Shown here: piece after piece, positions 1 through 64,000 of the stretch
How the letters are laid out: every line of letters begins with the position of its first letter
How positions within the stretch are numbered: the first letter of the stretch is position 1
Origin: an uncultured Bacteroidales bacterium
Lineage (GTDB): Bacteria; Bacteroidota; Bacteroidia; Bacteroidales; Bacteroidaceae
DNA length: 64,000 nucleotides
Direction of reading: 5' to 3'
Assembly (NCBI GenBank): GCA_902801325.1
Contig: CADCHQ010000001.1
Span: 1-64,000, forward strand
The notes under the pieces: generated by a model
The model's input: the letters and a program-made list of their open reading frames with translations, nothing else
Database searches by the model: none
What the model was told of the DNA's origin: nothing
Position numbers and translations under genes: made by a program

Positions 1-1
1 A

Positions 2-406
2 TTCTTTGAGCCTTCCAGCAGAGGAGGTAATGTCAGCCTGTTCAACAAATGTGTTGAGGTGTCTGATATAGTCAAGTTCTCGGAACAGAGGATAAAAGAG
101 ATTAACCAGTTTAAAGGCTATAAGGATAAGCTGTTTATCCAGACGCAAGGGGCAAAGGGTTTGAGCTATCGCTTGAGTGGCGATTGGAAGCATTTGGAAC
201 CTGTTGCAAATGAAAAAGTGGTGGATACTGCAGGTGCGGGTGACTGGACAGCGGCTGCTTTGATTAATAATTTGTTCAAAGACAAAGTAATGTTTGGAAT
301 ATGCAATCTCTTAGAATCATACTTAGAAACAGCTCTGAAAGAAGCGCAGAAAGTAGGTGCTGAGAGTTGCTCTTATGAAGGGGCGCGTGGCATGATGCAG
401 CAATGA
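2..406 (+). CDS. PfkB/ribokinase-family carbohydrate kinase, C-terminal part
   Basis: The frame is open from base 2, so the real start lies left of the window and only the last 134 residues are visible. The PfkB signature DTAGAGD is at visible residues 75-81; its last Asp is the catalytic base that activates the sugar hydroxyl for phosphorylation by ATP. The C-terminus (ending SYEGARGMMQQ) follows the family layout, with a helix after the signature. The substrate cannot be told from this part. The stop overlaps the start of a 26-codon ORF at 403, so the kinase was probably one member of an operon that is now truncated. It lies in the island that ends at the tRNA fragment near 13216. Confidence 0.85.
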   Translation, partial: FFEPSSRGGNVSLFNKCVEVSDIVKFSEQRIKEINQFKGYKDKLFIQTQGAKGLSYRLSGDWKHLEPVANEKVVDTAGAGDWTAAALINNLFKDKVMFGICNLLESYLETALKEAQKVGAESCSYEGARGMMQQ

Positions 407-483
407 AACAACTAAAGGACGGAGATATAGATGAAATAACAGCGATAATCAATATGAGACCAAGAATGAAAATCTATATTTAA
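403..483 (+). CDS. 26-codon ORF overlapping the kinase stop; probable remnant of a downstream operon gene
   Basis: The ATG overlaps the kinase stop as ATGA, the usual arrangement for translationally coupled genes. The peptide begins MKQLKDGDIDEITAIINMRP and ends six residues later, right at a terminator hairpin. The opening reads like the natural N-terminus of a longer protein, so I infer a truncated gene and not a functional small protein. No family assigned. Confidence 0.35.
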   Translation: MKQLKDGDIDEITAIINMRPRMKIYI

Positions 484-503
484 ACTCCAATTGAGGAGTT
501 TTT
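482..503 (+). terminator. Intrinsic terminator after the kinase operon
   Basis: A perfect 7-bp stem (AAACTCC/GGAGTTT) with a 6-nt loop is followed by a short T run. It overlaps the stop codon of the 26-codon ORF. Confidence 0.7.
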
Positions 504-787
504 CAATTACTTGTTGTTAGTTTGCACTTGCTTGTTGAATTCGCAGCACGTTTACAAAAGTTTAAAACGATAAATATTCAACGTTTCCGTTTTTTTCCAG
601 AATCCACGTCGCCACTTTCCTATCGTTTAGAATAAAATAGATTGATATACAAGAAGTTGCAAATACCAAGGTTACCCATTATACTTAAAAACCATTATTC
701 ACTCACCTTTCCATTTACACTGTTTTAACTTGGTGTTTGGTTTTTACTGCTTGCATAACTTATAGGGCAAGAATTTGTCAAATATAC
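504..787. other. Intergenic stretch without recognisable genes
   Basis: AT-rich sequence between the kinase terminator and the next promoter. No ORF with a plausible start and no strong inverted repeat was seen. Confidence 0.5.
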
Positions 788-818
788 TTGGCATTACTCC
801 CGATTTAGTATAACTTTG
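788..818 (+). promoter_or_regulatory. Bacteroidota-type promoter of the TPR regulator
   Basis: TTG at 788-790 and TAACTTTG at 811-818 are separated by 20 nt, matching the -33/-7 consensus of Bacteroidota primary sigma factor promoters. The first ATG of the gene is at 843. Confidence 0.7.
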
Positions 819-842
819 CAGTAGGAAACGAAATCATTGAAA

Positions 843-2460
843 ATGAAGCACACAAGCGCCTACAAATTCTGCTTTATAATAATCACATTCTTTTGCTTAT
901 CTTGCGATGGTGGAGATAAAAAGCGTACAACCCCTTGTCCGCCACTACGACCACTGGTGGCACTCGCGAAACCACCGCATGCGTGCCTACTACATGCTGG
1001 GCTGTGCCTACCGCGACCAGGGCGAGGCCCCTGCTGCCATACATTATTATCATATAGCTACCGAAAAGGCTGATACCATCCATGCCGATAGCGCTACGTA
1101 TGCCACCCTCTTTCGTATATATGGTCAGATGGCATTAATATACGAACAGCAGAATATGCCGAAAGAAGAAATAGAGACTCTGAACAAACTCTCTAAATAC
1201 GCATCACTGGCGCACGACACTTTGACCAGCATTATGGGAGAAGAAAGAAAAGTGGTTGTATATTCCCAAATGGATGACACGGCAAACGTCCTTCGGTTGA
1301 CAGAAAGCGTGAGCCAGCAATATCTGAAACTCGGATTCGCCCAAAAGGCAGCACGAACGTTTCCAACAGCAATATATGTATGCTTGATAAACAAGGACTA
1401 TGCACGCGCACGCCAATACATGGACTTCTTCGAAAAAGAGTCCGGACTATTTGATGAGGCGGGAAACATAGAAAGTGGACGTGAACAATATTATTACAGC
1501 AAAGGATTATACTTTATGAGTCAAGGAGAAATTGACTCTGCTGAAATATGCTATCGAAAACTCATTCCATGCGGATATTTGTACGAAGCCTATAAGGGGC
1601 TGCTTTCTGTTTATGAATCAAGGAATATTAACGACTCCATAGCCAAATATATAGAACTTACCGAACAGGCATTGGAACAATGGATGGCCAATCAACAGGG
1701 GACAGCCATAATACAGTCTTCTGCCATGTATCGGTATGAAAGAAACCGTAATGCAGCGATAGTAAATGCACGGAAGGCAGAACAAACAGGATATTTAAGC
1801 CTATTTATCCTACTTAGCGCGATAATCCTCTATGGATATGCCAGGAAACGGCTTCAAGAAAAAGAAACGAAGATAAAGCAGATGTATAAGGAATATACAA
1901 ATGCCATAAATGAGTATGAACAACTGAAGGAAGAGTTTCAAACTCTAAAGCATAATTATGACTACTCAAATAATTCGTCTGATACAATAAGGCTGCTAGA
2001 GAAGAAACAAGAAAGAATAGAATACTTAGAAGGGCAAATAAAGACTTATCAATCTAATCTTAAGACGCTGTCGTATGCAAAAAGGGAAAAGTTACTTAAA
2101 GAAAATGAAATAGTTGCATACTTTATTGGGAAGACCACAATCACTCCTAAATGGAGTGCACCAAAAGAGGACAAATGGCGTTGCCTGACTACTACTTATG
2201 CTCAATACATGCCACTTGTCTCTGCACGTATGGGAAATTTCCAACTATCAAGACAGGAACGATTCACATGCATTCTCACTCACCTTGAATTTGCTTCAAG
2301 TGACATCGCCATGCTATTAGAAACAAGCGTTTCCCGAATCTCAAATGCCAAGAATGACGCGAGCGTAAAACTCTTTGGTGAAGGAAATGGTAAACAGCTT
2401 CGAAAAAGGCTTATCAGCATCGAATGTGAAAATGATGTGAAAATTTCTACTAACGCGTAA
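843..2460 (+). pseudogene. Damaged TPR-transmembrane-coiled-coil-HTH lipoprotein regulator
   Basis: The ATG at 843 opens a lipoprotein signal peptide (lipobox CLSC, about residues 17-20), but this frame closes at 1073. The rest of the protein is in another frame, open from about 884 with its first ATG at 907: TPR-like helices (about residues 25-230 from 907), one membrane helix (LSLFILLSAIILYGYA, about residue 297), a long coiled coil, and a C-terminal helix-turn-helix-like segment (about 440-500). Bacteroidales proteins of this layout keep about 60-80 residues of helical repeat between lipid anchor and the RAYYMLGCAYRDQGEAP region; here almost none remain. I infer an internal deletion that also broke the frame. 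It sits directly upstream of the C10 peptidase cluster and may once have controlled it. A shortened cytosolic product starting at 907 cannot be excluded. Confidence 0.7.
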
Positions 2461-2490
2461 GTTACAGACATTTACAACGAAAAATGTGAA

Positions 2491-2522
2491 AACGATGTGA
2501 AATATCCACATCGTTTTTTTTT
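2491..2522 (+). terminator. Intrinsic terminator after the TPR regulator
   Basis: A 9-bp stem AACGATGTG/CACATCGTT with a 7-nt loop is followed by a run of T. The T run overlaps the -33 box of the next promoter. Confidence 0.8.
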
Positions 2523-2552
2523 GGTATCATCGCCGGCAATGCCCTAATTTTG
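2521..2552 (+). promoter_or_regulatory. Promoter of the C10 peptidase cluster
   Basis: TTG at 2521-2523 (within TTTGG) and TAATTTTG at 2545-2552 are 21 nt apart. The first ATG is at 2598. This probably drives the DUF3244 gene and the following lipoprotein genes. Confidence 0.75.
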
Positions 2553-2597
2553 TGGCTGAGATTTCATATATGTTTAATTTTTATAGCTTTTACCAAG

Positions 2598-2967
2598 ATG
2601 AAGAAAAAAATGTTTATGTCTTATTGCGTGTTTGCTAACAGTTACATTCATGTTTGCCCAGACTGGAAACGGAGGAAATGACTCTCCCATTCCATTTAAG
2701 GTTATCAATACTGGCGGGCAACATGACCCCTTCCCCAAATCCCCCATTCAGATTCCCGAAGTCTACCTAAATGGCGACACACTTACCTTCGACAACACCA
2801 TCGAGGGCTGCGAAGTGCGTCTACTGGATGCTAATGAAAACGTTATTTTTACCGATTCCATCGAAGAAAATCAGATGGATCTGACATTCCCAAGTAGCCT
2901 CTCTGGAACTTATGAACTTCAAATAATATGTGGAAGCATAACTTTCTATTGCTACATTGAATTATAA
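2598..2967 (+). pseudogene. DUF3244-like secreted protein with a frameshift in a poly-A run of the signal peptide
   Basis: From 2632 onward the frame encodes a compact beta-rich domain of the DUF3244 type, ending SGTYELQIICGSITFYCYIEL. The natural start, ATG at 2598, is one base out of frame with it. Removing one A from the seven-A run at 2604-2610 gives MKKKCLCLIACLLTVTFMFA, an ideal signal peptide joined to the domain. The gene is therefore a single-base frameshift away from intact, through error, decay or slippage. DUF3244 proteins are often encoded beside C10 peptidases in Bacteroides-like genomes; here it precedes two of them. A role as peptidase partner or inhibitor is inference from position only. 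Confidence 0.7.
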
Positions 2968-2992
2968 TAAAAACAAACTATAATCAAAAAAA

Positions 2993-4159
2993 ATGAAGAA
3001 AAGCATTTATGTCCTTCTCCTCGGCATGTTAATGACAGCATGTAGCGAGGATTCAGACTTAGCTCTTATCAACGAGAGCATGCAAAAAGACCCTGCAGCA
3101 CAACTTGCAGAAGATTTCTTCCTATCTGTGCATCCAGACAAGACTCGTACATCAAACAAAGGCTTCGTTGTTGATGCCATTGAGCGTCAGATATATCATG
3201 CCGTAGGCGATACGGTGCTTCCCGTTGAGGTCACCCGCGCGGCAATAGACGACTCTCTTGCATTTGAAATCCAAACTATTACTTTTCACACCGGCGACCA
3301 GCAAGGCTATGCCGTGGTATCGGACGATGAGAGACTAAAAACCGTATATTATTTCACAGAAAACGGACAACTAGTAGATACTGCAGAAATTGCACCCTTA
3401 AAAGAAATAATAGACAGCGTTCCACTTTATGCCAGACAAGAAATAGGAAAGCAATATCTTAAAAATGTTACAAGGGGAATAATTGGCAATTATCCACAAG
3501 GTAGTATTGTTTCGACAAGATGGTCATGGGAGTGGCCTTTTAATCTATATGCTAAGGCCTGTAATTGTAATATTTGCAGCAACAATAAATACCAAGGTCA
3601 TAATCCCATTGGTCATGCCAATGTTGCTGTAGCACAATTGATTGCACACTGTGGCAAATTTACAGGAACATATTATGGGAATAAAAATATTAACTTTGCA
3701 TCCCTATATCCAGACAAATCATATTATGCAAATCAGTCAAATAGCGACACTGCAGTTGTTAGGATAGCTCAATTCTTCCATGAGATTGCACTTTGTACAC
3801 AGACCCAATTTGATTGTGCTGGAACAAGGACCCACCCAAAAGCTGTGTATCGATATTTATGTGATTTGGGATATAATTGCACTTACGCTGAAGAATCATC
3901 TGTTAATCATAACCGCATAGTTCAAGAAATAACTAATAACTTACCTCATTTCATTGCAAGTAGTAGTTATGCATGGCTTATAACTGGTGTAAAAACAGAG
4001 GGTAATTATGACTACTACTTTTGCAACTGGGGTAATAATGGTGAAAGTGACGGATGGTCCATCTCACATCCTTTTATGAGGCCGAATCCCAATGGATTAA
4101 CCGATTACATTACATATTCAGCCCCATTTAGTAGTATTTATATTAACTCTTTAAATTGA
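2993..4159 (+). CDS. C10-family (streptopain-like) lipoprotein, predicted catalytically dead
   Basis: A 388-residue lipoprotein (lipobox MTAC, Cys about 17). Residues about 35-150 resemble the C10 propeptide (GYAVVSDDERLKTVYYFTENG). The peptidase fold follows from about 165 (STRWSWEWPFN, later YYFCNWGNNGESDGW). In active C10 enzymes the catalytic Cys lies in a GC-xxA-AxAQ motif and the His in a HAW motif. Here the first reads NPIGHANVAVAQL, with His208 in place of Cys, and the second reads SSYAWLITG, with Tyr326 in place of His. Both catalytic residues are lost while surrounding fold positions are kept, so it is not simply decayed. It is followed after 6 nt by another lipoprotein gene. A decoy, inhibitor-binding or substrate-binding role is inference. 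Confidence 0.85.
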   Translation: MKKSIYVLLLGMLMTACSEDSDLALINESMQKDPAAQLAEDFFLSVHPDKTRTSNKGFVVDAIERQIYHAVGDTVLPVEVTRAAIDDSLAFEIQTITFHTGDQQGYAVVSDDERLKTVYYFTENGQLVDTAEIAPLKEIIDSVPLYARQEIGKQYLKNVTRGIIGNYPQGSIVSTRWSWEWPFNLYAKACNCNICSNNKYQGHNPIGHANVAVAQLIAHCGKFTGTYYGNKNINFASLYPDKSYYANQSNSDTAVVRIAQFFHEIALCTQTQFDCAGTRTHPKAVYRYLCDLGYNCTYAEESSVNHNRIVQEITNNLPHFIASSSYAWLITGVKTEGNYDYYFCNWGNNGESDGWSISHPFMRPNPNGLTDYITYSAPFSSIYINSLN

Positions 4160-4165
4160 TTCCAC

Positions 4166-5341
4166 ATGAAAAAAAATCTATTTTTTACTATTATTACATC
4201 CATTTTCGTTATAACGAGTTGTGAGAACAAAGAGGAGATTTATCCTTGGCCTGCTGACCCTTGGTATACATTTAATACCGAAATAGCAGATACAGTTCTT
4301 TCTGCTGACCAGCATCAGTTTACAATTGAAATTACGCCAATGGAAGATGCCCAAATACAGGATTGGGAACATATCTTGATTAATGGAATTTGGGATGAGT
4401 CATTACCCGGAGAGGATGACAAATGGCTTATCAATTCGGGTGATTGCAGTTGGATTAAATTGGAGAAATTGAAGAAAAATGGAAAAAGTATTATTCAAGT
4501 AACCATGAATTCCAACGAGACCAGTGAAAGACGAGGAATAAGATTCTATGTATATACAAAAGTTAAGAAACTATATGCTCACTACTGCAGCCATGAAATT
4601 AAAATCTGGCAAAATGGAAAAGAGGAGAAAGAAGGACCATTCGAAGTGAAAGTTCGCTACAAAGGACAAATCCATCGTTCCATGGCCACATTGGATGAAA
4701 ACGAACATATCGTATATGAAGATGCTGATTTTTCCGCCTTCATGAAGGAACTGGCACAACGCGGCGGAATTGAGGCCATCGCACGTGAGAATGGAATCAT
4801 CGACTATTATGACAAAGACGATGTGGAGGCGGTTGCTGCTATACAACGCATGATGGAACCAATAAATGATTTTTCCGCCATTGAACCAAGATGGTGTTCC
4901 TTTGCCACCCGAAGCGATGCCAACCCCTATCGCTATATGAATGCAAATGCGCTGGCTTATTGCGCTTTGTTTGATGACAAGGGATACAAGGACACGCACA
5001 TCCACCTGAACTTCATGAATCTCACCGACTACTATGACCAGGAAAGGATGAAAAATGTTGGTTTGAATGACAAGGTAACCTCGCTGGCAGTGGCGTACAA
5101 CGGAAATGACTCCACCATCTGTGCCGTACTCACAGTATGGGAAGATACGGATTATAATTGGTATGATGATGACCGTACCAAGCATCGAATGAGCTTCGTG
5201 GCATCGTACAACAACCCGACCATGGGCTGGCGCAACCTGAAGCACGTTCCTTGCCTGACAGGTGGTGATTCGTGGAATGACCGCATATCCTCCATCTCCT
5301 TCCATTTCGGGCACTATGGCAGTTATCTGAAAGACTATTGA
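4166..5341 (+). CDS. Lipoprotein with BACON-like N-terminal domain and beta/gamma-crystallin-like C-terminus
   Basis: 391 residues with a lipoprotein signal (FVITSC, Cys about 19). Residues about 40-155 look like a BACON-type immunoglobulin-like domain: a CSWIKLEKL segment, an ERRGIRFYVY strand and a final HEIKIWQNGK strand. The C-terminal 90 residues hold two similar motifs, LNDKVTSLAVAY and WNDRISSISFHFG, separated by a strand ending in VWEDTDYN. That pattern resembles the paired motifs of beta/gamma-crystallin-like modules found in some protease inhibitors. It lies between a dead and an apparently active C10 peptidase. An inhibitory or adhesive surface role is only inference; no enzyme motif was seen. 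Confidence 0.6.
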   Translation: MKKNLFFTIITSIFVITSCENKEEIYPWPADPWYTFNTEIADTVLSADQHQFTIEITPMEDAQIQDWEHILINGIWDESLPGEDDKWLINSGDCSWIKLEKLKKNGKSIIQVTMNSNETSERRGIRFYVYTKVKKLYAHYCSHEIKIWQNGKEEKEGPFEVKVRYKGQIHRSMATLDENEHIVYEDADFSAFMKELAQRGGIEAIARENGIIDYYDKDDVEAVAAIQRMMEPINDFSAIEPRWCSFATRSDANPYRYMNANALAYCALFDDKGYKDTHIHLNFMNLTDYYDQERMKNVGLNDKVTSLAVAYNGNDSTICAVLTVWEDTDYNWYDDDRTKHRMSFVASYNNPTMGWRNLKHVPCLTGGDSWNDRISSISFHFGHYGSYLKDY

Positions 5342-5359
5342 TTCCATTATTCAAATAAA

Positions 5360-5415
5360 TAGTCTATAAATTGGGGCAACCTCTCTAAAAAAGGCATGCC
5401 CCAATTTATAGACTA
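5360..5415. repeat. Perfect 19-bp inverted repeat between lipoprotein and C10 peptidase genes
   Basis: Arms 5360-5378 and 5397-5415 are exactly complementary (TAGTCTATAAATTGGGGCA and its complement) with an 18-nt spacer. There is no T run on either side. It is longer than typical terminators here and may act as an mRNA 3'-end stabiliser, processing site or protein-binding site. Confidence 0.85.
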
Positions 5416-5467
5416 CAAACGTTTCATGGGGAAATTTGAACTATAATTAGACGAAGAAAAATTGAAA

Positions 5468-7018
5468 ATGAAAAATTTATCACGAATCATGGCAATTTTT
5501 TGCCTTTTGCTCTCGTTATGCTCTTGTGAAGATGAAGCAAACCAGTCTTTGGACTTACCCAGGACGTCGGCGAACCCTCATGCCATATCAATGGAACAAG
5601 CTTTAGCCTCATTACAAGATTTCATGGCAACTCCGTCTGTCGGGATTACACGTGCAGCCAGAGACAACCGCCGTATTGGCGATGTATATGCAGTTGAATA
5701 CAAACAGAACATTCTGACACGTTCGTCACATGTCCTGAACCCAGATGTTGAGAATCTTGTCTATGTCGCTAATTTTGAAAATGAGCAGGGATTTGCCATT
5801 TTGGCAGCTGATGACCGAATAGGGGAGGATGTTCTTGCCCTCGTTGACAGTGGGATGCTACGTCCCCGTATTATAAAAGATCCAACGCTAGCACAAATAG
5901 ATTTTGAACGCCCCATCTACAAAAACTATCCTTTAACAGGCCCTGGATTATATTGCGATTCAACAGAACAAAACGAAATGTTCCTAAATCCTAATACAAT
6001 CAACTTATATGATGAGGAAGCAAACGATACTCTAGTTGGAAATTTTGGTCTTGACGAGGAGGACACCATTATCGACTGGAAAGGGAATATCATTGACAAG
6101 GGAGGAGAAGCATTTAACCCAACAGAGTCTACATTGAAGTTTATTGTCGGATTAGTTTATAAATATACCATAGACAATATTGAGTCACAATTAATTGATG
6201 ACCATGGCAGTAGTAGTACAAACACAAGAATTGTAACTACATATTCTGATTGGAATTGTATTGATTATGTTACTCCCATACTATGGAGATATGAGAAATG
6301 GGGGCAGGGGGCTCCCTTTAACGATTTATACCCCAAAAGAAGAAAATTTGTTCTTGTAGGGAAAAAGCAAAAAGCACCTGCAGGGTGTTTCCCGTTAGCA
6401 ATATCCAAGGTAATGACTCATTTCAAATTTCCTCATCTCTTTTCTTACAATAATTATACGATTGACTGGAATAGTCTGCATTATACATACTTTCCTTATA
6501 GTATAGACGAAAAGAATTCAGCCGCATCCCTACTTAAAGGGATTAGCGAAGGGACTCACTCAATATATTTTTACCAAGGAACATTTACACTACCAGTTTG
6601 TGCAATAAATTTCATGAGAAATATTGGTTTCAATAATGTTAAACGACATAATTATACATACTCAAGAATCACTTCCTCATTAAAAAATGGCTGTCCTCTA
6701 ATTATTTGGGCTATGCCAAACACCCAAATCAGGAAAAGCCATGCGTGGAATATTGATGGATTTGAAACAAGAGTAAGAAATATAATCACAAAAAAATATA
6801 TAAATGGTGTCCTAAAAGAAGAAATTGCCAAACCCGACACAAGTCAAATGGTACATTGTGATTTAGGGCAATATGGATTGTATAATGGATATTTCACCTC
6901 GGGGATATTTAGACTAAATGGGGAAGATGTAGAACTTGATAACTCAAATATTGTTGGAAAAAGCCACACCAATTATAACACCTATATAAGAATTATCACA
7001 TATAATAAGCCTGATTAA
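5468..7018 (+). CDS. C10-family cysteine peptidase (streptopain-like), lipoprotein, apparently active
   Basis: The start at ATG 5468 gives MKNLSRIMAIF with a lipobox ending at a Cys near residue 19; a TTG two codons upstream is an alternative. Residues about 35-125 form a C10 propeptide (EQGFAILAADDRIGEDVLALVDSG). The mature enzyme follows. Catalytic Cys307 lies in APAGCFPLAISKVM and catalytic His425 in KSHAWNIDGF, with the usual late aromatic strand (VHCDLGQYGLYNGYF). It is a papain-fold endopeptidase made as a zymogen, tethered to the envelope or secreted. It is the only intact C10 enzyme in the cluster, so the neighbouring dead homologue and DUF3244 protein may be its partners (inference). 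At 516 residues it is somewhat long for the family because of an extended linker at about 125-250. Confidence 0.85.
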   Translation: MKNLSRIMAIFCLLLSLCSCEDEANQSLDLPRTSANPHAISMEQALASLQDFMATPSVGITRAARDNRRIGDVYAVEYKQNILTRSSHVLNPDVENLVYVANFENEQGFAILAADDRIGEDVLALVDSGMLRPRIIKDPTLAQIDFERPIYKNYPLTGPGLYCDSTEQNEMFLNPNTINLYDEEANDTLVGNFGLDEEDTIIDWKGNIIDKGGEAFNPTESTLKFIVGLVYKYTIDNIESQLIDDHGSSSTNTRIVTTYSDWNCIDYVTPILWRYEKWGQGAPFNDLYPKRRKFVLVGKKQKAPAGCFPLAISKVMTHFKFPHLFSYNNYTIDWNSLHYTYFPYSIDEKNSAASLLKGISEGTHSIYFYQGTFTLPVCAINFMRNIGFNNVKRHNYTYSRITSSLKNGCPLIIWAMPNTQIRKSHAWNIDGFETRVRNIITKKYINGVLKEEIAKPDTSQMVHCDLGQYGLYNGYFTSGIFRLNGEDVELDNSNIVGKSHTNYNTYIRIITYNKPD

Positions 7019-7061
7019 GTTTTGTATTGGCACACAGAATTAGCAACATAAATCACATTGT

Positions 7062-7466
7062 ATGAAAAAGATTGCAATACTCCTATCTTTTATTACAGCG
7101 CTACTGTCGTCATGTAACCTCAACAACTCAGGATTCCCTAAAAAGGTGCAGTTCGGAGGGGCTGGCGGAACAAGGGTGGTAGAAGGGGACGAGACGCCCG
7201 TGAGCTTCAATATCACGGATTATAACGGAAAGGGGAACGGAATGAACGAATTATGGGATACCATCTATGGCGACAGCTTCCGAGATTCCATACGGGTCTC
7301 CTACCTTTGGCTTACGGCATCGGGGTCACTGCGAAACAATAAAATCACGATTACTGCAGAGCCCAATACGTCACCGAAGAATCGTACGCTATTCATCCAT
7401 GTTGGCGTACCAGCCAATTTCGAGCCTGTGGATATTAAAGTAGTACAGGCTGGAGGAGGCTTTTGA
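7062..7466 (+). CDS. Small BACON-like lipoprotein
   Basis: 134 residues with a lipoprotein signal (LLSSC). The mature part has the short all-beta pattern of BACON-like modules: GFPKKVQFGGAGG, then VSYLWLTASG, then ITITAEPNTSPKNRTLFIHV and a final IKVVQAGG. It is paralogous to the product of 9617-10018, which shares GFP-K--FG, the WL-(V/A)-G strand, the PNT-K-R turn and the closing Q-GG. The function is unknown; BACON modules are usually binding domains of surface proteins. Confidence 0.65.
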   Translation: MKKIAILLSFITALLSSCNLNNSGFPKKVQFGGAGGTRVVEGDETPVSFNITDYNGKGNGMNELWDTIYGDSFRDSIRVSYLWLTASGSLRNNKITITAEPNTSPKNRTLFIHVGVPANFEPVDIKVVQAGGGF

Positions 7467-7585
7467 GGCTCCGTTTAAGGGCTGACTCCTTTGTGAGACG
7501 TTGTCCTTTCCGTCGGATTTTAAAAAAGAAAAACACCGATGAGATGGGGGAAAATGAAATTGTGTCATTTTTCGTCACTTTTTAT

Positions 7586-7617
7586 TTGGTGAAAAACCAC
7601 ACAATATCGTAATTTTG
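7586..7617 (+). promoter_or_regulatory. Promoter of the outer-membrane barrel gene
   Basis: TTG at 7586-7588 (within ATTTGG) and TAATTTTG at 7610-7617 are 21 nt apart and match the Bacteroidota consensus. The ATG is at 7650. Confidence 0.8.
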
Positions 7618-7649
7618 CAACAAATCTAAAACAAAAAAACTGAAGAATT

Positions 7650-8255
7650 ATGAAAAAGATGATTCTTTCATTGTGCCTGCTTGGCATGAGTATGACAGGA
7701 TGGGCACAGGAGAACGGAGTATTTGTCTCCGTAGGTGTTGGAACACAGGCAACCAGCAAGGCCTTTCGCGGGGCAGATGTCTCGATGCAAGCTGGTTATA
7801 ACTATAAGGGATTGGACATCAGCGCCCAAATTGACTATTATGGGAACCATTGGGGACGTGACGCTTACACTGGTCTGACATACGAGGAACAGGGAGACAA
7901 CGTTTTTATTATAAATAACATGAACAACAAGCGCAGTAAGTCGTACACGACCCTTCGTTTGAACCTTGGCTATGACCCCTTGCGTTTCATACGCGGCAAC
8001 TGGCGCCACCACTTGCGCCCCTATGTGGGGTTGGGCTACTCGGTGATGCATGAATCGAGCAACTGGGATTATAAGTCGGAAGACTTTCATAAATTAGAGT
8101 GTATGGAATGGAATGACCGGGGTTTTGAACTGACCTTAGGCATTGCCTACGACTTCAACATCACCCGCCACTGGGCCCTGGGAGCATTCATCGAAGAGTC
8201 CCTCCTCATCCGCGAACAGGATGTGATGGGACTGCGTACGCGGTATTCCTTCTAA
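7650..8255 (+). CDS. Small outer-membrane beta-barrel protein
   Basis: 201 residues with a cleavable signal peptide ending GWAQ. The mature part is a run of alternating strands (VFVSVGVGT, VSMQAGYNYKGLDISAQIDYYG, TTLRLNLGYDP, LRPYVGLGYSVM, FELTLGIAYDF, ALGAFIEESLLI) and ends in an aromatic residue (RTRYSF), as expected for barrels inserted by BamA. There are about eight strands. The ligand is unknown. It lies in the island next to a second barrel gene at 9065 of similar size with the same signal-peptide style. Confidence 0.7.
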   Translation: MKKMILSLCLLGMSMTGWAQENGVFVSVGVGTQATSKAFRGADVSMQAGYNYKGLDISAQIDYYGNHWGRDAYTGLTYEEQGDNVFIINNMNNKRSKSYTTLRLNLGYDPLRFIRGNWRHHLRPYVGLGYSVMHESSNWDYKSEDFHKLECMEWNDRGFELTLGIAYDFNITRHWALGAFIEESLLIREQDVMGLRTRYSF

Positions 8256-8335
8256 AGGGAAATACCACAGAGCAACTGACAGGCTTCGGGGTGGCTTTCC
8301 CATTAGGAAAATAGCCCTAACCCAGCACCTTCGAC

Positions 8336-8370
8336 ATACCCCCAATATGTGCCCACCATATTGGGGGTAT
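8336..8370. repeat. Perfect 14-bp inverted repeat
   Basis: Arms 8336-8349 and 8357-8370 (ATACCCCCAATATG and complement) with a 7-nt loop lie 80 nt after the barrel gene. There is no T run on the + side. It is similar in style to the inverted repeat at 5360-5415 (a C or G run beside AATAT or AATTTATA). Confidence 0.8.
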
Positions 8371-8387
8371 ATGTTGCTGGCATTTCG

Positions 8388-8395
8388 TAACTTTG
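8388..8395 (+). promoter_or_regulatory. -7 box (TAACTTTG) before a short ORF
   Basis: A match to the Bacteroidota -7 consensus, 28 nt before the ATG at 8423. No good -33 box was seen. Confidence 0.45.
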
Positions 8396-8422
8396 CCGTG
8401 AAGAATCAAAACAGCAAATGAC

Positions 8423-8569
8423 ATGATTGATGTATCAGTATTTCGGAACTTTTGGGACATGACGCCAACCGCATGGGGCGCCTTTGTGGAGCAAGGCTAC
8501 AAACCCGGACCTACCATAACACACACGGCTACATCGTGGTGCTTCGCACGGGTGAAGAGATGCGCATGA
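8423..8569 (+). pseudogene. 48-residue ORF; probable truncated gene start
   Basis: The peptide opens MIDVSVFRNFWDMTPTAWGA. The opening resembles the N-terminal start of phage/primase-type proteins of Bacteroidales that begin with a similar VS-FR-FWDT segment, then loses all resemblance. It has a -7 box upstream. I infer the head of a longer gene cut off by later rearrangement; the family link is weak. Confidence 0.35.
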
Positions 8570-8710
8570 TCCGTCACCTCATGGCGCATGACTCCACTGC
8601 CGAAACCAAGAACGAAACCGATACACTTTTCTCCGTTCCGTGAGTTCCCGCGTACGCATGAGAGGTTTGTTAAAACGAGTGTAAGGATGTGTATGTGTAA
8701 TGGTTAATGG

Positions 8711-8738
8711 TTATTGGTTAGGGGTTATTGGTTAGGGG
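8711..8738. repeat. Two perfect 14-nt tandem units (TTATTGGTTAGGGG)
   Basis: Positions 8711-8724 and 8725-8738 are identical. A degenerate third unit (TTAATGG) lies just upstream. They sit shortly before the promoter of a small lipoprotein ORF. Confidence 0.8.
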
Positions 8739-8764
8739 TGATTCAAAAAATAAAAAATAATTCG

Positions 8765-8772
8765 TATCTTTG
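8765..8772 (+). promoter_or_regulatory. -7 box (TATCTTTG) of a small lipoprotein ORF
   Basis: A perfect TAnnTTTG, 21 nt before the ATG at 8794. Confidence 0.6.
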
Positions 8773-8793
8773 CATTAAATATCAAGGAAAACC

Positions 8794-8940
8794 ATGAAGA
8801 AGTATTGCATCCTGTGCTGCATATTCGCCCTACTGCTTACTGCTTGTTCGGGTTCGACGGTTCAGCTGCCGATTTCAGGCACAATATCAGCCTTATTTAG
8901 CACAAATTTGCCTCCAGTCAAGTTTTGTCAATTTTTTTAA
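8794..8940 (+). pseudogene. 48-residue lipoprotein ORF, probably a truncated gene
   Basis: ATG at 8794 gives a clear lipoprotein signal (MKKYCILCCIFALLLTACSG, Cys18 lipidated) with a good -7 box upstream. Only 30 residues follow before a stop in a T-rich stretch. It could be a tiny lipoprotein, but promoter plus signal peptide with almost no mature part better fits a gene that has lost its body. Confidence 0.45.
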
Positions 8941-8950
8941 CAATTAAAAT

Positions 8951-8981
8951 TTGGAGCATAATTCCATATTTCTGAACTTTG
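8951..8981 (+). promoter_or_regulatory. Probable promoter of the second barrel gene
   Basis: TTG at 8951-8953 (within TTTGG) is 20 nt before GAACTTTG at 8974-8981, one mismatch from TAnnTTTG. The ATG is at 9065, leaving a leader of about 80 nt. Confidence 0.55.
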
Positions 8982-9064
8982 CATGCGAAATATGGCAAAG
9001 ATTATCATATATATTTAAATGCGGTTACGAGGACGATTTTTCTAAACATACATACTTACACATT

Positions 9065-9613
9065 ATGAAAAAAACATTAGCAACATTATTATTGTTGTGC
9101 CTGAGCTTGACGGGTTGGGCACAGCGAGTTCAAAACCTCTCATTAGAGGGATTGGGAGCCAGCGGCTCTGTGGGAATGGTTTACGACACGAGGTTCAAGG
9201 GAAATGACGGATTCGGCTTCCGTATCGGAGTAGGCTATTGCTTCAGCCAGTCGGAATACACAGCATTAGTGAAAGCCAACGATTGTAATCTGCATGCTAT
9301 TACATTTCCCTTGGGCGTCAACTATCTGCTGGGGAAGAAGAAGCACAAGTTGGAAATAGGACTCGGCGCAAGTTTGGGATACTACAGCAAGCAAACTGGT
9401 GATAGTTGGCAATATGTCTGGGACCCCTTCAGTGATGACGAGCCAGGCGACTCCTTCGGTTACTTCATGTTTGCCGAGGTGGGTTATCGCTATCAGCCCG
9501 TGCAGGGACTGATGTTACGCGTCGGCCTCACTCCTTCGTGGAACTTCGGTGACAAGTATGGCCTCGACCGCCAGTGGTATTATCCCTATATTGGCATCGG
9601 GTATTCGTTTTAA
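9065..9613 (+). CDS. Small outer-membrane beta-barrel protein
   Basis: The frame is open from 8951, but the start at 9065 gives a proper signal peptide (MKKTLATLLLLCLSLTGWAQ). The 182-residue product has alternating strands (FGFRIGVGYCF, HAITFPLGVNYLL, KLEIGLGASLGYYS, YFMFAEVGYRY, LMLRVGLTPSWNF) and ends YPYIGIGYSF, typical of an outer-membrane barrel. It is followed after 3 nt by a BACON-like lipoprotein gene, repeating the lipoprotein/barrel pairing seen at 7062-8255. A decayed 52-nt copy of its 3' region lies at 10038-10089. Confidence 0.7.
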   Translation: MKKTLATLLLLCLSLTGWAQRVQNLSLEGLGASGSVGMVYDTRFKGNDGFGFRIGVGYCFSQSEYTALVKANDCNLHAITFPLGVNYLLGKKKHKLEIGLGASLGYYSKQTGDSWQYVWDPFSDDEPGDSFGYFMFAEVGYRYQPVQGLMLRVGLTPSWNFGDKYGLDRQWYYPYIGIGYSF

Positions 9614-9616
9614 GTT

Positions 9617-10018
9617 ATGAAGCTAAAAGTATTGTTCTTCATATTATTCAGTATTGCAATCATATCCTCCTGTTTCAAGGAACCGAAGGGGTTTCCAGAC
9701 AAAATTGTCTTTGGACCAGAAGGCGAGGAACGCGTATACACAGGATATGAATTTGGGGCTATAGAAATAACACATCCTACTAAGGGAATTTGTTTAATGT
9801 ACTCAGACCGATATGGATACGAACACCCAGAGGACACTGCCCGACTGGCTGTTGAATTTGATTGGCTGAGGGTCACAGGGAATTATCCCTATGGCAAATC
9901 CCTCACCATTTCTGTAAAACCTAATACAACTGGGAAGAAAAGAGAATTTGTGGTGTGGCCTATTCAAGACGGTTGTAAAAGCGCTGGTATTAGGGTTATA
10001 CAAACAGGGGGACTTTAA
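9617..10018 (+). CDS. Small BACON-like lipoprotein, paralogue of the 7062 product
   Basis: 133 residues with lipobox ISSC. It shares with the 7062 product GFPDKIVFGPEG near the N-terminus, DWLRVTGNYP, LTISVKPNTTGKKREFVV and the closing IRVIQTGG. It probably forms an operon with the barrel gene, whose stop is 3 nt upstream. The function is unknown; a surface-exposed partner of the barrel is inference. Confidence 0.65.
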   Translation: MKLKVLFFILFSIAIISSCFKEPKGFPDKIVFGPEGEERVYTGYEFGAIEITHPTKGICLMYSDRYGYEHPEDTARLAVEFDWLRVTGNYPYGKSLTISVKPNTTGKKREFVVWPIQDGCKSAGIRVIQTGGL

Positions 10019-10037
10019 AATAATAAATAAATAATCC

Positions 10038-10089
10038 TGACGAGCCAGGTAACTCCTTCGGTTAATTCATGTTTGCCGAAGTGGATTAT
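10038..10089 (+). repeat. Decayed partial copy of the barrel gene at 9436-9487
   Basis: 52 nt matching 9436-9487 with five substitutions, including one that creates a stop in the coding frame (TTC to ATT, TAC to TAA). It points to a former tandem duplication of the barrel/lipoprotein pair, since reduced to debris. Confidence 0.8.
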
Positions 10090-10213
10090 ATGTCTCATTA
10101 GTACGTTTAGGAGACAAAAAGATACCTATTTCTAGATAATAGCATAAAAGATGAAATCAATGCAAGTTCCTTTGTTGCAGCCCTTTTGTGCCAACTGCTG
10201 AAATCCCCTAAAT

Positions 10214-11467
10214 TTACAGTATGGTCCCAAATTCTCTTGTTAGATACAATACAATTCTTTTTCCCCGTTGCCATTTTGAGCTCTTGGATGTCTCAAATTC
10301 TTTCTTCTCATACAAGATAAATGAGTCAACCCTTTGAGCTGGGTCATACTTGTATACCCTTCCCGAGAAGACACAGATGGCACGGAGGAACACAGCAAAA
10401 GGAATGTCTGGATTAAGATGATGAGAACGGATGAGCGCGGCCCTGATATAGGCAGTTTCGTATTCGTGTTCCATGTTGTTGAGAGCTGTTAGAATTGCCG
10501 TCTTCAACGCTTGTTTGTCATCGGCAATAAGGATGTCATCAATGCTCAACTCTTCTTGTAAAATGGTTCTGCGTCCGTGCTTACCTTTCGTGTTGGTAAG
10601 AGCATTCTTCGCGGCTTGCGTCAATTCAACATCTTCAGCTTCCTTTATCGGCTTAGTCCACTCCGTCTTCTTGTCAAGTGCATTTGCCACACTTGTTTCC
10701 ACAAGTTTCTCGAATACAGCCTTAGCGCTTTCACGTAAATAGGAAATCTGTTTGGCACCTAGGCTGACCTTGCTCAGCGCCATTGCGCTCTTTGGCAGTC
10801 CGTGGTCATAGCAAACATAGTACAATGTACACATCAACAAGGGATTGCTACCAGCATGGATTTGGTCACGAACTTTGACGAAAATCTCCGGCAATGCTTG
10901 TATGGCTGACAACATGATTCTCTTTGACAGAGTCGCAAGTTCATCAGCGGAATGTCCTTTTCCAAAAGTGAATACTGCCATCTGGACAAAGGACGGTAGC
11001 GACTCCCAAAACTCCTGGGCGGTCACATAGGGAACATAGATGTGTTCGTCATCTTCCTCACTCAGGTCCTTGTCTGATAAGCTAAACTCCCGTATCAGGA
11101 ACTGCTCTGATAGGTCAGGGGTATCTTTCTCCTCTAAAGTTTCTGTGTACACACCAAATCTCAGATAGCCCTTCAGTCCCATCAGTTCGTCAACGACCCG
11201 ACTAGCTGCGACTGCTCTTTCATCAGCAGACAGCACTTCTTCAGAATCGGGTGCAAGCAATTTGCGGCATTCGACAAGAACGTATGTCGGCACAAAGCTT
11301 ACTACCATCTTGAATATACGTTCAAGACTGCTGAAGTCGTTGCGCTCTACCTTCATCATTTCCACGAAAAAATGTGAGTATTCATCTGGATGCTCCTGGT
11401 TCCATGAATATACTCTTTCCATTGCCTCTCTCATGGCATGCTTTTGGAAATCTTCAAAGGGTCTCAT
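10214..11467 (-). CDS. Uncharacterised 417-residue protein encoded downstream of the integrase
   Basis: No family recognised. The protein is soluble, acidic in the first half and mostly helical, with no signal peptide and no membrane helix. A basic segment (NALTNTKGKHGRRTILQEE, about residues 290-310) could touch nucleic acid. The C-terminus (WQRGKRIVLYLTREFGTIL) is also basic. It follows the integrase on the same strand after 35 nt, so the two are probably one transcript. It may be an element-specific accessory factor (excision, regulation or defence). A chromosomal housekeeping role is unlikely given its place inside the island. Confidence 0.6.
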   Translation of the reverse strand: MRPFEDFQKHAMREAMERVYSWNQEHPDEYSHFFVEMMKVERNDFSSLERIFKMVVSFVPTYVLVECRKLLAPDSEEVLSADERAVAASRVVDELMGLKGYLRFGVYTETLEEKDTPDLSEQFLIREFSLSDKDLSEEDDEHIYVPYVTAQEFWESLPSFVQMAVFTFGKGHSADELATLSKRIMLSAIQALPEIFVKVRDQIHAGSNPLLMCTLYYVCYDHGLPKSAMALSKVSLGAKQISYLRESAKAVFEKLVETSVANALDKKTEWTKPIKEAEDVELTQAAKNALTNTKGKHGRRTILQEELSIDDILIADDKQALKTAILTALNNMEHEYETAYIRAALIRSHHLNPDIPFAVFLRAICVFSGRVYKYDPAQRVDSFILYEKKEFETSKSSKWQRGKRIVLYLTREFGTIL

Positions 11468-11502
11468 CTGAAAAGTATGATTATGAATAATACAATAACG
11501 TG

Positions 11503-12966
11503 TTACTTATTTGCCAATAGTTTGAGAAGCATCTCTGTCTTCTGTTCCTCTGTCATGTTCTTGACATCTTCCTCGGTCACCTTTGGCTGTAAGTCTAACA
11601 ACTTGTTGTTGTACTCGAACATGGTTTCCAACGGATATTGGGCGATGTATCTTTCTGTAATGGTCTTGTCGGTCGCATGCCCCATACTCTGTGAGATATA
11701 CCTGTCCTCCACTTTGGCATGAGTGAGGTTCGTTCCGTAAGAATGTCTGCACCATGTTCCCGACGGACGGACTTCCCAATGCAAGACATCCTCGCAGATT
11801 TTGATGACACGATCTTGTACATTTGAGTTTTCCTGAGAGATACGCTTGCGTTTGTCGGCCTTATGTGTTGCACCTTGCAGAATATCTGGGAACACGAAGC
11901 CATTGAGTACGGGTTCTGCCGCTATTTCATCAAAGATTCTCTGTAATGGTTCAATGATGGGGATTATTACTTCACCGCCACCTTCTGTGCGATTTCTGGT
12001 CTTCACTCGTTTGAATTTGAACGCTTTCCTACCAGAGTCGAAATAGAATTTCGAATACTTAAGTTCGGCTGCATCGGCCATATTGAAACCGTTACACAGG
12101 TATTGGACAAGGAATAATCCCAATGAGTAATGGGCTTTTTCGGAATAGCCTTTCTTCCATTTGTCAGGATAGCGTTTCTCGATGAATACCCGATACAATT
12201 CTGTCATCTGCTGGACATTCAGGTAGTGGTCCTTCCTTGTGTCGCCGACAGGTATCGCCACGAGCTTCTTTTTCTTGACATTCGAAAATGGATATTCTTG
12301 GTTGGTTAGATAGCCCCGTGACACGCATTCATTCCAGACTGCGCGACAGTTTCGGAGATAAAGGCCTCTTGTTGCCTCTCTTATCTGACCGATTAACTCA
12401 CCATTCTCGTTCAGCACACCATTTTGCATTCCGTTACTCCAGTATTCAATATCTTCCTTCCCTACCTTAAAACCACTAATCGGTCTGTCCCAAAGAATCT
12501 TTTGGAAAGACTTCATGGCGCACTCGTATGACTCGGCTGTGGTATATTGCTCTCCATTGTTGTTGGTCCGGAAGAAATTGATCCTGTCTTGCCACACGCT
12601 GAAAAAGGAAGCCTCCTTGGAGGTGTCAACACCAGTGATGGCAGTCTTTATTCTATCGAGCGTCAGACTATTTCCCAGACGCTCAATTAGCTCCACTTGC
12701 GCCTCAAAGATGGCATCAAATTCCAATTTCTTTTCGTAGAGTTCTGAGCGGACAGCCTTGGCGCTGAGGTTACAGACCTTCGCAAAATCTTCCCCCGTGA
12801 ACTCGCCAGCTACGAAGTTGTACCACGACTTTCTGTCTATGGTATAGCGCATTGCGACGGGAAACGTGCTCCTGTCTTTCTTCGGATGACGTTTGTCAAG
12901 GATGAGCGCATAGGTGCAATTCCTAAATCGTGCGCTCTTGTAGGTTGTGTCTAATTTCTTTGCCAT
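11503..12966 (-). CDS. Tyrosine recombinase (integrase) of the island
   Basis: 487 residues. There is an N-terminal arm-type DNA-binding region (residues 1-100), a core-binding SAM-like helical domain (about 105-215) and a C-terminal catalytic domain. Catalytic features visible are WCRHSYGTNLTHA (His-x-x-Arg region), SQSMGHATDKTITERYI with the conserved GH, and the nucleophilic Tyr in ERYI. The position that usually carries the first Arg reads YLCNGFNMADAAELKY, without Arg, as in several Bacteroidales integrases. The gene reads away from the tRNA fragment at 13216-13258; its promoter and paired 23-nt repeats lie between. This arrangement fits an integrase acting on a tRNA attachment site. Confidence 0.9.
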   Translation of the reverse strand: MAKKLDTTYKSARFRNCTYALILDKRHPKKDRSTFPVAMRYTIDRKSWYNFVAGEFTGEDFAKVCNLSAKAVRSELYEKKLEFDAIFEAQVELIERLGNSLTLDRIKTAITGVDTSKEASFFSVWQDRINFFRTNNNGEQYTTAESYECAMKSFQKILWDRPISGFKVGKEDIEYWSNGMQNGVLNENGELIGQIREATRGLYLRNCRAVWNECVSRGYLTNQEYPFSNVKKKKLVAIPVGDTRKDHYLNVQQMTELYRVFIEKRYPDKWKKGYSEKAHYSLGLFLVQYLCNGFNMADAAELKYSKFYFDSGRKAFKFKRVKTRNRTEGGGEVIIPIIEPLQRIFDEIAAEPVLNGFVFPDILQGATHKADKRKRISQENSNVQDRVIKICEDVLHWEVRPSGTWCRHSYGTNLTHAKVEDRYISQSMGHATDKTITERYIAQYPLETMFEYNNKLLDLQPKVTEEDVKNMTEEQKTEMLLKLLANK

Positions 12967-13011
12967 TTTAAGTCAATAGTTTGGAGGTCTCAACTTCACC
13001 CTTTTCTCTAT

Positions 13012-13100
13012 TTCGGGAAAACAATGGGAAAACAAAGTCTCTCATTTCCTCCCAAAACCCCGTGTTTTCCAATGCTCTTCGGGAAAACAATGGGAAAACA
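13012..13100. repeat. Paired 23-nt direct repeats, candidate integrase arm sites
   Basis: Positions 13012-13034 and 13078-13100 are identical: TTCGGGAAAACAATGGG followed by AAAACA. Each contains two GGGAAAACA half units, and an inverted partial copy (TGTTTTCC) lies between at 13063-13070. Placed between the integrase start and the tRNA fragment, they suit arm-type binding sites for the recombinase N-terminal domain. They also lie in the 5' leader of the integrase mRNA, so binding could feed back on expression (inference). Confidence 0.7.
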
Positions 13101-13144
13101 GAGACGTTTTGATACAGGGTTTTATGTGATATCATAAACTGCTG

Positions 13145-13176
13145 CAAAAATAGTAACTATTTGGCAATCAACCAAA
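13145..13176 (-). promoter_or_regulatory. Promoter of the integrase
   Basis: On the minus strand TTTGG (complement of 13172-13176) is about 20 nt before TATTTTTG (complement of 13145-13152). The leader to the ATG at 12966 is about 170 nt and contains the paired repeats. Confidence 0.65.
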
Positions 13177-13215
13177 CTTCTGATATTAAAAAATCACAAA
13201 ATATCATTCTGTCTT

Positions 13216-13258
13216 ACTCATAATCTGGAGGTCCTAGGTTCAAGCCCTAGCTGGTCCA
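13216..13258 (+). tRNA. 3' half of a CAT-anticodon tRNA gene: attachment-site junction of the island
   Basis: The sequence begins at the anticodon loop (CTCATAA, 13217-13223) and continues through the 3' anticodon strand, variable loop, an exact T arm (CTAGG, TTCAAGC, CCTAG) and the acceptor 3' strand CTGGTCC with discriminator A at 13258. No 5' half (expected GGACCAG and a D arm) precedes it; upstream is AT-rich element DNA, and the 5' anticodon strand does not pair. It is therefore the displaced 3' end left when an element integrated into a tRNA-Met or tRNA-Ile(CAT) gene. The reconstituted full tRNA should lie at the other end, left of this window. Confidence 0.85.
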
Positions 13259-13268
13259 CGATAAAAAC

Positions 13269-13300
13269 AAAGGAGTTACGAGAATTCGTGACTCCTTTAT
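13269..13300 (+). terminator. Terminator of the original tRNA transcription unit
   Basis: Stem AAAGGAGT/ACTCCTTT, extended by five further pairs with one G-T, and a 4-nt loop, lies just after the tRNA 3' end. It marks chromosomal DNA beyond the junction. It may also stop the PL11 lyase transcript arriving from the right. Confidence 0.65.
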
Positions 13301-13363
13301 CATGTTTATATAACCATTAGGTTATTTGTTTAATCCTTGAATGCGCCTGCATTGTAAGAGATT

Positions 13364-15574
13364 TTATCTGTTTTGATATTTCTTTGTTGTGATTGAGCCA
13401 TCAGCGTGACGCTCCTTTACCATATATATTTGTGATGATTTAACAGGAGAATCCATTTGTTGTCCTTGCAAGTTATAATAGGTGCGAGTAACAACTCTCT
13501 TGTCTTGGCGCGAGTCAGCAATGGCTGTCACATCATCCTCCACACCTTGGAACGAAGAAGCAAAATCAGGTAGATAATAACCCAAGTGAGGCGGTTGGTT
13601 GTAGGCACAATTCTGCCACGCGACAGCCATGCGATAAGTATGGTCGTGCATCAGTGTCGGCACTCTAAACTTCGTAGTTGAAGTACTGCTGACAATATAT
13701 AACTGCGAAGGGTCATTGCTATTCCACCATACTACTTCCTCACGCCAGTCGCCGAAGAGATCGGCCTGAAGGCAAGGTGTGGCCTTCGTCCCGTTGCATG
13801 AAGAGGGAGTCATACCCAATGCCGAAAATGTCCTTTGACTAGAAGCCGTCGCAAAGACACCCAACTCTGTTGCAGCACCACTAGAAGACCACTTTGTAAT
13901 GGTCGTGCCATCGAGCAGTTCATCATACACATCACCATCCCAGTATATGCGGAAGTTCATAGACGGTTTCTGTGAACCCACTTCTCTGCCTGTGATGGCA
14001 TTAAAGGGATTTTGATTGCGACTTCCCTTGTCAAAGCCACCGTAAGCCGACCAAAACTCATAACCACGATTACTCGTAACGATGTCTGCGGCTAATCCAC
14101 GACCATTATCGGCTCCTTCTTGCCCACCTTTCCATAAGATTTCTCCCGTAGCAGCATCATGTAAGTCCCAAGCATATTCGCCTTTTTCCTCATGAATGTC
14201 AAAGAGTTCCAAACCCGGACGATCTGGGTTCATGTCTCCCAGATGAATGGCATCTCCATGTCCGAAGCCTACTGCATAAAGCATCTTACCATCGTTGTCA
14301 AGTGCTGCTGAGCCCCAGATTATCTCATCACAACCATCTCCATCCACATCGGCAACTGATAGGTTGTGATTACCATTGGCGTACATGGTATTTCGACCCA
14401 TTCCCGCTGTACTGGCAGCGGGCGTATAGGTTGTAGTCTTACCGCTGGAATCCCGCAACTTGTAACTTGTCTTCTTGTCTGAACTATGTAGCCAGCGAGT
14501 CCTCAGTTTCTCGCCATCGAAGTCCACTGCCCATAGATAGGCAAAGGTGTAGTAGCCACGACACATTACCGCTGAAGGCCGTTCGTCCTGACCTGCCAGA
14601 TAAGCCACACAAGCCAAATAGCGCTCACCACGATTGCCGTAGCCAGCATAATCGCTCTTGCCACTTCGGTCATCCCAGTTAAAGGAACCCGAAGCCTCGC
14701 TCAACGATGCCGTTGCATTGCGGTTTGGATAATAGGCTATGGTATGAATGGCCTTGCCTGACAGCCCCTCGAACACCGTCAGGTATTCCTGTCCACCATC
14801 GATGCGTCCGTTTGAGTTACGCCAGTCCTTCGTATTGTCTGCATTCCGTATCGAGATCAGGTCGGCAACCTTATTGACATACGTTCCCTCGGAATCCATA
14901 GAGCCAGGAGCGGTCTTGCATACCAACTCTGCCTTTCCATCCTTATCAAAGTCATAGACAAGGAACTGCGTGTAATGTGCTCCGGCACGAATATTCACTC
15001 CCAAATCTACACGCCACAGTTTTTCGCCAGTAAACAGGCGATAGCAATCTATATACACATTACCCGTGTAACCATTCTGGGAATTGTCCTTCGAATTACT
15101 AGGATCCCACTTCACAAAGAGCTCATATTGCCCATCGCCATCCACATCACCCACCGAACAGTCGTTAGGTGAATATGTGTAGTCTCCACTTTGATTACTT
15201 GCAGCGGCAGGGCGGTCGAGTTGTAACAGATGATACCCTCGTTTGTTGAATGATACGGGAGCAATAGTGTCTGCGGGAACTCCATTCTGCAGGGTTACCA
15301 ATTGGAACTCCGTTGTAGCGTTTGAACTTACTCGTTTGCTTGTAGCATTGCGAATGGTGTCGCCAACAACTGTTCCATCTTTGAGAACCAAGAACGAGGT
15401 ATGCTCGTTGTCACTGCCAAGCAGTCGCCATGTTAGGAACGTTGAGCTCGCCAGTGTATTGATTGCCACGAAACCACGGTCTAACCTCTCTTGCTGAGAA
15501 GCTGACGTGTTGGGGGTCTGTGCTGTCGTGTTTATGGCTATCAGAGCCAGAAGTGCAGTTAGTAATTGTCTCAT
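13364..15574 (-). CDS. Rhamnogalacturonan lyase, polysaccharide lyase family 11
   Basis: The start at ATG 15574 gives signal peptide MRQLLTALLALIAINTTAQ; an ATG seven codons earlier would sit on the likely transcription start and is less probable. After an N-terminal fibronectin-like part (about 25-140), the enzyme shows the family's calcium-binding propeller motifs: DVDGDGQYELFVKWDPSNS, YDFDKDGKAELVCKTAPGS, VADVDGDGCDEIIWGS and ADLFGDWREEVVWW. It cleaves the rhamnose-galacturonate backbone of pectin RG-I by beta-elimination, outside the cytoplasm. The last 50 residues (YYNLQGQQM and following) look like the short sorting or sticky tail seen on Prevotella secreted proteins. Divergently transcribed from an arabinofuranosidase gene, which removes RG-I side chains. 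Confidence 0.88.
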   Translation of the reverse strand: MRQLLTALLALIAINTTAQTPNTSASQQERLDRGFVAINTLASSTFLTWRLLGSDNEHTSFLVLKDGTVVGDTIRNATSKRVSSNATTEFQLVTLQNGVPADTIAPVSFNKRGYHLLQLDRPAAASNQSGDYTYSPNDCSVGDVDGDGQYELFVKWDPSNSKDNSQNGYTGNVYIDCYRLFTGEKLWRVDLGVNIRAGAHYTQFLVYDFDKDGKAELVCKTAPGSMDSEGTYVNKVADLISIRNADNTKDWRNSNGRIDGGQEYLTVFEGLSGKAIHTIAYYPNRNATASLSEASGSFNWDDRSGKSDYAGYGNRGERYLACVAYLAGQDERPSAVMCRGYYTFAYLWAVDFDGEKLRTRWLHSSDKKTSYKLRDSSGKTTTYTPAASTAGMGRNTMYANGNHNLSVADVDGDGCDEIIWGSAALDNDGKMLYAVGFGHGDAIHLGDMNPDRPGLELFDIHEEKGEYAWDLHDAATGEILWKGGQEGADNGRGLAADIVTSNRGYEFWSAYGGFDKGSRNQNPFNAITGREVGSQKPSMNFRIYWDGDVYDELLDGTTITKWSSSGAATELGVFATASSQRTFSALGMTPSSCNGTKATPCLQADLFGDWREEVVWWNSNDPSQLYIVSSTSTTKFRVPTLMHDHTYRMAVAWQNCAYNQPPHLGYYLPDFASSFQGVEDDVTAIADSRQDKRVVTRTYYNLQGQQMDSPVKSSQIYMVKERHADGSITTKKYQNR

Positions 15575-15603
15575 TGTATGATAGGATAATGTCATTCGTG
15601 CTA

Positions 15604-15611
15604 CAAAATTA
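15604..15611 (-). promoter_or_regulatory. -7 box of the PL11 lyase gene
   Basis: TAATTTTG on the minus strand places transcription start near 15597, about 23 nt before the chosen ATG at 15574. This spacing supports that start over the upstream ATG at 15595. Confidence 0.55.
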
Positions 15612-15703
15612 CGGAATATATTTGAAATATCGTTGTACTAATATAACATCTGGATGAAAAAATATAACATAAGCATCAGCAAGGTGATTAGTCAGCATAT
15701 ACG

Positions 15704-15726
15704 TGCATCTTTTAGATGCATTTTTT
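15704..15726 (+). terminator. Terminator-like hairpin in the divergent promoter region
   Basis: Stem TGCATCT/AGATGCA with a 3-nt loop is followed directly by six T. The T run overlaps the -33 box of the arabinofuranosidase promoter. No gene reads into it from the left on this strand, so it may insulate the promoter or act on an unrecognised short transcript. Confidence 0.55.
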
Positions 15727-15754
15727 GTCGTGTCTGCTTTTTTTCTTAACTTTA
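15725..15754 (+). promoter_or_regulatory. Promoter of the GH127 gene
   Basis: TTG at 15725-15727 and TAACTTTA at 15747-15754 (one mismatch from TAnnTTTG) are 19 nt apart. The ATG is at 15780. Confidence 0.6.
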
Positions 15755-15779
15755 CGACCAAATTCTAATAAATGATGTC

Positions 15780-18700
15780 ATGAAGAGACTTTTCGGACTT
15801 TTGGTATTAATGGTGTGCATCCATTTTGGCGCACAGGCGCAGAGTAAACTTTACCCGCATCTTTTCGACCTTTCAGAGGTAACTCTTGGTGAAGGAATGT
15901 TCAAGAATGCATTGCTCTTGAACAACGAAGTACTGATGCAGTATGATATGGACCGTCTGCTTACGCCCTACGTTCGACAGGCGGGCATTGATGCAACATG
16001 GGAATCAAAGCATCCCAACTTCCCAAACTGGGGAAGCGGCAATTTCCGTCTTGATGGTCATGTGGGCGGACACTATCTGTCGGCTTTGGCTATGGGCTAT
16101 GCCGCCAGTGGCGACACACGTCTGAAAGAGCGCATGGAATACATGCTCGACGTGATGGAGCGTTGCCAAAAGAAGTTCGATTCGGATAAGACCGGCCTTT
16201 ACGGCTACATTGGCGGCTATCCCAACAATGCCCTGTGGACAACGCTTTATAGTGGCAACATGGACACCTTCAACCAATGTCGAGGCCACGTTCCCTTCTA
16301 TGTGCAGCACAAGGTGTTGGCAGGCCTGCGCGATGCCTATGTCTATGGGGGTAGTGAACGAGCCAAGGAGATGTTCCTGAAGATGTGCGACTGGGTTATA
16401 AACGTCGTTGCAAAGTTCAGTGAATCACAGATGCAATCCATACTCGATACCGAGCATGGAGGTGTCAACGAAACACTAGCCGATGCCTACCTGCTTTCCG
16501 GCGACAAAAAGTATCTCACTGCCGCCAAGCGCTTCAGTCACAAGACGATGGTTGATGGTATGCAGTCGCTCTCCACAACATTCCTCGACAATCGTCACGC
16601 CAATACCCAAGTGCCCAAATACATAGGCTTCGACCGCATCGGACAAATGGACGGAACACGCACATACAAGACTGCCGCATGGAACTTCTGGCGCGATGTC
16701 GTACAGAACCGTACGGCTTGTATTGGCGGAAATAGTGTCGATGAACACTTTATGCCCAGTCAGAACACCGACCGCTACATCAATAATCCCAATGGTCCTG
16801 AGTCGTGCAACACCAATAATATGTTGAAGCTGACCGAAGACCTCTTCCTCGACCGTCCGGGCAATGCCTCTTTAACGGATTTCTACGAGAAGGCCACCTA
16901 CAACCACATACTCTCCACCCAGAACCCAACGACAGGCGGATACGTCTATTTCACCTCCTTGCGTCCCCAGCACTATCGCATGTACAGTCAGGTAAACCAA
17001 GGCATGTGGTGTTGCGTAGGCACAGGCATGGAGAACCACTCGAAGTATGGCGAATTCATCTATGCCCACATTGGCGACACCCTCTTTGTCAACCTATTCA
17101 TCAATAGTGAACTGAAGAACGAAACCTTTGGCATCCGACAGGAGACAAACTTCCCCTACGAGCAGAAGTCCTTGCTCACCATCACCAAGGCTGGAAAGTA
17201 TTGTCTCGCTATCCGCCGTCCTCAGTGGGCAACAGGCAAGGCCTCTACCTATGAATATATACGCAAGGACTGGAAGGTTGGCGAACAAGTGACCATCGAC
17301 CTGCCCATGAGCCTCAGCTATGAGGAATGCCCCCATCTCTCCAACTATATTGCCTTCCGTTATGGTCCCATTCTGCTTGGTGCCATTACTTCTACGGAGA
17401 ACCTCACTGGCCAGTTTGCAGGCGAGGGACGCATGGATCATGCCCCCTCACTCGGTGCTCAGATCAGCCTCACCTCAGCACCCATGCTCATCGGCAATCG
17501 TGCTGACGTGATCGGCAACATCTACCCCATCGACGCCGAGCATCTGAAGTTTGGCATACGACCTGCCTTGCTCAACAGCGAGCGCTGGTCAAACCTTGTG
17601 CTGCAACCTTTCTACACCGTCCATGAGGCACGCTATATGACCTACTTCCAGCAACTGACCGAAGCCGAATGGGAAAAGATTCGTGAGGAGGTGGAAGCCG
17701 AAGAGGCTGCTAAGATGCGACTGGAAGAACGCACGCTTGATGCCATCTCCACAGGCGAACAGCAGAGCGATGCAGGACACGGACGCACAGGCAACTTCGG
17801 CACAGGTTCCTATCAAGGCGAATACTACATCGACGCCCAGAGTGGCAGATGGTTCCAGTACGAACTGGAGACAAAGGGCATAGTGGACAGAGTCTCCCTG
17901 ATGGTTCGCTACACTGGTGCCGACAAGGGTCGCACATGCACCATCTCCATCGATGGAGAAAAGTTCCGTGATGTCACCATTTCTGGTACAACTAATGGTT
18001 TCTTTAATGTAGAATACCCCATTTCATCGAAGTTTTTGACACGTGGAGATGGTTCGGTTAAGGACACCATCACGGTTCGTTTCACAGCCTCTGGCTCTTC
18101 TCCCACACCAGGCGTATACTACATCCGCCTACTGAAGGAGTACGAAGGTTCGAAGCTGAAACACTACACTTTCGTTCCCCAGCAATGGATAAGTGCCGAT
18201 GCCGCTCGCGTCAAGAGTGTAGCATACACCGCCGACGGACGCATTCAGATCAATGGGGCTTCTGGTTCCAACAACATCGCCCTGCAACTCGATACACGCT
18301 ACAGCGACAGTTCTTATGTGCGTCCCGACCAGAACCTACTCCTTGTTCGTGGCACGCAATTGCGCACAGGTAGTGGCTACAGTTATCTTTGGTGGTTCAA
18401 TGGTTGCAACAAGGGTTCACAAGTGGCTCCTACCTACAGCTATCACGCTACAGGTTCCTCCAATCCCTATTACTTTCTATGGGACGTAACGAACAGCGGG
18501 CTTGCCGACTATTGGACGGCTAACGAAGAAGACCATATCCTGATTTCTGCCAACAGCAAACCCATGATCACGTGCTTTGGCTTGACTGCCTCCAGCACTT
18601 CGGGCACGGCCTATATCGATGATATCGATTTCCTCACAGCCCAAGAAGCAGTCGACCGATATCCTGAACTCTCCAAGACACTTGGCCTCACACCCACACG

Positions 18701-18818
18701 CATACTTCCTATTAAGAGAGGAAATGCGAAAGGGAAAAAATATGATCTCTCCGGTCGTCCCGTTGGTAAAGGCTACCAAGGCCTCGTTGTCAGTAATGGA
18801 AGGAAACAACTGAATTAA
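15780..18818 (+). CDS. Beta-L-arabinofuranosidase-like glycoside hydrolase (GH127/DUF1680)
   Basis: 1012 residues with signal peptide ending GAQA. The six-hairpin catalytic domain (about 40-430) has the family features NWGSGNFRLDGHVGGHYLSA and LDTEHGGVNETLADAY. The zinc and nucleophile set known for Bifidobacterium HypBA1 (Glu338, Cys340, Cys417, Cys418) matches Glu341 and Cys343 in PESCNTNNM and Cys411-Cys412 in WCCVGTGMENHSK. A retaining arabinofuranosidase using Cys as nucleophile is therefore predicted. A beta-sandwich follows, then C-terminal carbohydrate-binding-like modules and a short sorting-like tail (KKYDLSGRPVGKGYQGLVV). With the neighbouring PL11 lyase it should attack RG-I: side-chain arabinose here, backbone there. 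The exact GH family (127 or a relative such as 146) needs a tree. Confidence 0.85.
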   Translation: MKRLFGLLVLMVCIHFGAQAQSKLYPHLFDLSEVTLGEGMFKNALLLNNEVLMQYDMDRLLTPYVRQAGIDATWESKHPNFPNWGSGNFRLDGHVGGHYLSALAMGYAASGDTRLKERMEYMLDVMERCQKKFDSDKTGLYGYIGGYPNNALWTTLYSGNMDTFNQCRGHVPFYVQHKVLAGLRDAYVYGGSERAKEMFLKMCDWVINVVAKFSESQMQSILDTEHGGVNETLADAYLLSGDKKYLTAAKRFSHKTMVDGMQSLSTTFLDNRHANTQVPKYIGFDRIGQMDGTRTYKTAAWNFWRDVVQNRTACIGGNSVDEHFMPSQNTDRYINNPNGPESCNTNNMLKLTEDLFLDRPGNASLTDFYEKATYNHILSTQNPTTGGYVYFTSLRPQHYRMYSQVNQGMWCCVGTGMENHSKYGEFIYAHIGDTLFVNLFINSELKNETFGIRQETNFPYEQKSLLTITKAGKYCLAIRRPQWATGKASTYEYIRKDWKVGEQVTIDLPMSLSYEECPHLSNYIAFRYGPILLGAITSTENLTGQFAGEGRMDHAPSLGAQISLTSAPMLIGNRADVIGNIYPIDAEHLKFGIRPALLNSERWSNLVLQPFYTVHEARYMTYFQQLTEAEWEKIREEVEAEEAAKMRLEERTLDAISTGEQQSDAGHGRTGNFGTGSYQGEYYIDAQSGRWFQYELETKGIVDRVSLMVRYTGADKGRTCTISIDGEKFRDVTISGTTNGFFNVEYPISSKFLTRGDGSVKDTITVRFTASGSSPTPGVYYIRLLKEYEGSKLKHYTFVPQQWISADAARVKSVAYTADGRIQINGASGSNNIALQLDTRYSDSSYVRPDQNLLLVRGTQLRTGSGYSYLWWFNGCNKGSQVAPTYSYHATGSSNPYYFLWDVTNSGLADYWTANEEDHILISANSKPMITCFGLTASSTSGTAYIDDIDFLTAQEAVDRYPELSKTLGLTPTRILPIKRGNAKGKKYDLSGRPVGKGYQGLVVSNGRKQLN

Positions 18819-18961
18819 GCGATTTAAGACGACCACCTTTTCGGCTCATCGAAAAACAGATTACCAATCAACGAATATTTGGTTATTATCCAACGATTAT
18901 TTACTTAGCAATCAAGGCACGATGATTGTCAAGTAAATTTCGCAGCATTAATATATCTTCT

Positions 18962-19102
18962 TGCAATGAACCTTAGGCCTTCTGGATTTGTGCCTTAGGT
19001 TCAATTAATTTGCACCTTAGGTTCGATTGTTTTGCACCTTAGGTTCGATTGTTTTGCGCCTTAGGCCTTCCGAATTTGTACCTAAGGTTCGATTCTTCTG
19101 CA
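18962..19102. repeat. 22-nt tandem array, six units, core CCTTAGG
   Basis: CCTTAGG begins at 18971, 18993, 19015, 19037 and 19059, and CCTAAGG at 19081: an exact 22-nt period. Between cores the 15-nt remainder is conserved but not identical (TTCGATTGTTTTGCA type, or CCTTCCGAATTTGTA type). The array ends about 45 nt before the methyltransferase ATG. The reverse complement of the same unit, with the same period, recurs inside that gene at 19963-20057. The rest of the gap 18819-18961 shows no gene. Confidence 0.9.
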
Positions 19103-19147
19103 ACACTATTTGATTTCTAAAGAATAATTTGTACCTTCGCCTTCGGT

Positions 19148-20392
19148 ATGACGAACGAGGAGTTTATAAGCCTACATCGGGAAGAGGATGTCAGACGACT
19201 GGCATTTTCACGTGCCCCTGAGGGAGTGGACTTGAAATGGTGTCTGCAGCAGATAGAAGGCTGGCAGATAGCACGTCGGAAACTGCCGTCATGGGCCGCG
19301 ACAGAAGGCATATGGTATCCCGTTAAACTGTCGATGGAGCAATGCTCGAGTGAGGAGACGGCGCGATACAAGGGAAGCCTCGTGGAAAGACTGATTCCCG
19401 AAGGGCGGACGTCGATGGTGGACCTGACAGGCGGATTGGGAGTGGACTTCTCTCAACTTGCTCCCCTGTTCCGCGAAGCAACCTATGTGGAAGTACAGCC
19501 TCAGCTCATCGAGCTGGCTCAGCATAATTTCCCATTGCTGGGAATTAGAGATGCAACTTGCACTGATAGTTCTTCATTTTTGGACGAGCCAAGCGTAGGC
19601 CTTCGGCCGTCCGATTACTTTACGCTTCACTCTTCACTCTTTTTTATTGATCCAGCCCGTCGCGATGGAGTGGGAAGGAAGACGGTCTCCATTCAAGACT
19701 GTACGCCTAACCTGCTGGAAATGCAGGACGAACTACTCGCAAGGGCACAATGGGTGATGGTGAAACTCTCGCCCATGCTCGACATCACACAGGCATTGCG
19801 TGAACTGCACGGCGTCAGAGAGGTGCATGTAGTGAGTGTGCAAGGCGAGTGCAAGGAGTTGCTGATGGTGATGAAAGCAGGAGCGGAAGGACCTGTAACC
19901 ATGCACTGTGTAAACTTGGGCACTGACGAAGACGAGATAACAATTACACTCCCTGCATCGAACCTATGTTCATCGGCAATCGAACCTAAGGTCATATTGA
20001 ATAAGGCCTTAGGCTCAAACGAATCGAACCTAAGACCTTTTCTTTACGAACCTAATGCCTCTATCCTGAAAGCTGGCGTCTGTGATGTTTTGACCAAGAA
20101 ATACCCCATCGCGAAACTGCATGCGAGGAGCAACTTGTTTGTGAGCAAGCAACTCATTGCCCATTTCCCAGGACGCCGATTCCGCATTATAGGAGTCAGC
20201 GACTTCTCAAAAAAGAACCTGAAAGCCCTAATTGGCGACCTCGACAAGGCAAATCTTACTGTTCGCAACTTCCCAACCAACGTCGAGAAACTGAGGCGAC
20301 AACTGCGTCTGGCTGAGGGAGGCGACACTTATCTTTTTGCCACCACACTGAACGACGGACAGCACGCACTCATCCGATGCGAGAAAGCCTAA
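19148..20392 (+). CDS. Class I SAM-dependent methyltransferase with THUMP-like domain
   Basis: 414 residues, cytosolic. The SAM-binding loop is VDLTGGLGVDF (about residues 96-106), followed by an acidic ribose-contact position in ATYVEVQPQ. FIDPARRDGVGRKTVSI (about 168-184) is the second landmark of this family. The C-terminal THUMP-like part includes LYEPNASILKAG and KLHARSNLFVS. It probably modifies RNA; the substrate is not known. Two stretches look foreign to the family and are made of repeat DNA: about residues 146-167 before FIDPARR, and about residues 270-303 before LYEPNA, the latter encoded by five units of the 22-nt array. Both keep the frame open. Confidence 0.8.
   Translation: MTNEEFISLHREEDVRRLAFSRAPEGVDLKWCLQQIEGWQIARRKLPSWAATEGIWYPVKLSMEQCSSEETARYKGSLVERLIPEGRTSMVDLTGGLGVDFSQLAPLFREATYVEVQPQLIELAQHNFPLLGIRDATCTDSSSFLDEPSVGLRPSDYFTLHSSLFFIDPARRDGVGRKTVSIQDCTPNLLEMQDELLARAQWVMVKLSPMLDITQALRELHGVREVHVVSVQGECKELLMVMKAGAEGPVTMHCVNLGTDEDEITITLPASNLCSSAIEPKVILNKALGSNESNLRPFLYEPNASILKAGVCDVLTKKYPIAKLHARSNLFVSKQLIAHFPGRRFRIIGVSDFSKKNLKALIGDLDKANLTVRNFPTNVEKLRRQLRLAEGGDTYLFATTLNDGQHALIRCEKA
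19583..19650 (+). repeat. Repeat-like insertion in the methyltransferase gene
   Basis: The segment contains a palindromic GGCCTTCGGCC, then CTTCACTCTTCACTC followed by a T run. It encodes SVGLRPSDYFTLHSSLFF immediately before the conserved IDPARRDG, where relatives have a short linker. CTTCACTC-type strings recur near 57330 and 60517-60540. Confidence 0.55.
19963..20057 (+). repeat. 22-nt tandem array inside the methyltransferase coding sequence, five units
   Basis: Cores CCTATGT at 19963, CCTAAGG at 19985, CCTTAGG at 20007, CCTAAGA at 20029 and CCTAATG at 20051 keep an exact 22-nt period. The unit ATCGAACCTAAGG is the reverse complement of the upstream array unit CCTTAGGTTCGAT. Because 22 is not a multiple of three, successive units are read in different frames (SNL, IEPKV, KALGS, SNLRP, YEPNA). 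The last unit lies in the conserved LYEPNA motif. Confidence 0.85.
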
Positions 20393-20433
20393 GCCTCGCA
20401 CGCGCGTTTCCTTATTATAACTAATAGTGATTA

Positions 20434-22245
20434 TTACCGCTCCGACAAATCGCGAGTAGTCTCCTGCAATATAGCCTTGCCCAGACGCTCCATCTGCTTG
20501 TCGTCACCCACCATAGGACGCTGGCTAGTGAGATCATAGACAAAGAAGCCTGTGGAATCGACTACAGAGAAACCATTATTGAAAGTGTGGAAGGCAAACT
20601 GGCGGGTGTATTGGCGACCCAACACGTCACGACTGAAAAGGAAATCGTCGTGTGCTATCCCCAACTGTCCAAGAAGCGTGGCAGCAAGGTCGGTCTGATT
20701 GCAATAAGCATCCACCACACGAGGTTGACGAACAGCACCTCCCAGCCAAAGCATGGGGATGTGCATCTTCAACTCCGAAGTCTCGTCCAAACCCGCATGA
20801 TTAACTCCGTGGTCGGGAAGCATCACGATGAGGAGGTCGTCCCACAAAGGCGAGCGACGCATGCGCTCGACAAACTGCCCAATGCAATAGTCGAGATAGT
20901 GGAAAGCATTATCCACAGGATCGGCCAAAGCCTGATGAGGAACCTCCCAAGGTTCGTGACTCGAGAGGGTATTATAGCCAATGAGGTGGCGCGGTTCGTC
21001 AGGTCCTACAGCCCACTTCTCAATGTTAGAAGCAATGGTATCTAAGACGATCTCGTCACAGACACCCCATTTCGACTTGACACGCAAAGAGCGGGGATAG
21101 TTATCCTGCGAACTCAACTCCTCGAAGCCACAATTAACGAGATAACTGCGCTTCTTCGTGAAATTAATGTCGCCTCCATAGTAGTACGACGTGGTGTATC
21201 CTTCATCGCGAAGCGTACGGGAAAGAGCCGGAAGATGAGCATTCTTGGAAGGCACCTTCTGCAAACTCATGGTTGGGAATGAAGGATAGCCACTCCAAAT
21301 GCACACAGTAGCGCGGTCGGTTCTATATGAATTGGCATAGCACTGCGAGAAATAGATACCTTCCGAAGCCAAGCGATTGAGATTTGGCGTAACATCTTGC
21401 CTTCCGCTTATCATCGTAAACTGACCGCCACAACTCTCCAGCATGATAAGCACGATGTGAGGTCGCTTTGTGCGAAGCAAGGAGTCGGGATCAAGCGAAC
21501 GCGTATCGAAGACGCTGTCAAGAATGCTTGCACACTCTTCATCGGAAAAGAATTCGTAACGAACATCACTGCGACCCGTGTTCTCGAACGACGACAAGAA
21601 ACTGAAGACGGGATTGACAGCCGAATGATTGAGAAATGCCTGCTGGGAATAGTAGACTTGTCCAATGTTGGTGGTGGATTCATCTATGCCTCCTCGAATG
21701 CCTATGAACACCAAGGGCAGAGCAAGTATGGTAAGTAAGACGTACGCCCACTTGCGTTTCATCGCCTTTAAATGCGGCATGCGCCAAACATAAAGGAAGA
21801 AGAATAATCCCGTAAGCAATGCTATAGCCAAAAGTCGAAGCAGAAGGTAACCAGTGGAAACACTGGCCGCAGCAGTCTCAGGCGAAGAGAGATACTGCAA
21901 GCAACTGGCATCGAGTTTGAAACCCCAATAGGGATAGAGGCTGGTATCGGCTACGAAGGCAAGCGCAAAAGCAAACGCCACCAAAAGGAAATAGACACGC
22001 AACACGCGACGCAGCCCCTTGCCCCACCACCATAGTGATACCAACATCAAGAGCAGGGGCAGGACGAAGAAATAAAAAGCCGTGGAGAGGTCGAGCGTCA
22101 ATCCATGACGCAACACGTCAGCCAAATCACCTACCGAGAAGAAGTGGTCGGCATGGTTGGCACACATGAAAACGACCTTGGCCACAAGGAATATCGCAAC
22201 CGTCACCATATAAGTGCGTAAAAGAAAAAGTATGCGGGGTTTCAT
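20434..22245 (-). CDS. LTA-synthase-like membrane sulfatase-fold protein
   Basis: 603 residues. Five N-terminal membrane helices (about 1-185) precede an extracytoplasmic alkaline-phosphatase/sulfatase fold domain (about 255-560). Visible active-site features are the metal ligand Glu in LIMLESCGGQF, the likely nucleophile Thr in SYRTDRATVC, and the metal-binding Asp-His in VMLPDHGVNHAG. The family transfers phosphoglycerol or phosphoethanolamine groups to envelope glycans or lipids. In Bacteroidota, which lack lipoteichoic acid, the acceptor is unknown. It lies downstream of the OmpA porin pair on the same strand but behind a terminator, so it is probably expressed separately. Confidence 0.8.
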   Translation of the reverse strand: MKPRILFLLRTYMVTVAIFLVAKVVFMCANHADHFFSVGDLADVLRHGLTLDLSTAFYFFVLPLLLMLVSLWWWGKGLRRVLRVYFLLVAFAFALAFVADTSLYPYWGFKLDASCLQYLSSPETAAASVSTGYLLLRLLAIALLTGLFFFLYVWRMPHLKAMKRKWAYVLLTILALPLVFIGIRGGIDESTTNIGQVYYSQQAFLNHSAVNPVFSFLSSFENTGRSDVRYEFFSDEECASILDSVFDTRSLDPDSLLRTKRPHIVLIMLESCGGQFTMISGRQDVTPNLNRLASEGIYFSQCYANSYRTDRATVCIWSGYPSFPTMSLQKVPSKNAHLPALSRTLRDEGYTTSYYYGGDINFTKKRSYLVNCGFEELSSQDNYPRSLRVKSKWGVCDEIVLDTIASNIEKWAVGPDEPRHLIGYNTLSSHEPWEVPHQALADPVDNAFHYLDYCIGQFVERMRRSPLWDDLLIVMLPDHGVNHAGLDETSELKMHIPMLWLGGAVRQPRVVDAYCNQTDLAATLLGQLGIAHDDFLFSRDVLGRQYTRQFAFHTFNNGFSVVDSTGFFVYDLTSQRPMVGDDKQMERLGKAILQETTRDLSER

Positions 22246-22280
22246 AGCATGAGCATGTCTGGAATGTGTCCTAAAATGAA

Positions 22281-22308
22281 GCCGTCCCCAACAAGCGTCG
22301 GGGACGGC
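22281..22308 (-). terminator. Terminator of the OmpA operon
   Basis: Stem GCCGTCCCC/GGGGACGGC with a 10-nt loop lies after the stop of the second OmpA gene in the direction of transcription and is followed on the minus strand by a T-rich stretch. Confidence 0.65.
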
Positions 22309-22338
22309 TCTGTCTATCGTCGATAATCAGATACGATA

Positions 22339-23499
22339 TTATTCAACCTGATAACGAACTTCCTTTGTGCGGAACTTCTTGGTGGTAACTTTCTCCTTGT
22401 CGGTGTAAACACCATGACCAGTGATGATGGCTACACGATTCTTGTCGTTCTCTGCGTAGGGCTGAACGGTGTCACCCTTCCACTCAACAGACTTGATGAT
22501 CTTGGGATCAACACCGTGGTCGATGAGAGCCTGCTTTGTCTTTTCGGCACGCTCCTTCGAATACTTCATGTTCAGTTCGGGAGTACCAGTGCCCTTGTCG
22601 GCATAAGCAGTGATGCGGATCTCAGCATCCTTAACACCCTTCAGGAACTCTGCAACCTGAGCAATCTGAGCCTGCTCAGAGCTAACATCGGACTCGCGGA
22701 TGGCGAAGAAGATTTCCTTCTTGATGTCGCGGTCAGCGCTTACATCCTTATAGTTTACATCGTCGTACCAAGTGGTGTCGATGCGAGTCGCATAAACAGG
22801 CTCAACAGCCTGTACTGGCTCTCTCTTAACCTTCTTGAAACCAAACTTATAAGTCAGACCTAACTGAGCAGTAACACTCCAGTCGTCCTTGTCAGCAATC
22901 TTGCTGTTGTAACGGTCGCTGAGACTGTTGGCATCAACTTCAAGGTTCAGGCTCCAATGCTTAGCCAAATTGATGTCCAGCATAGCACCGATGCGACCAT
23001 TGTGGTTCAGACGATCGTCCTTCCAAGCCAAAGGCATAACATCACGATGGGCATAAGCATCGTCGTTGTCCCAAGAGTAGTTCAGGCCAACACCACCAAT
23101 CAGGTAAACATTAACGGGATAATAATCCTTCTTACCAAATAGTGTGCAGAGGTTCAGCAACAGGTCAACGTCTGTGGTTACATACTTGTAATCGTACTTA
23201 AAGTCAAGCGCATTCTTATCAGCGTCAAAGCCTTCGAAGCCACCTTTGTTCCAGATACCATTGACATGTAGGCGAGCACCTACGACAGGAGTGAACCAAC
23301 CGCCAAAGTATACACTGGCAGTGGGAGTAATCAGCTTAAGCTGATCGTAATTGGTGAAGGTGGTTTGACCACCGCCTTGAACACCAATGAACATGTGTGG
23401 GAAGGGCTTATAGTCCTTGCCATCCGTTGTCTCTTGTGCATTAGCTGACATGGATACAGCCATCAAAGCGACAGCAAAGAATAATTTTAATTGCTTCAT
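22339..23499 (-). CDS. OmpA-family outer-membrane protein
   Basis: 386 residues with a signal peptide ending SANA. The N-terminal barrel (about 25-235) includes FIGVQGGGQTTFTNY and LGLTYKFGFK. The C-terminal OmpA domain (about 270-385) contains ITAYADKGTGTPELNMKYSKERAEKTKQAL in two parts and NDKNRVAIIT, the peptidoglycan-contacting region. It is closely paralogous to the gene just upstream (23545-24702), like the paired OmpA-like proteins of Porphyromonas. It anchors the outer membrane to the wall and may form a heterotrimer with its paralogue (family knowledge). Confidence 0.9.
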   Translation of the reverse strand: MKQLKLFFAVALMAVSMSANAQETTDGKDYKPFPHMFIGVQGGGQTTFTNYDQLKLITPTASVYFGGWFTPVVGARLHVNGIWNKGGFEGFDADKNALDFKYDYKYVTTDVDLLLNLCTLFGKKDYYPVNVYLIGGVGLNYSWDNDDAYAHRDVMPLAWKDDRLNHNGRIGAMLDINLAKHWSLNLEVDANSLSDRYNSKIADKDDWSVTAQLGLTYKFGFKKVKREPVQAVEPVYATRIDTTWYDDVNYKDVSADRDIKKEIFFAIRESDVSSEQAQIAQVAEFLKGVKDAEIRITAYADKGTGTPELNMKYSKERAEKTKQALIDHGVDPKIIKSVEWKGDTVQPYAENDKNRVAIITGHGVYTDKEKVTTKKFRTKEVRYQVE

Positions 23500-23544
23500 A
23501 GTATTGTTAATTAAAAGTTTAACGGCTATAAGGTTAAATTCAGA

Positions 23545-24702
23545 TTAGTTTACACGCTCACGTACTTCCTTGGTGCGGAACTTCTTGGTAACAACCTTTT
23601 CCTTGGTCTTCTCCGTACCCTGGGCAGTGATGATGACTACACGGTTCTTGTCGTTGTCGGCAAAAGGCTGAACGGTGTCGCCCTTATAATCCATCGTAAT
23701 AAGGCTACCATCGATACCTGCATCCTTTAGAGCCTTAACGGCCTTCTCAGCACGTAACTTAGAATACTCCATGTTAACCTTGGGAGTACCTGTGCCCTTG
23801 TCAGCATAACCTACAACATTCATCTTAACGCCTTCATACTTCTTGGCAAATTCGCAAGCTTCCTTCAACTCCTTAGCAGACTCGGGGAAGTCGCTACCAC
23901 GAAGGTCGTAGTAAACTTTCCACTCTGTCTTCTGGCCATCGAACTTGTCTTTGTACTGAACATCGTCGTACCAGATGGTGTCTATGCGAGTGCTATAAAC
24001 AGGCTCTACTTCCTCAACAACAGCAGGAACGGGAGCAGGCTTAGCCTTCTTGTAACCAAACTTGAAGGTCAGACCAGCCTGGCCTACGAACTGAAGAATA
24101 TCGTCATTAAAGACGGCGCTCTTGCCAACATAACGAGCATTCAGGTCACCCTCGAGGTTGAAGCTCAACCACTTGCAGATGGGGATGTCCAGCATCAAAC
24201 CGACCTTACCATTGAAAGCCCAACGGTTGTCATTGTCAGCATAAAGCATGGTAGAACCAAGAGCCTTCTCCTCGCTACGATAGTAGTTCTCAAATGCATA
24301 ATTAGCACCCAGACCACCTACGAAGATAAGATTCACGGGATACCAGTCCTTCTTGCCAAACAATGTGCACAGGTTAACCAGCACATCAGCAGTGGGAGTC
24401 AGATAGTTGTAATTGTAATGACCGTCATCGGCAAGCAGGTAGTTGACGCCTGACTTTGACCATGCACCATTGAGATGCAAACGAGCACCTACAACAGGAG
24501 TAAACCAACGACCAATGCTAAAACTAGCAGTCGGAGTAAAAGTCTTCCAATTGTTAAACTCGTTGTTGAAAGTGTTCTGAACACCGCCTTGCAAGCCAAT
24601 AAATGTGTAAGGAGCTGTGGGATGTCCGGTCTCTTCCCTCTCCTGTGCCAAAACAGGTACGGCACTAATAAACAGGAGAGCCATTAAAAGAAATTTCTTC
24701 AT
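23545..24702 (-). CDS. OmpA-family outer-membrane protein, first gene of the pair
   Basis: 385 residues with signal peptide ending VLAQ. The barrel domain includes FIGLQGGVQNTFNNEF and FSIGRWFTPVVGARLHLNGAW. The C-terminal OmpA domain includes VVGYADKGTGTPKVNMEYSK and NDKNRVVIITAQG. The stop is 45 nt before the second paralogue, so both are read from the promoter at 24755-24786. Both proteins end KKFRTKEVR plus a few residues, an unusual shared tail. Confidence 0.9.
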   Translation of the reverse strand: MKKFLLMALLFISAVPVLAQEREETGHPTAPYTFIGLQGGVQNTFNNEFNNWKTFTPTASFSIGRWFTPVVGARLHLNGAWSKSGVNYLLADDGHYNYNYLTPTADVLVNLCTLFGKKDWYPVNLIFVGGLGANYAFENYYRSEEKALGSTMLYADNDNRWAFNGKVGLMLDIPICKWLSFNLEGDLNARYVGKSAVFNDDILQFVGQAGLTFKFGYKKAKPAPVPAVVEEVEPVYSTRIDTIWYDDVQYKDKFDGQKTEWKVYYDLRGSDFPESAKELKEACEFAKKYEGVKMNVVGYADKGTGTPKVNMEYSKLRAEKAVKALKDAGIDGSLITMDYKGDTVQPFADNDKNRVVIITAQGTEKTKEKVVTKKFRTKEVRERVN

Positions 24703-24754
24703 AACAGTTTGATATTTTGATATAAAATTAAAATTTTTTCACACTATTATTGGA

Positions 24755-24786
24755 CAAAATTAACATCTTTTTTGTTTATCACCAAA
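24755..24786 (-). promoter_or_regulatory. Promoter of the OmpA operon
   Basis: On the minus strand TTTGG (complement of 24782-24786) is 20 nt before TAATTTTG (complement of 24755-24762). The leader to the ATG is about 45 nt. Consensus quality fits an abundant protein. Confidence 0.8.
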
Positions 24787-24868
24787 TAATTAGCCGACAA
24801 ATGCGGAAAAGAATATTAAATTTTCCAAAAACGAGACGCCGGATATGCTTATTTCCAATGTTTTTTTG

Positions 24869-24876
24869 TATCTTTG
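24869..24876 (+). promoter_or_regulatory. -7 box (TATCTTTG) of the GNAT-parE operon
   Basis: A perfect TAnnTTTG, about 29 nt before the chosen ATG at 24905. It excludes the upstream in-frame ATG at 24845. Confidence 0.65.
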
Positions 24877-24904
24877 TGCTTTAATATCAATAACTCTTTT
24901 TCCT

Positions 24905-26071
24905 ATGAAAGAAATTGACACAGCCAGTGTGGTAATTAAGCCGGTTGCCACTGCCAAAGAAATGAAACAGTTCGTTCGTTTCAATTGGGAATTATACAAG
25001 GATTGCCCCTATGCAGTGCCCGACTTTTTGGAAGACACGCTGGACACCTTCAACCCGAAGAAAAATCCTGCTTTGAAGTTTTGCGACGTACAATGCTTTC
25101 TGGCTTGGCGCGAAGGGAAGATAGTGGGCCGCGTGGCAGCTATCATCAATCATCGTGCCAACGAGCACTGGAAAGAGCGTCATGTGCGCTTTGGATGGAT
25201 AGACTTTATCGATGACCTTAGTGTAAGCAAAGCCCTGCTCGACACCGTAGAACAATGGGGACGCGAACGAGGAATGGATACCATTGTTGGTCCTCTTGGC
25301 TTCACGGATATGGATCTTGAAGGAATGCTCACAGACGGCTATGACCAACTCTCAACCATGAACTCCATTTACAACTATCCCTACTATCCCGAACACATGC
25401 GCCAGTTGGGTTATGAGAAGGAAGTAGGTTGGGTAGAACGTAAGGTATTGGTGCCCAAGGGTGACCACGAAGCCAGTTCACAAAAGTATTTCAAGGTGGC
25501 AGAGATGGTGAAGAAGCGTTATGGATTCCGTCTGCGTAAGTTCAAGAGTAAGAAAGAGATACGCGAAGGAGGCTATATCCCGAAGGTGTTGAACGTAGTA
25601 AACAAGGCCTACGCAAACCTTTACGGCTATTGTGAGCTAGACCCCGAACAAATGGAAACCTACGCCAAACAATACTTGCAGTATCTCGACAAACGCTATC
25701 TCAGCGTTGTGGAGACTGCCGAAGGTGAGGTTATCGGCATGGGCATATGCATCACCAGTCTCAGTCGTGCCATCCAAAAGGCAAAAGCAAAACTATTCCC
25801 CTTCGGTTGGTGGCACATGGCAAAGGCCTTGTGGTTCAATCGTCATCCTCAGGTGCTCGACATGCTGCTCGTAGGCGTTCTGCCCGAATATCAGGACAAG
25901 GGTGCCAATGCACTCTTCTTTGCCGACATCATCCCGCAAACCATAAAGGATGGATACGAGTGGGCAGAGACACATCATCAACTGGAAGACAATACTCCCA
26001 GCCAATCGCAGTGGAAGTACCTCGACTGCGTGATACATAAACGCCGTTGTGCATTCAAAAAGTCATTATGA
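24905..26071 (+). CDS. GNAT-like N-acetyltransferase family protein
   Basis: 388 residues, cytosolic. The start at 24905 lies just after the -7 box; an earlier in-frame ATG at 24845 would be upstream of the promoter. Two GNAT-like halves can be seen. The N-terminal half includes [23 protein letters not shown] and [20 protein letters not shown]; the C-terminal half includes [24 protein letters not shown], which matches the acetyl-CoA binding turn. Substrate unknown. Its stop overlaps the parE start as ATGA, so the two are translationally coupled. Confidence 0.75.
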
Positions 26072-28047
26072 TAGAAGAAAATAATATATCACAATTATCC
26101 CCTAACAACTACGACGACGACACCATCAAACACTTGTCTGACATGGAGCACATCCGTCTCAGACCAGGCATGTATATTGGCCGTTTGGGTGACGGAAGCC
26201 ATGCAGAAGATGGAATTTATGTCTTGCTGAAAGAGGTTATTGACAACAGTATCGACGAATTCAATATGGGTGCCGGAAAGCGCATCGAAGTAGACATGGA
26301 GGACAACCTGCGTGTTTCGGTTCGCGACTATGGACGTGGTATTCCTTTAGGAGCTATGGTTGATGCTGTGTCAATGCTGAACACGGGTGGTAAGTACGAT
26401 GATTCGGCCTTCCAAAAAAGTATCGGACTGAATGGTGTGGGACTAAAGGCTGTGAATGCTTTGAGCAATTACTTTGAAGTTCGGTCGGTACGCGATGGAG
26501 AGATGCGTCGCGCCACGTTTGAAAAGGGATTGCTCACTGGAGATGAAACGGGCAAGAGCGAGGAAGAGAATGGTACTTATGTCTTCTTTGAACCCGATGC
26601 TACATTGTTTAAGCATTACCAGTTCCAGGCCGAGTTTATTGAGGTTCTGCTGAGGAACTATACTTACCTGAACACGGGGCTGACCATTATCTTTAACGGA
26701 AGAAGAATCCTTTCGCGAAACGGTCTATCAGACTTGCTTACTGACCGCATGACCAACAATCCGCTCTATGAGATCGTTCATCTCAAAGGCGATGACATAG
26801 AGATTGCCTTCACCCATTGTAACCAAAATGGTGAAGAATACTATTCGTTTGTAAATGGTCAGCACACTACTCTCGGAGGCACGCACCAAGCAGCCTTTAA
26901 GAAATACATTGCCGAGGTCATCAAGGATTACTCGGGCAAGAATTATGACTATTCCGACATCCGAAACGGACTTGTAGGAGCCATCAGTATCAAGATACAA
27001 GACCCGTTGTTCGAGAGCCAGACAAAGGTGAAATTAGGTTCGTTGACCACCATTCCCGAAGGAGGCATCTCAATTGATAAGTTCATTGGCGACTTCGTGA
27101 AGGCACAGGTTGACAACTATCTGCACAAAAACACCGATGTGGCCAATGTCATACTCCAAAAAGTGCAGGAAAGCGAACGAGAGCGTAAAGCAATGGCAGG
27201 TGTGGCCAAATTGGCTCGCGAACGAAGCAAGAAGGCCAACCTCCACAATCGCAAATTGCGCGATTGCCGTGCTCACTTGACAGATACCAAGAAGGATGGT
27301 CAACAGGAGGATACTTGCATTTTCATTACTGAGGGAGATTCGGCCAGCGGAAGCATCACGAAGAGTCGTGACGTAAACACGCAAGCAGTATTCTCACTTC
27401 GTGGTAAGCCCTTGAACTGCTTTGGACTGACCAAGAAGGTGGTGTATGAGAACGAGGAGTTCAACCTGTTACAAGCCGCCCTGAACATTGAAGACGGATT
27501 GGACGGGCTGCGTTATAATAAGGTGATTGTAGCCACCGATGCCGATGTCGATGGAATGCACATCCGGCTGTTGATGATTACCTTCTTCCTGCAGTTCTTC
27601 CCAGAACTCATCAAGAAAGGTCATGTCTATATCCTGCAGACACCACTCTTCCGTGTTCGTGCCCGCAAGTCAAAGTTGGGTAAAACAAAGGTAAAGGAAC
27701 TGCAAGACGCAGCACAAGACCAAGAGGCTAAAGTACGCCGTCAGATATCAGAAAACGCCGATTTCATCACACAATATTGTTATACTGAAGAGGAACGCCT
27801 CCAAGCTATCGAAGACATGGGACCAGACCCAGAAATCACGCGATTCAAAGGTCTGGGTGAGATTAGTCCCGATGAATTTAAAACCTTCATTGGTCCTGAT
27901 ATCCGTCTAGAACAAGTAAGTCTGCACAAGAGCGACCAAGTGGCCGAACTGCTGGAGTATTACATGGGTAAGAACACCATGGACCGTCAGGAGTTCATCA
28001 TCAACAATCTTGTTATTGAGGAAGATTTGGCGGAGGAGGACGAGTAG
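26068..28047 (+). CDS. parE: DNA topoisomerase IV subunit B
   Basis: 659 residues from the coupled ATG at 26068. The GHKL ATPase domain shows [21 protein letters not shown] and [14 protein letters not shown]. The transducer domain follows. The Toprim domain shows [21 protein letters not shown] and [12 protein letters not shown], with the catalytic Glu and metal-binding Asp residues. The C-terminus has [13 protein letters not shown]. With ParC it decatenates daughter chromosomes. The absence of an insert in the Toprim region and the divergence from GyrB favour ParE over GyrB; no parC gene is in the window. Confidence 0.9.
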
Positions 28048-28098
28048 CCCCCTTTCTTAGCCCCCAGAAGAGGGCAAATATACTGACAAAGATAATCT

Positions 28099-28632
28099 AT
28101 GGACATAGAAAAAGACATCATCAGCAATAGTAACCACTCCTCCCACTCGGGGGAGGTTGGGAGAGGAATCGATGGATCTATCGCCCTTTTCCCAGGCTCA
28201 TTCGACCCTTTTACCCGCGGACATGCCGACATCGTCGAACGTGGACTGAAGCTTTTTGACCGCATCACGATCGCCGTGGGACATAACGAGCAAAAGCGAG
28301 GTTGGATTCCCATAGAAGAGCGCGTTCGTGCCCTTCGTGAGTTTTATAAGAACGAGCCCCGTGTCCAAGTAGAAAGCTATGATACGCTAACCGTCGACTT
28401 TGCCCGTAGCATCGATGCCCATTTCATCTTACGCGGTATTCGCTCCATTAACGACTATGAATACGAACTGCAGATAGCCGACATCAACCACGACTTATCA
28501 GGTATCGAGACCGTGGTGCTGTTTGCCCAACCCGGTTTGGCGAATGTCTCGAGCAGCATCATTCGCGAGTTGGCCCATTATGGGCGTGACATTCGGGAAT
28601 GGTTACCCGAGGGCTTGACTTATCACATTTGA
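28099..28632 (+). CDS. coaD: Phosphopantetheine adenylyltransferase with a repeat-encoded N-terminal extension
   Basis: 177 residues against about 150-160 for the family. The enzyme core starts at IALFPGSFDPFTRGHADIV (nucleotidyltransferase motif T/HxGH) and ends with ANVSSSIIRELA. It makes dephospho-CoA from ATP and phosphopantetheine. The first 27 residues are not part of the family and are encoded largely by a GC-rich palindromic repeat at 28134-28166. No alternative ATG, GTG or TTG in frame lies between the repeat and the core, so translation must begin upstream of the repeat at 28099. It follows parE by 51 nt, probably in the same operon. Confidence 0.9.
   Translation: MDIEKDIISNSNHSSHSGEVGRGIDGSIALFPGSFDPFTRGHADIVERGLKLFDRITIAVGHNEQKRGWIPIEERVRALREFYKNEPRVQVESYDTLTVDFARSIDAHFILRGIRSINDYEYELQIADINHDLSGIETVVLFAQPGLANVSSSIIRELAHYGRDIREWLPEGLTYHI
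28134..28166 (+). repeat. GC-rich palindromic repeat inside coaD
   Basis: The 33-nt segment matches 60474-60506 (within rsgA) at 27 of 33 positions, including CTCGGGGGAGG and TGGGAGAGG. It forms a CCTCC/GGAGG hairpin. In coaD it is read as NHSSHSGEVGRG; in rsgA the opposite strand is read as LPSSPEGEGE. Confidence 0.85.
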
Positions 28633-28645
28633 AATTCCATCACGC

Positions 28646-30244
28646 ATGAAACGCTTTTTACAAATACTCATTCTGAGTCTAGTTTTCTCATTCTCTTATC
28701 TCTTCACACCCTCTTCCCTAGCCCAGCAGCAAGTTGATATGAGTCATATCGACAACGCCATGCGTAAGTTGAGTATGGCCACCGTGCTTACCAATCTTTA
28801 TTATGTAGATTCCGTCAGCATCGACCGTCAGGTTGAGGATGCCATCAATGGAATGCTCAGCAAACTCGATCCTCATTCGCAGTACTCCAATGCCAAGGAC
28901 ACAAAGCGCATGAACGAGTCTTTGGAGGGTTCTTTCGAGGGTATTGGTGTACAATTCAACATCTTAGAGGACACGCTCATCGTTATTCAACCCGTTTCGA
29001 AAGGTCCATCGGAGAAGGTGGGAATATTGGCAGGCGACCGTATCGTCTCAGTCAATGATACCGCTATTGCAGGCGTGAAGATGAGTCGTGAGGAAATCAT
29101 GAGTCGCTTGCGTGGACCTAAGGGTACAAAAGTGCGTCTGGGAATCGTTCGTGATGGTGTTCGTGGCATCTCCTATTTTACCGTGACGCGTGACAAGATA
29201 CCCGTCAACACACTCGATGCCGCCTATATGGTCACACCCGAGATCGGACTCATACGTTTCTCTAGTTTCGGACAGACTACCCTCGACGAGGTGATGGGTG
29301 CTCTCAACCGCCTGAAAGAGCAAGGAATGAAGAAACTCATCGTCGACCTGCAGCAGAATGGTGGAGGACTATTGGGTGCTGCAGCAGACATTACGAGTCA
29401 GTTCCTGCCCAAGGGTGACACTATTGTTTACACTCGTGGTCGTAGCGTGCCTCCACAAGTGTTTATAAGTAATGGTGGACAAGGATGGCAGGAAGGAAAA
29501 GTTGCCGTACTCATCGACGAATATTCGGCCTCGGCTGCAGAAATCCTCACTGGTGCCATCCAAGACCATGACCGTGGTATCGTCATAGGTCGACGTTCCT
29601 TTGGAAAGGGCTTGGTACAGCGACCTGTGGAGTTGCCCGATGGTTCCATGATTCGCCTAACCGTTGCACGCTATTACACACCTTCAGGTCGAAGCATCCA
29701 GAAACCTTACACCAAAGGAGACAAGGATAGCTACTCACACGACCTCATCAATCGCTACAACAACGGAGAACTGACCCATGCCGACAGCATTCACTTCCCC
29801 GATTCCCTAAAATACAAGACCTGCAAGCTGGGTCGTACCGTCTACGGCGGTGGTGGCATCATGCCCGACTTCTTCATCCCGCTTGACACCACACGTTATA
29901 CCCGATTCTATCGCGAACTCTCGGCAAAGGGACTGGTCATCAATGCCAACCTGCGACATATGGACAAGAATCGCAAGCGACTAACTAAGCAATGGCCCGA
30001 CTTCACGCAGTTTAAGGCACAATACGAAACGCCCGACGACGTGATAGAACAAATCTTCAAGGAGGGAGAGAAGCAGAAAATCACACCTAAGGACGAAGAA
30101 GAACGCGAGAAGACAATCCCGCAATTGAAGCTTATGCTTAAAGCCCTCACTGCACGTGACCTTTGGGACATGAGTGAGTACTTCTCCATCATATACGAGG
30201 ACGATCCTATGGTGCTGAAGGCGGTGGAACTTTTGGAACATTGA
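28646..30244 (+). CDS. S41-family C-terminal processing protease
   Basis: 532 residues with a signal peptide ending LAQQ. The order is an N-terminal helical domain (LDPHSQYSNAKDTKRMNESLEG), a PDZ domain (about 95-180, PVSKGPSEKVGILAGDRIVSVND), then the tail-specific protease domain. The catalytic Ser is in VLIDEYSASAAEILTGAIQDHD and the Lys in RRSFGKGLVQ. It cleaves C-termini of envelope proteins in the periplasm. It lies between coaD and ybeY with gaps of 13 and 3 nt, in one operon. Confidence 0.9.
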   Translation: MKRFLQILILSLVFSFSYLFTPSSLAQQQVDMSHIDNAMRKLSMATVLTNLYYVDSVSIDRQVEDAINGMLSKLDPHSQYSNAKDTKRMNESLEGSFEGIGVQFNILEDTLIVIQPVSKGPSEKVGILAGDRIVSVNDTAIAGVKMSREEIMSRLRGPKGTKVRLGIVRDGVRGISYFTVTRDKIPVNTLDAAYMVTPEIGLIRFSSFGQTTLDEVMGALNRLKEQGMKKLIVDLQQNGGGLLGAAADITSQFLPKGDTIVYTRGRSVPPQVFISNGGQGWQEGKVAVLIDEYSASAAEILTGAIQDHDRGIVIGRRSFGKGLVQRPVELPDGSMIRLTVARYYTPSGRSIQKPYTKGDKDSYSHDLINRYNNGELTHADSIHFPDSLKYKTCKLGRTVYGGGGIMPDFFIPLDTTRYTRFYRELSAKGLVINANLRHMDKNRKRLTKQWPDFTQFKAQYETPDDVIEQIFKEGEKQKITPKDEEEREKTIPQLKLMLKALTARDLWDMSEYFSIIYEDDPMVLKAVELLEH

Positions 30245-30247
30245 CCA

Positions 30248-30670
30248 TTGAATATTACATTTAATACCGAGGGCACGGTTTCTATGCCCAACATCGACCA
30301 AAGCCTCATCAAACGATGGGTCTGTGAGGTTGTATCCTCCTATGATTATCGCGTGGGTGAGATAAACTATGTCTTCGTCGATGACGAACGGATATTGGAA
30401 GTCAACCGCGAATTCCTTCAACATGATTATTACACCGATATCATAACTTTTGACTACACGCAGGGACGCTTTGTTTCGGGCGACCTCTATATCTCACTCG
30501 ACACCGTCAGCAGCAATGCCCTTCAGTTGGGTGTCCCATACGAACAAGAACTGCATCGCGTCATCATTCACGGTGTACTCCATCTTTGCGGCCTTAACGA
30601 CAAAGGTCCAGGCGAGCGCGAGCTCATGGAGGCAGCAGAAAACAAGGCGTTGGCGATAATTAACAATTAA
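30248..30670 (+). CDS. ybeY: Endoribonuclease YbeY, rRNA maturation
   Basis: 140 residues starting at TTG 30248, three nt after the S41 protease stop. The metal-binding motif reads HRVIIHGVLHLCGLNDKGPGE: the first two His are present, and the position of the usual third His is occupied by Asp-Lys, as is common in Bacteroidota. The N-terminal part includes EINYVFVDDERILEVNREFLQ and DYYTDIITFDY. It processes 16S rRNA 3' ends and takes part in ribosome quality control (family knowledge). Confidence 0.88.
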   Translation: MNITFNTEGTVSMPNIDQSLIKRWVCEVVSSYDYRVGEINYVFVDDERILEVNREFLQHDYYTDIITFDYTQGRFVSGDLYISLDTVSSNALQLGVPYEQELHRVIIHGVLHLCGLNDKGPGERELMEAAENKALAIINN

Positions 30671-30696
30671 GAGAGAAGCTTTAACACTATCAAACC

Positions 30697-32286
30697 ATGA
30701 GATACGACCTACAGAGTTTATCCGTTTTTAATTTTTCCATCTTATTTTTTAATTTAAGCGCGACTGCTCAGTCCCGTCCAAACATCGTCTATATCATGAC
30801 GGACGACCACACGGCACAAATGATGTCGTGCTATGGCAACAGTCCCATTCAGACACCCAACCTCGACCGCATTGCCAACGAGGGCGTGCTCTTTCGCAAT
30901 AGTTTTGTGGCCAACTCCCTTTCAGGTCCAAGTCGTGCTTGCATGATTACGGGTAAACACAGCCACAAGAACGGGTTCACCAACAACGAACACGGCATCT
31001 TCGATGGTTCACAACAAACCATGCCAAAACTGATGCAACTGGCTGGTTACCAAACTGCTCTCATTGGCAAATGGCATCTCGTTTCCACACCCACAGGCTT
31101 CAATCATTACGACATTCTCGAAGGACAGGGCGAATACTATAACCCCACCTTCATTCACGACGACGGCACGCGTTCCATAGAACAAGGCTATTGTACCGAC
31201 GTCATCACGGACAAGGCCATTCAGTGGATGGAACAAAGAGACAAGCAACAACCATTCATCCTCTTCGTCCACCACAAAGCCTGCCACCGCGATTGGTTGC
31301 CCGACCTCAAGGACATTCGTGCATTTGAAGACCAAACCTTCCCACTGCCCGTTAACTTCTGGGATAACTACGAAGGTCGCACTGCTGCAAAACAGCAAGA
31401 GATGGCGATAGGCAGCAGTCACGATATGGACCTCATTTACGATAATAAGATATACCTTCCGGGCGATACTAGCCGGCTTTCTCAACTCTATCTCGACTAC
31501 GTCAATCGTCTCGACGCACAAGGTCGCAAGACCTATTTCCAATTCCACGACTCACTCTCTCGTGCTTTCAAGGCCCATCCCCTCACAGGACGCGAACTTA
31601 CCGAATTCAAGTTCCAACGCTATATGCGTGACTATGCCAAGGTGACGAAGAGCCTCGATGAAAACGTAGGCAGACTGATGAAATATCTCGAAGAAAATGA
31701 CCTGCTCCAGAACACCCTCGTCGTCTATACCAGCGACCAAGGCTTCTACATGGGCGAACATGGGTGGTTCGACAAGCGATTCATGTACGAGGAGAGCCTC
31801 AACACGCCCCTTATTATGCGACTTCCCGAAGGTTATGAACGGCGTGGAAATATCGATGAAATGGTGCAAAACATCGACTATGCACCCACTTTCCTCGAGA
31901 TGGCTGGTGCTGTCATTCCCGAAGACATCCAAGGCCAGTCACTCGTGCCCTTGCTCAAGGACAATCGAACAAAGGTTCGAGACAACGCGAACAAGGGTTG
32001 GCGTGACGCCATATACTATCACTACTACGAATATCCTGCCGAACACATGGTGAAACGCCACTATGGAGTTCGCACTTCACAATACAAACTCATACATTTC
32101 TATCGCGATATCGACCAGTGGGAACTCTATGACCTCAAGGCCGACCCCACTGAGATGCACAACCTCTATGGCGACCCCAAATACCGCAAGATTCAGAAGC
32201 AGATGCACCGCCGTCTGCGTCAACTTCAAAAACAGTATGACGACCCGATAGAGAAGGAACTGAAAACAACTAAACAATCCAATTAA
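30697..32286 (+). CDS. Secreted sulfatase of serine type
   Basis: 529 residues with a signal peptide ending ATAQ. Metal site IVYIMTDDHTAQ, then the activation motif SLSGPSRACMITGKHS: Ser76 in S-x-P-S-R is the residue converted to formylglycine, so this is the serine form that needs an anaerobic radical-SAM maturase. That enzyme is encoded at 43152-44297. The late part has YTSDQGFYMGEHGWFDKRFMYEES. The substrate is probably a sulfated host or algal glycan. The mucin set at 41935-46081 (kinase, maturase, GH20) points to sulfated N-acetylhexosamine (inference). The hydrophobic core of the signal peptide is encoded by TTTTTAATTTTTC-like AT-rich sequence similar to the repeat in leuS. Confidence 0.88.
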   Translation: MRYDLQSLSVFNFSILFFNLSATAQSRPNIVYIMTDDHTAQMMSCYGNSPIQTPNLDRIANEGVLFRNSFVANSLSGPSRACMITGKHSHKNGFTNNEHGIFDGSQQTMPKLMQLAGYQTALIGKWHLVSTPTGFNHYDILEGQGEYYNPTFIHDDGTRSIEQGYCTDVITDKAIQWMEQRDKQQPFILFVHHKACHRDWLPDLKDIRAFEDQTFPLPVNFWDNYEGRTAAKQQEMAIGSSHDMDLIYDNKIYLPGDTSRLSQLYLDYVNRLDAQGRKTYFQFHDSLSRAFKAHPLTGRELTEFKFQRYMRDYAKVTKSLDENVGRLMKYLEENDLLQNTLVVYTSDQGFYMGEHGWFDKRFMYEESLNTPLIMRLPEGYERRGNIDEMVQNIDYAPTFLEMAGAVIPEDIQGQSLVPLLKDNRTKVRDNANKGWRDAIYYHYYEYPAEHMVKRHYGVRTSQYKLIHFYRDIDQWELYDLKADPTEMHNLYGDPKYRKIQKQMHRRLRQLQKQYDDPIEKELKTTKQSN

Positions 32287-32299
32287 TCACTACACACAC

Positions 32300-35200
32300 A
32301 TGAATTTTTTTAGAAGATATGCGCTATTGTGCATGATGATGATGGTTTCTGCTGTAGCACTAGCCATACCTGCAAAACCAGGCTTAACCCGAAAGATTCA
32401 ACTCTCTGACGGGACTTCCATCACTGCCCGACTGACGGGAGACGAACACGCCCACTATTGGTTGGGAGACGATGGCAAAGCCTATACCCTGACAGATGAC
32501 AAGGCACAACAAATTGATGTTGAAGCCGTGAAGACTCGTGCTTTGGCACGTCGCAGTCAAGCCAATGCTCGACGTGCTAAACGCCTTGCACCTCAGAAGG
32601 TTGGCGAAATAGGAAACTACATAGGACAGAAGAAAGGTATCATCATTCTAGTGAACTTCAGTAATGTTTCCTTCAAAAGCGAAAACAACAATGCGCTCTA
32701 TCAACGCATCGCCAATGAAAAGAATTTCTCTTACGGTAACTTCAAGGGCTCGATGTACGACTACTTCTATGCCCAGAGCGATGGACAGTTCGAACTGACC
32801 TTCGACGTAGTAGGTCCGGTTACGGTATCGAATACGCAATCTTATTATGGTTCCAATGATAGTCAGGGCAGTGACAAACATCCCGCCACGATGGTCATCG
32901 AAGCCTTGAAAAAAGCCGATTCAGAGGTAAACTTTGCCGACTATGACTGGGACGGCGATGGTGAGGTGGATCAAGTCTATGTCGTCTATGCAGGAAAGGG
33001 TGAGGCCGACGGAGGTGCATCCACAACCATCTGGCCCCACGAGTGGCAACTATCCAGTGCTGCTTCCTACGGCGATGGCTCGGGTGTCCAAACCTTGGAC
33101 GGAGTGAAGATTGACACCTACGCCTGCGGCGGGGAGTTGGACGGACAGACTGGCTCCATTGCCGGCATCGGCACCATGTGTCACGAGTTCAGCCACTGCC
33201 TTGGCTACCCCGACTTCTACGACACCGACTACTCCGGCGGTCAGGGTATGTTCGAGTGGGACCTCATGGACTCTGGCTCCTACAACGACGATGGCTACCG
33301 ACCTGCAGGTTACACCTCCTATGAGCGTTGGGTGGCAGGATGGCGCACACCCGTTGAACTGACTTCCACCACTCAGGTCAACAATATGCCAGCTTTGACC
33401 GAAAACAATGCTACGAGTTACATTATATATAATAATGGTAACCGCAACGAATACTTCCTTTTGGAGAACCGTCAGAAGACGGGTTGGGATGCAAGCATTC
33501 CTGGTGCTGGTCTTCTCATCCTGCACGTCGATTACAGTGCCAGCGCATGGAGCAGTAACACTCCCAATGACACCCCCAGCCACCAGCGCATGACATGGGT
33601 TGCTGCCGATAATCAGTACCAATATACTACCTATCAGGGCACAAAGTATTACACAACAGAAGGCGCAGCCAACGACCCCTTCCCCTATGGTTCGGTGAAT
33701 GCCTTCAACAAATCGACCACGCCCGCTGCCCAACTCTACAACAAGAACACGGATGGCACCTACTATCTCGACTCTTCCGTAGAGGAAATCACGCAGGACT
33801 CGAATGGCACCATCTCCTTCAAGTTTGTGGGCGTGAGCAACGTGGCCACCCCCGTCTTTTCGCCCAGTGGCGGTCGCTATGCTGAGGCCCAGACCGTCAC
33901 CATCACCTGCGCGACTGCCGGCGCCACCATCCATTACACACTCGACGGCTCGGCTCCCACCACCGCCAGCGCGGTCTATACTTCCCCCCTCACCATCAGC
34001 GAGACCACAACCGTCAAGGCTATAGCCGTCAGCGATGGTGAAGATAGTGCGACAGCCACGGCTAAGTACACGATTGGCGATGCGCTTATTTATGAAAGTT
34101 TAAGTGGATATAATTCTGAAGAAGATTCAACTTCTGAACTAGGAACAAACAGTGAAAGTCTTGACTTTGACGGATGGACATCCTTTACGAAGGTTTTCGC
34201 AGGTAGTGTATCGAATGCCTATGCAGAAGGCGGATGTTTTAAACTAGGTTCTAGTAAGGGTACGGGAAGCATGACCGCAAGCAACCTCTCTTTAAGTGGC
34301 AATGCAACCTTGACTTTTTATTTGAAGAAATATAGCTCGGACACAGGTAAACTGAATGTCACTGTTACAGGAGCAACAGCCGATGTAACTTCTTTCACTC
34401 CTTCTAGTGAGTGGACGCTTTGCACCGTGAACCTTACAAACGCTAACGGAGCTGTGACTATCACATTGGCTACTTCCAGCAAACGAGCTTATGTGGACGA
34501 AATCGAAATTACGACTCAACAAGGCATTACACCTACTATTCCCGATCCCCTCATTGTGGCCAACGAAGCTTTGAACTTCATCGCTCAGGTTGGAGCATCA
34601 CAGACGTTGGAACTCGAAGTGCTGAGCGAAGGGCTTACGGAGGACATCGCGCTTACGCTTTCCGATGCCAACAATGTCTTCTCACTCGGTGCTGCCACCA
34701 TCTCTCGCACCGCATCGGAAGAAGGAACCACCGTCAGCGTAACCTTTGCGCCCACTCAGGTAGGCACATTCACGGCCACCGTCACCCTCACCAGTGCAGG
34801 CGCCGACCCCGTTACCGTCAGTCTCTCGGGTACAGCCACCGAGGCTACTACGCCCGTTGAACCCATTGAGGGTGAGCCTTTGCTTTATGAAAGTTTGAGT
34901 GGTTATAATTCATCTAGCGATAGTTCAACAGCACTAGAAACGAATAGTAATAACCTCGACTATAGCGAATGGACTGCGTTTACTAAAGTATTTGCCGGAG
35001 GTACATCAAATGCCTATACCAAAGGTGGATGCTTGAAGTTAGGAACCAGCAGCGCTAAAGGAAGTATGACTGCAAGCAACCTCTCTTTGAACGGTAATGC
35101 AACCTTGACTTTTTACCTAAAGAAATATGGTACGGACACAGGCAATCTAAATGTCACTGTTACAGGAGCAACAGCCGATGTAACTTCCTTCACTCCTTCC

Positions 35201-36052
35201 AGTGAGTGGACACTTTGCACTGTGAACCTCACAAATATCACTGGTGCTGTAACTATCACATTGGCCACTTCCAGCAAACGAGCTTATTTGGATGAAATAA
35301 AAGTTCTTACAGCAGATAGTGGTGAAACACCCGACCCCATCGTCGACAGCAACCACTATACTCTTGTTAGCGACGCTTCTACCCTAGCGGCTGGCGACAA
35401 GATTGTGATTGCATACATCAATGCCGAGGAGGAGACCTATTATGCTCTCTCCACCACGCAGAACAACAACAACCGTGCAGCCACCAGTGACGTCACGCTT
35501 AATGGCGATGGCACTCTGACAGCAGGTGAGGAAGTGCAGATTATCACCTTAGAAAAGGAGGGCGACAACTTCCTCTTCAATGTGGGCGATGGCTATCTCT
35601 ATGCTGCAAGTAGCACTAAGAATTATTTGAAGACAGAGACTACTGCCGACGATAACGCTAAAGCTACTATAACGATAGACGGCGCCTCTGCTACCATCGT
35701 CTTCCAAGGCGCGAACACACGTAATGTTATGCGGTACAATCCGGATGTTCAAAATGGTGTCGCCAACTATCTCTTCTCATGCTATAGCTCTACATCTGCA
35801 GTAGGTGGGAAACCCAAAATCTACCGCAAGGTGAAGCAGACCACTCCCTCTGTGGTGGGCGACGTGAACCGCGACGGACAGGTCTCCATTGCCGACGTCA
35901 CGGCTCTCGTGAACATCATCTTGGGCAAGGACAGCACTGTGCCCTATCAGTATGACCACGATGCTGCGGACGTGAATACGGATGGAGGCATCAGCATCGC
36001 CGACGTCACGGCCCTCGTCAACTCGATACTTGGAAAAGATGAAAACCAATAA
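32300..36052 (+). CDS. Large secreted M6-family metalloprotease with tandem modules and a dockerin
   Basis: 1250 residues with signal peptide (MNFFRRYALLCMMMMVSAVALA). The M6 catalytic domain (about 30-500) has GTMCHEFSHCLGYPDFYD, the HExxH zinc site with the third ligand downstream, near residue 297. A chitobiase-type C-terminal module follows (about 508-597, TIHYTLDGSAPTTASAVYTS). Then come two near-identical modules (about 596-740 and 860-1005) sharing SMTASNLSLSGNATLTFYLKK-like and SSEWTLCTVNLTN segments, separated by an immunoglobulin-like ASPM/choice-of-anchor type module. A further beta module (about 1010-1165) precedes a dockerin (about 1185-1250) with two DxNxDG calcium loops, VNRDGQVSIADVTALVN and VNTDGGISIADVTALVN. 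It starts 13 nt after the sulfatase stop. No type IX tail was seen. Confidence 0.85.
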   Translation: MNFFRRYALLCMMMMVSAVALAIPAKPGLTRKIQLSDGTSITARLTGDEHAHYWLGDDGKAYTLTDDKAQQIDVEAVKTRALARRSQANARRAKRLAPQKVGEIGNYIGQKKGIIILVNFSNVSFKSENNNALYQRIANEKNFSYGNFKGSMYDYFYAQSDGQFELTFDVVGPVTVSNTQSYYGSNDSQGSDKHPATMVIEALKKADSEVNFADYDWDGDGEVDQVYVVYAGKGEADGGASTTIWPHEWQLSSAASYGDGSGVQTLDGVKIDTYACGGELDGQTGSIAGIGTMCHEFSHCLGYPDFYDTDYSGGQGMFEWDLMDSGSYNDDGYRPAGYTSYERWVAGWRTPVELTSTTQVNNMPALTENNATSYIIYNNGNRNEYFLLENRQKTGWDASIPGAGLLILHVDYSASAWSSNTPNDTPSHQRMTWVAADNQYQYTTYQGTKYYTTEGAANDPFPYGSVNAFNKSTTPAAQLYNKNTDGTYYLDSSVEEITQDSNGTISFKFVGVSNVATPVFSPSGGRYAEAQTVTITCATAGATIHYTLDGSAPTTASAVYTSPLTISETTTVKAIAVSDGEDSATATAKYTIGDALIYESLSGYNSEEDSTSELGTNSESLDFDGWTSFTKVFAGSVSNAYAEGGCFKLGSSKGTGSMTASNLSLSGNATLTFYLKKYSSDTGKLNVTVTGATADVTSFTPSSEWTLCTVNLTNANGAVTITLATSSKRAYVDEIEITTQQGITPTIPDPLIVANEALNFIAQVGASQTLELEVLSEGLTEDIALTLSDANNVFSLGAATISRTASEEGTTVSVTFAPTQVGTFTATVTLTSAGADPVTVSLSGTATEATTPVEPIEGEPLLYESLSGYNSSSDSSTALETNSNNLDYSEWTAFTKVFAGGTSNAYTKGGCLKLGTSSAKGSMTASNLSLNGNATLTFYLKKYGTDTGNLNVTVTGATADVTSFTPSSEWTLCTVNLTNITGAVTITLATSSKRAYLDEIKVLTADSGETPDPIVDSNHYTLVSDASTLAAGDKIVIAYINAEEETYYALSTTQNNNNRAATSDVTLNGDGTLTAGEEVQIITLEKEGDNFLFNVGDGYLYAASSTKNYLKTETTADDNAKATITIDGASATIVFQGANTRNVMRYNPDVQNGVANYLFSCYSSTSAVGGKPKIYRKVKQTTPSVVGDVNRDGQVSIADVTALVNIILGKDSTVPYQYDHDAADVNTDGGISIADVTALVNSILGKDENQ

Positions 36053-36081
36053 TCAAAACTAAACATAAATAACACTGGACT

Positions 36082-37374
36082 ATGGAACATATGATACCTG
36101 CGTGGATGCTTATTCCCTTTGCCGCGCAACTACTGATTATCGCCATACTGCCCCTGACCAAGTGGGGCGAATGGTGGGAAGAAAACCGTCACAAACTGCT
36201 CGTTTCCCTACTGCTGGGCGTTCCTGTGGGCATATGGCTCTGCCTGCATGGGATGTCGCACGAGCTGGAACACCAGATGATCTACGACTACGTCCCCTTC
36301 ATCCTCCTCCTCATGGCCCTGTTCACAACCACGGGAGGCATCTGCATCAAGGGCGACATGCAAGCCACCCCCACCACCAACACCCTCATCATAGGACTCG
36401 GTTGGGTGCTTGCCTCGTTCATGGGCACCACAGGAGCAGCCATGTTGCTCATCCGCCTGCTCCTGCAGACCATCAGCCAGCGCCAGTACAAGGCCCACAC
36501 CGTCATGTTCTTCATCGCCATCGTGGCCAACTGTGGCGGTCTGCTCACTCCTCTGGGCGATCCCCCACTCTTCCTGCTCTTCCAGAAGGGAGCCCCCTTC
36601 GGCTGGTTCATGCACATGCTGCCCGAATGGGCCCTCACGGGAGGCCTGCTCCTGGCCATATACTGGTGCATTGATACCTATTATTATAAGAAGGAACCCT
36701 GGCACCTCATCTCAGCCGACTATCGCGAGCAGGTAAAGGTCACAGCCACGGGTCTCATCAACATCTTCTGGATTCTGTGCGTCGTGGCAAGCACCATGTT
36801 CATCAACTCCACCTACATCCCCGCCATGGGCGCCGAGGATGCCCCCTGGTATCTCCGCCTTCTGCGCGAGTGGGCCTTCATCCTCATCATCGCCCTCTCC
36901 GTACTGACCACGAAGAAGCAAGTGCGCCTCGACAACCACTTCTCCTGGACACCCATCCTCGAGGTAGCCTGCGTCTTCCTCGGCATCTTTGCTACCATGA
37001 CCCCCGCCCTCATGTTCCTCGAGCAGCATCCCCTGCCCGTCCAGCATCCCTGGGAGTTCGTCTATGCCACAGGTTCCCTCTCCGCCTTCCTCGACAATGC
37101 CCCCACGGCCATGGTATTCCACGCCACCGCCACCTCCCTTCCCATCGTCGGAACGGCAGTGGCAGGCATCAGCGAGGTCTATCTCAAGGCCATCTGCATG
37201 GGTGCCGTCTTCTTCGGAGCCATGACCTACATTGGCAACGGCCCCAACTTCATGGTCAAGAGCATAGCCGAGGAGAGCGGCATCAAGATGCCCTCCTTCT
37301 TCGGCTACATGTTCCGCTTCTCCCTCATCATCCTTCTCCCCGTCTATGTCCTAGTGCAGGTGCTGTGCATCTAA
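36082..37374 (+). CDS. Sodium:proton antiporter/citrate-transporter-like membrane protein
   Basis: 430 residues with about 11-12 membrane helices. Signature segments are VANCGGLLTPLGDPPLFLLF in the first half and SAFLDNAPTAMVFHATA with GAMTYIGNGPNFMVKSIAEE in the second, the inverted-repeat pore motifs of the ion-transporter superfamily (CitMHS/NhaD-like). Na+/H+ exchange is the likely activity, though carboxylate transport cannot be excluded. The gene is GC-richer at third positions than its neighbours, which opens long false frames on both strands. Followed by a strong terminator. Confidence 0.8.
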   Translation: MEHMIPAWMLIPFAAQLLIIAILPLTKWGEWWEENRHKLLVSLLLGVPVGIWLCLHGMSHELEHQMIYDYVPFILLLMALFTTTGGICIKGDMQATPTTNTLIIGLGWVLASFMGTTGAAMLLIRLLLQTISQRQYKAHTVMFFIAIVANCGGLLTPLGDPPLFLLFQKGAPFGWFMHMLPEWALTGGLLLAIYWCIDTYYYKKEPWHLISADYREQVKVTATGLINIFWILCVVASTMFINSTYIPAMGAEDAPWYLRLLREWAFILIIALSVLTTKKQVRLDNHFSWTPILEVACVFLGIFATMTPALMFLEQHPLPVQHPWEFVYATGSLSAFLDNAPTAMVFHATATSLPIVGTAVAGISEVYLKAICMGAVFFGAMTYIGNGPNFMVKSIAEESGIKMPSFFGYMFRFSLIILLPVYVLVQVLCI

Positions 37375-37390
37375 GGGATGGATTGAAGTC

Positions 37391-37430
37391 AAGCGTGGAC
37401 AAGAGTGCAATCGTACCCTTGTCCACGCTT
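37391..37430 (+). terminator. Strong hairpin after the antiporter gene
   Basis: A perfect 13-bp stem AAGCGTGGACAAG/CTTGTCCACGCTT with a 14-nt loop lies 17 nt after the stop. The T run is weak (CTTC). Confidence 0.75.
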
Positions 37431-37462
37431 CTTCGTACGCATGTTCGACATGCCTCGCATCA

Positions 37463-37762
37463 TTTTGCCACTTTTGCCACTTCGCCACATGCCACATTAA
37501 GCACCTTCAATACTTTGGCTAGGGGAAAAGGGCAAAAAGAGCGAAATTTCAAACTGCTTCTACACGATACATTATTATACTTTCGAGTGCAAAATGAGCG
37601 GAAAGACGACAAAAAATGCATGAAAGAGAGTAGAATTACATACTCTATGTAATTTACTATTATTATAATATATTGATAATCAATATATTAACCATCTTCC
37701 TCCAATTTTCTGTCCTCAAAAACCTACTAAATGTGGCATGTGGCGTGTGGCATGTGGCAAAA
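37463..37762. repeat. Inverted GTGGCATGTGGC repeats flanking an AT-rich spacer
   Basis: The left arm 37463-37498 and right arm 37730-37762 are inverted copies: AATGTGGCATGTGGCG is exact (16 nt), then looser (A)GTGGCAAAA matches follow. The spacer of about 230 nt is AT-rich, has no gene and includes a perfect hairpin AATATATTGA/TCAATATATT at 37667-37689. The rest of the 589-nt gap to 37963 shows no gene. It could be a relic of a small transposable element, but no target duplication was identified. Confidence 0.6.
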
Positions 37763-37963
37763 TTGGGTTTTTTGTGTATTTTTCCCCGTTTTTGGTTCAC
37801 TGCGTTTTGTTCTTTACCTGATATTTTAGTTGCCATTTTAGTGGATTTGGTGACATTATACTGGAAAAGTTGACGGCATTCCTGAGTTAGTTGACATGTT
37901 CATTACAATGGAACAGCGTCGGCACTGAGGCCGACTGCTGACCATCGAAACGAGAAAGAGAAT

Positions 37964-40525
37964 TTATAGTCGGTTCCTTTCATCATTACCTGCACCAGTA
38001 CCACGGTACTTGCTACGTTTTGCGTTGAAGTTGTAAGTTACTTGTAGTGAAATGCTGCGCGTATAGTTGTAGCAGTCCTTTGTGCTTTCTGCGCCCTGAC
38101 CATACATCGTCCAGCGTTCACGCCAAGTCTTGAAGATGTCAGAAGCCATAAGATAGACTACCCACGTGTCTTTTGCAAATGATTTGCGCAGGGTAAAGTC
38201 GACGCGAATCCCTTCACGCTTCATACGGAAACCGCCGTACTGGCGAGTAACGCCTTGCAAAGACAGGGTGGCTATCAATGATTCAGTGAATGTGTAGCGG
38301 TTATTGAGCTTGAAGCCAAAGCCTGGTTTGCTAAGGGACTCGCGCGAACCATAGCCTTGCGTGTCGAAGAACTGCTGCTGGTAGTTCACCTCCACCATTG
38401 GCTGGTACTTGCCGAATCGGGGTGAGAGTGAGATGGAGGCATAGAGCATCTGCTGGTGGTCGAAATTTCTGTTGGTAGTAAAGGCTATCTCCTGTTGTCC
38501 GAGCAGCGACTTGGTCCACACCATTGCGTCCTTCACATACTTATGTCCGAGCGAGGCGTACACCCACTTGTAGATAAGGCTTGCCTCTGTACTATAGACA
38601 CGCTCTGGCAGAAGCGACGGGTTGCCCCCTTCGTACAGGTAACGATTGTCATACTGCATATAGTTGCTCAGGCTTCGGTAGCTGGGGCGGTGCATCTTTT
38701 CGGTGGCATTAAGTTGCAGGCTCCACTCGCCCCGTTGCCATGAAAGCGAGAGATTGGGAAATACGTTGTTATAACGTCGGCTGACATCGTTCTGTTTTAC
38801 ACCCTCTGAGAAATAATCTCGGACGACATTTTCGTAGCGGATGCCTACCCCTATGCTCCAACGCTTCAGCGACAGGGCGTACTGGGCAAACCCGGATAAA
38901 TTACGCTCGTGAATATCCGTCTCAGAAGAGGGTACGTACTGCTCCAGATTACGAAACAAGCCATGAGACTTGGTTTTTGACATTTCAGTTCCAAATGACA
39001 GTTTACCACCCAGCAGCGGATAGTCGAACATCAGTTTGGCTGCATAGACCTGGCTATGCTGACGGCTGTCGGAGTGAACGTTGCGACTGCCCAGTTCGAG
39101 ACTTGTTTCAACTGCTTCATCATCTCTTCCACTGCGGTAGTTGAAATATGAACCGTTGAAATCAATCCCCAGTTTGCCCATCTTTCCCACATAGTAGATA
39201 TTGGCCGTGTGCCGCTGGTAGTCACTCTCAAAAACTTCCGTCATATCCACGATGCCTTCCGGCTGGCTATTCCGTAGAATGGTCTGATAACTGCTGCCCT
39301 TGGAGCGGCCATGCAAGCTTCCGTAATACTGATACGAAGCCCCAACGGAGTTGCTGTCGTTAACATAATAATCGGTGGCAAAGTGTTCTGACAGCGACGT
39401 ATTGCTCATCTCGATAGGACATTTCTGGCTGATGTGGATTTGGTTCTCGTCAGTATACAGATTTATATCAAGTTGATTGTCCTCACCGCTTTTGTCCATC
39501 CAGACATAGGTACTGTTGATGATCTCGAACTTCTTTGTCTGATATTTCATGGTCAGTTCGTCGAAGCCCGACATCCATTTGTTGTATGAACCGTATGCAT
39601 CGTTACGGATGCTGAATCCGCTTGATTGACGGCGCTTCGTCTTAATACGGATGACAGCCTCCACCTCGGCATCGTATTCCGCTCCAGGGTTAGTGATGAC
39701 TTCTATTGACTTAATGTCTTCCGATTTCAATTCGCGCAGTTCCTGGCTGTTCGTCATGCGCTTGTTGTTGATATAGATGAGCGGTGCACCCTTGCCAAAT
39801 ACGGTGACGGCATCATTATTCACTGACACACGCGGCAGTTGGCCAAGCACATCAGATGCGGTCCCCATTTTTGCAAGAATAGTGTTTTCAATTGCAACTT
39901 CCACGCCGCCAGCGGTCATCTTCATCGTTGGCTTGTAGCCCTTCACGATTACGCCATTCAAAGTGTAGTTGTCCAGTTGCAAGCGAATCGTACCTACTTC
40001 TGTACGGTCACATATTTTGAATATTGTTTTGTAACCAATGTATGAAATGCGTGCAAGGACTTTATCTTGTTCGTATGGAATGGCGAAGTAGCCACTTTCA
40101 TTCGATACACCACCGCCTAGCAATGTTGAGTCGGCAGGATTAAGAATGGCAATGTTTGCATATGCCAACGGCAATCCTTGTTCGTCGATGATGGTGCCCG
40201 TCAGGTGGCGGTCGGTCTTGTGCGTACATTCCACATAGATTTCATGGTCGTCGGGTTTCACGGTCATGTGGACGGGATAGAAACCTATCATCTGCTGGAT
40301 GGCATCGGGCACGGTCTTACGCGAGACGGTGGTGGTGATACGAAAGTCCTCCAGTTCGTTGTAGAGGAAGTTGATGACGTAGGCCGTCTGCTCGCGGTTC
40401 AACTGGAGAAGGGCTTCGCTAAGCGACACATCATTATATGTATGCGTGATGCGCTGGGCAAAGGTATCAAGAGACATGCAAAGGATGCAGGCCATGAGCG
40501 TTAAAGTATATAGCATGCGTCTCAT
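37964..40525 (-). CDS. TonB-dependent-receptor-like outer-membrane protein with STN and carboxypeptidase-like domains
   Basis: 853 residues with signal peptide ending TFAQ. The order is STN secretin/TonB short domain (about 28-105), a carboxypeptidase-regulatory-like beta-sandwich (about 110-195, GTIIDEQGLPLAYANIAIL), a plug-like domain (about 215-300, DVLGQLPRVSVNNDAVTVFGKG) and a 22-strand-type barrel of the OMP_b-brl_3 class to the C-terminus. The STN domain and the anti-sigma/ECF sigma genes just upstream (each overlapping by 4 nt) show a cell-surface signalling system: ligand binding at the receptor signals through the anti-sigma factor to the sigma factor. The ligand is unknown, since no SusD partner is present. 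Confidence 0.82.
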   Translation of the reverse strand: MRRMLYTLTLMACILCMSLDTFAQRITHTYNDVSLSEALLQLNREQTAYVINFLYNELEDFRITTTVSRKTVPDAIQQMIGFYPVHMTVKPDDHEIYVECTHKTDRHLTGTIIDEQGLPLAYANIAILNPADSTLLGGGVSNESGYFAIPYEQDKVLARISYIGYKTIFKICDRTEVGTIRLQLDNYTLNGVIVKGYKPTMKMTAGGVEVAIENTILAKMGTASDVLGQLPRVSVNNDAVTVFGKGAPLIYINNKRMTNSQELRELKSEDIKSIEVITNPGAEYDAEVEAVIRIKTKRRQSSGFSIRNDAYGSYNKWMSGFDELTMKYQTKKFEIINSTYVWMDKSGEDNQLDINLYTDENQIHISQKCPIEMSNTSLSEHFATDYYVNDSNSVGASYQYYGSLHGRSKGSSYQTILRNSQPEGIVDMTEVFESDYQRHTANIYYVGKMGKLGIDFNGSYFNYRSGRDDEAVETSLELGSRNVHSDSRQHSQVYAAKLMFDYPLLGGKLSFGTEMSKTKSHGLFRNLEQYVPSSETDIHERNLSGFAQYALSLKRWSIGVGIRYENVVRDYFSEGVKQNDVSRRYNNVFPNLSLSWQRGEWSLQLNATEKMHRPSYRSLSNYMQYDNRYLYEGGNPSLLPERVYSTEASLIYKWVYASLGHKYVKDAMVWTKSLLGQQEIAFTTNRNFDHQQMLYASISLSPRFGKYQPMVEVNYQQQFFDTQGYGSRESLSKPGFGFKLNNRYTFTESLIATLSLQGVTRQYGGFRMKREGIRVDFTLRKSFAKDTWVVYLMASDIFKTWRERWTMYGQGAESTKDCYNYTRSISLQVTYNFNAKRSKYRGTGAGNDERNRL

Positions 40526-41280
40526 CTTACTACCAGCGTCTTGTCTTCCATGCCGATGTTCACGGCCTCGAAGGTATTCAACTTTTCTACTACACGCGAG
40601 AGACTGTCTTCACGCTTCCATACAAAGTGGAAACGGAGCTGGCGAACCGCTTCATTCTCAAACTCCACGCCGACCCCGTGGGCTGTAGCAATGGCTGTGA
40701 GCATGGAGTCAAGTGGTACATTATTGAAAATGTATGGCTCAACGGGGATTGTGTCGGCTTTAACCGTATCTGCGGGCAGGGAAGTGACTGGATCAATGTC
40801 GGTCGTTTGCTCTGTTGTGGGCTGTTGCGGTTTGGGCGTGCTGATATTTCGCACAACTTGGATAGCGGCAAAAGCAATGCCCGAAGCCAGGAGTACACCG
40901 ATGAAAGAGGCGGCTATCTTGTGGCTAAAGAGGTAAATATGGAAATGAGACTTTGGCTTTTCTTCGTCAAGGGCATCCAATTGACTTTCGTCTTCTTCCT
41001 CCTTGCAAGGAATAGTGCAAGCAAGCTTGCCCTCCGCCCTTGTTGCGTTCGTCAGTTCATTTGCATGGCTGGCTGCAAACTTCTCCCATTCGCCCTCCAC
41101 ATCGGGGGTATCGTTCTTAAGTGCATCGTGTTTGAAGGCACGCTTAGCGAAGCCAAGTTGCTTTACAAGTTGGCGCATCTCTTCATCGGCGAGTATCTGC
41201 TGCAATTGTTCTTCGGTCAGTTGCTCAGGGTGTTCCTGTAATTCCAGAAGCCACTCTATACGCTGCTTTTCAGTCATCAT
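40522..41280 (-). CDS. FecR-like anti-sigma factor with DUF4974
   Basis: 252 residues. A cytoplasmic N-terminal part (1-125) is followed by a single membrane helix (IAASFIGVLLASGIAFAAIQVV, about 128-149) and a periplasmic part ending in a DUF4974-type STN-like domain (VPLDSMLTAIATAHGVGVEFENEAVRQLRFHFVWKREDSLSRVVEKLN region). It should hold the ECF sigma factor inactive until the receptor signals. The classical FecR domain is not evident, so this is a shortened version. Its ends overlap both neighbours by 4 nt. Confidence 0.75.
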   Translation of the reverse strand: MMTEKQRIEWLLELQEHPEQLTEEQLQQILADEEMRQLVKQLGFAKRAFKHDALKNDTPDVEGEWEKFAASHANELTNATRAEGKLACTIPCKEEEDESQLDALDEEKPKSHFHIYLFSHKIAASFIGVLLASGIAFAAIQVVRNISTPKPQQPTTEQTTDIDPVTSLPADTVKADTIPVEPYIFNNVPLDSMLTAIATAHGVGVEFENEAVRQLRFHFVWKREDSLSRVVEKLNTFEAVNIGMEDKTLVVR

Positions 41281-41780
41281 ATTGCTTTTGAGTTTGAATT
41301 GAAATACTTTCTTATTTTCTCCACAGACTGCTTCAGGTGGTTGTGGACGGTCTGGCGGCTGACTTTCAGCGCTTCCGCCACCTCCTGGCAGGTCATCTCT
41401 CGTAAGTAACGCAATTGGAAGACATTCTGCTCCATCGGTGACAGGTTCTCCCTCACGTAGTGCATCAGTTCTTCCATCTGCATTTGCTCTTCCACTGTAT
41501 TGCCGCTAATAAGTGTATCAGTGCCATCGGTAAGCAGGCGTGCAAAGCGTTCTTGCACCTGCTTGTGCTGCAACACATTCAGGCACCGGTAACGCACACT
41601 CGCCAAGAGGAACGCCTTTGCGTTGTCTGCTCTAACGATTGTGCTACCACTGAGCAGACTGGCGAACACCTCGCTTACCACGTCCTTGCTCTCAGCTTCG
41701 TCGAAGAGCAGCGTGAGTGCCAAATGATACATCTGCGTGTAGTACGTCTTGAACAGACTTTCAACATCTTTTCGTGTCAT
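41277..41780 (-). CDS. ECF RNA polymerase sigma factor
   Basis: The start at ATG 41780 gives MTRKDVESLFKTYYTQMYHLA, a normal ECF N-terminus, so the 30 codons upstream in frame are excluded. Region 2 includes DEAESKDVVSEVFASLL; region 4 includes LSPMEQNVFQLRYLREMTCQEVAEALKVSRQTVHNHLKQS, a clear helix-turn-helix. 167 residues. Overlaps the anti-sigma gene by 4 nt. It probably drives its own operon and the receptor gene. Confidence 0.88.
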   Translation of the reverse strand: MTRKDVESLFKTYYTQMYHLALTLLFDEAESKDVVSEVFASLLSGSTIVRADNAKAFLLASVRYRCLNVLQHKQVQERFARLLTDGTDTLISGNTVEEQMQMEELMHYVRENLSPMEQNVFQLRYLREMTCQEVAEALKVSRQTVHNHLKQSVEKIRKYFNSNSKAI

Positions 41781-41934
41781 ACACTTATAATACAGTTCAG
41801 ACGAAGAAAATGTAAAGTGGAAAATCGATTTTTTCTCAAACTCTTTTTCAGGGGCATCCGACCCAATCAAAACGGGCGAGGATGTGCTGTTTCCGTCCTC
41901 GCCCTATTTGGTGTTGTATTTGCTTTCTATTTTT

Positions 41935-43038
41935 CTATGCCTCCAGACACTTCTGAATGAAGGCCTCCATCTGAGGATAATGGTCCTCAACGCTCTTCAG
42001 CAGGTGGAATTGGTTGTTGGCACGAACGAAATTGTGTTCGGGATACTGGCACTTCCAATACTTGTCGCCAGAGAGATAGTCCCAGAGGAAGCGCACGCAC
42101 TGCATGTAGGGGAAGAGAGCTGTGGCATAGGGCAGGTTCTCAATCTCGACGGGCAGGAGGAAAGAGCGAGCCGACTGCAGATAGCCTTCCGTGAATGCCT
42201 TGAAGATGTCCATACGGAACTTTACGGCCGTCATATCGGCACAGTCCTCTGCCACGGTGTTAGCGGCAGTGCGCAGGAAGTCGCCGTAATCTGAGAAGAT
42301 GAAGTTAGGCATAACGGTGTCGAGGTCGATAACGCAGAGCACTTCGTCGTGGTCGTTGAACATCATGTTGTTGACCTTCGTGTCACAGTGGCACACGCGC
42401 TTGGGCAGTATGCCTTCGCGTCCCATGCGCTCGGCCTTGGTCATCTCATGAGCACGGGCATCAATCTCCTGAAGCAAACGCTGTACCTGAGGTTCGGAAA
42501 CACGACCTACGGGGTCTTTGGCCACTACCTCGCGAAGTTGCTGGAGACGGAATTCCATGTTGTGGAAGTCCTTGATGGTTTCGCCCAGTTCGACGGGAAT
42601 GTCGGCAAGCATAGCCTGGAAGCGTCCAAAGGCTCGACCTGCATCACGGCTGGAGGCGGGGTCAACGGCTTGCTTGGTGATGGCGTTGGGAATGAAGACC
42701 ATGATGCGCCAGTACTGGCCGTCCTGCACGATGTAGAGCTTGCCATCGACCTTGGCGGGAATGAAACGCAAGACCTTACGCTCGATGTCGTCCTCGCCGG
42801 CCTGCTCCAGCTTCATGCGGATGTGGTTGGTGACTGCTTCGATGTTACGCATAACCATATCGACATCGGGAAAGACATTGTGGTTGACACGCTGAAGAAC
42901 ATAATCGGGTTCCGAAGCTTCGGCAGTGACAACCTTGTAGGTGTCGTTGATGAGACCTTCGCCCAAAGGACGGATTTCACTAACAGTGCCGCTAATGGCA
43001 AACTGCGATACGATGGTGTTTAATTGGTTCTGTTCCAT
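41935..43038 (-). CDS. APH-fold sugar kinase, N-acetylhexosamine 1-kinase-like
   Basis: 367 residues. The kinase fold of the aminoglycoside phosphotransferase family shows a nucleotide loop (LGEGLINDTYKV), the catalytic motif VCHCDTKVNNMMF (HxDxxxxN form) and a metal site CVIDLDTVMPNF. Length and motifs match the NahK group that phosphorylates GlcNAc/GalNAc at C1. Homologues in Bacteroidota are often filed under a mucin-desulfatase name because of gene neighbourhood. It lies next to the sulfatase maturase and GH20 gene, supporting salvage of hexosamines from mucin (inference). Confidence 0.75.
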   Translation of the reverse strand: MEQNQLNTIVSQFAISGTVSEIRPLGEGLINDTYKVVTAEASEPDYVLQRVNHNVFPDVDMVMRNIEAVTNHIRMKLEQAGEDDIERKVLRFIPAKVDGKLYIVQDGQYWRIMVFIPNAITKQAVDPASSRDAGRAFGRFQAMLADIPVELGETIKDFHNMEFRLQQLREVVAKDPVGRVSEPQVQRLLQEIDARAHEMTKAERMGREGILPKRVCHCDTKVNNMMFNDHDEVLCVIDLDTVMPNFIFSDYGDFLRTAANTVAEDCADMTAVKFRMDIFKAFTEGYLQSARSFLLPVEIENLPYATALFPYMQCVRFLWDYLSGDKYWKCQYPEHNFVRANNQFHLLKSVEDHYPQMEAFIQKCLEA

Positions 43039-43135
43039 GATATTTGATTTAATTTATTTACTATTTATTTAAATATTTGGTATTCAATACTAATTATCAA
43101 CTCTTCAGCCTTCATTCTAAACTTTATTTCTGTGG

Positions 43136-43143
43136 CAAATATA
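43136..43143 (-). promoter_or_regulatory. -7 box (TATATTTG) upstream of the hexosamine kinase gene
   Basis: A perfect TAnnTTTG on the minus strand in the gap between the maturase stop and the kinase ATG, giving a leader of about 90 nt. No clear -33 box. Confidence 0.4.
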
Positions 43144-43151
43144 GGTATTTA

Positions 43152-44297
43152 TTAGGAAATACAAGAATTTTCAGCCTGAATTTTCTTTTTCATCTCATCC
43201 ATCCATGGGGCAACATAACTGAAGAACATGCGATAGCCCTCACAGAGATAGCAACGACCATCGGGCAGGATGCGCGTTCGTGGGCACTCACCATTGCAGG
43301 CAAAGAGCCATTCGCACTCGCGACACTGCTGGGAGAGAGCATCGCACTTCATTCGACCAAAAGCCTCTTGTTCAGGGCTGTACATCATCTCCACCAAATG
43401 CTTGTCGCGAAGGTTGCCCAACTTATACTGAGGGAAGACGAAATGGTCGCAACTGTAGACATCGCCATTGAATTCCATGACACCCGCATGACCACACGAG
43501 TGAGCCATAGTGCATACGCCAGGAACCACTCCACACCAGTTGCAGAGGGTGGCATCGAAGAGTTGGACAAACATCTCGCCTACATCGCCATGACTGACCC
43601 ACTCGTCGAAGACTGCACAGAGGAACTCACCCCACTGACGCGGACCTACATTGAAGGGAGCAGGAGTACCGTCGGGCATACGCTCGACAATGGGTGTAAA
43701 CTGAAGATAGCGACATTGGAGATCGTCGCGGAAGAAGCGATAAAAGTCAAGGGGATAGTCGGCGTTGTAGTCGTTGACAACGGCCATCGCATTCCACTCC
43801 ACCTGAAAGCGGTTGAGAATGTCGATGCCCTTGCGCACCTTTGCCCAAGTTGGCATTCCCTGCCGTGTGCGACGATATTCGTCGTGGAACTCCTGAGGTC
43901 CGTCGATGCTGACGCCCACAAGCCACCCTTCGTCGTGCAGGAATCGTGCCCATTCCTCAGTTATCAGTGTGCCGTTGGTTTGTATGCTGTTGGAGATGGT
44001 CTTGCCGTTGGCGTATTTCTTCTGTAGTTCAATAGCTCGCTTGTAGAACGACAATGGACGCATCATGGTCTCACCACCGTGCCAGGTAAACAGCACTTCG
44101 CCTGCCATCTGAGCACCTATGTATTCCTCTATGAATCGTTCGAGCAACTCCTCACTCATCACGTGGCGTGGTTCGTCGTCGTAGAGGTGCTGCTTCTCGA
44201 GGTAGTAGCAGTATTCGCACGCCAGATTGCAACGAGCCCCAACGGGCTTGAGCATCACGTAGAGCGGACGGGAGAGAGAGAAGATGGAACTATCCAT
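43152..44297 (-). CDS. Anaerobic sulfatase-maturating radical SAM enzyme
   Basis: 381 residues. The radical-SAM cluster motif is CNLACEYCYYLEK (about residues 23-35). The C-terminal SPASM region has further Cys sets: CGHAGVMEFNGDVYSCDHF, then CDALSQQCRECEWLFACNGECPRTR. Together they give the three iron-sulfur clusters typical of anSME. It converts the active-site Ser or Cys of sulfatases to formylglycine without oxygen. The serine-type sulfatase at 30697-32286 is an obvious client. It is flanked by the hexosamine kinase and GH20 genes. Confidence 0.92.
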   Translation of the reverse strand: MDSSIFSLSRPLYVMLKPVGARCNLACEYCYYLEKQHLYDDEPRHVMSEELLERFIEEYIGAQMAGEVLFTWHGGETMMRPLSFYKRAIELQKKYANGKTISNSIQTNGTLITEEWARFLHDEGWLVGVSIDGPQEFHDEYRRTRQGMPTWAKVRKGIDILNRFQVEWNAMAVVNDYNADYPLDFYRFFRDDLQCRYLQFTPIVERMPDGTPAPFNVGPRQWGEFLCAVFDEWVSHGDVGEMFVQLFDATLCNWCGVVPGVCTMAHSCGHAGVMEFNGDVYSCDHFVFPQYKLGNLRDKHLVEMMYSPEQEAFGRMKCDALSQQCRECEWLFACNGECPRTRILPDGRCYLCEGYRMFFSYVAPWMDEMKKKIQAENSCIS

Positions 44298-44434
44298 AAT
44301 TCACATTTTATAATATTACTCGCCCTTTAAGGGCAATCACGAGTCAGGCGTTCTTGCTCCTCTTCGCTACGCAAGCGTCCTGAAGGCCGAGCGAGCGATT
44401 GGGGAACTTGCGACGGAGGGCGGTTAGAGTGGGT
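44298..44434. repeat. Intergenic copy of a dispersed repeat
   Basis: CGCCCTTTAAGGGCAATC, then GAGTCAGGCGT, and later GATTGGGGAACTTGCGACGG recur with small changes at 62921-62977. A palindromic TTCGCTACGCAAGCG string lies between. No gene is seen here. Confidence 0.7.
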
Positions 44435-46081
44435 CTACTGAAAGATGTGTTTGCCATACTGATAACCTCGAAGGTCGAGCATCTCGCGATCAAGTGACAT
44501 ACGCCTACGGAAGTCTTCGAAATCCTTTCCCGACTGGGGTGTCCATCCTGCCTCAGCAACAGCCATCAGGCGAGGAAGAGCAAGGTATTCGAGATAGTCG
44601 TTGGTGCCTACCCACTCGCACCAGAAGGTGGCTTGAACGCCCGTGTAGAAGGGTTGTAGATGGGCAGGAACATCTTCAGGCACAGGCACATAGTTATAGC
44701 AACGTTCCACCGTATCGTCGCCCTTCCCTGCCCCATCAGGTTCACCAGGATCTTCGCTTTGCTTGCGATTGATATAGTAACTACCCGTGGCCGAATGGAT
44801 GTCGGAAACTATGTTCTGGAACCCGTTCTCTGCAGCCATCAAAGCAGCTTTTTGACATGGATACCAGCAGAAGATGAGGGGATTGTTCTTCTTTACACGT
44901 GCCAAATCGCTGCCCTGAGCAGTGATGCTCTCATTCCAAAGCAAAGTACGCTTACCACGAGTGGCAAGGAAGTCGCTCATCTCCTCAGTGAATCGACTCT
45001 GCAACTCACGGAAGTTCTTCATGCCTTCCTCCTTCAACAGACGTTGGCAATCGGCATTGGTCTCCCAAGCATTGGTAGGACACTCGTCGCCTCCTATGTG
45101 GAAATAAGGGCCTGGGAAGATGTCGCAAAGTTCGGCAAGGACGTCCTTGGCAAACTGTATGGCACGTGGGTTGGCAACATTCAGCACATCTCGACTCACA
45201 CCTCCCGTCGTCCAAACGGTAACAGGATGTGAGGGGTCGCAACCATACTCAGGATATGCCGCCAGAGCCGCCACAAAGTGGCCAGGCATGTCCACCTCAG
45301 GTATCACAGTAATGTGACGCTGGGCACAGTATTCCACCACCTCGAGCATCTCCTCTCGCGTATAGAAATAAGGACCATAGGGTTCATTGGTCCAGTAGGT
45401 GCCTCGCTTCATGTCAGTAATCCGGCAATTGGGGGCTGTAGCACCAACGGTGGTCAGACGAGGATATTTCTTGATTTCAGCACGCCAACCTTGGTCGTCG
45501 GTAAGATGCCAATGGAAATAGTTCATCTTGTATGCGGCCATGATGTCTATCATGCGCTTGAGCTGCTCCACGCCAAAGAAATGACGACTGACATCGAGCA
45601 TGAATCCACGATAGCGGAAACGGGGTTCGTCGGCAATAGTGACTACTGGCAAGGTATACTTCCGACGGGCATCATACTTGCGAGCCATAACATTGGCAGG
45701 AAGCATCTTCTTGAGGGATTGGAAGGCATAAAAGAAACCTGCCGAGGTGGAAGCCTCAACCTTTACACCTTCAGTCGTTACGGCAAGTCGATAACCTTCT
45801 GGTGAACAATCCGTAACTAGTTGCATACGGATAGCTCCTTCACTACTGCTTTGAGCAGAGGCTTGCAACCCTGTGGCTGCATTCAAGTCGCTGACGAAAC
45901 GAGCGGCTTCGCGACTGAGGCTATCGGGAAGCGAACCATAGGCCACTACCAAATGCGAAGGTAACAGGAAACTCCCCTGCCCCTCTGCCATTTGTTTGGG
46001 ACGAGGCGTGAGATTGACAAGGGATTGTGCCCACATCCCCACTGCCGAGCACAACAACAAGATGACTAGTATCTTTTTCAT
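44435..46081 (-). CDS. Beta-N-acetylhexosaminidase, glycoside hydrolase family 20
   Basis: 548 residues from ATG 46081 (signal peptide MKKILVILLLCSAVGMWAQ); an ATG three codons earlier is possible. The N-terminal GH20b domain (about 25-150) precedes the catalytic barrel. Landmarks are RGFMLDVSRHFFGVEQLKRM, WHLTDDQGWRAEIKKYP, HITVIPEVDMPGH and PYFHIGGDECPT, where Asp-Glu is the catalytic pair for substrate-assisted cleavage of terminal GlcNAc/GalNAc. Probably periplasmic or surface. It pairs with the hexosamine kinase and sulfatase maturase for host-glycan use. Confidence 0.92.
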   Translation of the reverse strand: MKKILVILLLCSAVGMWAQSLVNLTPRPKQMAEGQGSFLLPSHLVVAYGSLPDSLSREAARFVSDLNAATGLQASAQSSSEGAIRMQLVTDCSPEGYRLAVTTEGVKVEASTSAGFFYAFQSLKKMLPANVMARKYDARRKYTLPVVTIADEPRFRYRGFMLDVSRHFFGVEQLKRMIDIMAAYKMNYFHWHLTDDQGWRAEIKKYPRLTTVGATAPNCRITDMKRGTYWTNEPYGPYFYTREEMLEVVEYCAQRHITVIPEVDMPGHFVAALAAYPEYGCDPSHPVTVWTTGGVSRDVLNVANPRAIQFAKDVLAELCDIFPGPYFHIGGDECPTNAWETNADCQRLLKEEGMKNFRELQSRFTEEMSDFLATRGKRTLLWNESITAQGSDLARVKKNNPLIFCWYPCQKAALMAAENGFQNIVSDIHSATGSYYINRKQSEDPGEPDGAGKGDDTVERCYNYVPVPEDVPAHLQPFYTGVQATFWCEWVGTNDYLEYLALPRLMAVAEAGWTPQSGKDFEDFRRRMSLDREMLDLRGYQYGKHIFQ

Positions 46082-46091
46082 GGCACACAAG

Positions 46092-47321
46092 TTATAAGTT
46101 TTCTATCTGACGATGAACGGGATACCACACGATAAGTGCACTAACAACCACCACAGTGAGCAACACAAGCACAATGTCCCAAGCGCGAACGACCACGGGA
46201 TAACTCTCCACAATGAAGGCTCCTTCGCTCTTGCCCATGGCTATCAAGCCATATTGCTGCTGCAGCCAGCACAAAGCCACACCAATGGCAACACCCACCA
46301 AGGCACCAAGCAAACTGATCATGTTGCCCTCCAGAATGAAGATGCGTCGCACATCGCCTGGTGCTGCACCTAAGTTACGCAGCATCTGTATGTCGTTTTC
46401 CTTATCAATCATGAGCATGGAAAGCGAACCTATGATGTTGAAACTGGCCACCAACAGAATGAAAGTGAGGAAGAGGTAGGCTATGAGTTTTTCGATGCGC
46501 ATGATGCGAAAGACATCGTCTTGCTGCTCATAGCGGTCTTGCACCACAAACTTGTTACCCAGTTGGCGAGAGATATCGCGCTTGACTTTTCGCACATTTG
46601 CGCCTTCCTTCAACGACAATTCCACTTGAGAGATGCGCCCTTGCTGGTCGAAAAGGTGTTGAGCAAAGCCGAGTGAAGTAAGAATGTAATTGGCATCATA
46701 CTTCGCCTGTTTCACCTGAAACACATAACCCGAACTCATCAGTTCATCGCCATTAAAACTGCTCATGGGATTACCCATGTTCACTCGCTCACCTCGCTTG
46801 GGAGCATAAACTTGCAAGGGTGTTTCGAAGTCAGGACGAAGGCCTAATTGCATAGCCAACTGAATGCCTGGAATGCCAAACTCAAGCACATCGGCATGCA
46901 GCACCACACCTTCCTCCATCTCGGGATAAAGCAGACGATCGAGAGCCATCTGCTTGGTGAAATTATCAGCCATACCCTTTATGGTCACTACCACTTGCTG
47001 ACCCTCGCGAACCACAAGGGCTTGGTCCTGCAAGCAGGGAGTGAGTACAGCCACATCGGGATGCTGGCGAAGGGATGTGATGGCAGGGTCGTTTAAGGAG
47101 AATGTGCGTCCTTCAGCCAAAGTAACCTTCAGTTGTGGGTCGAAGTCAGTAAACAAGTCAGCCACTAACCCCCTAAAGCCATTAAAGACACTCAACGTAC
47201 AAACCATAGCCAACGACGCAATGGCAACACCACAGGCCGATATGCCTGAAATGATGTTGATGGCATGATGACTCTTCTTCGAGAAGAGATAACGCCAGGC
47301 TATGAAGAATCTGTAATTCAC
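46092..47321 (-). CDS. FtsX-like ABC permease (LolC/E-type)
   Basis: 409 residues beginning with GTG at 47321. One N-terminal helix (about 20-45), a large periplasmic domain (about 50-265, AEGRTFSLNDPAITSLRQHPDVAVLTP region) and three C-terminal helices with LIAYLFLTFILLVASFNIIGSL. This is the layout of lipoprotein-releasing permeases. A partner ATPase is not in the window. The gene is the last of the aroQ/O-methyltransferase/rbfA set, with a gap of 33 nt from rbfA. Confidence 0.82.
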   Translation of the reverse strand: MNYRFFIAWRYLFSKKSHHAINIISGISACGVAIASLAMVCTLSVFNGFRGLVADLFTDFDPQLKVTLAEGRTFSLNDPAITSLRQHPDVAVLTPCLQDQALVVREGQQVVVTIKGMADNFTKQMALDRLLYPEMEEGVVLHADVLEFGIPGIQLAMQLGLRPDFETPLQVYAPKRGERVNMGNPMSSFNGDELMSSGYVFQVKQAKYDANYILTSLGFAQHLFDQQGRISQVELSLKEGANVRKVKRDISRQLGNKFVVQDRYEQQDDVFRIMRIEKLIAYLFLTFILLVASFNIIGSLSMLMIDKENDIQMLRNLGAAPGDVRRIFILEGNMISLLGALVGVAIGVALCWLQQQYGLIAMGKSEGAFIVESYPVVVRAWDIVLVLLTVVVVSALIVWYPVHRQIENL

Positions 47322-47354
47322 TATATTTAATGGCTAAGGGCGAAAGGCTAATGG

Positions 47355-47729
47355 CTAATTCTCACCTTCCTCTTCGCTTGTATTTTCGTCGTTTCGCACG
47401 CCCAGCAGTTCATCGATATGCTCGGCATAGTCGAGTGAGTCGTCGATGAAGAACTTCAGTTCAGGAACGATGCGCAACTGATGACGCATGCGAGTGCCCA
47501 GTTCAAAGCGTACCTGCTTCTGATTGGCATTGATATTGCCCACAATCTCCTCAGCACGCTCGCTTGGGAACACACTTAGATAGACGCGGCAAACACTCAT
47601 GTCAGGACTAATGCGACATTGGCTCACTGACACCAACACCCCACGCATCTGACGCGTCTGTGCTACAAACATCTCGCTCAGTTCTTTTTGTATGAGACGA
47701 GCAACTTTATTTTGTCTTGTACTGTCCAT
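47355..47729 (-). CDS. rbfA: 30S ribosome-binding factor A
   Basis: 124 residues. RQNKVARLIQKELSEMF at the N-terminus and the KH-like core (VSVSQCRISPDMSVCRVYLSVFP, then LGTRMRHQLRIVPELKFFIDDSLDYAEHID in two stretches) match RbfA. It acts in late 16S rRNA 5'-end maturation. The tail EEEGEN is acidic. It lies 4 nt after the O-methyltransferase stop. Confidence 0.92.
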   Translation of the reverse strand: MDSTRQNKVARLIQKELSEMFVAQTRQMRGVLVSVSQCRISPDMSVCRVYLSVFPSERAEEIVGNINANQKQVRFELGTRMRHQLRIVPELKFFIDDSLDYAEHIDELLGVRNDENTSEEEGEN

Positions 47730-47733
47730 TATT

Positions 47734-48381
47734 TCACTTTTTTCTAATTATTGTCAGACCGTCACGGACGGGCACTATCACCTTCTCCACCCTGTCGTCG
47801 TTCGCCAGCAAATCGTTGAATGCCTTTATACCCAAGGTCTGTAGGTCGCTCTCGCGAGTATGCTCTTCCACAACATGGCCATACCAAAGTGTGTTATCGG
47901 CAATGATGATACCTCCCTGTCGCACACGAGGCAACAGCATCTCGTAGAACTCAACATAGTGACGTTTGTCAGCATCCACAAAGGCGAGGTCGATATCCTT
48001 CAAGTCCATTTGCGGTATCAACTGCAAGGCATCTCCAATGTGCAACTGTATCTTGTCGGCATAGGCCGAACCCTCTATCCACGGACGGGTAAAGTCCTCT
48101 TGTTCGTCGTAGATTTCGAAGGTGTGCAGCACAGCACCATCCTCCAAACCTTCGGCTATGCACAATGCCGAATACCCGCTAAAAGTCCCAAGTTCCACCA
48201 CTAGGCGAGGTTGGACCATGCGGGTAAACATCTTCAGCAAACGGCCCTGAATGTGGCCACATGCCATCTGCCCGTAGGACAATCGCAGTTGCGTGTCACG
48301 ATACAAGCGATGCAAGTAGTCACCCTCAGGGTCGATGTGACTGCGGATGTAATCGTCTAAATTATCAACGCTCAACGCCAA
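47734..48381 (-). CDS. O-methyltransferase (family 3, SAM-dependent)
   Basis: 215 residues. SAM loop VVELGTFSGYSALCIAEGL, second acidic residue in LHTFEIYDEQE, and the metal-binding region LAFVDADKRHYVEFYEMLLP followed by IIIADNTLWYGHV: the catechol-O-methyltransferase-like family 3 pattern with Asp metal ligands. Substrate unknown. Adjacent to aroQ, though a role in aromatic metabolism is only suggested by position. Confidence 0.85.
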   Translation of the reverse strand: MALSVDNLDDYIRSHIDPEGDYLHRLYRDTQLRLSYGQMACGHIQGRLLKMFTRMVQPRLVVELGTFSGYSALCIAEGLEDGAVLHTFEIYDEQEDFTRPWIEGSAYADKIQLHIGDALQLIPQMDLKDIDLAFVDADKRHYVEFYEMLLPRVRQGGIIIADNTLWYGHVVEEHTRESDLQTLGIKAFNDLLANDDRVEKVIVPVRDGLTIIRKK

Positions 48382-48388
48382 TGGTCAA

Positions 48389-48811
48389 TTATCCCAAGAA
48401 ACCCTCCAGTGCCAGGCGGTATGAGTCGAGTCCGAAACCAACTACCACACCCTTGCATGCTGCAGAAATGCGGCTTGTGTGGCGGAACTCCTCACGGGTA
48501 TAGACGTTAGAGATATGGACCTCTATGACTGGCGTACTGATGGCCTTGATTGCATCGTAAATGGCATAACTTGTGTGCGTGTAGGCACCAGCGTCGAGGA
48601 TGATACCATCGAACTTGCCAAAGCCTGCCTCATGCAGTTTGTCGATGAGTGCGCCTTCCATATTGCTCTGGAAATAGTCGATGCGCTCGTTAGGATATCG
48701 TTCGCGCAACTTCTCCAGATAACCTTTAAAGTCATGCACTCCGTAAATCTCGGTTTCGCGTTTGCCCAATAAATTCAGGTTTGGGCCATTCATGATAAGA
48801 ATTCTTTTCAT
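48389..48811 (-). CDS. aroQ: 3-dehydroquinate dehydratase, type II
   Basis: 140 residues. The N-terminus ILIMNGPNLNLLGKRETEIYG carries the catalytic Arg/Tyr lid region, and ILDAGAYTHTSYAIYDAI and PVIEVHISNVYTREEFRHTS carry substrate-binding residues, including the catalytic His. Third step of the shikimate pathway. It heads the operon with the O-methyltransferase, rbfA and the permease. A -7 box (TATCTTTG) lies on the minus strand at 48839-48846. Confidence 0.93.
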   Translation of the reverse strand: MKRILIMNGPNLNLLGKRETEIYGVHDFKGYLEKLRERYPNERIDYFQSNMEGALIDKLHEAGFGKFDGIILDAGAYTHTSYAIYDAIKAISTPVIEVHISNVYTREEFRHTSRISAACKGVVVGFGLDSYRLALEGFLG

Positions 48812-48838
48812 AGTACTATAATTTCAGTTACTCGTGGC

Positions 48839-48846
48839 AAAGATAC
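48839..48846 (-). promoter_or_regulatory. -7 box (TATCTTTG) of the aroQ operon
   Basis: A perfect TAnnTTTG 28 nt before the aroQ ATG. The -33 region is AT-rich without a clear TTG. Confidence 0.6.
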
Positions 48847-48889
48847 GATAAATTAATTGAAAATTAAAAATTTGAAAATTAAAAATTAT

Positions 48890-51775
48890 TTAGTGAATGA
48901 CGATGATGCGACAAACAACGGCTTTTTTGCCGTCGCTCGTGTTTGCAACCACATGATAGACTCCGCTTGAAACCCTACGGCCGTGTTTATTACAACCATT
49001 CCACGTGAATGTACCTCCATTGCTCACTCCGTTCCACACGAGTTGACCTGTGGACGAGAGTATTTTCACCTCACTGTCCATTGTAAGTCCACGTACGACA
49101 ATAGGACCTGTATATTCAGGACGCACGGGATTGGGATAGGCAACGATATTATCTGACTTCAGGCTCTCTTCTGTTTCTGTGGCATCGCTGATGTAACTGC
49201 ACAAGCCCTCGTCTGTACCAATCATTAGCATACCTGAGGTGGGATGAACAGCCAAGCACTGAATGTTGTTGGACGGCAAAGGACTGTCTTCGGCTTGGAA
49301 GTGTTGCAACAGTTCCTGTCCGTCGGCACTGACCAGATAGAGACCATTTGAGTTTGTACCTATCCACTTGCGATTGGCAGGATCAACAACAATGCAAGTA
49401 ACGGCTACACCTGAAAGCAGATAGTCGGCAAGGTTGGTTCCGTCGTTACGCGATATCTTGATTTGCTCAAAGGTGAAATCGTTGTTGAAGAAGGTGGTGG
49501 CGTCATTGATGACGAAAAGTCCCAACTGTGTGCCACACCAAATGCGACCGTCGAAGTCTTCGGCCATACAATAGAACTGGTCAGGCGAATAACTCGTACC
49601 ATCCTGATTCACAATAGTCTGGCGAAGCAGATGCTTATCGTCTCGCACGGTGTTAAGCGTTCCGTTCGTATGGAATCCGAAGAAACCACGCCCATCGACA
49701 CGCCTACTGATGAGGAACTTCACGCCACTGGTGGTGAAGAGATAGTCATCAGGAGTCTCTATACCGGCAATCTCGTTGTAATAAAGCGAACGCCAACGAC
49801 CTGAAGGTTCGAGTATGCGAACAATGGTATCAGTCTGCTGGTTCATTATCCAGAGATTGCCTTCCTCGTCATATTGCAAACCTGTGCATCCCACATAGTT
49901 CAAGCCCAGCTCGCGACCACCAACCTCAATCTGACACAGAGGACTGTTCTCGCTGTTATAGAGTTTCACAAACTTGGCATCGCGATACTCATACAAGCCT
50001 GTTCTATAGCCACTTCCGAAGTGATGGTTAGCGTCATTGGGATCTTGCACAAGGTGAGTCATATTCCAAATGTGCAAGTCGGGATATTGCTCTGCAGGTG
50101 TCTTTTCATCGAAGTTGGTCCATTGTCCGTCCTCATAATACATGGCAGTGGCAGGGTTATAGATGGCATAGGGAGTATTGATACCTCCTGCCACGAGCAG
50201 ACGGTCGCCAACATATTGCATGCGATAGAAGAGGTCACGAACGGGGCTGTTGGGACGGATGGAACCTACGGCTTCTGCAAAGCTCTCACCCAACTTATAA
50301 CCCTTGAGCCCAGCTATACCTTCGCTTGCCCAATACAGTCCTCCTGCATAAGAAAGGGACTGCCATTGGTTGTCAAAGGCAATGCGCTTGGATTGTGAAG
50401 TACTCGAAAAGAGACAAACCTCCGACGGAGTGACATAGGCCAGATTGCCGTTGACCAGAGAGATGAACTTGACTCCTGTGGCCAACTGTGTCATACCCAT
50501 CGCATTGTCGTTGATGCGGAAGAGTTTGTCTTGATATAAGGCATAGACCTGACCATCGAAGGTGAGCATCTGTTTGTAACCATTGCCAACTGACGACTGC
50601 TTCTTCCAGTTGGAGAGCAAGTGCTTGTTCTCGTTCGTGGAATAATAGACACCATCGTAAGCGCCTATATAGATGACACCCTCCCTGACAGCAATAGCCT
50701 GAACGGCCACACCCAATTGATAGGTTTCGCGTATAACACACTCCTGCATGTCGACAGTAATAAAGCCAAAGCCTGTGGCCAAATAAGCGGTGTTGCCATC
50801 GACAAAGACGTGATTGACCGTCTTGTTGGACAGGGTGCTCGACTTCAGGCTGGCAATGTTGACAACCTCATCGTCGAGACTCAACAGGTCGATGTTGCAG
50901 TTCTCATAGACAAGAATCAAGCGTTTGGCCGACTGGCTGTAAGCCATGTGAGCGATGTGGATATCGTTCAGGTCGTCGAGAGAATTATAGGTGCGGACAG
51001 AAGTGTCCTCAGTGTCATAAGCCAACAGATTACCGTTAGCCAAACTATAGACTTTCGAACCAACACCAAGGCTATGCGTCGAGATGCAGTATGAGGGGTA
51101 GACCTGCCACTGACCTATTTCCTGTGCCCATAAGGCCTGAGGGCTTAACGCAAAAGACAAAGGGCTTAAGAGCAGAAGGCATAGGAGCAGTCGCAGGAAG
51201 GCGGCCAGCTTCTGTGTGGCACGTCCGCGATGACTGATACGGTTCTTCTCCTGTGGTCCCATCTCAGCAAAACTGCATCCACTCTCAAGCGGAGCAAAGA
51301 TGGGGTCATAGCCAAAGCCGTCAGTTCCCTTCTTCTCGCGCAGGATTTCGCCTTCGACAATGCCTTCGAACAGATGTTCTTCGCCATTCTTCACCAATGC
51401 TATGGCTGTGCGGAAACGAGCACGCCGATTGTCGGCAAGTGCCAACTTGTCGAGCAGACAACGGATATTGGCCTCGGAATCATGGCTCTCTCCGTAACCG
51501 TTCATCTCACCAAATCTTGCGGTATAGATGCCTGGTTGCCCACCAAGTGCCTCAACCTCGAGTCCCGTGTCGTCGGCAAAGCAATCCATCCCATAATGGT
51601 CGTGGACGTAACGGGCTTTTTGCAAGGCATTACCCTCGATGGTGTCGGAGGTCTCAGGAATGTCCTCGTGACATCCGATATCTTGCAAGCCGAGCACCTC
51701 GAAACGCCCGTCAAGAATTTGACGGATTTCGCGCAACTTGTGCTCGTTGTTCGTAGCCATGATTATCTTTTCCAT
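48890..51775 (-). CDS. In-frame fusion of a non-canonical purine NTP pyrophosphatase (RdgB) with a PorZ-like propeller protein
   Basis: 961 residues. Residues 1-193 are a complete RdgB/HAM1 enzyme: ATNNEHKLREI, CFADDTGLEVEAL, GTDGFGYDPIF and the usual end KNRISHRGRATQKLAAFL. No stop follows. The frame continues into a hydrophobic stretch (RLLLCLLLLSPLSFALSPQALWAQ, about 194-217), then a beta-propeller beginning EIGQWQVYPSYC with IAHMAYSQSAKRLILVYENCNIDLLSL, the pattern of PorZ of the type IX secretion system. It ends in a type IX-style C-terminal domain (VAYPNPVRPEYTG, then SSGVYHVV). A cytosolic enzyme and a secreted protein share one frame, with the signal peptide inside. No ATG or GTG near the junction could start PorZ separately. 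Confidence 0.88.
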   Translation of the reverse strand: MEKIIMATNNEHKLREIRQILDGRFEVLGLQDIGCHEDIPETSDTIEGNALQKARYVHDHYGMDCFADDTGLEVEALGGQPGIYTARFGEMNGYGESHDSEANIRCLLDKLALADNRRARFRTAIALVKNGEEHLFEGIVEGEILREKKGTDGFGYDPIFAPLESGCSFAEMGPQEKNRISHRGRATQKLAAFLRLLLCLLLLSPLSFALSPQALWAQEIGQWQVYPSYCISTHSLGVGSKVYSLANGNLLAYDTEDTSVRTYNSLDDLNDIHIAHMAYSQSAKRLILVYENCNIDLLSLDDEVVNIASLKSSTLSNKTVNHVFVDGNTAYLATGFGFITVDMQECVIRETYQLGVAVQAIAVREGVIYIGAYDGVYYSTNENKHLLSNWKKQSSVGNGYKQMLTFDGQVYALYQDKLFRINDNAMGMTQLATGVKFISLVNGNLAYVTPSEVCLFSSTSQSKRIAFDNQWQSLSYAGGLYWASEGIAGLKGYKLGESFAEAVGSIRPNSPVRDLFYRMQYVGDRLLVAGGINTPYAIYNPATAMYYEDGQWTNFDEKTPAEQYPDLHIWNMTHLVQDPNDANHHFGSGYRTGLYEYRDAKFVKLYNSENSPLCQIEVGGRELGLNYVGCTGLQYDEEGNLWIMNQQTDTIVRILEPSGRWRSLYYNEIAGIETPDDYLFTTSGVKFLISRRVDGRGFFGFHTNGTLNTVRDDKHLLRQTIVNQDGTSYSPDQFYCMAEDFDGRIWCGTQLGLFVINDATTFFNNDFTFEQIKISRNDGTNLADYLLSGVAVTCIVVDPANRKWIGTNSNGLYLVSADGQELLQHFQAEDSPLPSNNIQCLAVHPTSGMLMIGTDEGLCSYISDATETEESLKSDNIVAYPNPVRPEYTGPIVVRGLTMDSEVKILSSTGQLVWNGVSNGGTFTWNGCNKHGRRVSSGVYHVVANTSDGKKAVVCRIIVIH

Positions 51776-52683
51776 TATTTCTTGATTTTATCAAATCCTT
51801 CGCCAAACACGCCTTCCACATTACTCATCGTGACAAAGGCCTTGGGGTCGATGATGCGGATGAGACGGAAGATGTGACGACTTTCTTGTTTGCGAGCCAT
51901 AATGAGCAGAACCTTGCGGTGTTCCTTGCTGTACCAACCTTCGCCATGAAGCACGGTTACTCCGCGTTCCACCTTTTCGTTGATGGCTTGGGCTATCTCG
52001 GCATATTGGTCAGAAATAATCATAAACTGCACACTCTGCCGAGCACCGTTGACCACATAATCGACCATCGTGATGCTCAGGAACAAGGCAATGTAGCAGG
52101 TTACCAGAGTCTCGAGGTCGTGATAGATGAACCACGAAGATGAGACGATGAAGATGTCGATGCACAGCATGATGCGGCCAAGCGACATGTTGCGATACTT
52201 GTTGATGGTAAGCACAATGATGTCTGTGCCTCCCGTCGAACCGCCTGCCAAGAAGACGATGGCCAAGCCCAATCCCTCGAGCATACCGCCTATGACAGCC
52301 GCCATGAAACGTTGGTCGCCTATGATGCGTATCAGGTGTTCCTTTCCGTCAGGACCTATCTCTGTAAGATAGTTTTGCTGGATGAATTCGATGAGGAACG
52401 AGGCCGCAATTGTTGCGATAAGGGTGCGAAAGCAAAATCGCCATCCCAAGGAATAGAGTCCTATCAACATCAAACCAAAATTGATGATGAAATACGACCA
52501 ACCAGCGTGGAAACCCGTCATATAGTAAATAAACGCCGAGATACCACTCACACCTCCCGTTATCAGTTGGTAGGGCAACATGAAACTGGTGAAGGCAACA
52601 GCAAAAATCGTCAATCCCAGAAATATCTTCAGATAAGTCAGGACTATCTCAACAACAATGGTACTCTTCTTTCCCTTCATCAC
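51775..52683 (-). CDS. YitT-family membrane protein
   Basis: 302 residues with about five to six membrane helices (for example LKIFLGLTIFAVAFTSFMLPYQ and GGMLEGLGLAIVFLAGGSTGGTDII) and a C-terminal cytosolic DUF2179 domain (RGVTVLHGEGWYSKEHRKVLLIM, ending IDPKAFVTMSNVEGVFGEGF). Function poorly defined; possibly a transporter with a regulatory ligand-binding tail. Its stop shares one base with the rdgB start, so they are coupled. Paralogous to the next gene upstream. Confidence 0.82.
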   Translation of the reverse strand: MMKGKKSTIVVEIVLTYLKIFLGLTIFAVAFTSFMLPYQLITGGVSGISAFIYYMTGFHAGWSYFIINFGLMLIGLYSLGWRFCFRTLIATIAASFLIEFIQQNYLTEIGPDGKEHLIRIIGDQRFMAAVIGGMLEGLGLAIVFLAGGSTGGTDIIVLTINKYRNMSLGRIMLCIDIFIVSSSWFIYHDLETLVTCYIALFLSITMVDYVVNGARQSVQFMIISDQYAEIAQAINEKVERGVTVLHGEGWYSKEHRKVLLIMARKQESRHIFRLIRIIDPKAFVTMSNVEGVFGEGFDKIKK

Positions 52684-52703
52684 AATATCCTCAATCTTTC
52701 GTT

Positions 52704-53609
52704 CTATTTAATCCTATTGAATCCTAAACCATAAACTCCCTCAACACGACTGCTCGATACAAAGGCGGCGGGATCGACATTCTGTATCAGTCGCAAAACG
52801 CTTATCTGCTCGTGGCGATGCACCAGGAGAATCATCACATTTATGGGTGCATGACTGTAGCAACCCTCACCGTTCAACTGGGTCATAGTGTGTCCCGTGT
52901 GCTCACGAACGATGCGAGCCAGCAGATCGCCCTTCGTCGTCATAATAATGAGTTGTACATCCTGCTTAGCCGAGTTGATGATCATGTCGGCGGCATAGGT
53001 GTAGACGAACAGGGTGACATAGCCGAAGACCACCATGCGCCAGTCGTGGAAGATGAACCAACAAGAGCCGATGACCAAGAGGTCGAGGTAGAGCAACACA
53101 CGTCCGAACGAGATGGGCTTGTACTTGTTGACTATGGCGGCAACGATGTCCCATCCGCCTGTGACTCCGCCTGAGAGGAAACACAATCCCACGCCCACAC
53201 CATTGATGAGGGCACCCAGCACGCAAGCCATAGTCGACTCGCCTGCTCCCAGGATCTGGATGAGTTGTCCGTTGTCGTCCGTCATCAGCCGTTGGCCTAT
53301 TTCCAGGAAGAAGGCCATAGACACTACGGCGTAGCCCGTCTTCAACGTGAACTTCCATCCCAGTTGCCATAAGGCAAAGGAAAGAAGAATGCCGTTCCCT
53401 ATCAGCACGGCCAAACTCATGGGGAACCCCGTGGCGTAGTAGAGGATGGAGCATACTCCGACCCATCCTCCCGTAGGGATATGATAAGGCAGGAGGAAAA
53501 CGGTCCATCCCGTCATATAAATGGCCATTCCGAGGTTCAGGTATAGGAAGTCCTTCGAGAAGTCCCATGCCCTGCGGAGGGCTTTGTTCGGATTTCGTGA
53601 CATAGTCAT
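52704..53609 (-). CDS. YitT-family membrane protein, second paralogue
   Basis: 301 residues with the same layout as its neighbour: membrane helices (MAIYMTGWTVFLLPYHIPTGG, GALINGVGVGLCFLSGGVTGGWDIVAAI) and a C-terminal DUF2179 domain (THMTQLNGEGCYSH-type turn, ending NVDPAAFVSSSRVEGVYGLGF). The tandem copies differ at most positions, so the duplication is old. It lies 7 nt after the leuS stop, within the leuS operon. Confidence 0.82.
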   Translation of the reverse strand: MTMSRNPNKALRRAWDFSKDFLYLNLGMAIYMTGWTVFLLPYHIPTGGWVGVCSILYYATGFPMSLAVLIGNGILLSFALWQLGWKFTLKTGYAVVSMAFFLEIGQRLMTDDNGQLIQILGAGESTMACVLGALINGVGVGLCFLSGGVTGGWDIVAAIVNKYKPISFGRVLLYLDLLVIGSCWFIFHDWRMVVFGYVTLFVYTYAADMIINSAKQDVQLIIMTTKGDLLARIVREHTGHTMTQLNGEGCYSHAPINVMILLVHRHEQISVLRLIQNVDPAAFVSSSRVEGVYGLGFNRIK

Positions 53610-53616
53610 GTTTTCT

Positions 53617-56523
53617 TTATGCCGGTTTGATTACGATGTTAATGATGCGACCAGGAACAACGACGGTCTTCACCACTTGCATTCCTTCGAGATACTTGGC
53701 CGCCTCAGGTGCTGAGAGGGCAGTCTTCTCGATGTCTTCTTTCGACATATCGACGGGCAAGTCGAGTGTGAAGCGAACCTTTCCGTTGAACTGTACAGGC
53801 ATCTTCACTGTCGATTCCACCAGATATTTCTCGTCGAACTCTGGCCACTGGGCGTCGCACACGGTAGTGGTGTGTCCCAGAGCCTCCCACAGTTCTTCGG
53901 CGATATGGGGGCAGAAGGGTGCTATCAATGCCACCAGAGGCTCCAGTATGCGACGACTGCGGCAATGCTGGTTGGTGAGTTCTGTCGTGCATACCATGAA
54001 GGCAGGGATAGAGGTGTTGTAACTGAACTCCTCCACGTCGGCAGTCACCTTCTTGATGAGTTTGTGCAGCGACTTCAGGTTGTCGGCCGTAGGTTCGCTG
54101 TCGTCGGCCAGCATCTGTCCGTCCTTGTCCCAGAAGAGCATCCAGAACTTCTTCAGGAAGCGGTGGCAACCATCGATACCGTTGGTGTCCCAAGGCTTCG
54201 ACTGCTCCACAGGCCCCAGGAACATTTCGTACAGACGCAAGGTGTCGGCACCATAGTTCTCAACGATGAGGTCGGGATTGACGACGTTGAACATCGACTT
54301 CGACATCTTCTCGATGGCCCATCCGCAGACGTACTTGCCATCTTCGAGGACGAACTCTGCCGTCTCGTATTCAGGACGCCAAGCCTTGAAGGCTTCCAAG
54401 TCGAGCACGTCGTTCTTCACAATATTCACATCCACGTGGATGGGGGTTGTGTCGTACTGGTCTTTCAAGCCAAGACTTACGAAGGTGTTCGTGTCTTTGA
54501 TACGATAAACGAAGTTCGAACGGCCCTGTATCATACCCTGATTGATGAGCTTCTGGAAGGGTTCTTCCTTGCAGCTGATACCCAGGTCGAAGAGGAACTT
54601 GTTCCAGAAACGGCTGTAGATGAGGTGACCTGTAGCGTGCTCTGAACCACCTACATAGAGATCCACATTCTGCCAGTATTCATCGGCTTTCTTGCTTACA
54701 AGGGCTTCCGAATTGTGGGGGTCCATATAGCGCAGATAGTAGGCCGAACTGCCGGCAAAGCCAGGCATCGTGAAGAGTTCGATGGGGAACACCATCTTTT
54801 CGTCGATGAGTGCCTTGTCCACCACCTTCTTCTGTTGTTCGTCCCAAGCCCATATCTGGGCATTTCCCAATGGGGGTTCGCCAGTGGCGGTGGGCAGGAA
54901 GTTCTCCACTTCGGGCAACTCCAGAGGCAGACATTCCTCAGGAATCATCGTGGGGATGCCTTGCTTGTAATACAAAGGGAAGGGTTCGCCCCAATAGCGC
55001 TGACGACTGAAGATGGCGTCACGCAAGCGGTAGTTTACCTTCACGCGTCCCAACCCGTGCTCACTCACATATTTCTTCGTAGCCTCTATGGCTTCCTTCA
55101 CAGACAAGCCGTTAAGTACCAAGGCGTCATTTTTAATTTTTAATTTTTCATTTTTAATTTCATTAATTCTAGGTGAATTAATAACAGTTCCTTCCTTTGC
55201 ATCATAGCTCTCCTCACTCACGTCAGCACCCTCGATAAGTGGGATGATGGGCAAGTTGAAGTGCTTGGCAAAAGCATAGTCACGTGAGTCGTGAGCAGGC
55301 ACAGCCATGATGGCACCCGTACCATATCCGGCCAGCACATAGTCACTGATCCAGATGGGCACATCCTCGCCAGTAAGGGGGTTCACGGCATAGGAACCCG
55401 AGAAGACACCCGTCACGCGCTTGTCAATCATACGTTCACGTTCCGTGCGAGCCTTCACCTGTTGCAGATAGGCCTCCACTTCGGCTTTCTGTTCAGGCGT
55501 AGTCACTTTCTGCACCAGTTCGCTTTCAGGAGCCAGCACCATGAAGGTGACACCAAACATGGTATCGGCACGAGTGGTAAAGATGGTAAACTCCTCGTCA
55601 GTTCCAGCAATGCGGAAACGAACTTCAGCACCTTCGCTTCGTCCTATCCAGTTGCGCTGTGTCTCCTTGATGCTCTCGCTCCACTGGATGGTGTCGAGTC
55701 CGTCGAGCAGACGCTGACTGTAGGCACTCACGCGCAAGCACCACTGGCGCATCTTCTTCTGTTCTACAGGGAAACCGCCACGAACGCTCACGCCGTCCAC
55801 CACCTCATCGTTGGCCAGCACAGTACCCAGTTCGGGACACCAGTTCACCATCGTTTCGCCCAGGAAAGCCAGACGGTAGTTCATCAGCACGTCGCTCTGC
55901 TTCTTCTCGTCCATTGCCTTCCACTCCTCAGCCGTGAAGGTGAGTTCCTCGCTCTGGGCAACGTTCAATCCTTCTGTACCACACTTCTCGAAATGAGCTA
56001 TAAGTTCCGAGATAGGACGGGCACAACCAGCCTGAATGCTCCCCTCGCCCTTCGGAGAGGGGACGGGGGTGAGGTTGTAATAGTAATTAAACATCTTCTG
56101 GAAAGCCCACTGCGTCCAATGGTAGTAACCTGGGTCACAGGTGCGCACTTCACGACTCCAGTCGAACGAGAAACCTATCTTGTCCAACTGTTCACGATAG
56201 CGGTCGATGTTCTGGAAAGTAGTCTTTTCGGGATGCTGTCCCGTCTGTATTGCATATTGTTCGGCGGGCAATCCATAGGAGTCATAACCCATGGGGTTAA
56301 GTACGTTGAAGCCCTGCTGACGCTTGAATCGAGCATAGATGTCACTGGCTATGTAACCAAGGGGATGTCCCACGTGCAGTCCTGCTCCCGATGGGTAGGG
56401 AAACATGTTCAGCACATAGTATTTCTGCTTGTTGGCGTCCTCTGCAACGCGATAGGTCTGTTCCTGGTTCCAGCGCTCGTGCCACTTCTTTTCAATCTCT
56501 CTAAATCGATATTCTTTTGCCAT
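53617..56523 (-). CDS. leuS: Leucyl-tRNA synthetase with two repeat-encoded insertions
   Basis: 968 residues. The HIGH-type motif is in [16 protein letters not shown], the CP1 editing domain contains [13 protein letters not shown] and [19 protein letters not shown], and the KMSKS loop is in [13 protein letters not shown]-terminal anticodon-binding domain follows. It charges tRNA-Leu and edits mischarged tRNA. Two stretches are foreign to the family. About residues 150-165 read [13 protein letters not shown], encoded by a GC-rich palindromic repeat at 56038-56075. About residues 450-466 read [12 protein letters not shown], encoded by an AT-rich repeat at 55128-55175. Both are in frame and at surface connections, so the enzyme is probably active. 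The promoter is at 56555-56585. Confidence 0.93.
55128..55175 (-). repeat. AT-rich simple repeat inside leuS
   Basis: On the + strand TTTTTAATTTT is repeated around 55130-55160, followed by a perfect palindrome ATTAATTC/GAATTAAT (55163-55183). It encodes [13 protein letters not shown] between the editing domain and the catalytic core, where relatives have a short linker. The same AAATTAAAAATT string type occurs intergenically at 48855-48892 and 59095-59106. Confidence 0.75.
56038..56075 (-). repeat. GC-rich palindromic repeat inside leuS
   Basis: CCCCTC and GAGGGG arms around CGCCCTTCG, followed by ACGGGGGTGAGG. Read on the minus strand it gives [12 protein letters not shown], which aligns with LTPLPSSPEGEGE encoded at the N-terminus of rsgA. 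It belongs to the same repeat family as 28134-28166, 57300-57337 and 60474-60506. Confidence 0.85.
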
Positions 56524-56554
56524 GTATCTTTTTGATAATTAAAATTCGCGCGGA

Positions 56555-56585
56555 CAAAGATACGAATAAGCGAGTGGAAAAACAA
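56555..56585 (-). promoter_or_regulatory. Promoter of the leuS operon
   Basis: On the minus strand a T run with TTG (complement of 56583-56585) is 20 nt before TATCTTTG (complement of 56555-56562), about 32 nt before the leuS ATG. A second TATCTTTG on the same strand at 56778-56785 heads the next repeat unit. Confidence 0.75.
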
Positions 56586-56622
56586 AAAAATAGAGAAAAA
56601 TGAGAGAGAAAAGTACCCTTTT

Positions 56623-57044
56623 CGCTTGTAAGCTTGCTTACACAAGCGTAGAAGGGGACGACCTCTCGGCCATTGGCCATAATTGCAAAGCAATATTTTC
56701 TCTATTTTGTTTTTTCCGAGTGGGAGTATTTTCGACCCTCCGCAGGTGGGTCAGAGATACGTAATTGACCATTAGGTCAAAGATACGAAATCGAACGAAA
56801 AATGATTGAAAAGCGTATTTATTCGCTTGTAAGCTTACTTACACAAGCGTAGAAGGGGACGACCTCTCGGCCATTGGCCATGATTACAAAGTAATATTTT
56901 TCTCTATTTTGTTTTTCCCGAGTGAGAGTATCCTCGGCGAAGCCAAAGTACGAAATAAGAGAGAAAAGTACTCTTTTCGCACGTAAACTTGTTTACAGGT
57001 GCGAATTCGAGATTTCTTGCCAAAGGGCATAATTGCAAAGCAAT
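56623..57044. repeat. Three tandem units of a three-hairpin element upstream of leuS
   Basis: Hairpin A is CGCTT-GTAAG-CTTG-CTTAC-AC-AAGCG at 56623-56648, nearly the same at 56824-56849 (CTTA loop), and CGCAC-GTAAA-CTTG-TTTAC-AG-GTGCG at 56978-57003. Hairpin B is GGCC-ATT-GGCC at 56668-56678 and 56869-56879, replaced by GCC-AAAG-GGC at 57019-57028. Hairpin C is ATTGC-AAA-GCAAT at 56682-56694 and 57032-57044, and ATTAC-AAA-GTAAT at 56883-56895. Stem changes are compensated on both sides. Units 1 and 3 also share GAGAGAAAAGTAC upstream. No protein-coding gene lies in 56524-57066. Confidence 0.85.
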
Positions 57045-57066
57045 ATTGACATTAGACATTGCGAAG

Positions 57067-57210
57067 CTACGCAAGCATCATTGCCGCCAGCACGACGAGA
57101 CAAGCTACGGCAACACCCATGAACTCTCCCAGATCGTGTATTTGATCCACCAAATCTGTCTGTTCCTGATAAGTGCGATTGTTCGCCATAATTCTTATAA
57201 GTGTTTCCAT
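57067..57210 (-). CDS. Small single-pass membrane protein, 47 residues
   Basis: ATG at 57210 gives METLIRIMANNRTYQEQTDL, then an amphipathic stretch (VDQIHDLGEFMG) and one strong membrane helix (VAVACLVVLAAMMLA) to the stop. The charge pattern and helix favour a real small protein over chance. It lies between the hairpin array and the S24 repressor gene, on the same strand as both the repressor and leuS. No family recognised; small membrane peptides next to repressors can be toxins or regulators, but nothing here shows that. Confidence 0.5.
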   Translation of the reverse strand: METLIRIMANNRTYQEQTDLVDQIHDLGEFMGVAVACLVVLAAMMLA

Positions 57211-57299
57211 AATATCAATCTTTTGATAATTTTACATTAGTTTTACTTAGTGAAAAGAGGCAAGGGGCAAGAGGATACGATTTGACAATTCTCTTTCTT

Positions 57300-57337
57300 C
57301 AAGCCCTCCTCCCAACGGGGAGAGCGGGGAGAGGGGC
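57300..57337. repeat. Intergenic copy of the GC-rich palindromic repeat
   Basis: CAAGCCCTCCTCCC, then AACGGGGAGAGCGGGGAGAG, resembles the repeat inside coaD, leuS and rsgA. It lies just after the repressor gene. Confidence 0.65.
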
Positions 57338-57343
57338 CGTTCT

Positions 57344-58000
57344 TCACTCTAGTTTCTTTATTATCGTCGTCACCTTGAACACATGCACTATCATCTGCTT
57401 CTCTACGTTGAAAGGTTCGAACGCCGGATTGTCGCTGTAGAGCGTCAGGTTGGGATCGTTTCCGTTGATGCCCCTGATGCGCTTCACCATACGCTCGCCC
57501 GATCGCGTACCAATCACGTAAATGTCGTTTGGCCGTATCAGACTAGCCGACTTCAGTTCACGCGCACCTATGACGTCGCCATTATCTATCGTGGGAAACA
57601 TTGAATTTCCATGTACAGGGAAATAGAATTCAGCTGTCTGGTTCGGAATGTAGATACGTTCAGTTGTGATGTCTTCGTCACCCTGGATAAGCTGACCCGC
57701 ACTGGTCGGCATCTGACTGTAGAAGGGCTTCCCCATGGGCAATGGCGAGGTGGCAGCCATGTAATTCGTGTCCTGATAGCCCCTGGGAGGCGTCTCCACC
57801 TTACCGATGAGCCACTCGAAACTGACTTCGGGCAGTGCCTTGCATATCTTGGCAATGCCACTTTCAGGAATCTGGTTTGCGGCTATCCAGTTGGCAACTG
57901 CGGGTTGTGTGGTGCCGATTATCGAGGCAAACACTTTCTGCGTTCCACCATACTCCTTGATGAGGATTTTAAGAATCTGTCGTGCGTCCATAACTTCCAA
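57344..58000 (-). CDS. HTH repressor with S24/LexA-type peptidase domain
   Basis: 218 residues; ATG at 58000 or, three codons later, 57991. The N-terminal helix-turn-helix (about 5-65) includes QKVFASIIGTTQPAVANWIAANQIPESGIAKI in two stretches. The C-terminal S24 domain has the catalytic Ser in FPVHGNSMFPTIDNGDVI and the Lys in GERMVKRIRG. This is the LexA/cI-like architecture: a DNA-binding repressor that cleaves itself under stress signals. The linker residues (GYQDTNYMAATS) may hold the cleavage site. It sits alone in a repeat-rich region with dyads at its promoter, consistent with autoregulation. Confidence 0.85.
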   Translation of the reverse strand: MEVMDARQILKILIKEYGGTQKVFASIIGTTQPAVANWIAANQIPESGIAKICKALPEVSFEWLIGKVETPPRGYQDTNYMAATSPLPMGKPFYSQMPTSAGQLIQGDEDITTERIYIPNQTAEFYFPVHGNSMFPTIDNGDVIGARELKSASLIRPNDIYVIGTRSGERMVKRIRGINGNDPNLTLYSDNPAFEPFNVEKQMIVHVFKVTTIIKKLE

Positions 58001-58002
58001 AT

Positions 58003-58060
58003 ATCAGGTTTCTGATGCAAAATTATAATATATTTGATAATCCACCAAATATTTTATCAA
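58003..58060 (-). promoter_or_regulatory. Promoter and candidate operators of the S24 repressor
   Basis: On the minus strand TTTGG (complement of 58045-58049) is 20 nt before TAATTTTG (complement of 58018-58025). A dyad ATCAG-GTTT-CTGAT (58003-58016) overlaps the expected transcription start, and TTGATAA/TTATCAA half sites (58034-58040 and about 58054-58060) flank the -33 box. Autorepression is inferred. Confidence 0.65.
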
Positions 58061-58336
58061 TTATTTTATATTTTTATCAAAAATCACTCTAAATCGACCC
58101 TCTTTGCCCCAGAAAACACATTCAATGTTTTCACCCACAAATAAACGAATTAATTGCAATTCTCACAATCACCCAGATATATTTATCTTAGATGTTGGAG
58201 CCGGCACGATTACAACCTAACAAACTAATTTGCAGCATGCAGCAGCGCAACAACGCAGCAATAAGGATTTCGACCTCTTGGGAAAGGAGGTTGCTTCCTA
58301 AAGATTATTATATATTATAAAATTAATAATATAGTA
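58061..58336. other. AT-rich intergenic stretch
   Basis: No gene seen. It contains a CGACCTC/GAGGTTG inverted pair near 58271-58293 and long A/T runs after 58300. Confidence 0.4.
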
Positions 58337-58450
58337 CTATATCATTATAATACTAAATAATAATAATCTATAATCATTATACACTATTCTCCCCCCGTGC
58401 ACTTGTCGCGCCTTCTTGATAAATTCCTCTGTGGTCTTTTTCGAGGACAT
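58337..58450 (-). pseudogene. 37-residue head of a truncated gene (treble-clef/DUF723-type N-terminus)
   Basis: ATG at 58450 gives MSSKKTTEEFIKKARQVHGG, then RIVYNDY, and quickly runs into an AT-rich low-complexity tail with a stop. The start closely resembles the opening repeat of zinc-finger/endonuclease-associated proteins that begin KTTEEFIKKAKEVHGDKYDYS. A -7-like box (TATCTTTA on the minus strand, 58484-58491) lies about 34 nt upstream. I infer a gene whose body was lost, leaving promoter and head. Confidence 0.55.
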
Positions 58451-58544
58451 AATATGGTATACTCTGTGCTAAGTTTGTGAACGTAAAGATACAAAGAAAT
58501 CTGCACCACACAATAGGACACCAGACAAATTTTGCAGAATAGCG

Positions 58545-58740
58545 CATTTGCGCATTGCGCATTGCGCACAATTTTCTGCACGACGTTTTATGCGCACAAT
58601 ATGATTACAATCTATTATTATATTATTTATATTATATATTATAATTTATTATAATATATAATATAGCATATTCTCAACACCTTTTTCTGAATATCGATTT
58701 TACAATTCTGTGCGCAATGCGCTAAATCCCCCCCCCCCCA
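58545..58740. repeat. GCGCA repeats, AT palindromes and a 12-base C run
   Basis: GCGCATTTGCGCATTGCGCATTGCGCAC lies near 58545-58570 as overlapping GCGCAATGCGC-type units, with a further GTGCGCAATGCGC at 58710-58722. Between them is a long ATTATATTATATAAT-like tract (58605-58670). A homopolymer of 12 C is at 58728-58739. No convincing coding frame. Confidence 0.6.
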
Positions 58741-58850
58741 AACACAGCTCCTTTAAAAAGCAAAAATACACTTATAGTATTGTATATCAAGTAATTACAA
58801 ATCATTTCTCAAGAATCTTTCGCTCGGAACGCCCTAGGAGGGCCCAAAAC

Positions 58851-58881
58851 TTGCGCGGATGAACTTTTTTTTGTAACTTTG
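58851..58881 (+). promoter_or_regulatory. Consensus promoter reading into the cloverleaf element
   Basis: TTG at 58851-58853 and TAACTTTG at 58874-58881 are 20 nt apart. Transcription would start near 58886, within the first stem of the structure at 58881-58964. Confidence 0.55.
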
Positions 58882-58964
58882 AGGTAAAGTTTGAGATACG
58901 GAGTATCTCGGACGAGAATGAAGCCGGCAACATTCTCTACGAACTCCGTTCGAGACTTTACCTC
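58881..58964 (+). other. Cloverleaf-shaped palindromic element; candidate structured RNA or mobile repeat
   Basis: An outer stem pairs 58881-58892 with 58953-58964 (12 pairs, one G-T). Inside are three consecutive hairpins: GAGATAC-GGA-GTATCTC (58893-58909), GAGAATG with a 10-nt loop and CATTCTC (58914-58937), and CGAAC-TCC-GTTCG (58940-58952). They abut so that they form a four-way junction. Two more small hairpins follow: GATG-CGAG-CATC (58990-59001) and CGAAC-AAGC-GTTCG (59021-59034). It lacks tRNA landmarks. The complementary strand also carries open frames of about 80 codons of unclear reality. Confidence 0.6.
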
Positions 58965-59064
58965 GAGTCTGCTTCCGCTCTGGATAACTGATGCGAGCAT
59001 CGTATTGTCTAAGAGAGGAACGAACAAGCGTTCGAAGCGCGCCGAATAATTGTTCAACCGACCG

Positions 59065-59420
59065 CGGACAAGGGCCCAAATCCCATGCGGGGAAATTAAA
59101 AATTAAAGTGAAACGCTCGGCATCTGCGAAGCAGTGACGCTTGCGTAGAGCATCGGAGCAAGAATTAAGAATTAATCGTCAAAGAAAGCAGACTCTCCCT
59201 AACCCAACCTCCGTCGCGAGTGGGGACTCGCTCCCCTTTGTGAGGCCGAAGCCACATTTAGTAGTTTCTCTAAAGACCCCAATCGCCTCAAAAGAGGGAA
59301 CCCCCAAGAGAGACTCGAAAAGAAAATATTACATTAAAGAATGGTACTCTTCCCCTCAGGGGAAGGCTGTGATTAAGCGAAAGCAGGCTCGAGGCGAAAG
59401 CCTCAGCATGAGAGGGGGCC
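59065..59420. repeat. Repeat-rich intergenic stretch before rsgA's 3' end
   Basis: It contains AAATTAAAAATTAAAG (59094 on), CGCTTGCGTAGAGC and GAAGCAGTGACGC strings like those at 44365 and 57061, GAATTAAGAATTAA (59162 on), and a GC hairpin CCCCTCAGGGG (59353-59363). No gene is supported; open frames here have repeat-like composition. Confidence 0.5.
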
Positions 59421-60527
59421 TTAGTATCCCTGGCGGTAACGGTCCTCGTCCTTATCCTCGAGCATGCTGAGGTAGGAGGTGAAGCGGGAGGGTGAGATGC
59501 GCCCTTCGTCGAGGGCTTGGCGGACGGCACAGCCAGGTTCGTGGGTGTGGGTGCAGTCCTGAAATCGGCATTCCTGACCTATCTGGAAGATTTCGCGGAA
59601 ATAGTGGGAGAGTTCCTCGCGTTCGATGTCGAAAGTGCCGAATCCTTTGATGCCTGGGGTGTCGATGACATCGCCTCCCGTGGGCAGACGGAACATCTCG
59701 CTGAAGGTGGTGGTGTGCTGACCGCTGTCGTGCGACTCGCTGATGGCTTCGGTGCGCACGTCGAGGCCTGGGATGAGGTAGTTGAGAAGGGTGCTCTTCC
59801 CTACCCCGCTGTTGCCTGAGAGCAGTGTCACGCGGTCGCGGAGCATGTCTTTCAGTTCGTCGAGGCCTTCGCCACGGAGCACTGAGCAGGGGAGGCACTG
59901 GTAGTGGAGACTCCGATAGAGGGTGATGAGCGACTGCATCTGCCCGTTCTCGGCTTCGGAGTAGAGGTCGGTCTTGTTGAAGAGGAGGATGACGGGCACG
60001 CGATAGGCTTCGGCTACGGCGAGGAAACGGTCGATGAAGGTGGTGCTGACCACGGGGTGGGCAATGGTGACGAGGAGCAGCACCTGGTCGACATTGGCGG
60101 CGAGTATGTGGCTTTGCTTGGAGAGGTTGGAGGCGCGACGGATGATGTAGTTGCGGCGGTCGAGAATGTCAGTGATCAAACCAACACCAGAGAAAGAACT
60201 CTGAACTCTGAACTCTGAACTCTGAACAATACTCACTCTGTCGCCCACTGCCACGGGGTTGGTGGTGCGGAGGCCTCGCAGGCGGAAGTTGCCTCGGACC
60301 TTGCATGAGAAAAGCCGGTCGTCGTCTGTGCGGACGACGTACCAGCTTCCAGTGTTCTTTATGATGACCCCCTCCAATGGAGGACTCACCCCCTGCCCCT
60401 CTCTTGTAGCGAGGGGAGCGCCCCCCACTAAATCTCCCCGAGGGGAGACTTTTAGGGTTTCAAGTGTCTTAGGTTCCCCCTCCCCCTCGGGGGAGGATGG
60501 GAGAGGGGTCAGTTTTTCACTCCTCAT
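59421..60527 (-). CDS. rsgA: Ribosome small-subunit-dependent GTPase A with repeat-encoded insertions
   Basis: 368 residues against about 300-310 for the family. OB-fold N-terminal domain starts at GVIIKNTGSWYVVRTDDDR (about residue 53). The circularly permuted GTPase follows, with G4 LLFNKTDLY, G1 LLSGNSGVGKSTLLNYL and G3 VIDTPGIKGFG, and a zinc site CRFQDCTHTHEPGC. It helps mature 30S subunits. The first 52 residues are encoded by stacked GC-rich palindromic repeats (60365-60510), and there is no start codon between them and the OB fold, so ribosomes must read through them. A second insertion, QSSEFRVQSSF (about residues 101-111), comes from heptanucleotide repeats at 60196-60226. Confidence 0.92.
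   Translation of the reverse strand: MRSEKLTPLPSSPEGEGEPKTLETLKVSPRGDLVGGAPLATREGQGVSPPLEGVIIKNTGSWYVVRTDDDRLFSCKVRGNFRLRGLRTTNPVAVGDRVSIVQSSEFRVQSSFSGVGLITDILDRRNYIIRRASNLSKQSHILAANVDQVLLLVTIAHPVVSTTFIDRFLAVAEAYRVPVILLFNKTDLYSEAENGQMQSLITLYRSLHYQCLPCSVLRGEGLDELKDMLRDRVTLLSGNSGVGKSTLLNYLIPGLDVRTEAISESHDSGQHTTTFSEMFRLPTGGDVIDTPGIKGFGTFDIEREELSHYFREIFQIGQECRFQDCTHTHEPGCAVRQALDEGRISPSRFTSYLSMLEDKDEDRYRQGY
60196..60226 (-). repeat. Heptanucleotide repeat (GAACTCT) inside rsgA
   Basis: Four exact GAACTCT units (60196-60223) plus a partial fifth on the + strand. Unit number changes would shift the rsgA frame, since 7 is not a multiple of three. Confidence 0.85.
60365..60510 (-). repeat. Stacked GC-rich palindromic repeats forming the rsgA N-terminus
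   Basis: Consecutive hairpins: CCTCC-AAT-GGAGG, CCCCTC with GAGGGG, CTCCCC-GA-GGGGAG, and CCTCCCCCTC-GGGGGAGG. The last (60474-60506) matches the coaD repeat at 28134-28166 and is read here on the opposite strand relative to the gene. Confidence 0.85.
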
Positions 60528-60565
60528 TCTTCACCCTTCATTTGCAAAGCTCGAAAAGCTTTGCA

Positions 60566-61126
60566 TTACACCGTCATGATCTCCTTCTCCTTGGCAGCAA
60601 GGAGTTCTTCGATCTTCTTGATGTACTTGTCGTGGAGCTTCTGCAGTTTCTCTTCTGCGTCTTTCTCGTTGTCCTCAGAGAGTCCGTCCTTGATGGCTTT
60701 CTTCAGGCGTTCGATGATTTCGCGACGACCGTTGCGGACGCTCACCTTGGCTTGTTCTTCCTCCTTGCCACACTGCTTCACGAGTTGCTTACGGCGCTCC
60801 TCGGTGAGGGGTGGGATGTTGATGCGGATGATTTCGCCGTTGTTCTCAGGCATAATGCCGAGGTCGGAGTTGATGATGGCCTTCTCGATAACCTTGAACA
60901 TGGATTTGTCCCAAGGTTTGATGGCGATGGTGCGTGCATCGGGGGTGTTGACGGCTGCTACGTTGTTGAGGGGAACCATCGAGCCGTAACTGTCGACACG
61001 GATGTTGTCGAGCAACTTGAGGTTGGCCTTTCCGGCACGAATGCGCGCCAGAGCGTCTTCGAGGTACATGACGGTCTCTTCGAACCGTTCTTCAGCCTCG
61101 TTTAGGGTTTGTTTTACGTCTAACAT
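60566..61126 (-). CDS. frr: Ribosome recycling factor
   Basis: 186 residues from ATG 61126 (MLDVKQTLNEAEERFEETV); ten more codons are open upstream but lie too close to the promoter. ALARIRAGKANLKLLDNIRVDSYGSMVPLNNVAAV in the N-terminal half and IPPLTEERRKQLVKQCGKEEEQAKVSVRN in the second are the classic three-helix-bundle and lid regions. It splits post-termination ribosomes with EF-G. rsgA follows after 38 nt; the two ribosome factors form one unit. Confidence 0.94.
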   Translation of the reverse strand: MLDVKQTLNEAEERFEETVMYLEDALARIRAGKANLKLLDNIRVDSYGSMVPLNNVAAVNTPDARTIAIKPWDKSMFKVIEKAIINSDLGIMPENNGEIIRINIPPLTEERRKQLVKQCGKEEEQAKVSVRNGRREIIERLKKAIKDGLSEDNEKDAEEKLQKLHDKYIKKIEELLAAKEKEIMTV

Positions 61127-61153
61127 AGTATTACATTTTAATGTTATTTGGGG

Positions 61154-61161
61154 CAAAGATA
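61154..61161 (-). promoter_or_regulatory. -7 box (TATCTTTG) of the frr-rsgA operon
   Basis: A perfect TAnnTTTG on the minus strand, 27 nt before the frr ATG at 61126. The gap to the divergent VTC promoter holds GTTTAAAAGTTTAA repeats. Confidence 0.65.
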
Positions 61162-61215
61162 CGAATAAATGTTTAAAAGTTTAACGTTTAAAAGTTTAAA
61201 TTCAAAAAATATTTG

Positions 61216-61223
61216 TATCTTTG
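61216..61223 (+). promoter_or_regulatory. -7 box (TATCTTTG) of the VTC-DUF4956 operon
   Basis: A perfect TAnnTTTG 8 nt before the ATG at 61232, giving a nearly leaderless mRNA if that ATG is used. The earlier in-frame start at 61169 lies upstream of the promoter and is excluded. Confidence 0.55.
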
Positions 61224-61231
61224 GCACGAAT

Positions 61232-62023
61232 ATGGTTGATAGGGAACTGATTAACGGCCGTATAGCGGAGTTGGCTGAACAAATGGAGCCTATCGCGCTG
61301 GAGGAGATGTCGGGCATCAAACTCATGAACCGCACGGACACGAAGTTTGTGACTAACAAACAGAAACTGGTGCAGTTGCTGGAGATGGCCCAAGGCCAGT
61401 ATTATTCCCAGCAGATTGGGGAGAGCCGCATAGCAGAATACGTGACCACCTACTGGGACACGGACAACTATCAATACTATCTGGAACACCACAACGGAAG
61501 GGCTCCGAGGCAGAAGGTGCGCGTGAGATCATACATTGGAAGCGACCTAACCTTTCTGGAGGTGAAGACGAAGAACAACCACGGACGGACGAAGAAGAAG
61601 CGCATACAGGTGCCTGGTCAGGAGGTGACGGAGGTGAGAGAGAAGGCCGACGAATTCCTGGAGGGCTTGGTGCATAAGCATCTCGACGACATCCACCCTA
61701 CGGTGCAGAACCACTTCCACCGCATCACGCTGGTGAACTACGGCAAGACGGAACGCCTGACCATAGACTTCGACGTGGAGTTCCACAACTTCGAGACGAA
61801 CAGCAAGAAGGAGACGGGACAACTGGTGATTATAGAACTGAAGCGCGACGGAAATGTCTATAGTCCCATCCTCGACATGCTTAGAGTCCTACGCATTAAA
61901 CCCTCTGGCTTCAGCAAATACTGCATAGGGTCGGTGATGACGAACCGCGGCCTCAAGCACAACATGTTTAAGCAAAAGATGGTGCGCATAAGGAAACTGG
62001 TGGGGGAGAACATCTTTGATTAA
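61232..62023 (+). CDS. VTC-domain protein (polyphosphate polymerase-like)
   Basis: 263 residues. The triphosphate-tunnel fold shows its alternating basic/acidic strands: LMNRTDTKFVTNK, QKVRVRSYIGSDLTFLEVKTKNN, TLVNYGKTERLTIDFDVEFHN and LVIIELKRDG, ending SKYCIGSVM. In yeast the VTC domain polymerises ATP phosphate into polyphosphate; the bacterial substrate is uncertain. It is followed by DUF4956 and DUF2490 genes and a partial secreted protein gene, a set seen together in other Bacteroidota and possibly involved in envelope or polyphosphate biology (inference). Confidence 0.82.
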   Translation: MVDRELINGRIAELAEQMEPIALEEMSGIKLMNRTDTKFVTNKQKLVQLLEMAQGQYYSQQIGESRIAEYVTTYWDTDNYQYYLEHHNGRAPRQKVRVRSYIGSDLTFLEVKTKNNHGRTKKKRIQVPGQEVTEVREKADEFLEGLVHKHLDDIHPTVQNHFHRITLVNYGKTERLTIDFDVEFHNFETNSKKETGQLVIIELKRDGNVYSPILDMLRVLRIKPSGFSKYCIGSVMTNRGLKHNMFKQKMVRIRKLVGENIFD

Positions 62024-62100
62024 TAATCAAAGATGAAGGGTGAAGGATTAAGAATTAAGGATTAAGAATTAAGAGTTAAAACAAAACATTAAATACTATC

Positions 62101-62808
62101 ATGGATTTCACACAGATTAACAACGAGCTTGGCAACCTATTGGGTGTGACCTTGTTCGACCCCCAGCAATTCACTTCGCTGGTAATCCGCTTCTTTATCA
62201 ACCTGGTGGTGGTGTACATCATTGCCCGCTATTTCTACTATCCTCGCAGTCGTCGTCGCGACTATATGTTCATCTTCCTGCTGATGGCCATGAGCATCTT
62301 CCTGCTGGTGAGCCTCATGGAAGGCGGAGGAATGGAACTGGGTGCAGCAATGGGCTTGTTTGCCATCTTCGGCATCATGCGTTTCCGCACTGAGGCAGTG
62401 CCCATTCGCGAGATGACCTACCTGTTTATGCTCATCGCCCTGAGCGTCATCAATGCTGTGGCTCGTGGCGACTATCATCCGAAGGCAGAATACTGGGATG
62501 GCGTGGGCATAGTGACCATCGTGTTTGTGAACGCGGTATTTGTTCTGATGGCGTGGTTGTTCGAATCAAGCAAGATCCTTGCCGACAACTGCTCGAAGTA
62601 CATCAAATACGACAATGTGGCTCTCGTGGCTCCTGACAAGCGCGCTGAACTGAAGGCTGATTTGGAGAAGCGTACAGGACTGAAGATCAAGCGCATAGAA
62701 GTGGGCATGATCGACTACCTGAAGGATGCTGTGCTCATTCGCATCTTCTACGACGAGTATGCCGATCGCGGTAGCAGCATCGCTGAAATGGCAAAGATGC
62801 CGAGATAA
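62101..62808 (+). CDS. DUF4956 membrane protein
   Basis: 235 residues with about four membrane helices (LVIRFFINLVVVYIIARYFYY, YMFIFLLMAMSIFLLVSLMEGG, TYLFMLIALSVINAVA, IVTIVFVNAVFVLMAWLFE), the family hallmark GAAMGLFAIFGIMRFRTEAVPIREMTYLF in two parts, and a cytosolic tail (YDNVALVAPDKRAELKADL, then KIKRIEVGMIDYLKDAVLIRI). Function unknown; consistently paired with VTC-domain proteins. It starts 77 nt after the VTC gene, after ATTAAGAATTAAG repeats. Confidence 0.85.
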   Translation: MDFTQINNELGNLLGVTLFDPQQFTSLVIRFFINLVVVYIIARYFYYPRSRRRDYMFIFLLMAMSIFLLVSLMEGGGMELGAAMGLFAIFGIMRFRTEAVPIREMTYLFMLIALSVINAVARGDYHPKAEYWDGVGIVTIVFVNAVFVLMAWLFESSKILADNCSKYIKYDNVALVAPDKRAELKADLEKRTGLKIKRIEVGMIDYLKDAVLIRIFYDEYADRGSSIAEMAKMPR

Positions 62809-62829
62809 AAGCAAGTGAAATTAAAAATG

Positions 62830-63003
62830 AAAAGTGATAAACCCAAAAGCCTTGCCCTTTAAGGGAAAGGTTGGTAAGGGTCCGCAAATTTAAAGTTAAA
62901 AGTGATAAACCCAAAAGTCTTGCCCTTTAAGGCAATCGCAAGTCAGGCGTCAGCGGTTGGGGAGTTTGCGACGGAGGGCAGGGTTGATAAGGGTCCGCAA
63001 ATT
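62830..63003. repeat. Two interleaved direct-repeat pairs between DUF4956 and DUF2490 genes
   Basis: A 35-nt unit at 62830-62864 recurs at 62898-62932 with one change (AAAAGTGATAAACCC start, CCCTTTAAGG end). AAGGGTCCGCAAATT at 62876-62890 recurs exactly at 62989-63003. The segment 62921-62977 also matches the intergenic repeat at 44325-44420. Confidence 0.85.
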
Positions 63004-63014
63004 ATGAAGTAAAT

Positions 63015-63881
63015 ATGAAACGACGAATTCTCCTCATTATCTCACTATCTCAGTTCCTCATTCTCTCAACGGCATGGGGAGAGACAGACAACACGGGTGC
63101 CGTGTGGACGGAGGTTGGCATAAGCAAGTCGCTACCCCACAACCTGAGCATCGATGCATCGTTTGAACATCGCACACTGGACTGGTTCGACTGGTCGAGC
63201 CGTTGGAACATCGGTGCAGGACTCAGCTACAAAATCAGCAAATACTTTAAGGTGGGAGTCAGCTACACCTTCATCCAGAAGCATTATCAGGAAGAAAACA
63301 AATATAAGTACGGCAGCTTGGATTACTCTGACTATCAGGGTCAGTCGGTGGTTGGCGATGATGGTGCCACCTACTATTTCAAGGGCTACAATAACGATGC
63401 TGCCAACTGGGCAAACCGCCATCGCGTGGCTTTCGACATCACTGGAAGCAAGAAATTCCGCAAGGTTCTGCGCATTGGCATTCGTGAGCGCTATCAGTTC
63501 ACCCATCAGGCCGCTCGTGACGTAGATCGCATCAAATATCGCGAGCCTGTCTTTAATCCACAAGGCGAACTGATAGAATACGAAGACGAAGAGAGCACCA
63601 TCGACCACAAGTTGGCCAAGAACCGCCACATCCTGCGCTCTCGACTGAAGTTCAGCTTCGACAAGAAAGGGCTGAATTGGGAACCCTACGTAAGCTTGGA
63701 GGCTCACAACAACCTGGGCGATAAGATGCACCTCGACAAAGTGCGTATGCAGGTGGGTGTCGACTACAAAATCACTAAACAGCACGAGCTGGGACTCGGC
63801 TACATCTTCAACCATGAGAATGATGACGATGGCGACCAAAACATTCACGCCATCTCTGTGGGATATAATTTTAAGTTTTGA
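63015..63881 (+). CDS. DUF2490 outer-membrane barrel-like protein
   Basis: 288 residues with signal peptide (MKRRILLIISLSQFLILSTAWG). The mature part is all beta with the DUF2490 pattern: GAVWTEVGISKSLPHNLSIDASFEHRT, RWNIGAGLSYKISKYFKVGVSYTF, LRIGIRERYQFTHQ and a final HAISVGYNFKF ending in Phe, as for outer-membrane barrels. Function unknown. It belongs to the VTC/DUF4956 set. Confidence 0.82.
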   Translation: MKRRILLIISLSQFLILSTAWGETDNTGAVWTEVGISKSLPHNLSIDASFEHRTLDWFDWSSRWNIGAGLSYKISKYFKVGVSYTFIQKHYQEENKYKYGSLDYSDYQGQSVVGDDGATYYFKGYNNDAANWANRHRVAFDITGSKKFRKVLRIGIRERYQFTHQAARDVDRIKYREPVFNPQGELIEYEDEESTIDHKLAKNRHILRSRLKFSFDKKGLNWEPYVSLEAHNNLGDKMHLDKVRMQVGVDYKITKQHELGLGYIFNHENDDDGDQNIHAISVGYNFKF

Positions 63882-63902
63882 CTATTTGTTTAGAAAAAGA
63901 TT

Positions 63903-64000
63903 ATGAAAAAGCTGTTTTTAATTGCAATGTTGGCTGTTGGCACAATGGCTTATGCCGATGACTATCAGTATCTGACCATGTGCTACAACAACGTGGAAAA
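63903..64000 (+). CDS. Secreted protein, N-terminal fragment cut by the window edge
   Basis: ATG at 63903 opens MKKLFLIAMLAVGTMAYADD, a clear signal peptide, followed by YQYLTMCYNNVEK at the window end. The start is 21 nt after the DUF2490 stop, so it belongs to the same operon. The family cannot be told from 32 residues. Confidence 0.7.
   Translation, partial: MKKLFLIAMLAVGTMAYADDYQYLTMCYNNVE

Follow-up and report, generated by a model that had tools for sequence, protein, structure and literature searches.

Locus organization

The window analyzed here, a 64,000-nt stretch of DNA from an uncultured Bacteroidales bacterium (genome G000), holds on its plus strand a GH127-like gene of the beta-L-arabinofuranosidase family (15780 to 18818) and, downstream of it, a gene for a PG_1098-type putative methyltransferase of 414 amino acids (19148 to 20392). 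The methyltransferase is homologous to PDB 3ll7, itself a putative methyltransferase, and its Pfam matches, PG_1098_Fer and Thump_like, occupy the C-terminal part of the protein. Two tandem arrays with 22-nt units lie at this locus. The upstream one, which has no assigned strand, fills part of the gap between the two genes (18956 to 19102) and carries six exact CCTWAGG cores (18971 to 19087) separated by 15-nt spacers; the other consists of five units inside the methyltransferase gene (19957 to 20062, plus strand) and encodes approximately residues 271 to 305, each of the three frames being used in turn. A candidate Bacteroidota-type promoter (19108 to 19134, plus strand), judged by eye from a TTTG and a TAATTTG about 20 nt apart, lies between the upstream array and the methyltransferase start codon, and the sequence from about 19120 up to that codon is conserved in the sister species G101. 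A second dispersed repeat, TTGGACGAGCCAAGCGTAGGCCTTCGGCCGTCCGATTAC, lies at 19567 to 19643 on the plus strand of the same gene with flanking heptamers such as TTCACTC.

The core positions that an earlier, sequence-only reading had given for both arrays were all correct on recheck. Upstream, positions 18971, 18993, 19015, 19037, 19059, and 19081 all begin an exact CCTWAGG; within the gene only two of the five cores are exact (19963, CCTATGT; 19985, CCTAAGG; 20007, CCTTAGG; 20029, CCTAAGA; 20051, CCTAATG). The 22-nt period is real in both arrays, with a shift-22 identity of 0.65 upstream and 0.53 in the gene, compared with no more than 0.37 at any shift apart from 22 and 44; none of 20,000 single-base shuffles matched the shift-22 identity of either array. 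No further place in the 64-kb window has a shift-22 identity as high as that of the in-gene array. The units of the two arrays had also been described as reverse complements of each other, and an inverted match does exist (57 nt, 77%), but the core is itself palindromic and closer matches are found elsewhere in the genome: the best match of the upstream array (90% over 83 nt) and that of the in-gene array (94% over 35 nt) are both on contig C6. Nor is the proposed mirror relation special, given that the sister species keeps the in-gene array and has no upstream one. We conclude that the two arrays are separate members of a genome-wide satellite family and not a pair.

A satellite family on a 22-nt lattice

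Across the genome, the pattern CCTWAGG-N15-CCTWAGG (at most one mismatch) occurs 203 times, compared with once for a reversed control. Array statistics were taken from 1.18 Mb of genome stretches, about one-third of the genome; in these, spacings between exact cores fall at 22, 44, 66, and so on up to 198 nt, with almost none off the lattice. When no core is assumed, self-matches of 7-mers show a 14-fold enrichment at period 22, a 10-fold one at period 44, and a separate 16-fold one at period 7. A core-agnostic scan gives a density of about 59 22-nt arrays per Mb; most listed arrays have 4 to 12 units, and shorter ones of 2 to 3 units are also present.

The unit consensus is RnRCCTWAGGYnY, and each 15-nt spacer is built of two arms of 7 nt each, which, taken outward from the cores, belong to a small lexicon (TGCAAAT, CCTTATT, CCTTCCG, TTCGATT, GCTTCCG, and others). 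Arms are interchangeable between units, 95 of 105 spacers are distinct, and the period stays locked at 22 nt; cores of the CCTATGT type, flanked by TCGAA/TTCGA, sit on the same lattice. The dyad symmetry of CCTWAGG arrays is an average property, and the two arms of one spacer, or those across a core, pair no better than permuted arms (z = −1.9 and −2.0). On repeat architecture we set aside a CRISPR array, in which repeats of about 24 to 47 nt, unique spacers, and cas genes would be expected; here the core is 7 nt, the 15-nt spacers are modular with a shared lexicon, and dozens of sites are occupied.

Placement relative to genes

By our own hexamer-model gene calls (88.6% coding), 68 of the 70 core-agnostic 22-nt arrays in the 1.18 Mb are intergenic. 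Convergent gaps hold 29 of these 68, codirectional gaps 34, and divergent gaps 5, compared with 14.5%, 65.7%, and 19.8% of intergenic bases, respectively (convergent excess, p = 2e-8; divergent deficit, p = 0.004). Counted by gap, an array is present in 20/82 convergent, 28/348 codirectional, and 4/98 divergent gaps, and the arrays with at least two exact cores (n = 30) show the same placement pattern. Terminator-like hairpins lie outside the array in 9 of the 20 array-bearing convergent gaps and are present in 33 of the 62 array-free ones; with hairpin rates this similar, the arrays are no stand-in for terminators, and we rejected an intrinsic-terminator role. Besides the methyltransferase array, two more coding arrays lie in genes with Pfam domains: one in a 2-hydroxyacid dehydrogenase (residues ∼317 to 346, at the end of the Pfam match) and one in a GH92 protein (residues ∼695 to 720, just past the Pfam match). 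The candidate at C17:61185-61279, which had at first resembled a further in-gene array, encodes a peptide that looks native for its host gene and was left out of the capture count.

Sister-species comparison and in-frame capture

At this locus G101 is 88% identical to G000. Its methyltransferase gene carries the same five units, 98/106 identical, a value that is ordinary for this gene, whereas at the orthologous place the upstream array is wholly absent. In G066, a more distant relative (71% identical), both arrays are absent. Ten orthologous intergenic sites compared between G000 and G101 have kept the position of the array with arms swapped, and clean length differences between orthologous intergenic arrays include 22, 44, and 66 nt, in a comparison where G101, like most relatives, is a metagenome assembly in which repeats can collapse.

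The sequence-only reading was to fall if the period were lost in relatives or if all orthologues conserved the array-encoded peptide. The period is kept in G101, and the peptide is not conserved throughout: among 30 orthologues the segment from NLGTDED to LYEPNA is short and hypervariable; it is rich in indels and less conserved than any other part of the protein. In the G001 orthologue the same segment holds a heptamer array (TCAATCT/TCAATTT), and the other variable linker of the methyltransferase is occupied in G000 by the second dispersed repeat and in G001 and G028 by heptamers. An AlphaFold model (mean pLDDT, 88.7) has low-confidence stretches at residues ∼141 to 160 and 271 to 300, which coincide with these two linkers; the array-encoded residues are in one of them. 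The array-holding linker, which joins the methyltransferase domain to the ferredoxin-like one, tolerates insertions and is predicted to be disordered.

A 22-nt unit is not divisible by 3, and the cores are accordingly spread over every frame. The earlier remarks that the array passes through all three frames and that three units equal 66 nt are correct; the suggested growth in threes was not seen, both species having exactly five in-gene units. CCTTAGG gives a stop codon in one frame and CCTAAGG in another, and the stop-free form is present both at 19985 (CCTAAGG as the only option) and at 20007 (CCTTAGG as the only option). The permitted W at both cores has by itself a 1 in 4 chance.

Between the two origins that had been left open, a gene that seeded the array and an array that invaded the gene, the data favor invasion, with about 200 lattice pairs genome-wide and an in-gene array that is present in G101 and absent from G066 and the other orthologues. 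From this distribution we conclude that a tolerant linker took up a family member in-frame before G000 and G101 split and that the gene did not seed the family. The placing of the last unit in the native LYEPNA motif is upheld insofar as it overlaps the YEPNA codons, but GAACCTAATGC(C/T) also occurs in two array-free orthologues (L014 and L023), and the last unit may therefore be plain native sequence.

Other repeats and other genomes

At the place of the second repeat in the methyltransferase gene (19567 to 19643), G101 has a different sequence. This repeat, AAGCGTAGGCCTTCGGCCGTCCGATTAC, is in-frame in the gene and is frequently embedded in heptamer arrays; its sites are on contigs C77, C103, and C76 of G101 and C17, C22, C25, C13, and C23 of G000, and in G101 it makes up 46-47-nt tandem arrays. 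It has a GTAG followed by a GGCC-TTC-GGCC palindrome, and no Y1 transposase was found in G000. Heptamer tandem arrays reach about 82 per Mb in the G000 sample and lie in the window at 60196 to 60227, at 62018 to 62079, and elsewhere; 20 of 97 are in coding sequence, and they show no convergent bias. The coding ones are read in every frame; a PorU-like gene and a 2-hydroxyacid dehydrogenase hold examples.

Within the genus, at least one exact core pair occurs in 18 of 139 genomes, chiefly G000 (126) and G101 (97), compared with 10 genomes for the control core, mostly with a single occurrence. Arrays of 22 or 23 nt in G001 and G017 use other words (e.g., AAGACGCGCGTCTT and GGCACA/TGTGCC). Core-agnostic 22-nt arrays are dyad symmetric in 41/70 cases in G000, 7/10 in G001, and 3/3 in G017, as are 23-nt arrays in 5/7 cases in G001 and 4/5 in G017; the corresponding counts for heptamer arrays are 2/97, 1/25, and 0/13 in G000, G001, and G017. 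Period and symmetry are thus common to these species, and sequence is not, which implies that a simple sequence-specific protein would be insufficient to account for the arrays. The G017 and G001 samples also show an enrichment of arrays with periods of 8, 16, and 23.

Among 392 other Bacteroidales genomes, CCTWAGG was found in 1, compared with 3 for the control core. A three-core scan of 85k species matched Spyradenecus, Kiritimatiellota, Lentisphaeraceae, Treponema, and others, all selected by the pattern itself; since CCTWAGG is no commoner than the control core outside the genus, we read these matches as independent and do not retain a cross-phylum CCTWAGG system. A viral origin was likewise dropped, the nine viral-contig matches being mostly simple 11-mer or identical-unit repeats. 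One set of these genomic matches (L128-L202, “Candidatus Spyradenecus faecavium”) is a stereotyped element on dozens of contigs, in the order hairpin, AATAAGTnnnnatg, and then three to four 22-nt units from CCTTAAGGG; the hairpin arms differ between copies yet stay complementary, and the whole resembles a composite mobile or structured element.

Relation to known repeat systems

Subirana and Messeguer describe bacterial satellites of constant size and variable sequence (20 to 23 nt in many groups, 52 nt in Firmicutes) that form species-specific, non-coding families with short shared words and partial conservation between strains, and they remark that ∼21 nt equals two helical turns (PMC8161180). 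The roles proposed there are small RNAs or the binding of a nucleoid protein, one that polymerizes on DNA (PMC8161180). The 22-nt family fits this class as they describe it: the unit is near two turns and of constant size, not a multiple of 3 (spacings of 22, 44, 66, etc., with a peak at 22); several families share a genome, and a short core is common to arrays within a genome; words are species specific and size is common to species, G001 and G017 having other words; most listed arrays reach the size set for the class, at least four repeats with at least 60% of equal length; and position and length are only partly conserved between strains. The class is described as non-coding; here 68 of 70 arrays are intergenic, yet the methyltransferase array is coding and two more lie in genes with Pfam domains. 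Relative to the published descriptions of that class, on which the comparison rests, what our arrays add, and what is new here, is dyad symmetry, enrichment between convergent genes, whole-unit differences between sister species, and the capture of an array as coding sequence.

Other systems share some of these features. Heptamer direct repeats are found in Beggiatoaceae, cyanobacteria, and some Bacteroidetes (PMC4679880), and like our arrays they are short tandem repeats abundant in intergenic DNA, but their 7-nt unit lacks dyad symmetry and in this genome they form a class separate from the 22-nt arrays. The capture within a gene has a possible parallel in the palindromic elements of Rickettsia. 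According to Ogata et al. in 2000, these reportedly lie in-frame in ordinary protein genes and are translated in a tolerant surface or linker region; they are said to be single and of about 100 to 150 nt, unlike the tandem array found here, whose 22-nt unit cannot hold one frame.

Origin and maintenance of the arrays

A single account would probably cover these observations together: a dispersed, dyad-symmetric 22-nt family with whole-unit turnover, in-frame capture, slippage, and a putative dyad-binding protein. The family is made up of short satellites that keep strictly to the 22-nt lattice, lie for the most part in gaps at gene 3′ ends, convergent gaps above all, and turn over in whole units. 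Units may be gained and lost through slippage at the repeated cores or through unequal recombination there, and new sites may be seeded by short-patch copying between sites. In coding sequence a change of one unit would shift the frame, and the number of units would for that reason have frozen once the array was coding. Less certainly, the intergenic lattice may be kept by a putative dimeric DNA-binding or nucleoid protein seated on dyads about every two helical turns. The molecular function may lie in a protein lattice phased every two turns, or the family may be a neutral satellite.

That second option, a neutral or selfish satellite that would owe its 22-nt period to the replication or recombination machinery (hairpin-assisted slippage of palindromic units) and whose arrays would gather at gene 3′ ends because they do least harm there, is a serious possibility that we nevertheless consider less likely than not. 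It agrees with the fast turnover of units and arms at persisting sites, the species-specific words, the lack of a known common molecular partner, and the depletion of arrays in coding sequence and in divergent (promoter) gaps; taken alone, it leaves unexplained why a 22-23 period comes with dyad symmetry in each of three species when symmetry and convergent bias are both missing from the 7- and 8-nt arrays of those genomes. We regard as improbable a role at the RNA level, in which hairpins of transcribed arrays end transcription both ways or protect mRNA 3′ ends. For both strands, the folding energy of the arrays is lower than that of shuffled sequences (mean z = −2.4 and −2.9), which keeps such a role in play, palindromes act on either strand as would suit convergent genes, and transcription has been described for related 52-nt satellites in B. 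coagulans (PMC8625621); but codirectional gaps show no sense-strand bias in folding, separate terminator-like hairpins are about equally frequent with and without arrays, the locus has no Rfam match, and arms are not co-selected for pairing, the permutation scores for hairpin covariation lying in the wrong direction.

REP/BIME elements of Enterobacteria and Pseudomonas, which are palindromic, intergenic, often between convergent genes, present in >100 copies, and tandem (PMC2817692, PMC1525189), resemble our arrays as high-copy extragenic palindromes in tandem mosaics, and the 22-nt arrays are indeed extragenic and enriched in convergent gaps. Spread of such elements by a RAYT transposase is nonetheless very unlikely here: a search that recovered E. 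coli and other controls gave no Y1_Tnp (PF01797) match in this 94.7%-complete genome, the unit consensus lacks a GTAG/CGTC tag, and the units are strict direct tandems with freely swapping arms. We give equally little credence to the idea that native LYEPNA codons seeded the in-gene array and that the upstream array was copied from it. The last unit is in register with GAACCTAATGCC, a 1 in 22 coincidence, and similar inverted arrays lie 0.9 kb apart; against this stand the ∼200 lattice pairs elsewhere in the genome, the greater similarity of each array to arrays on other contigs than to its neighbor, and the sister species without the upstream array. Seeding confined to the methyltransferase gene is possible, as the YEPNA register leaves room for a homology-guided array start at that site.

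The joint account may extend further, to 22/23-nt satellites as a general class of dyad-symmetric lattices in which a putative shared protein reads spacing and twofold symmetry in place of a fixed word, convergent gene ends are the site of use, and capture in genes is a by-product; this broader version is speculative, and we think it rather unlikely as a whole.

Implications

Constant-size satellites have been described as enigmatic, with the length of the unit fixed and its sequence free, and this locus adds testable properties to them. Here a satellite array that lies in an ordinary gene is translated in each of the three frames. Judging from the sister species, coding use seems to freeze the number of units while intergenic arrays keep changing. 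The methyltransferase linker represents one route from non-coding repeats to new peptide in protein linkers.
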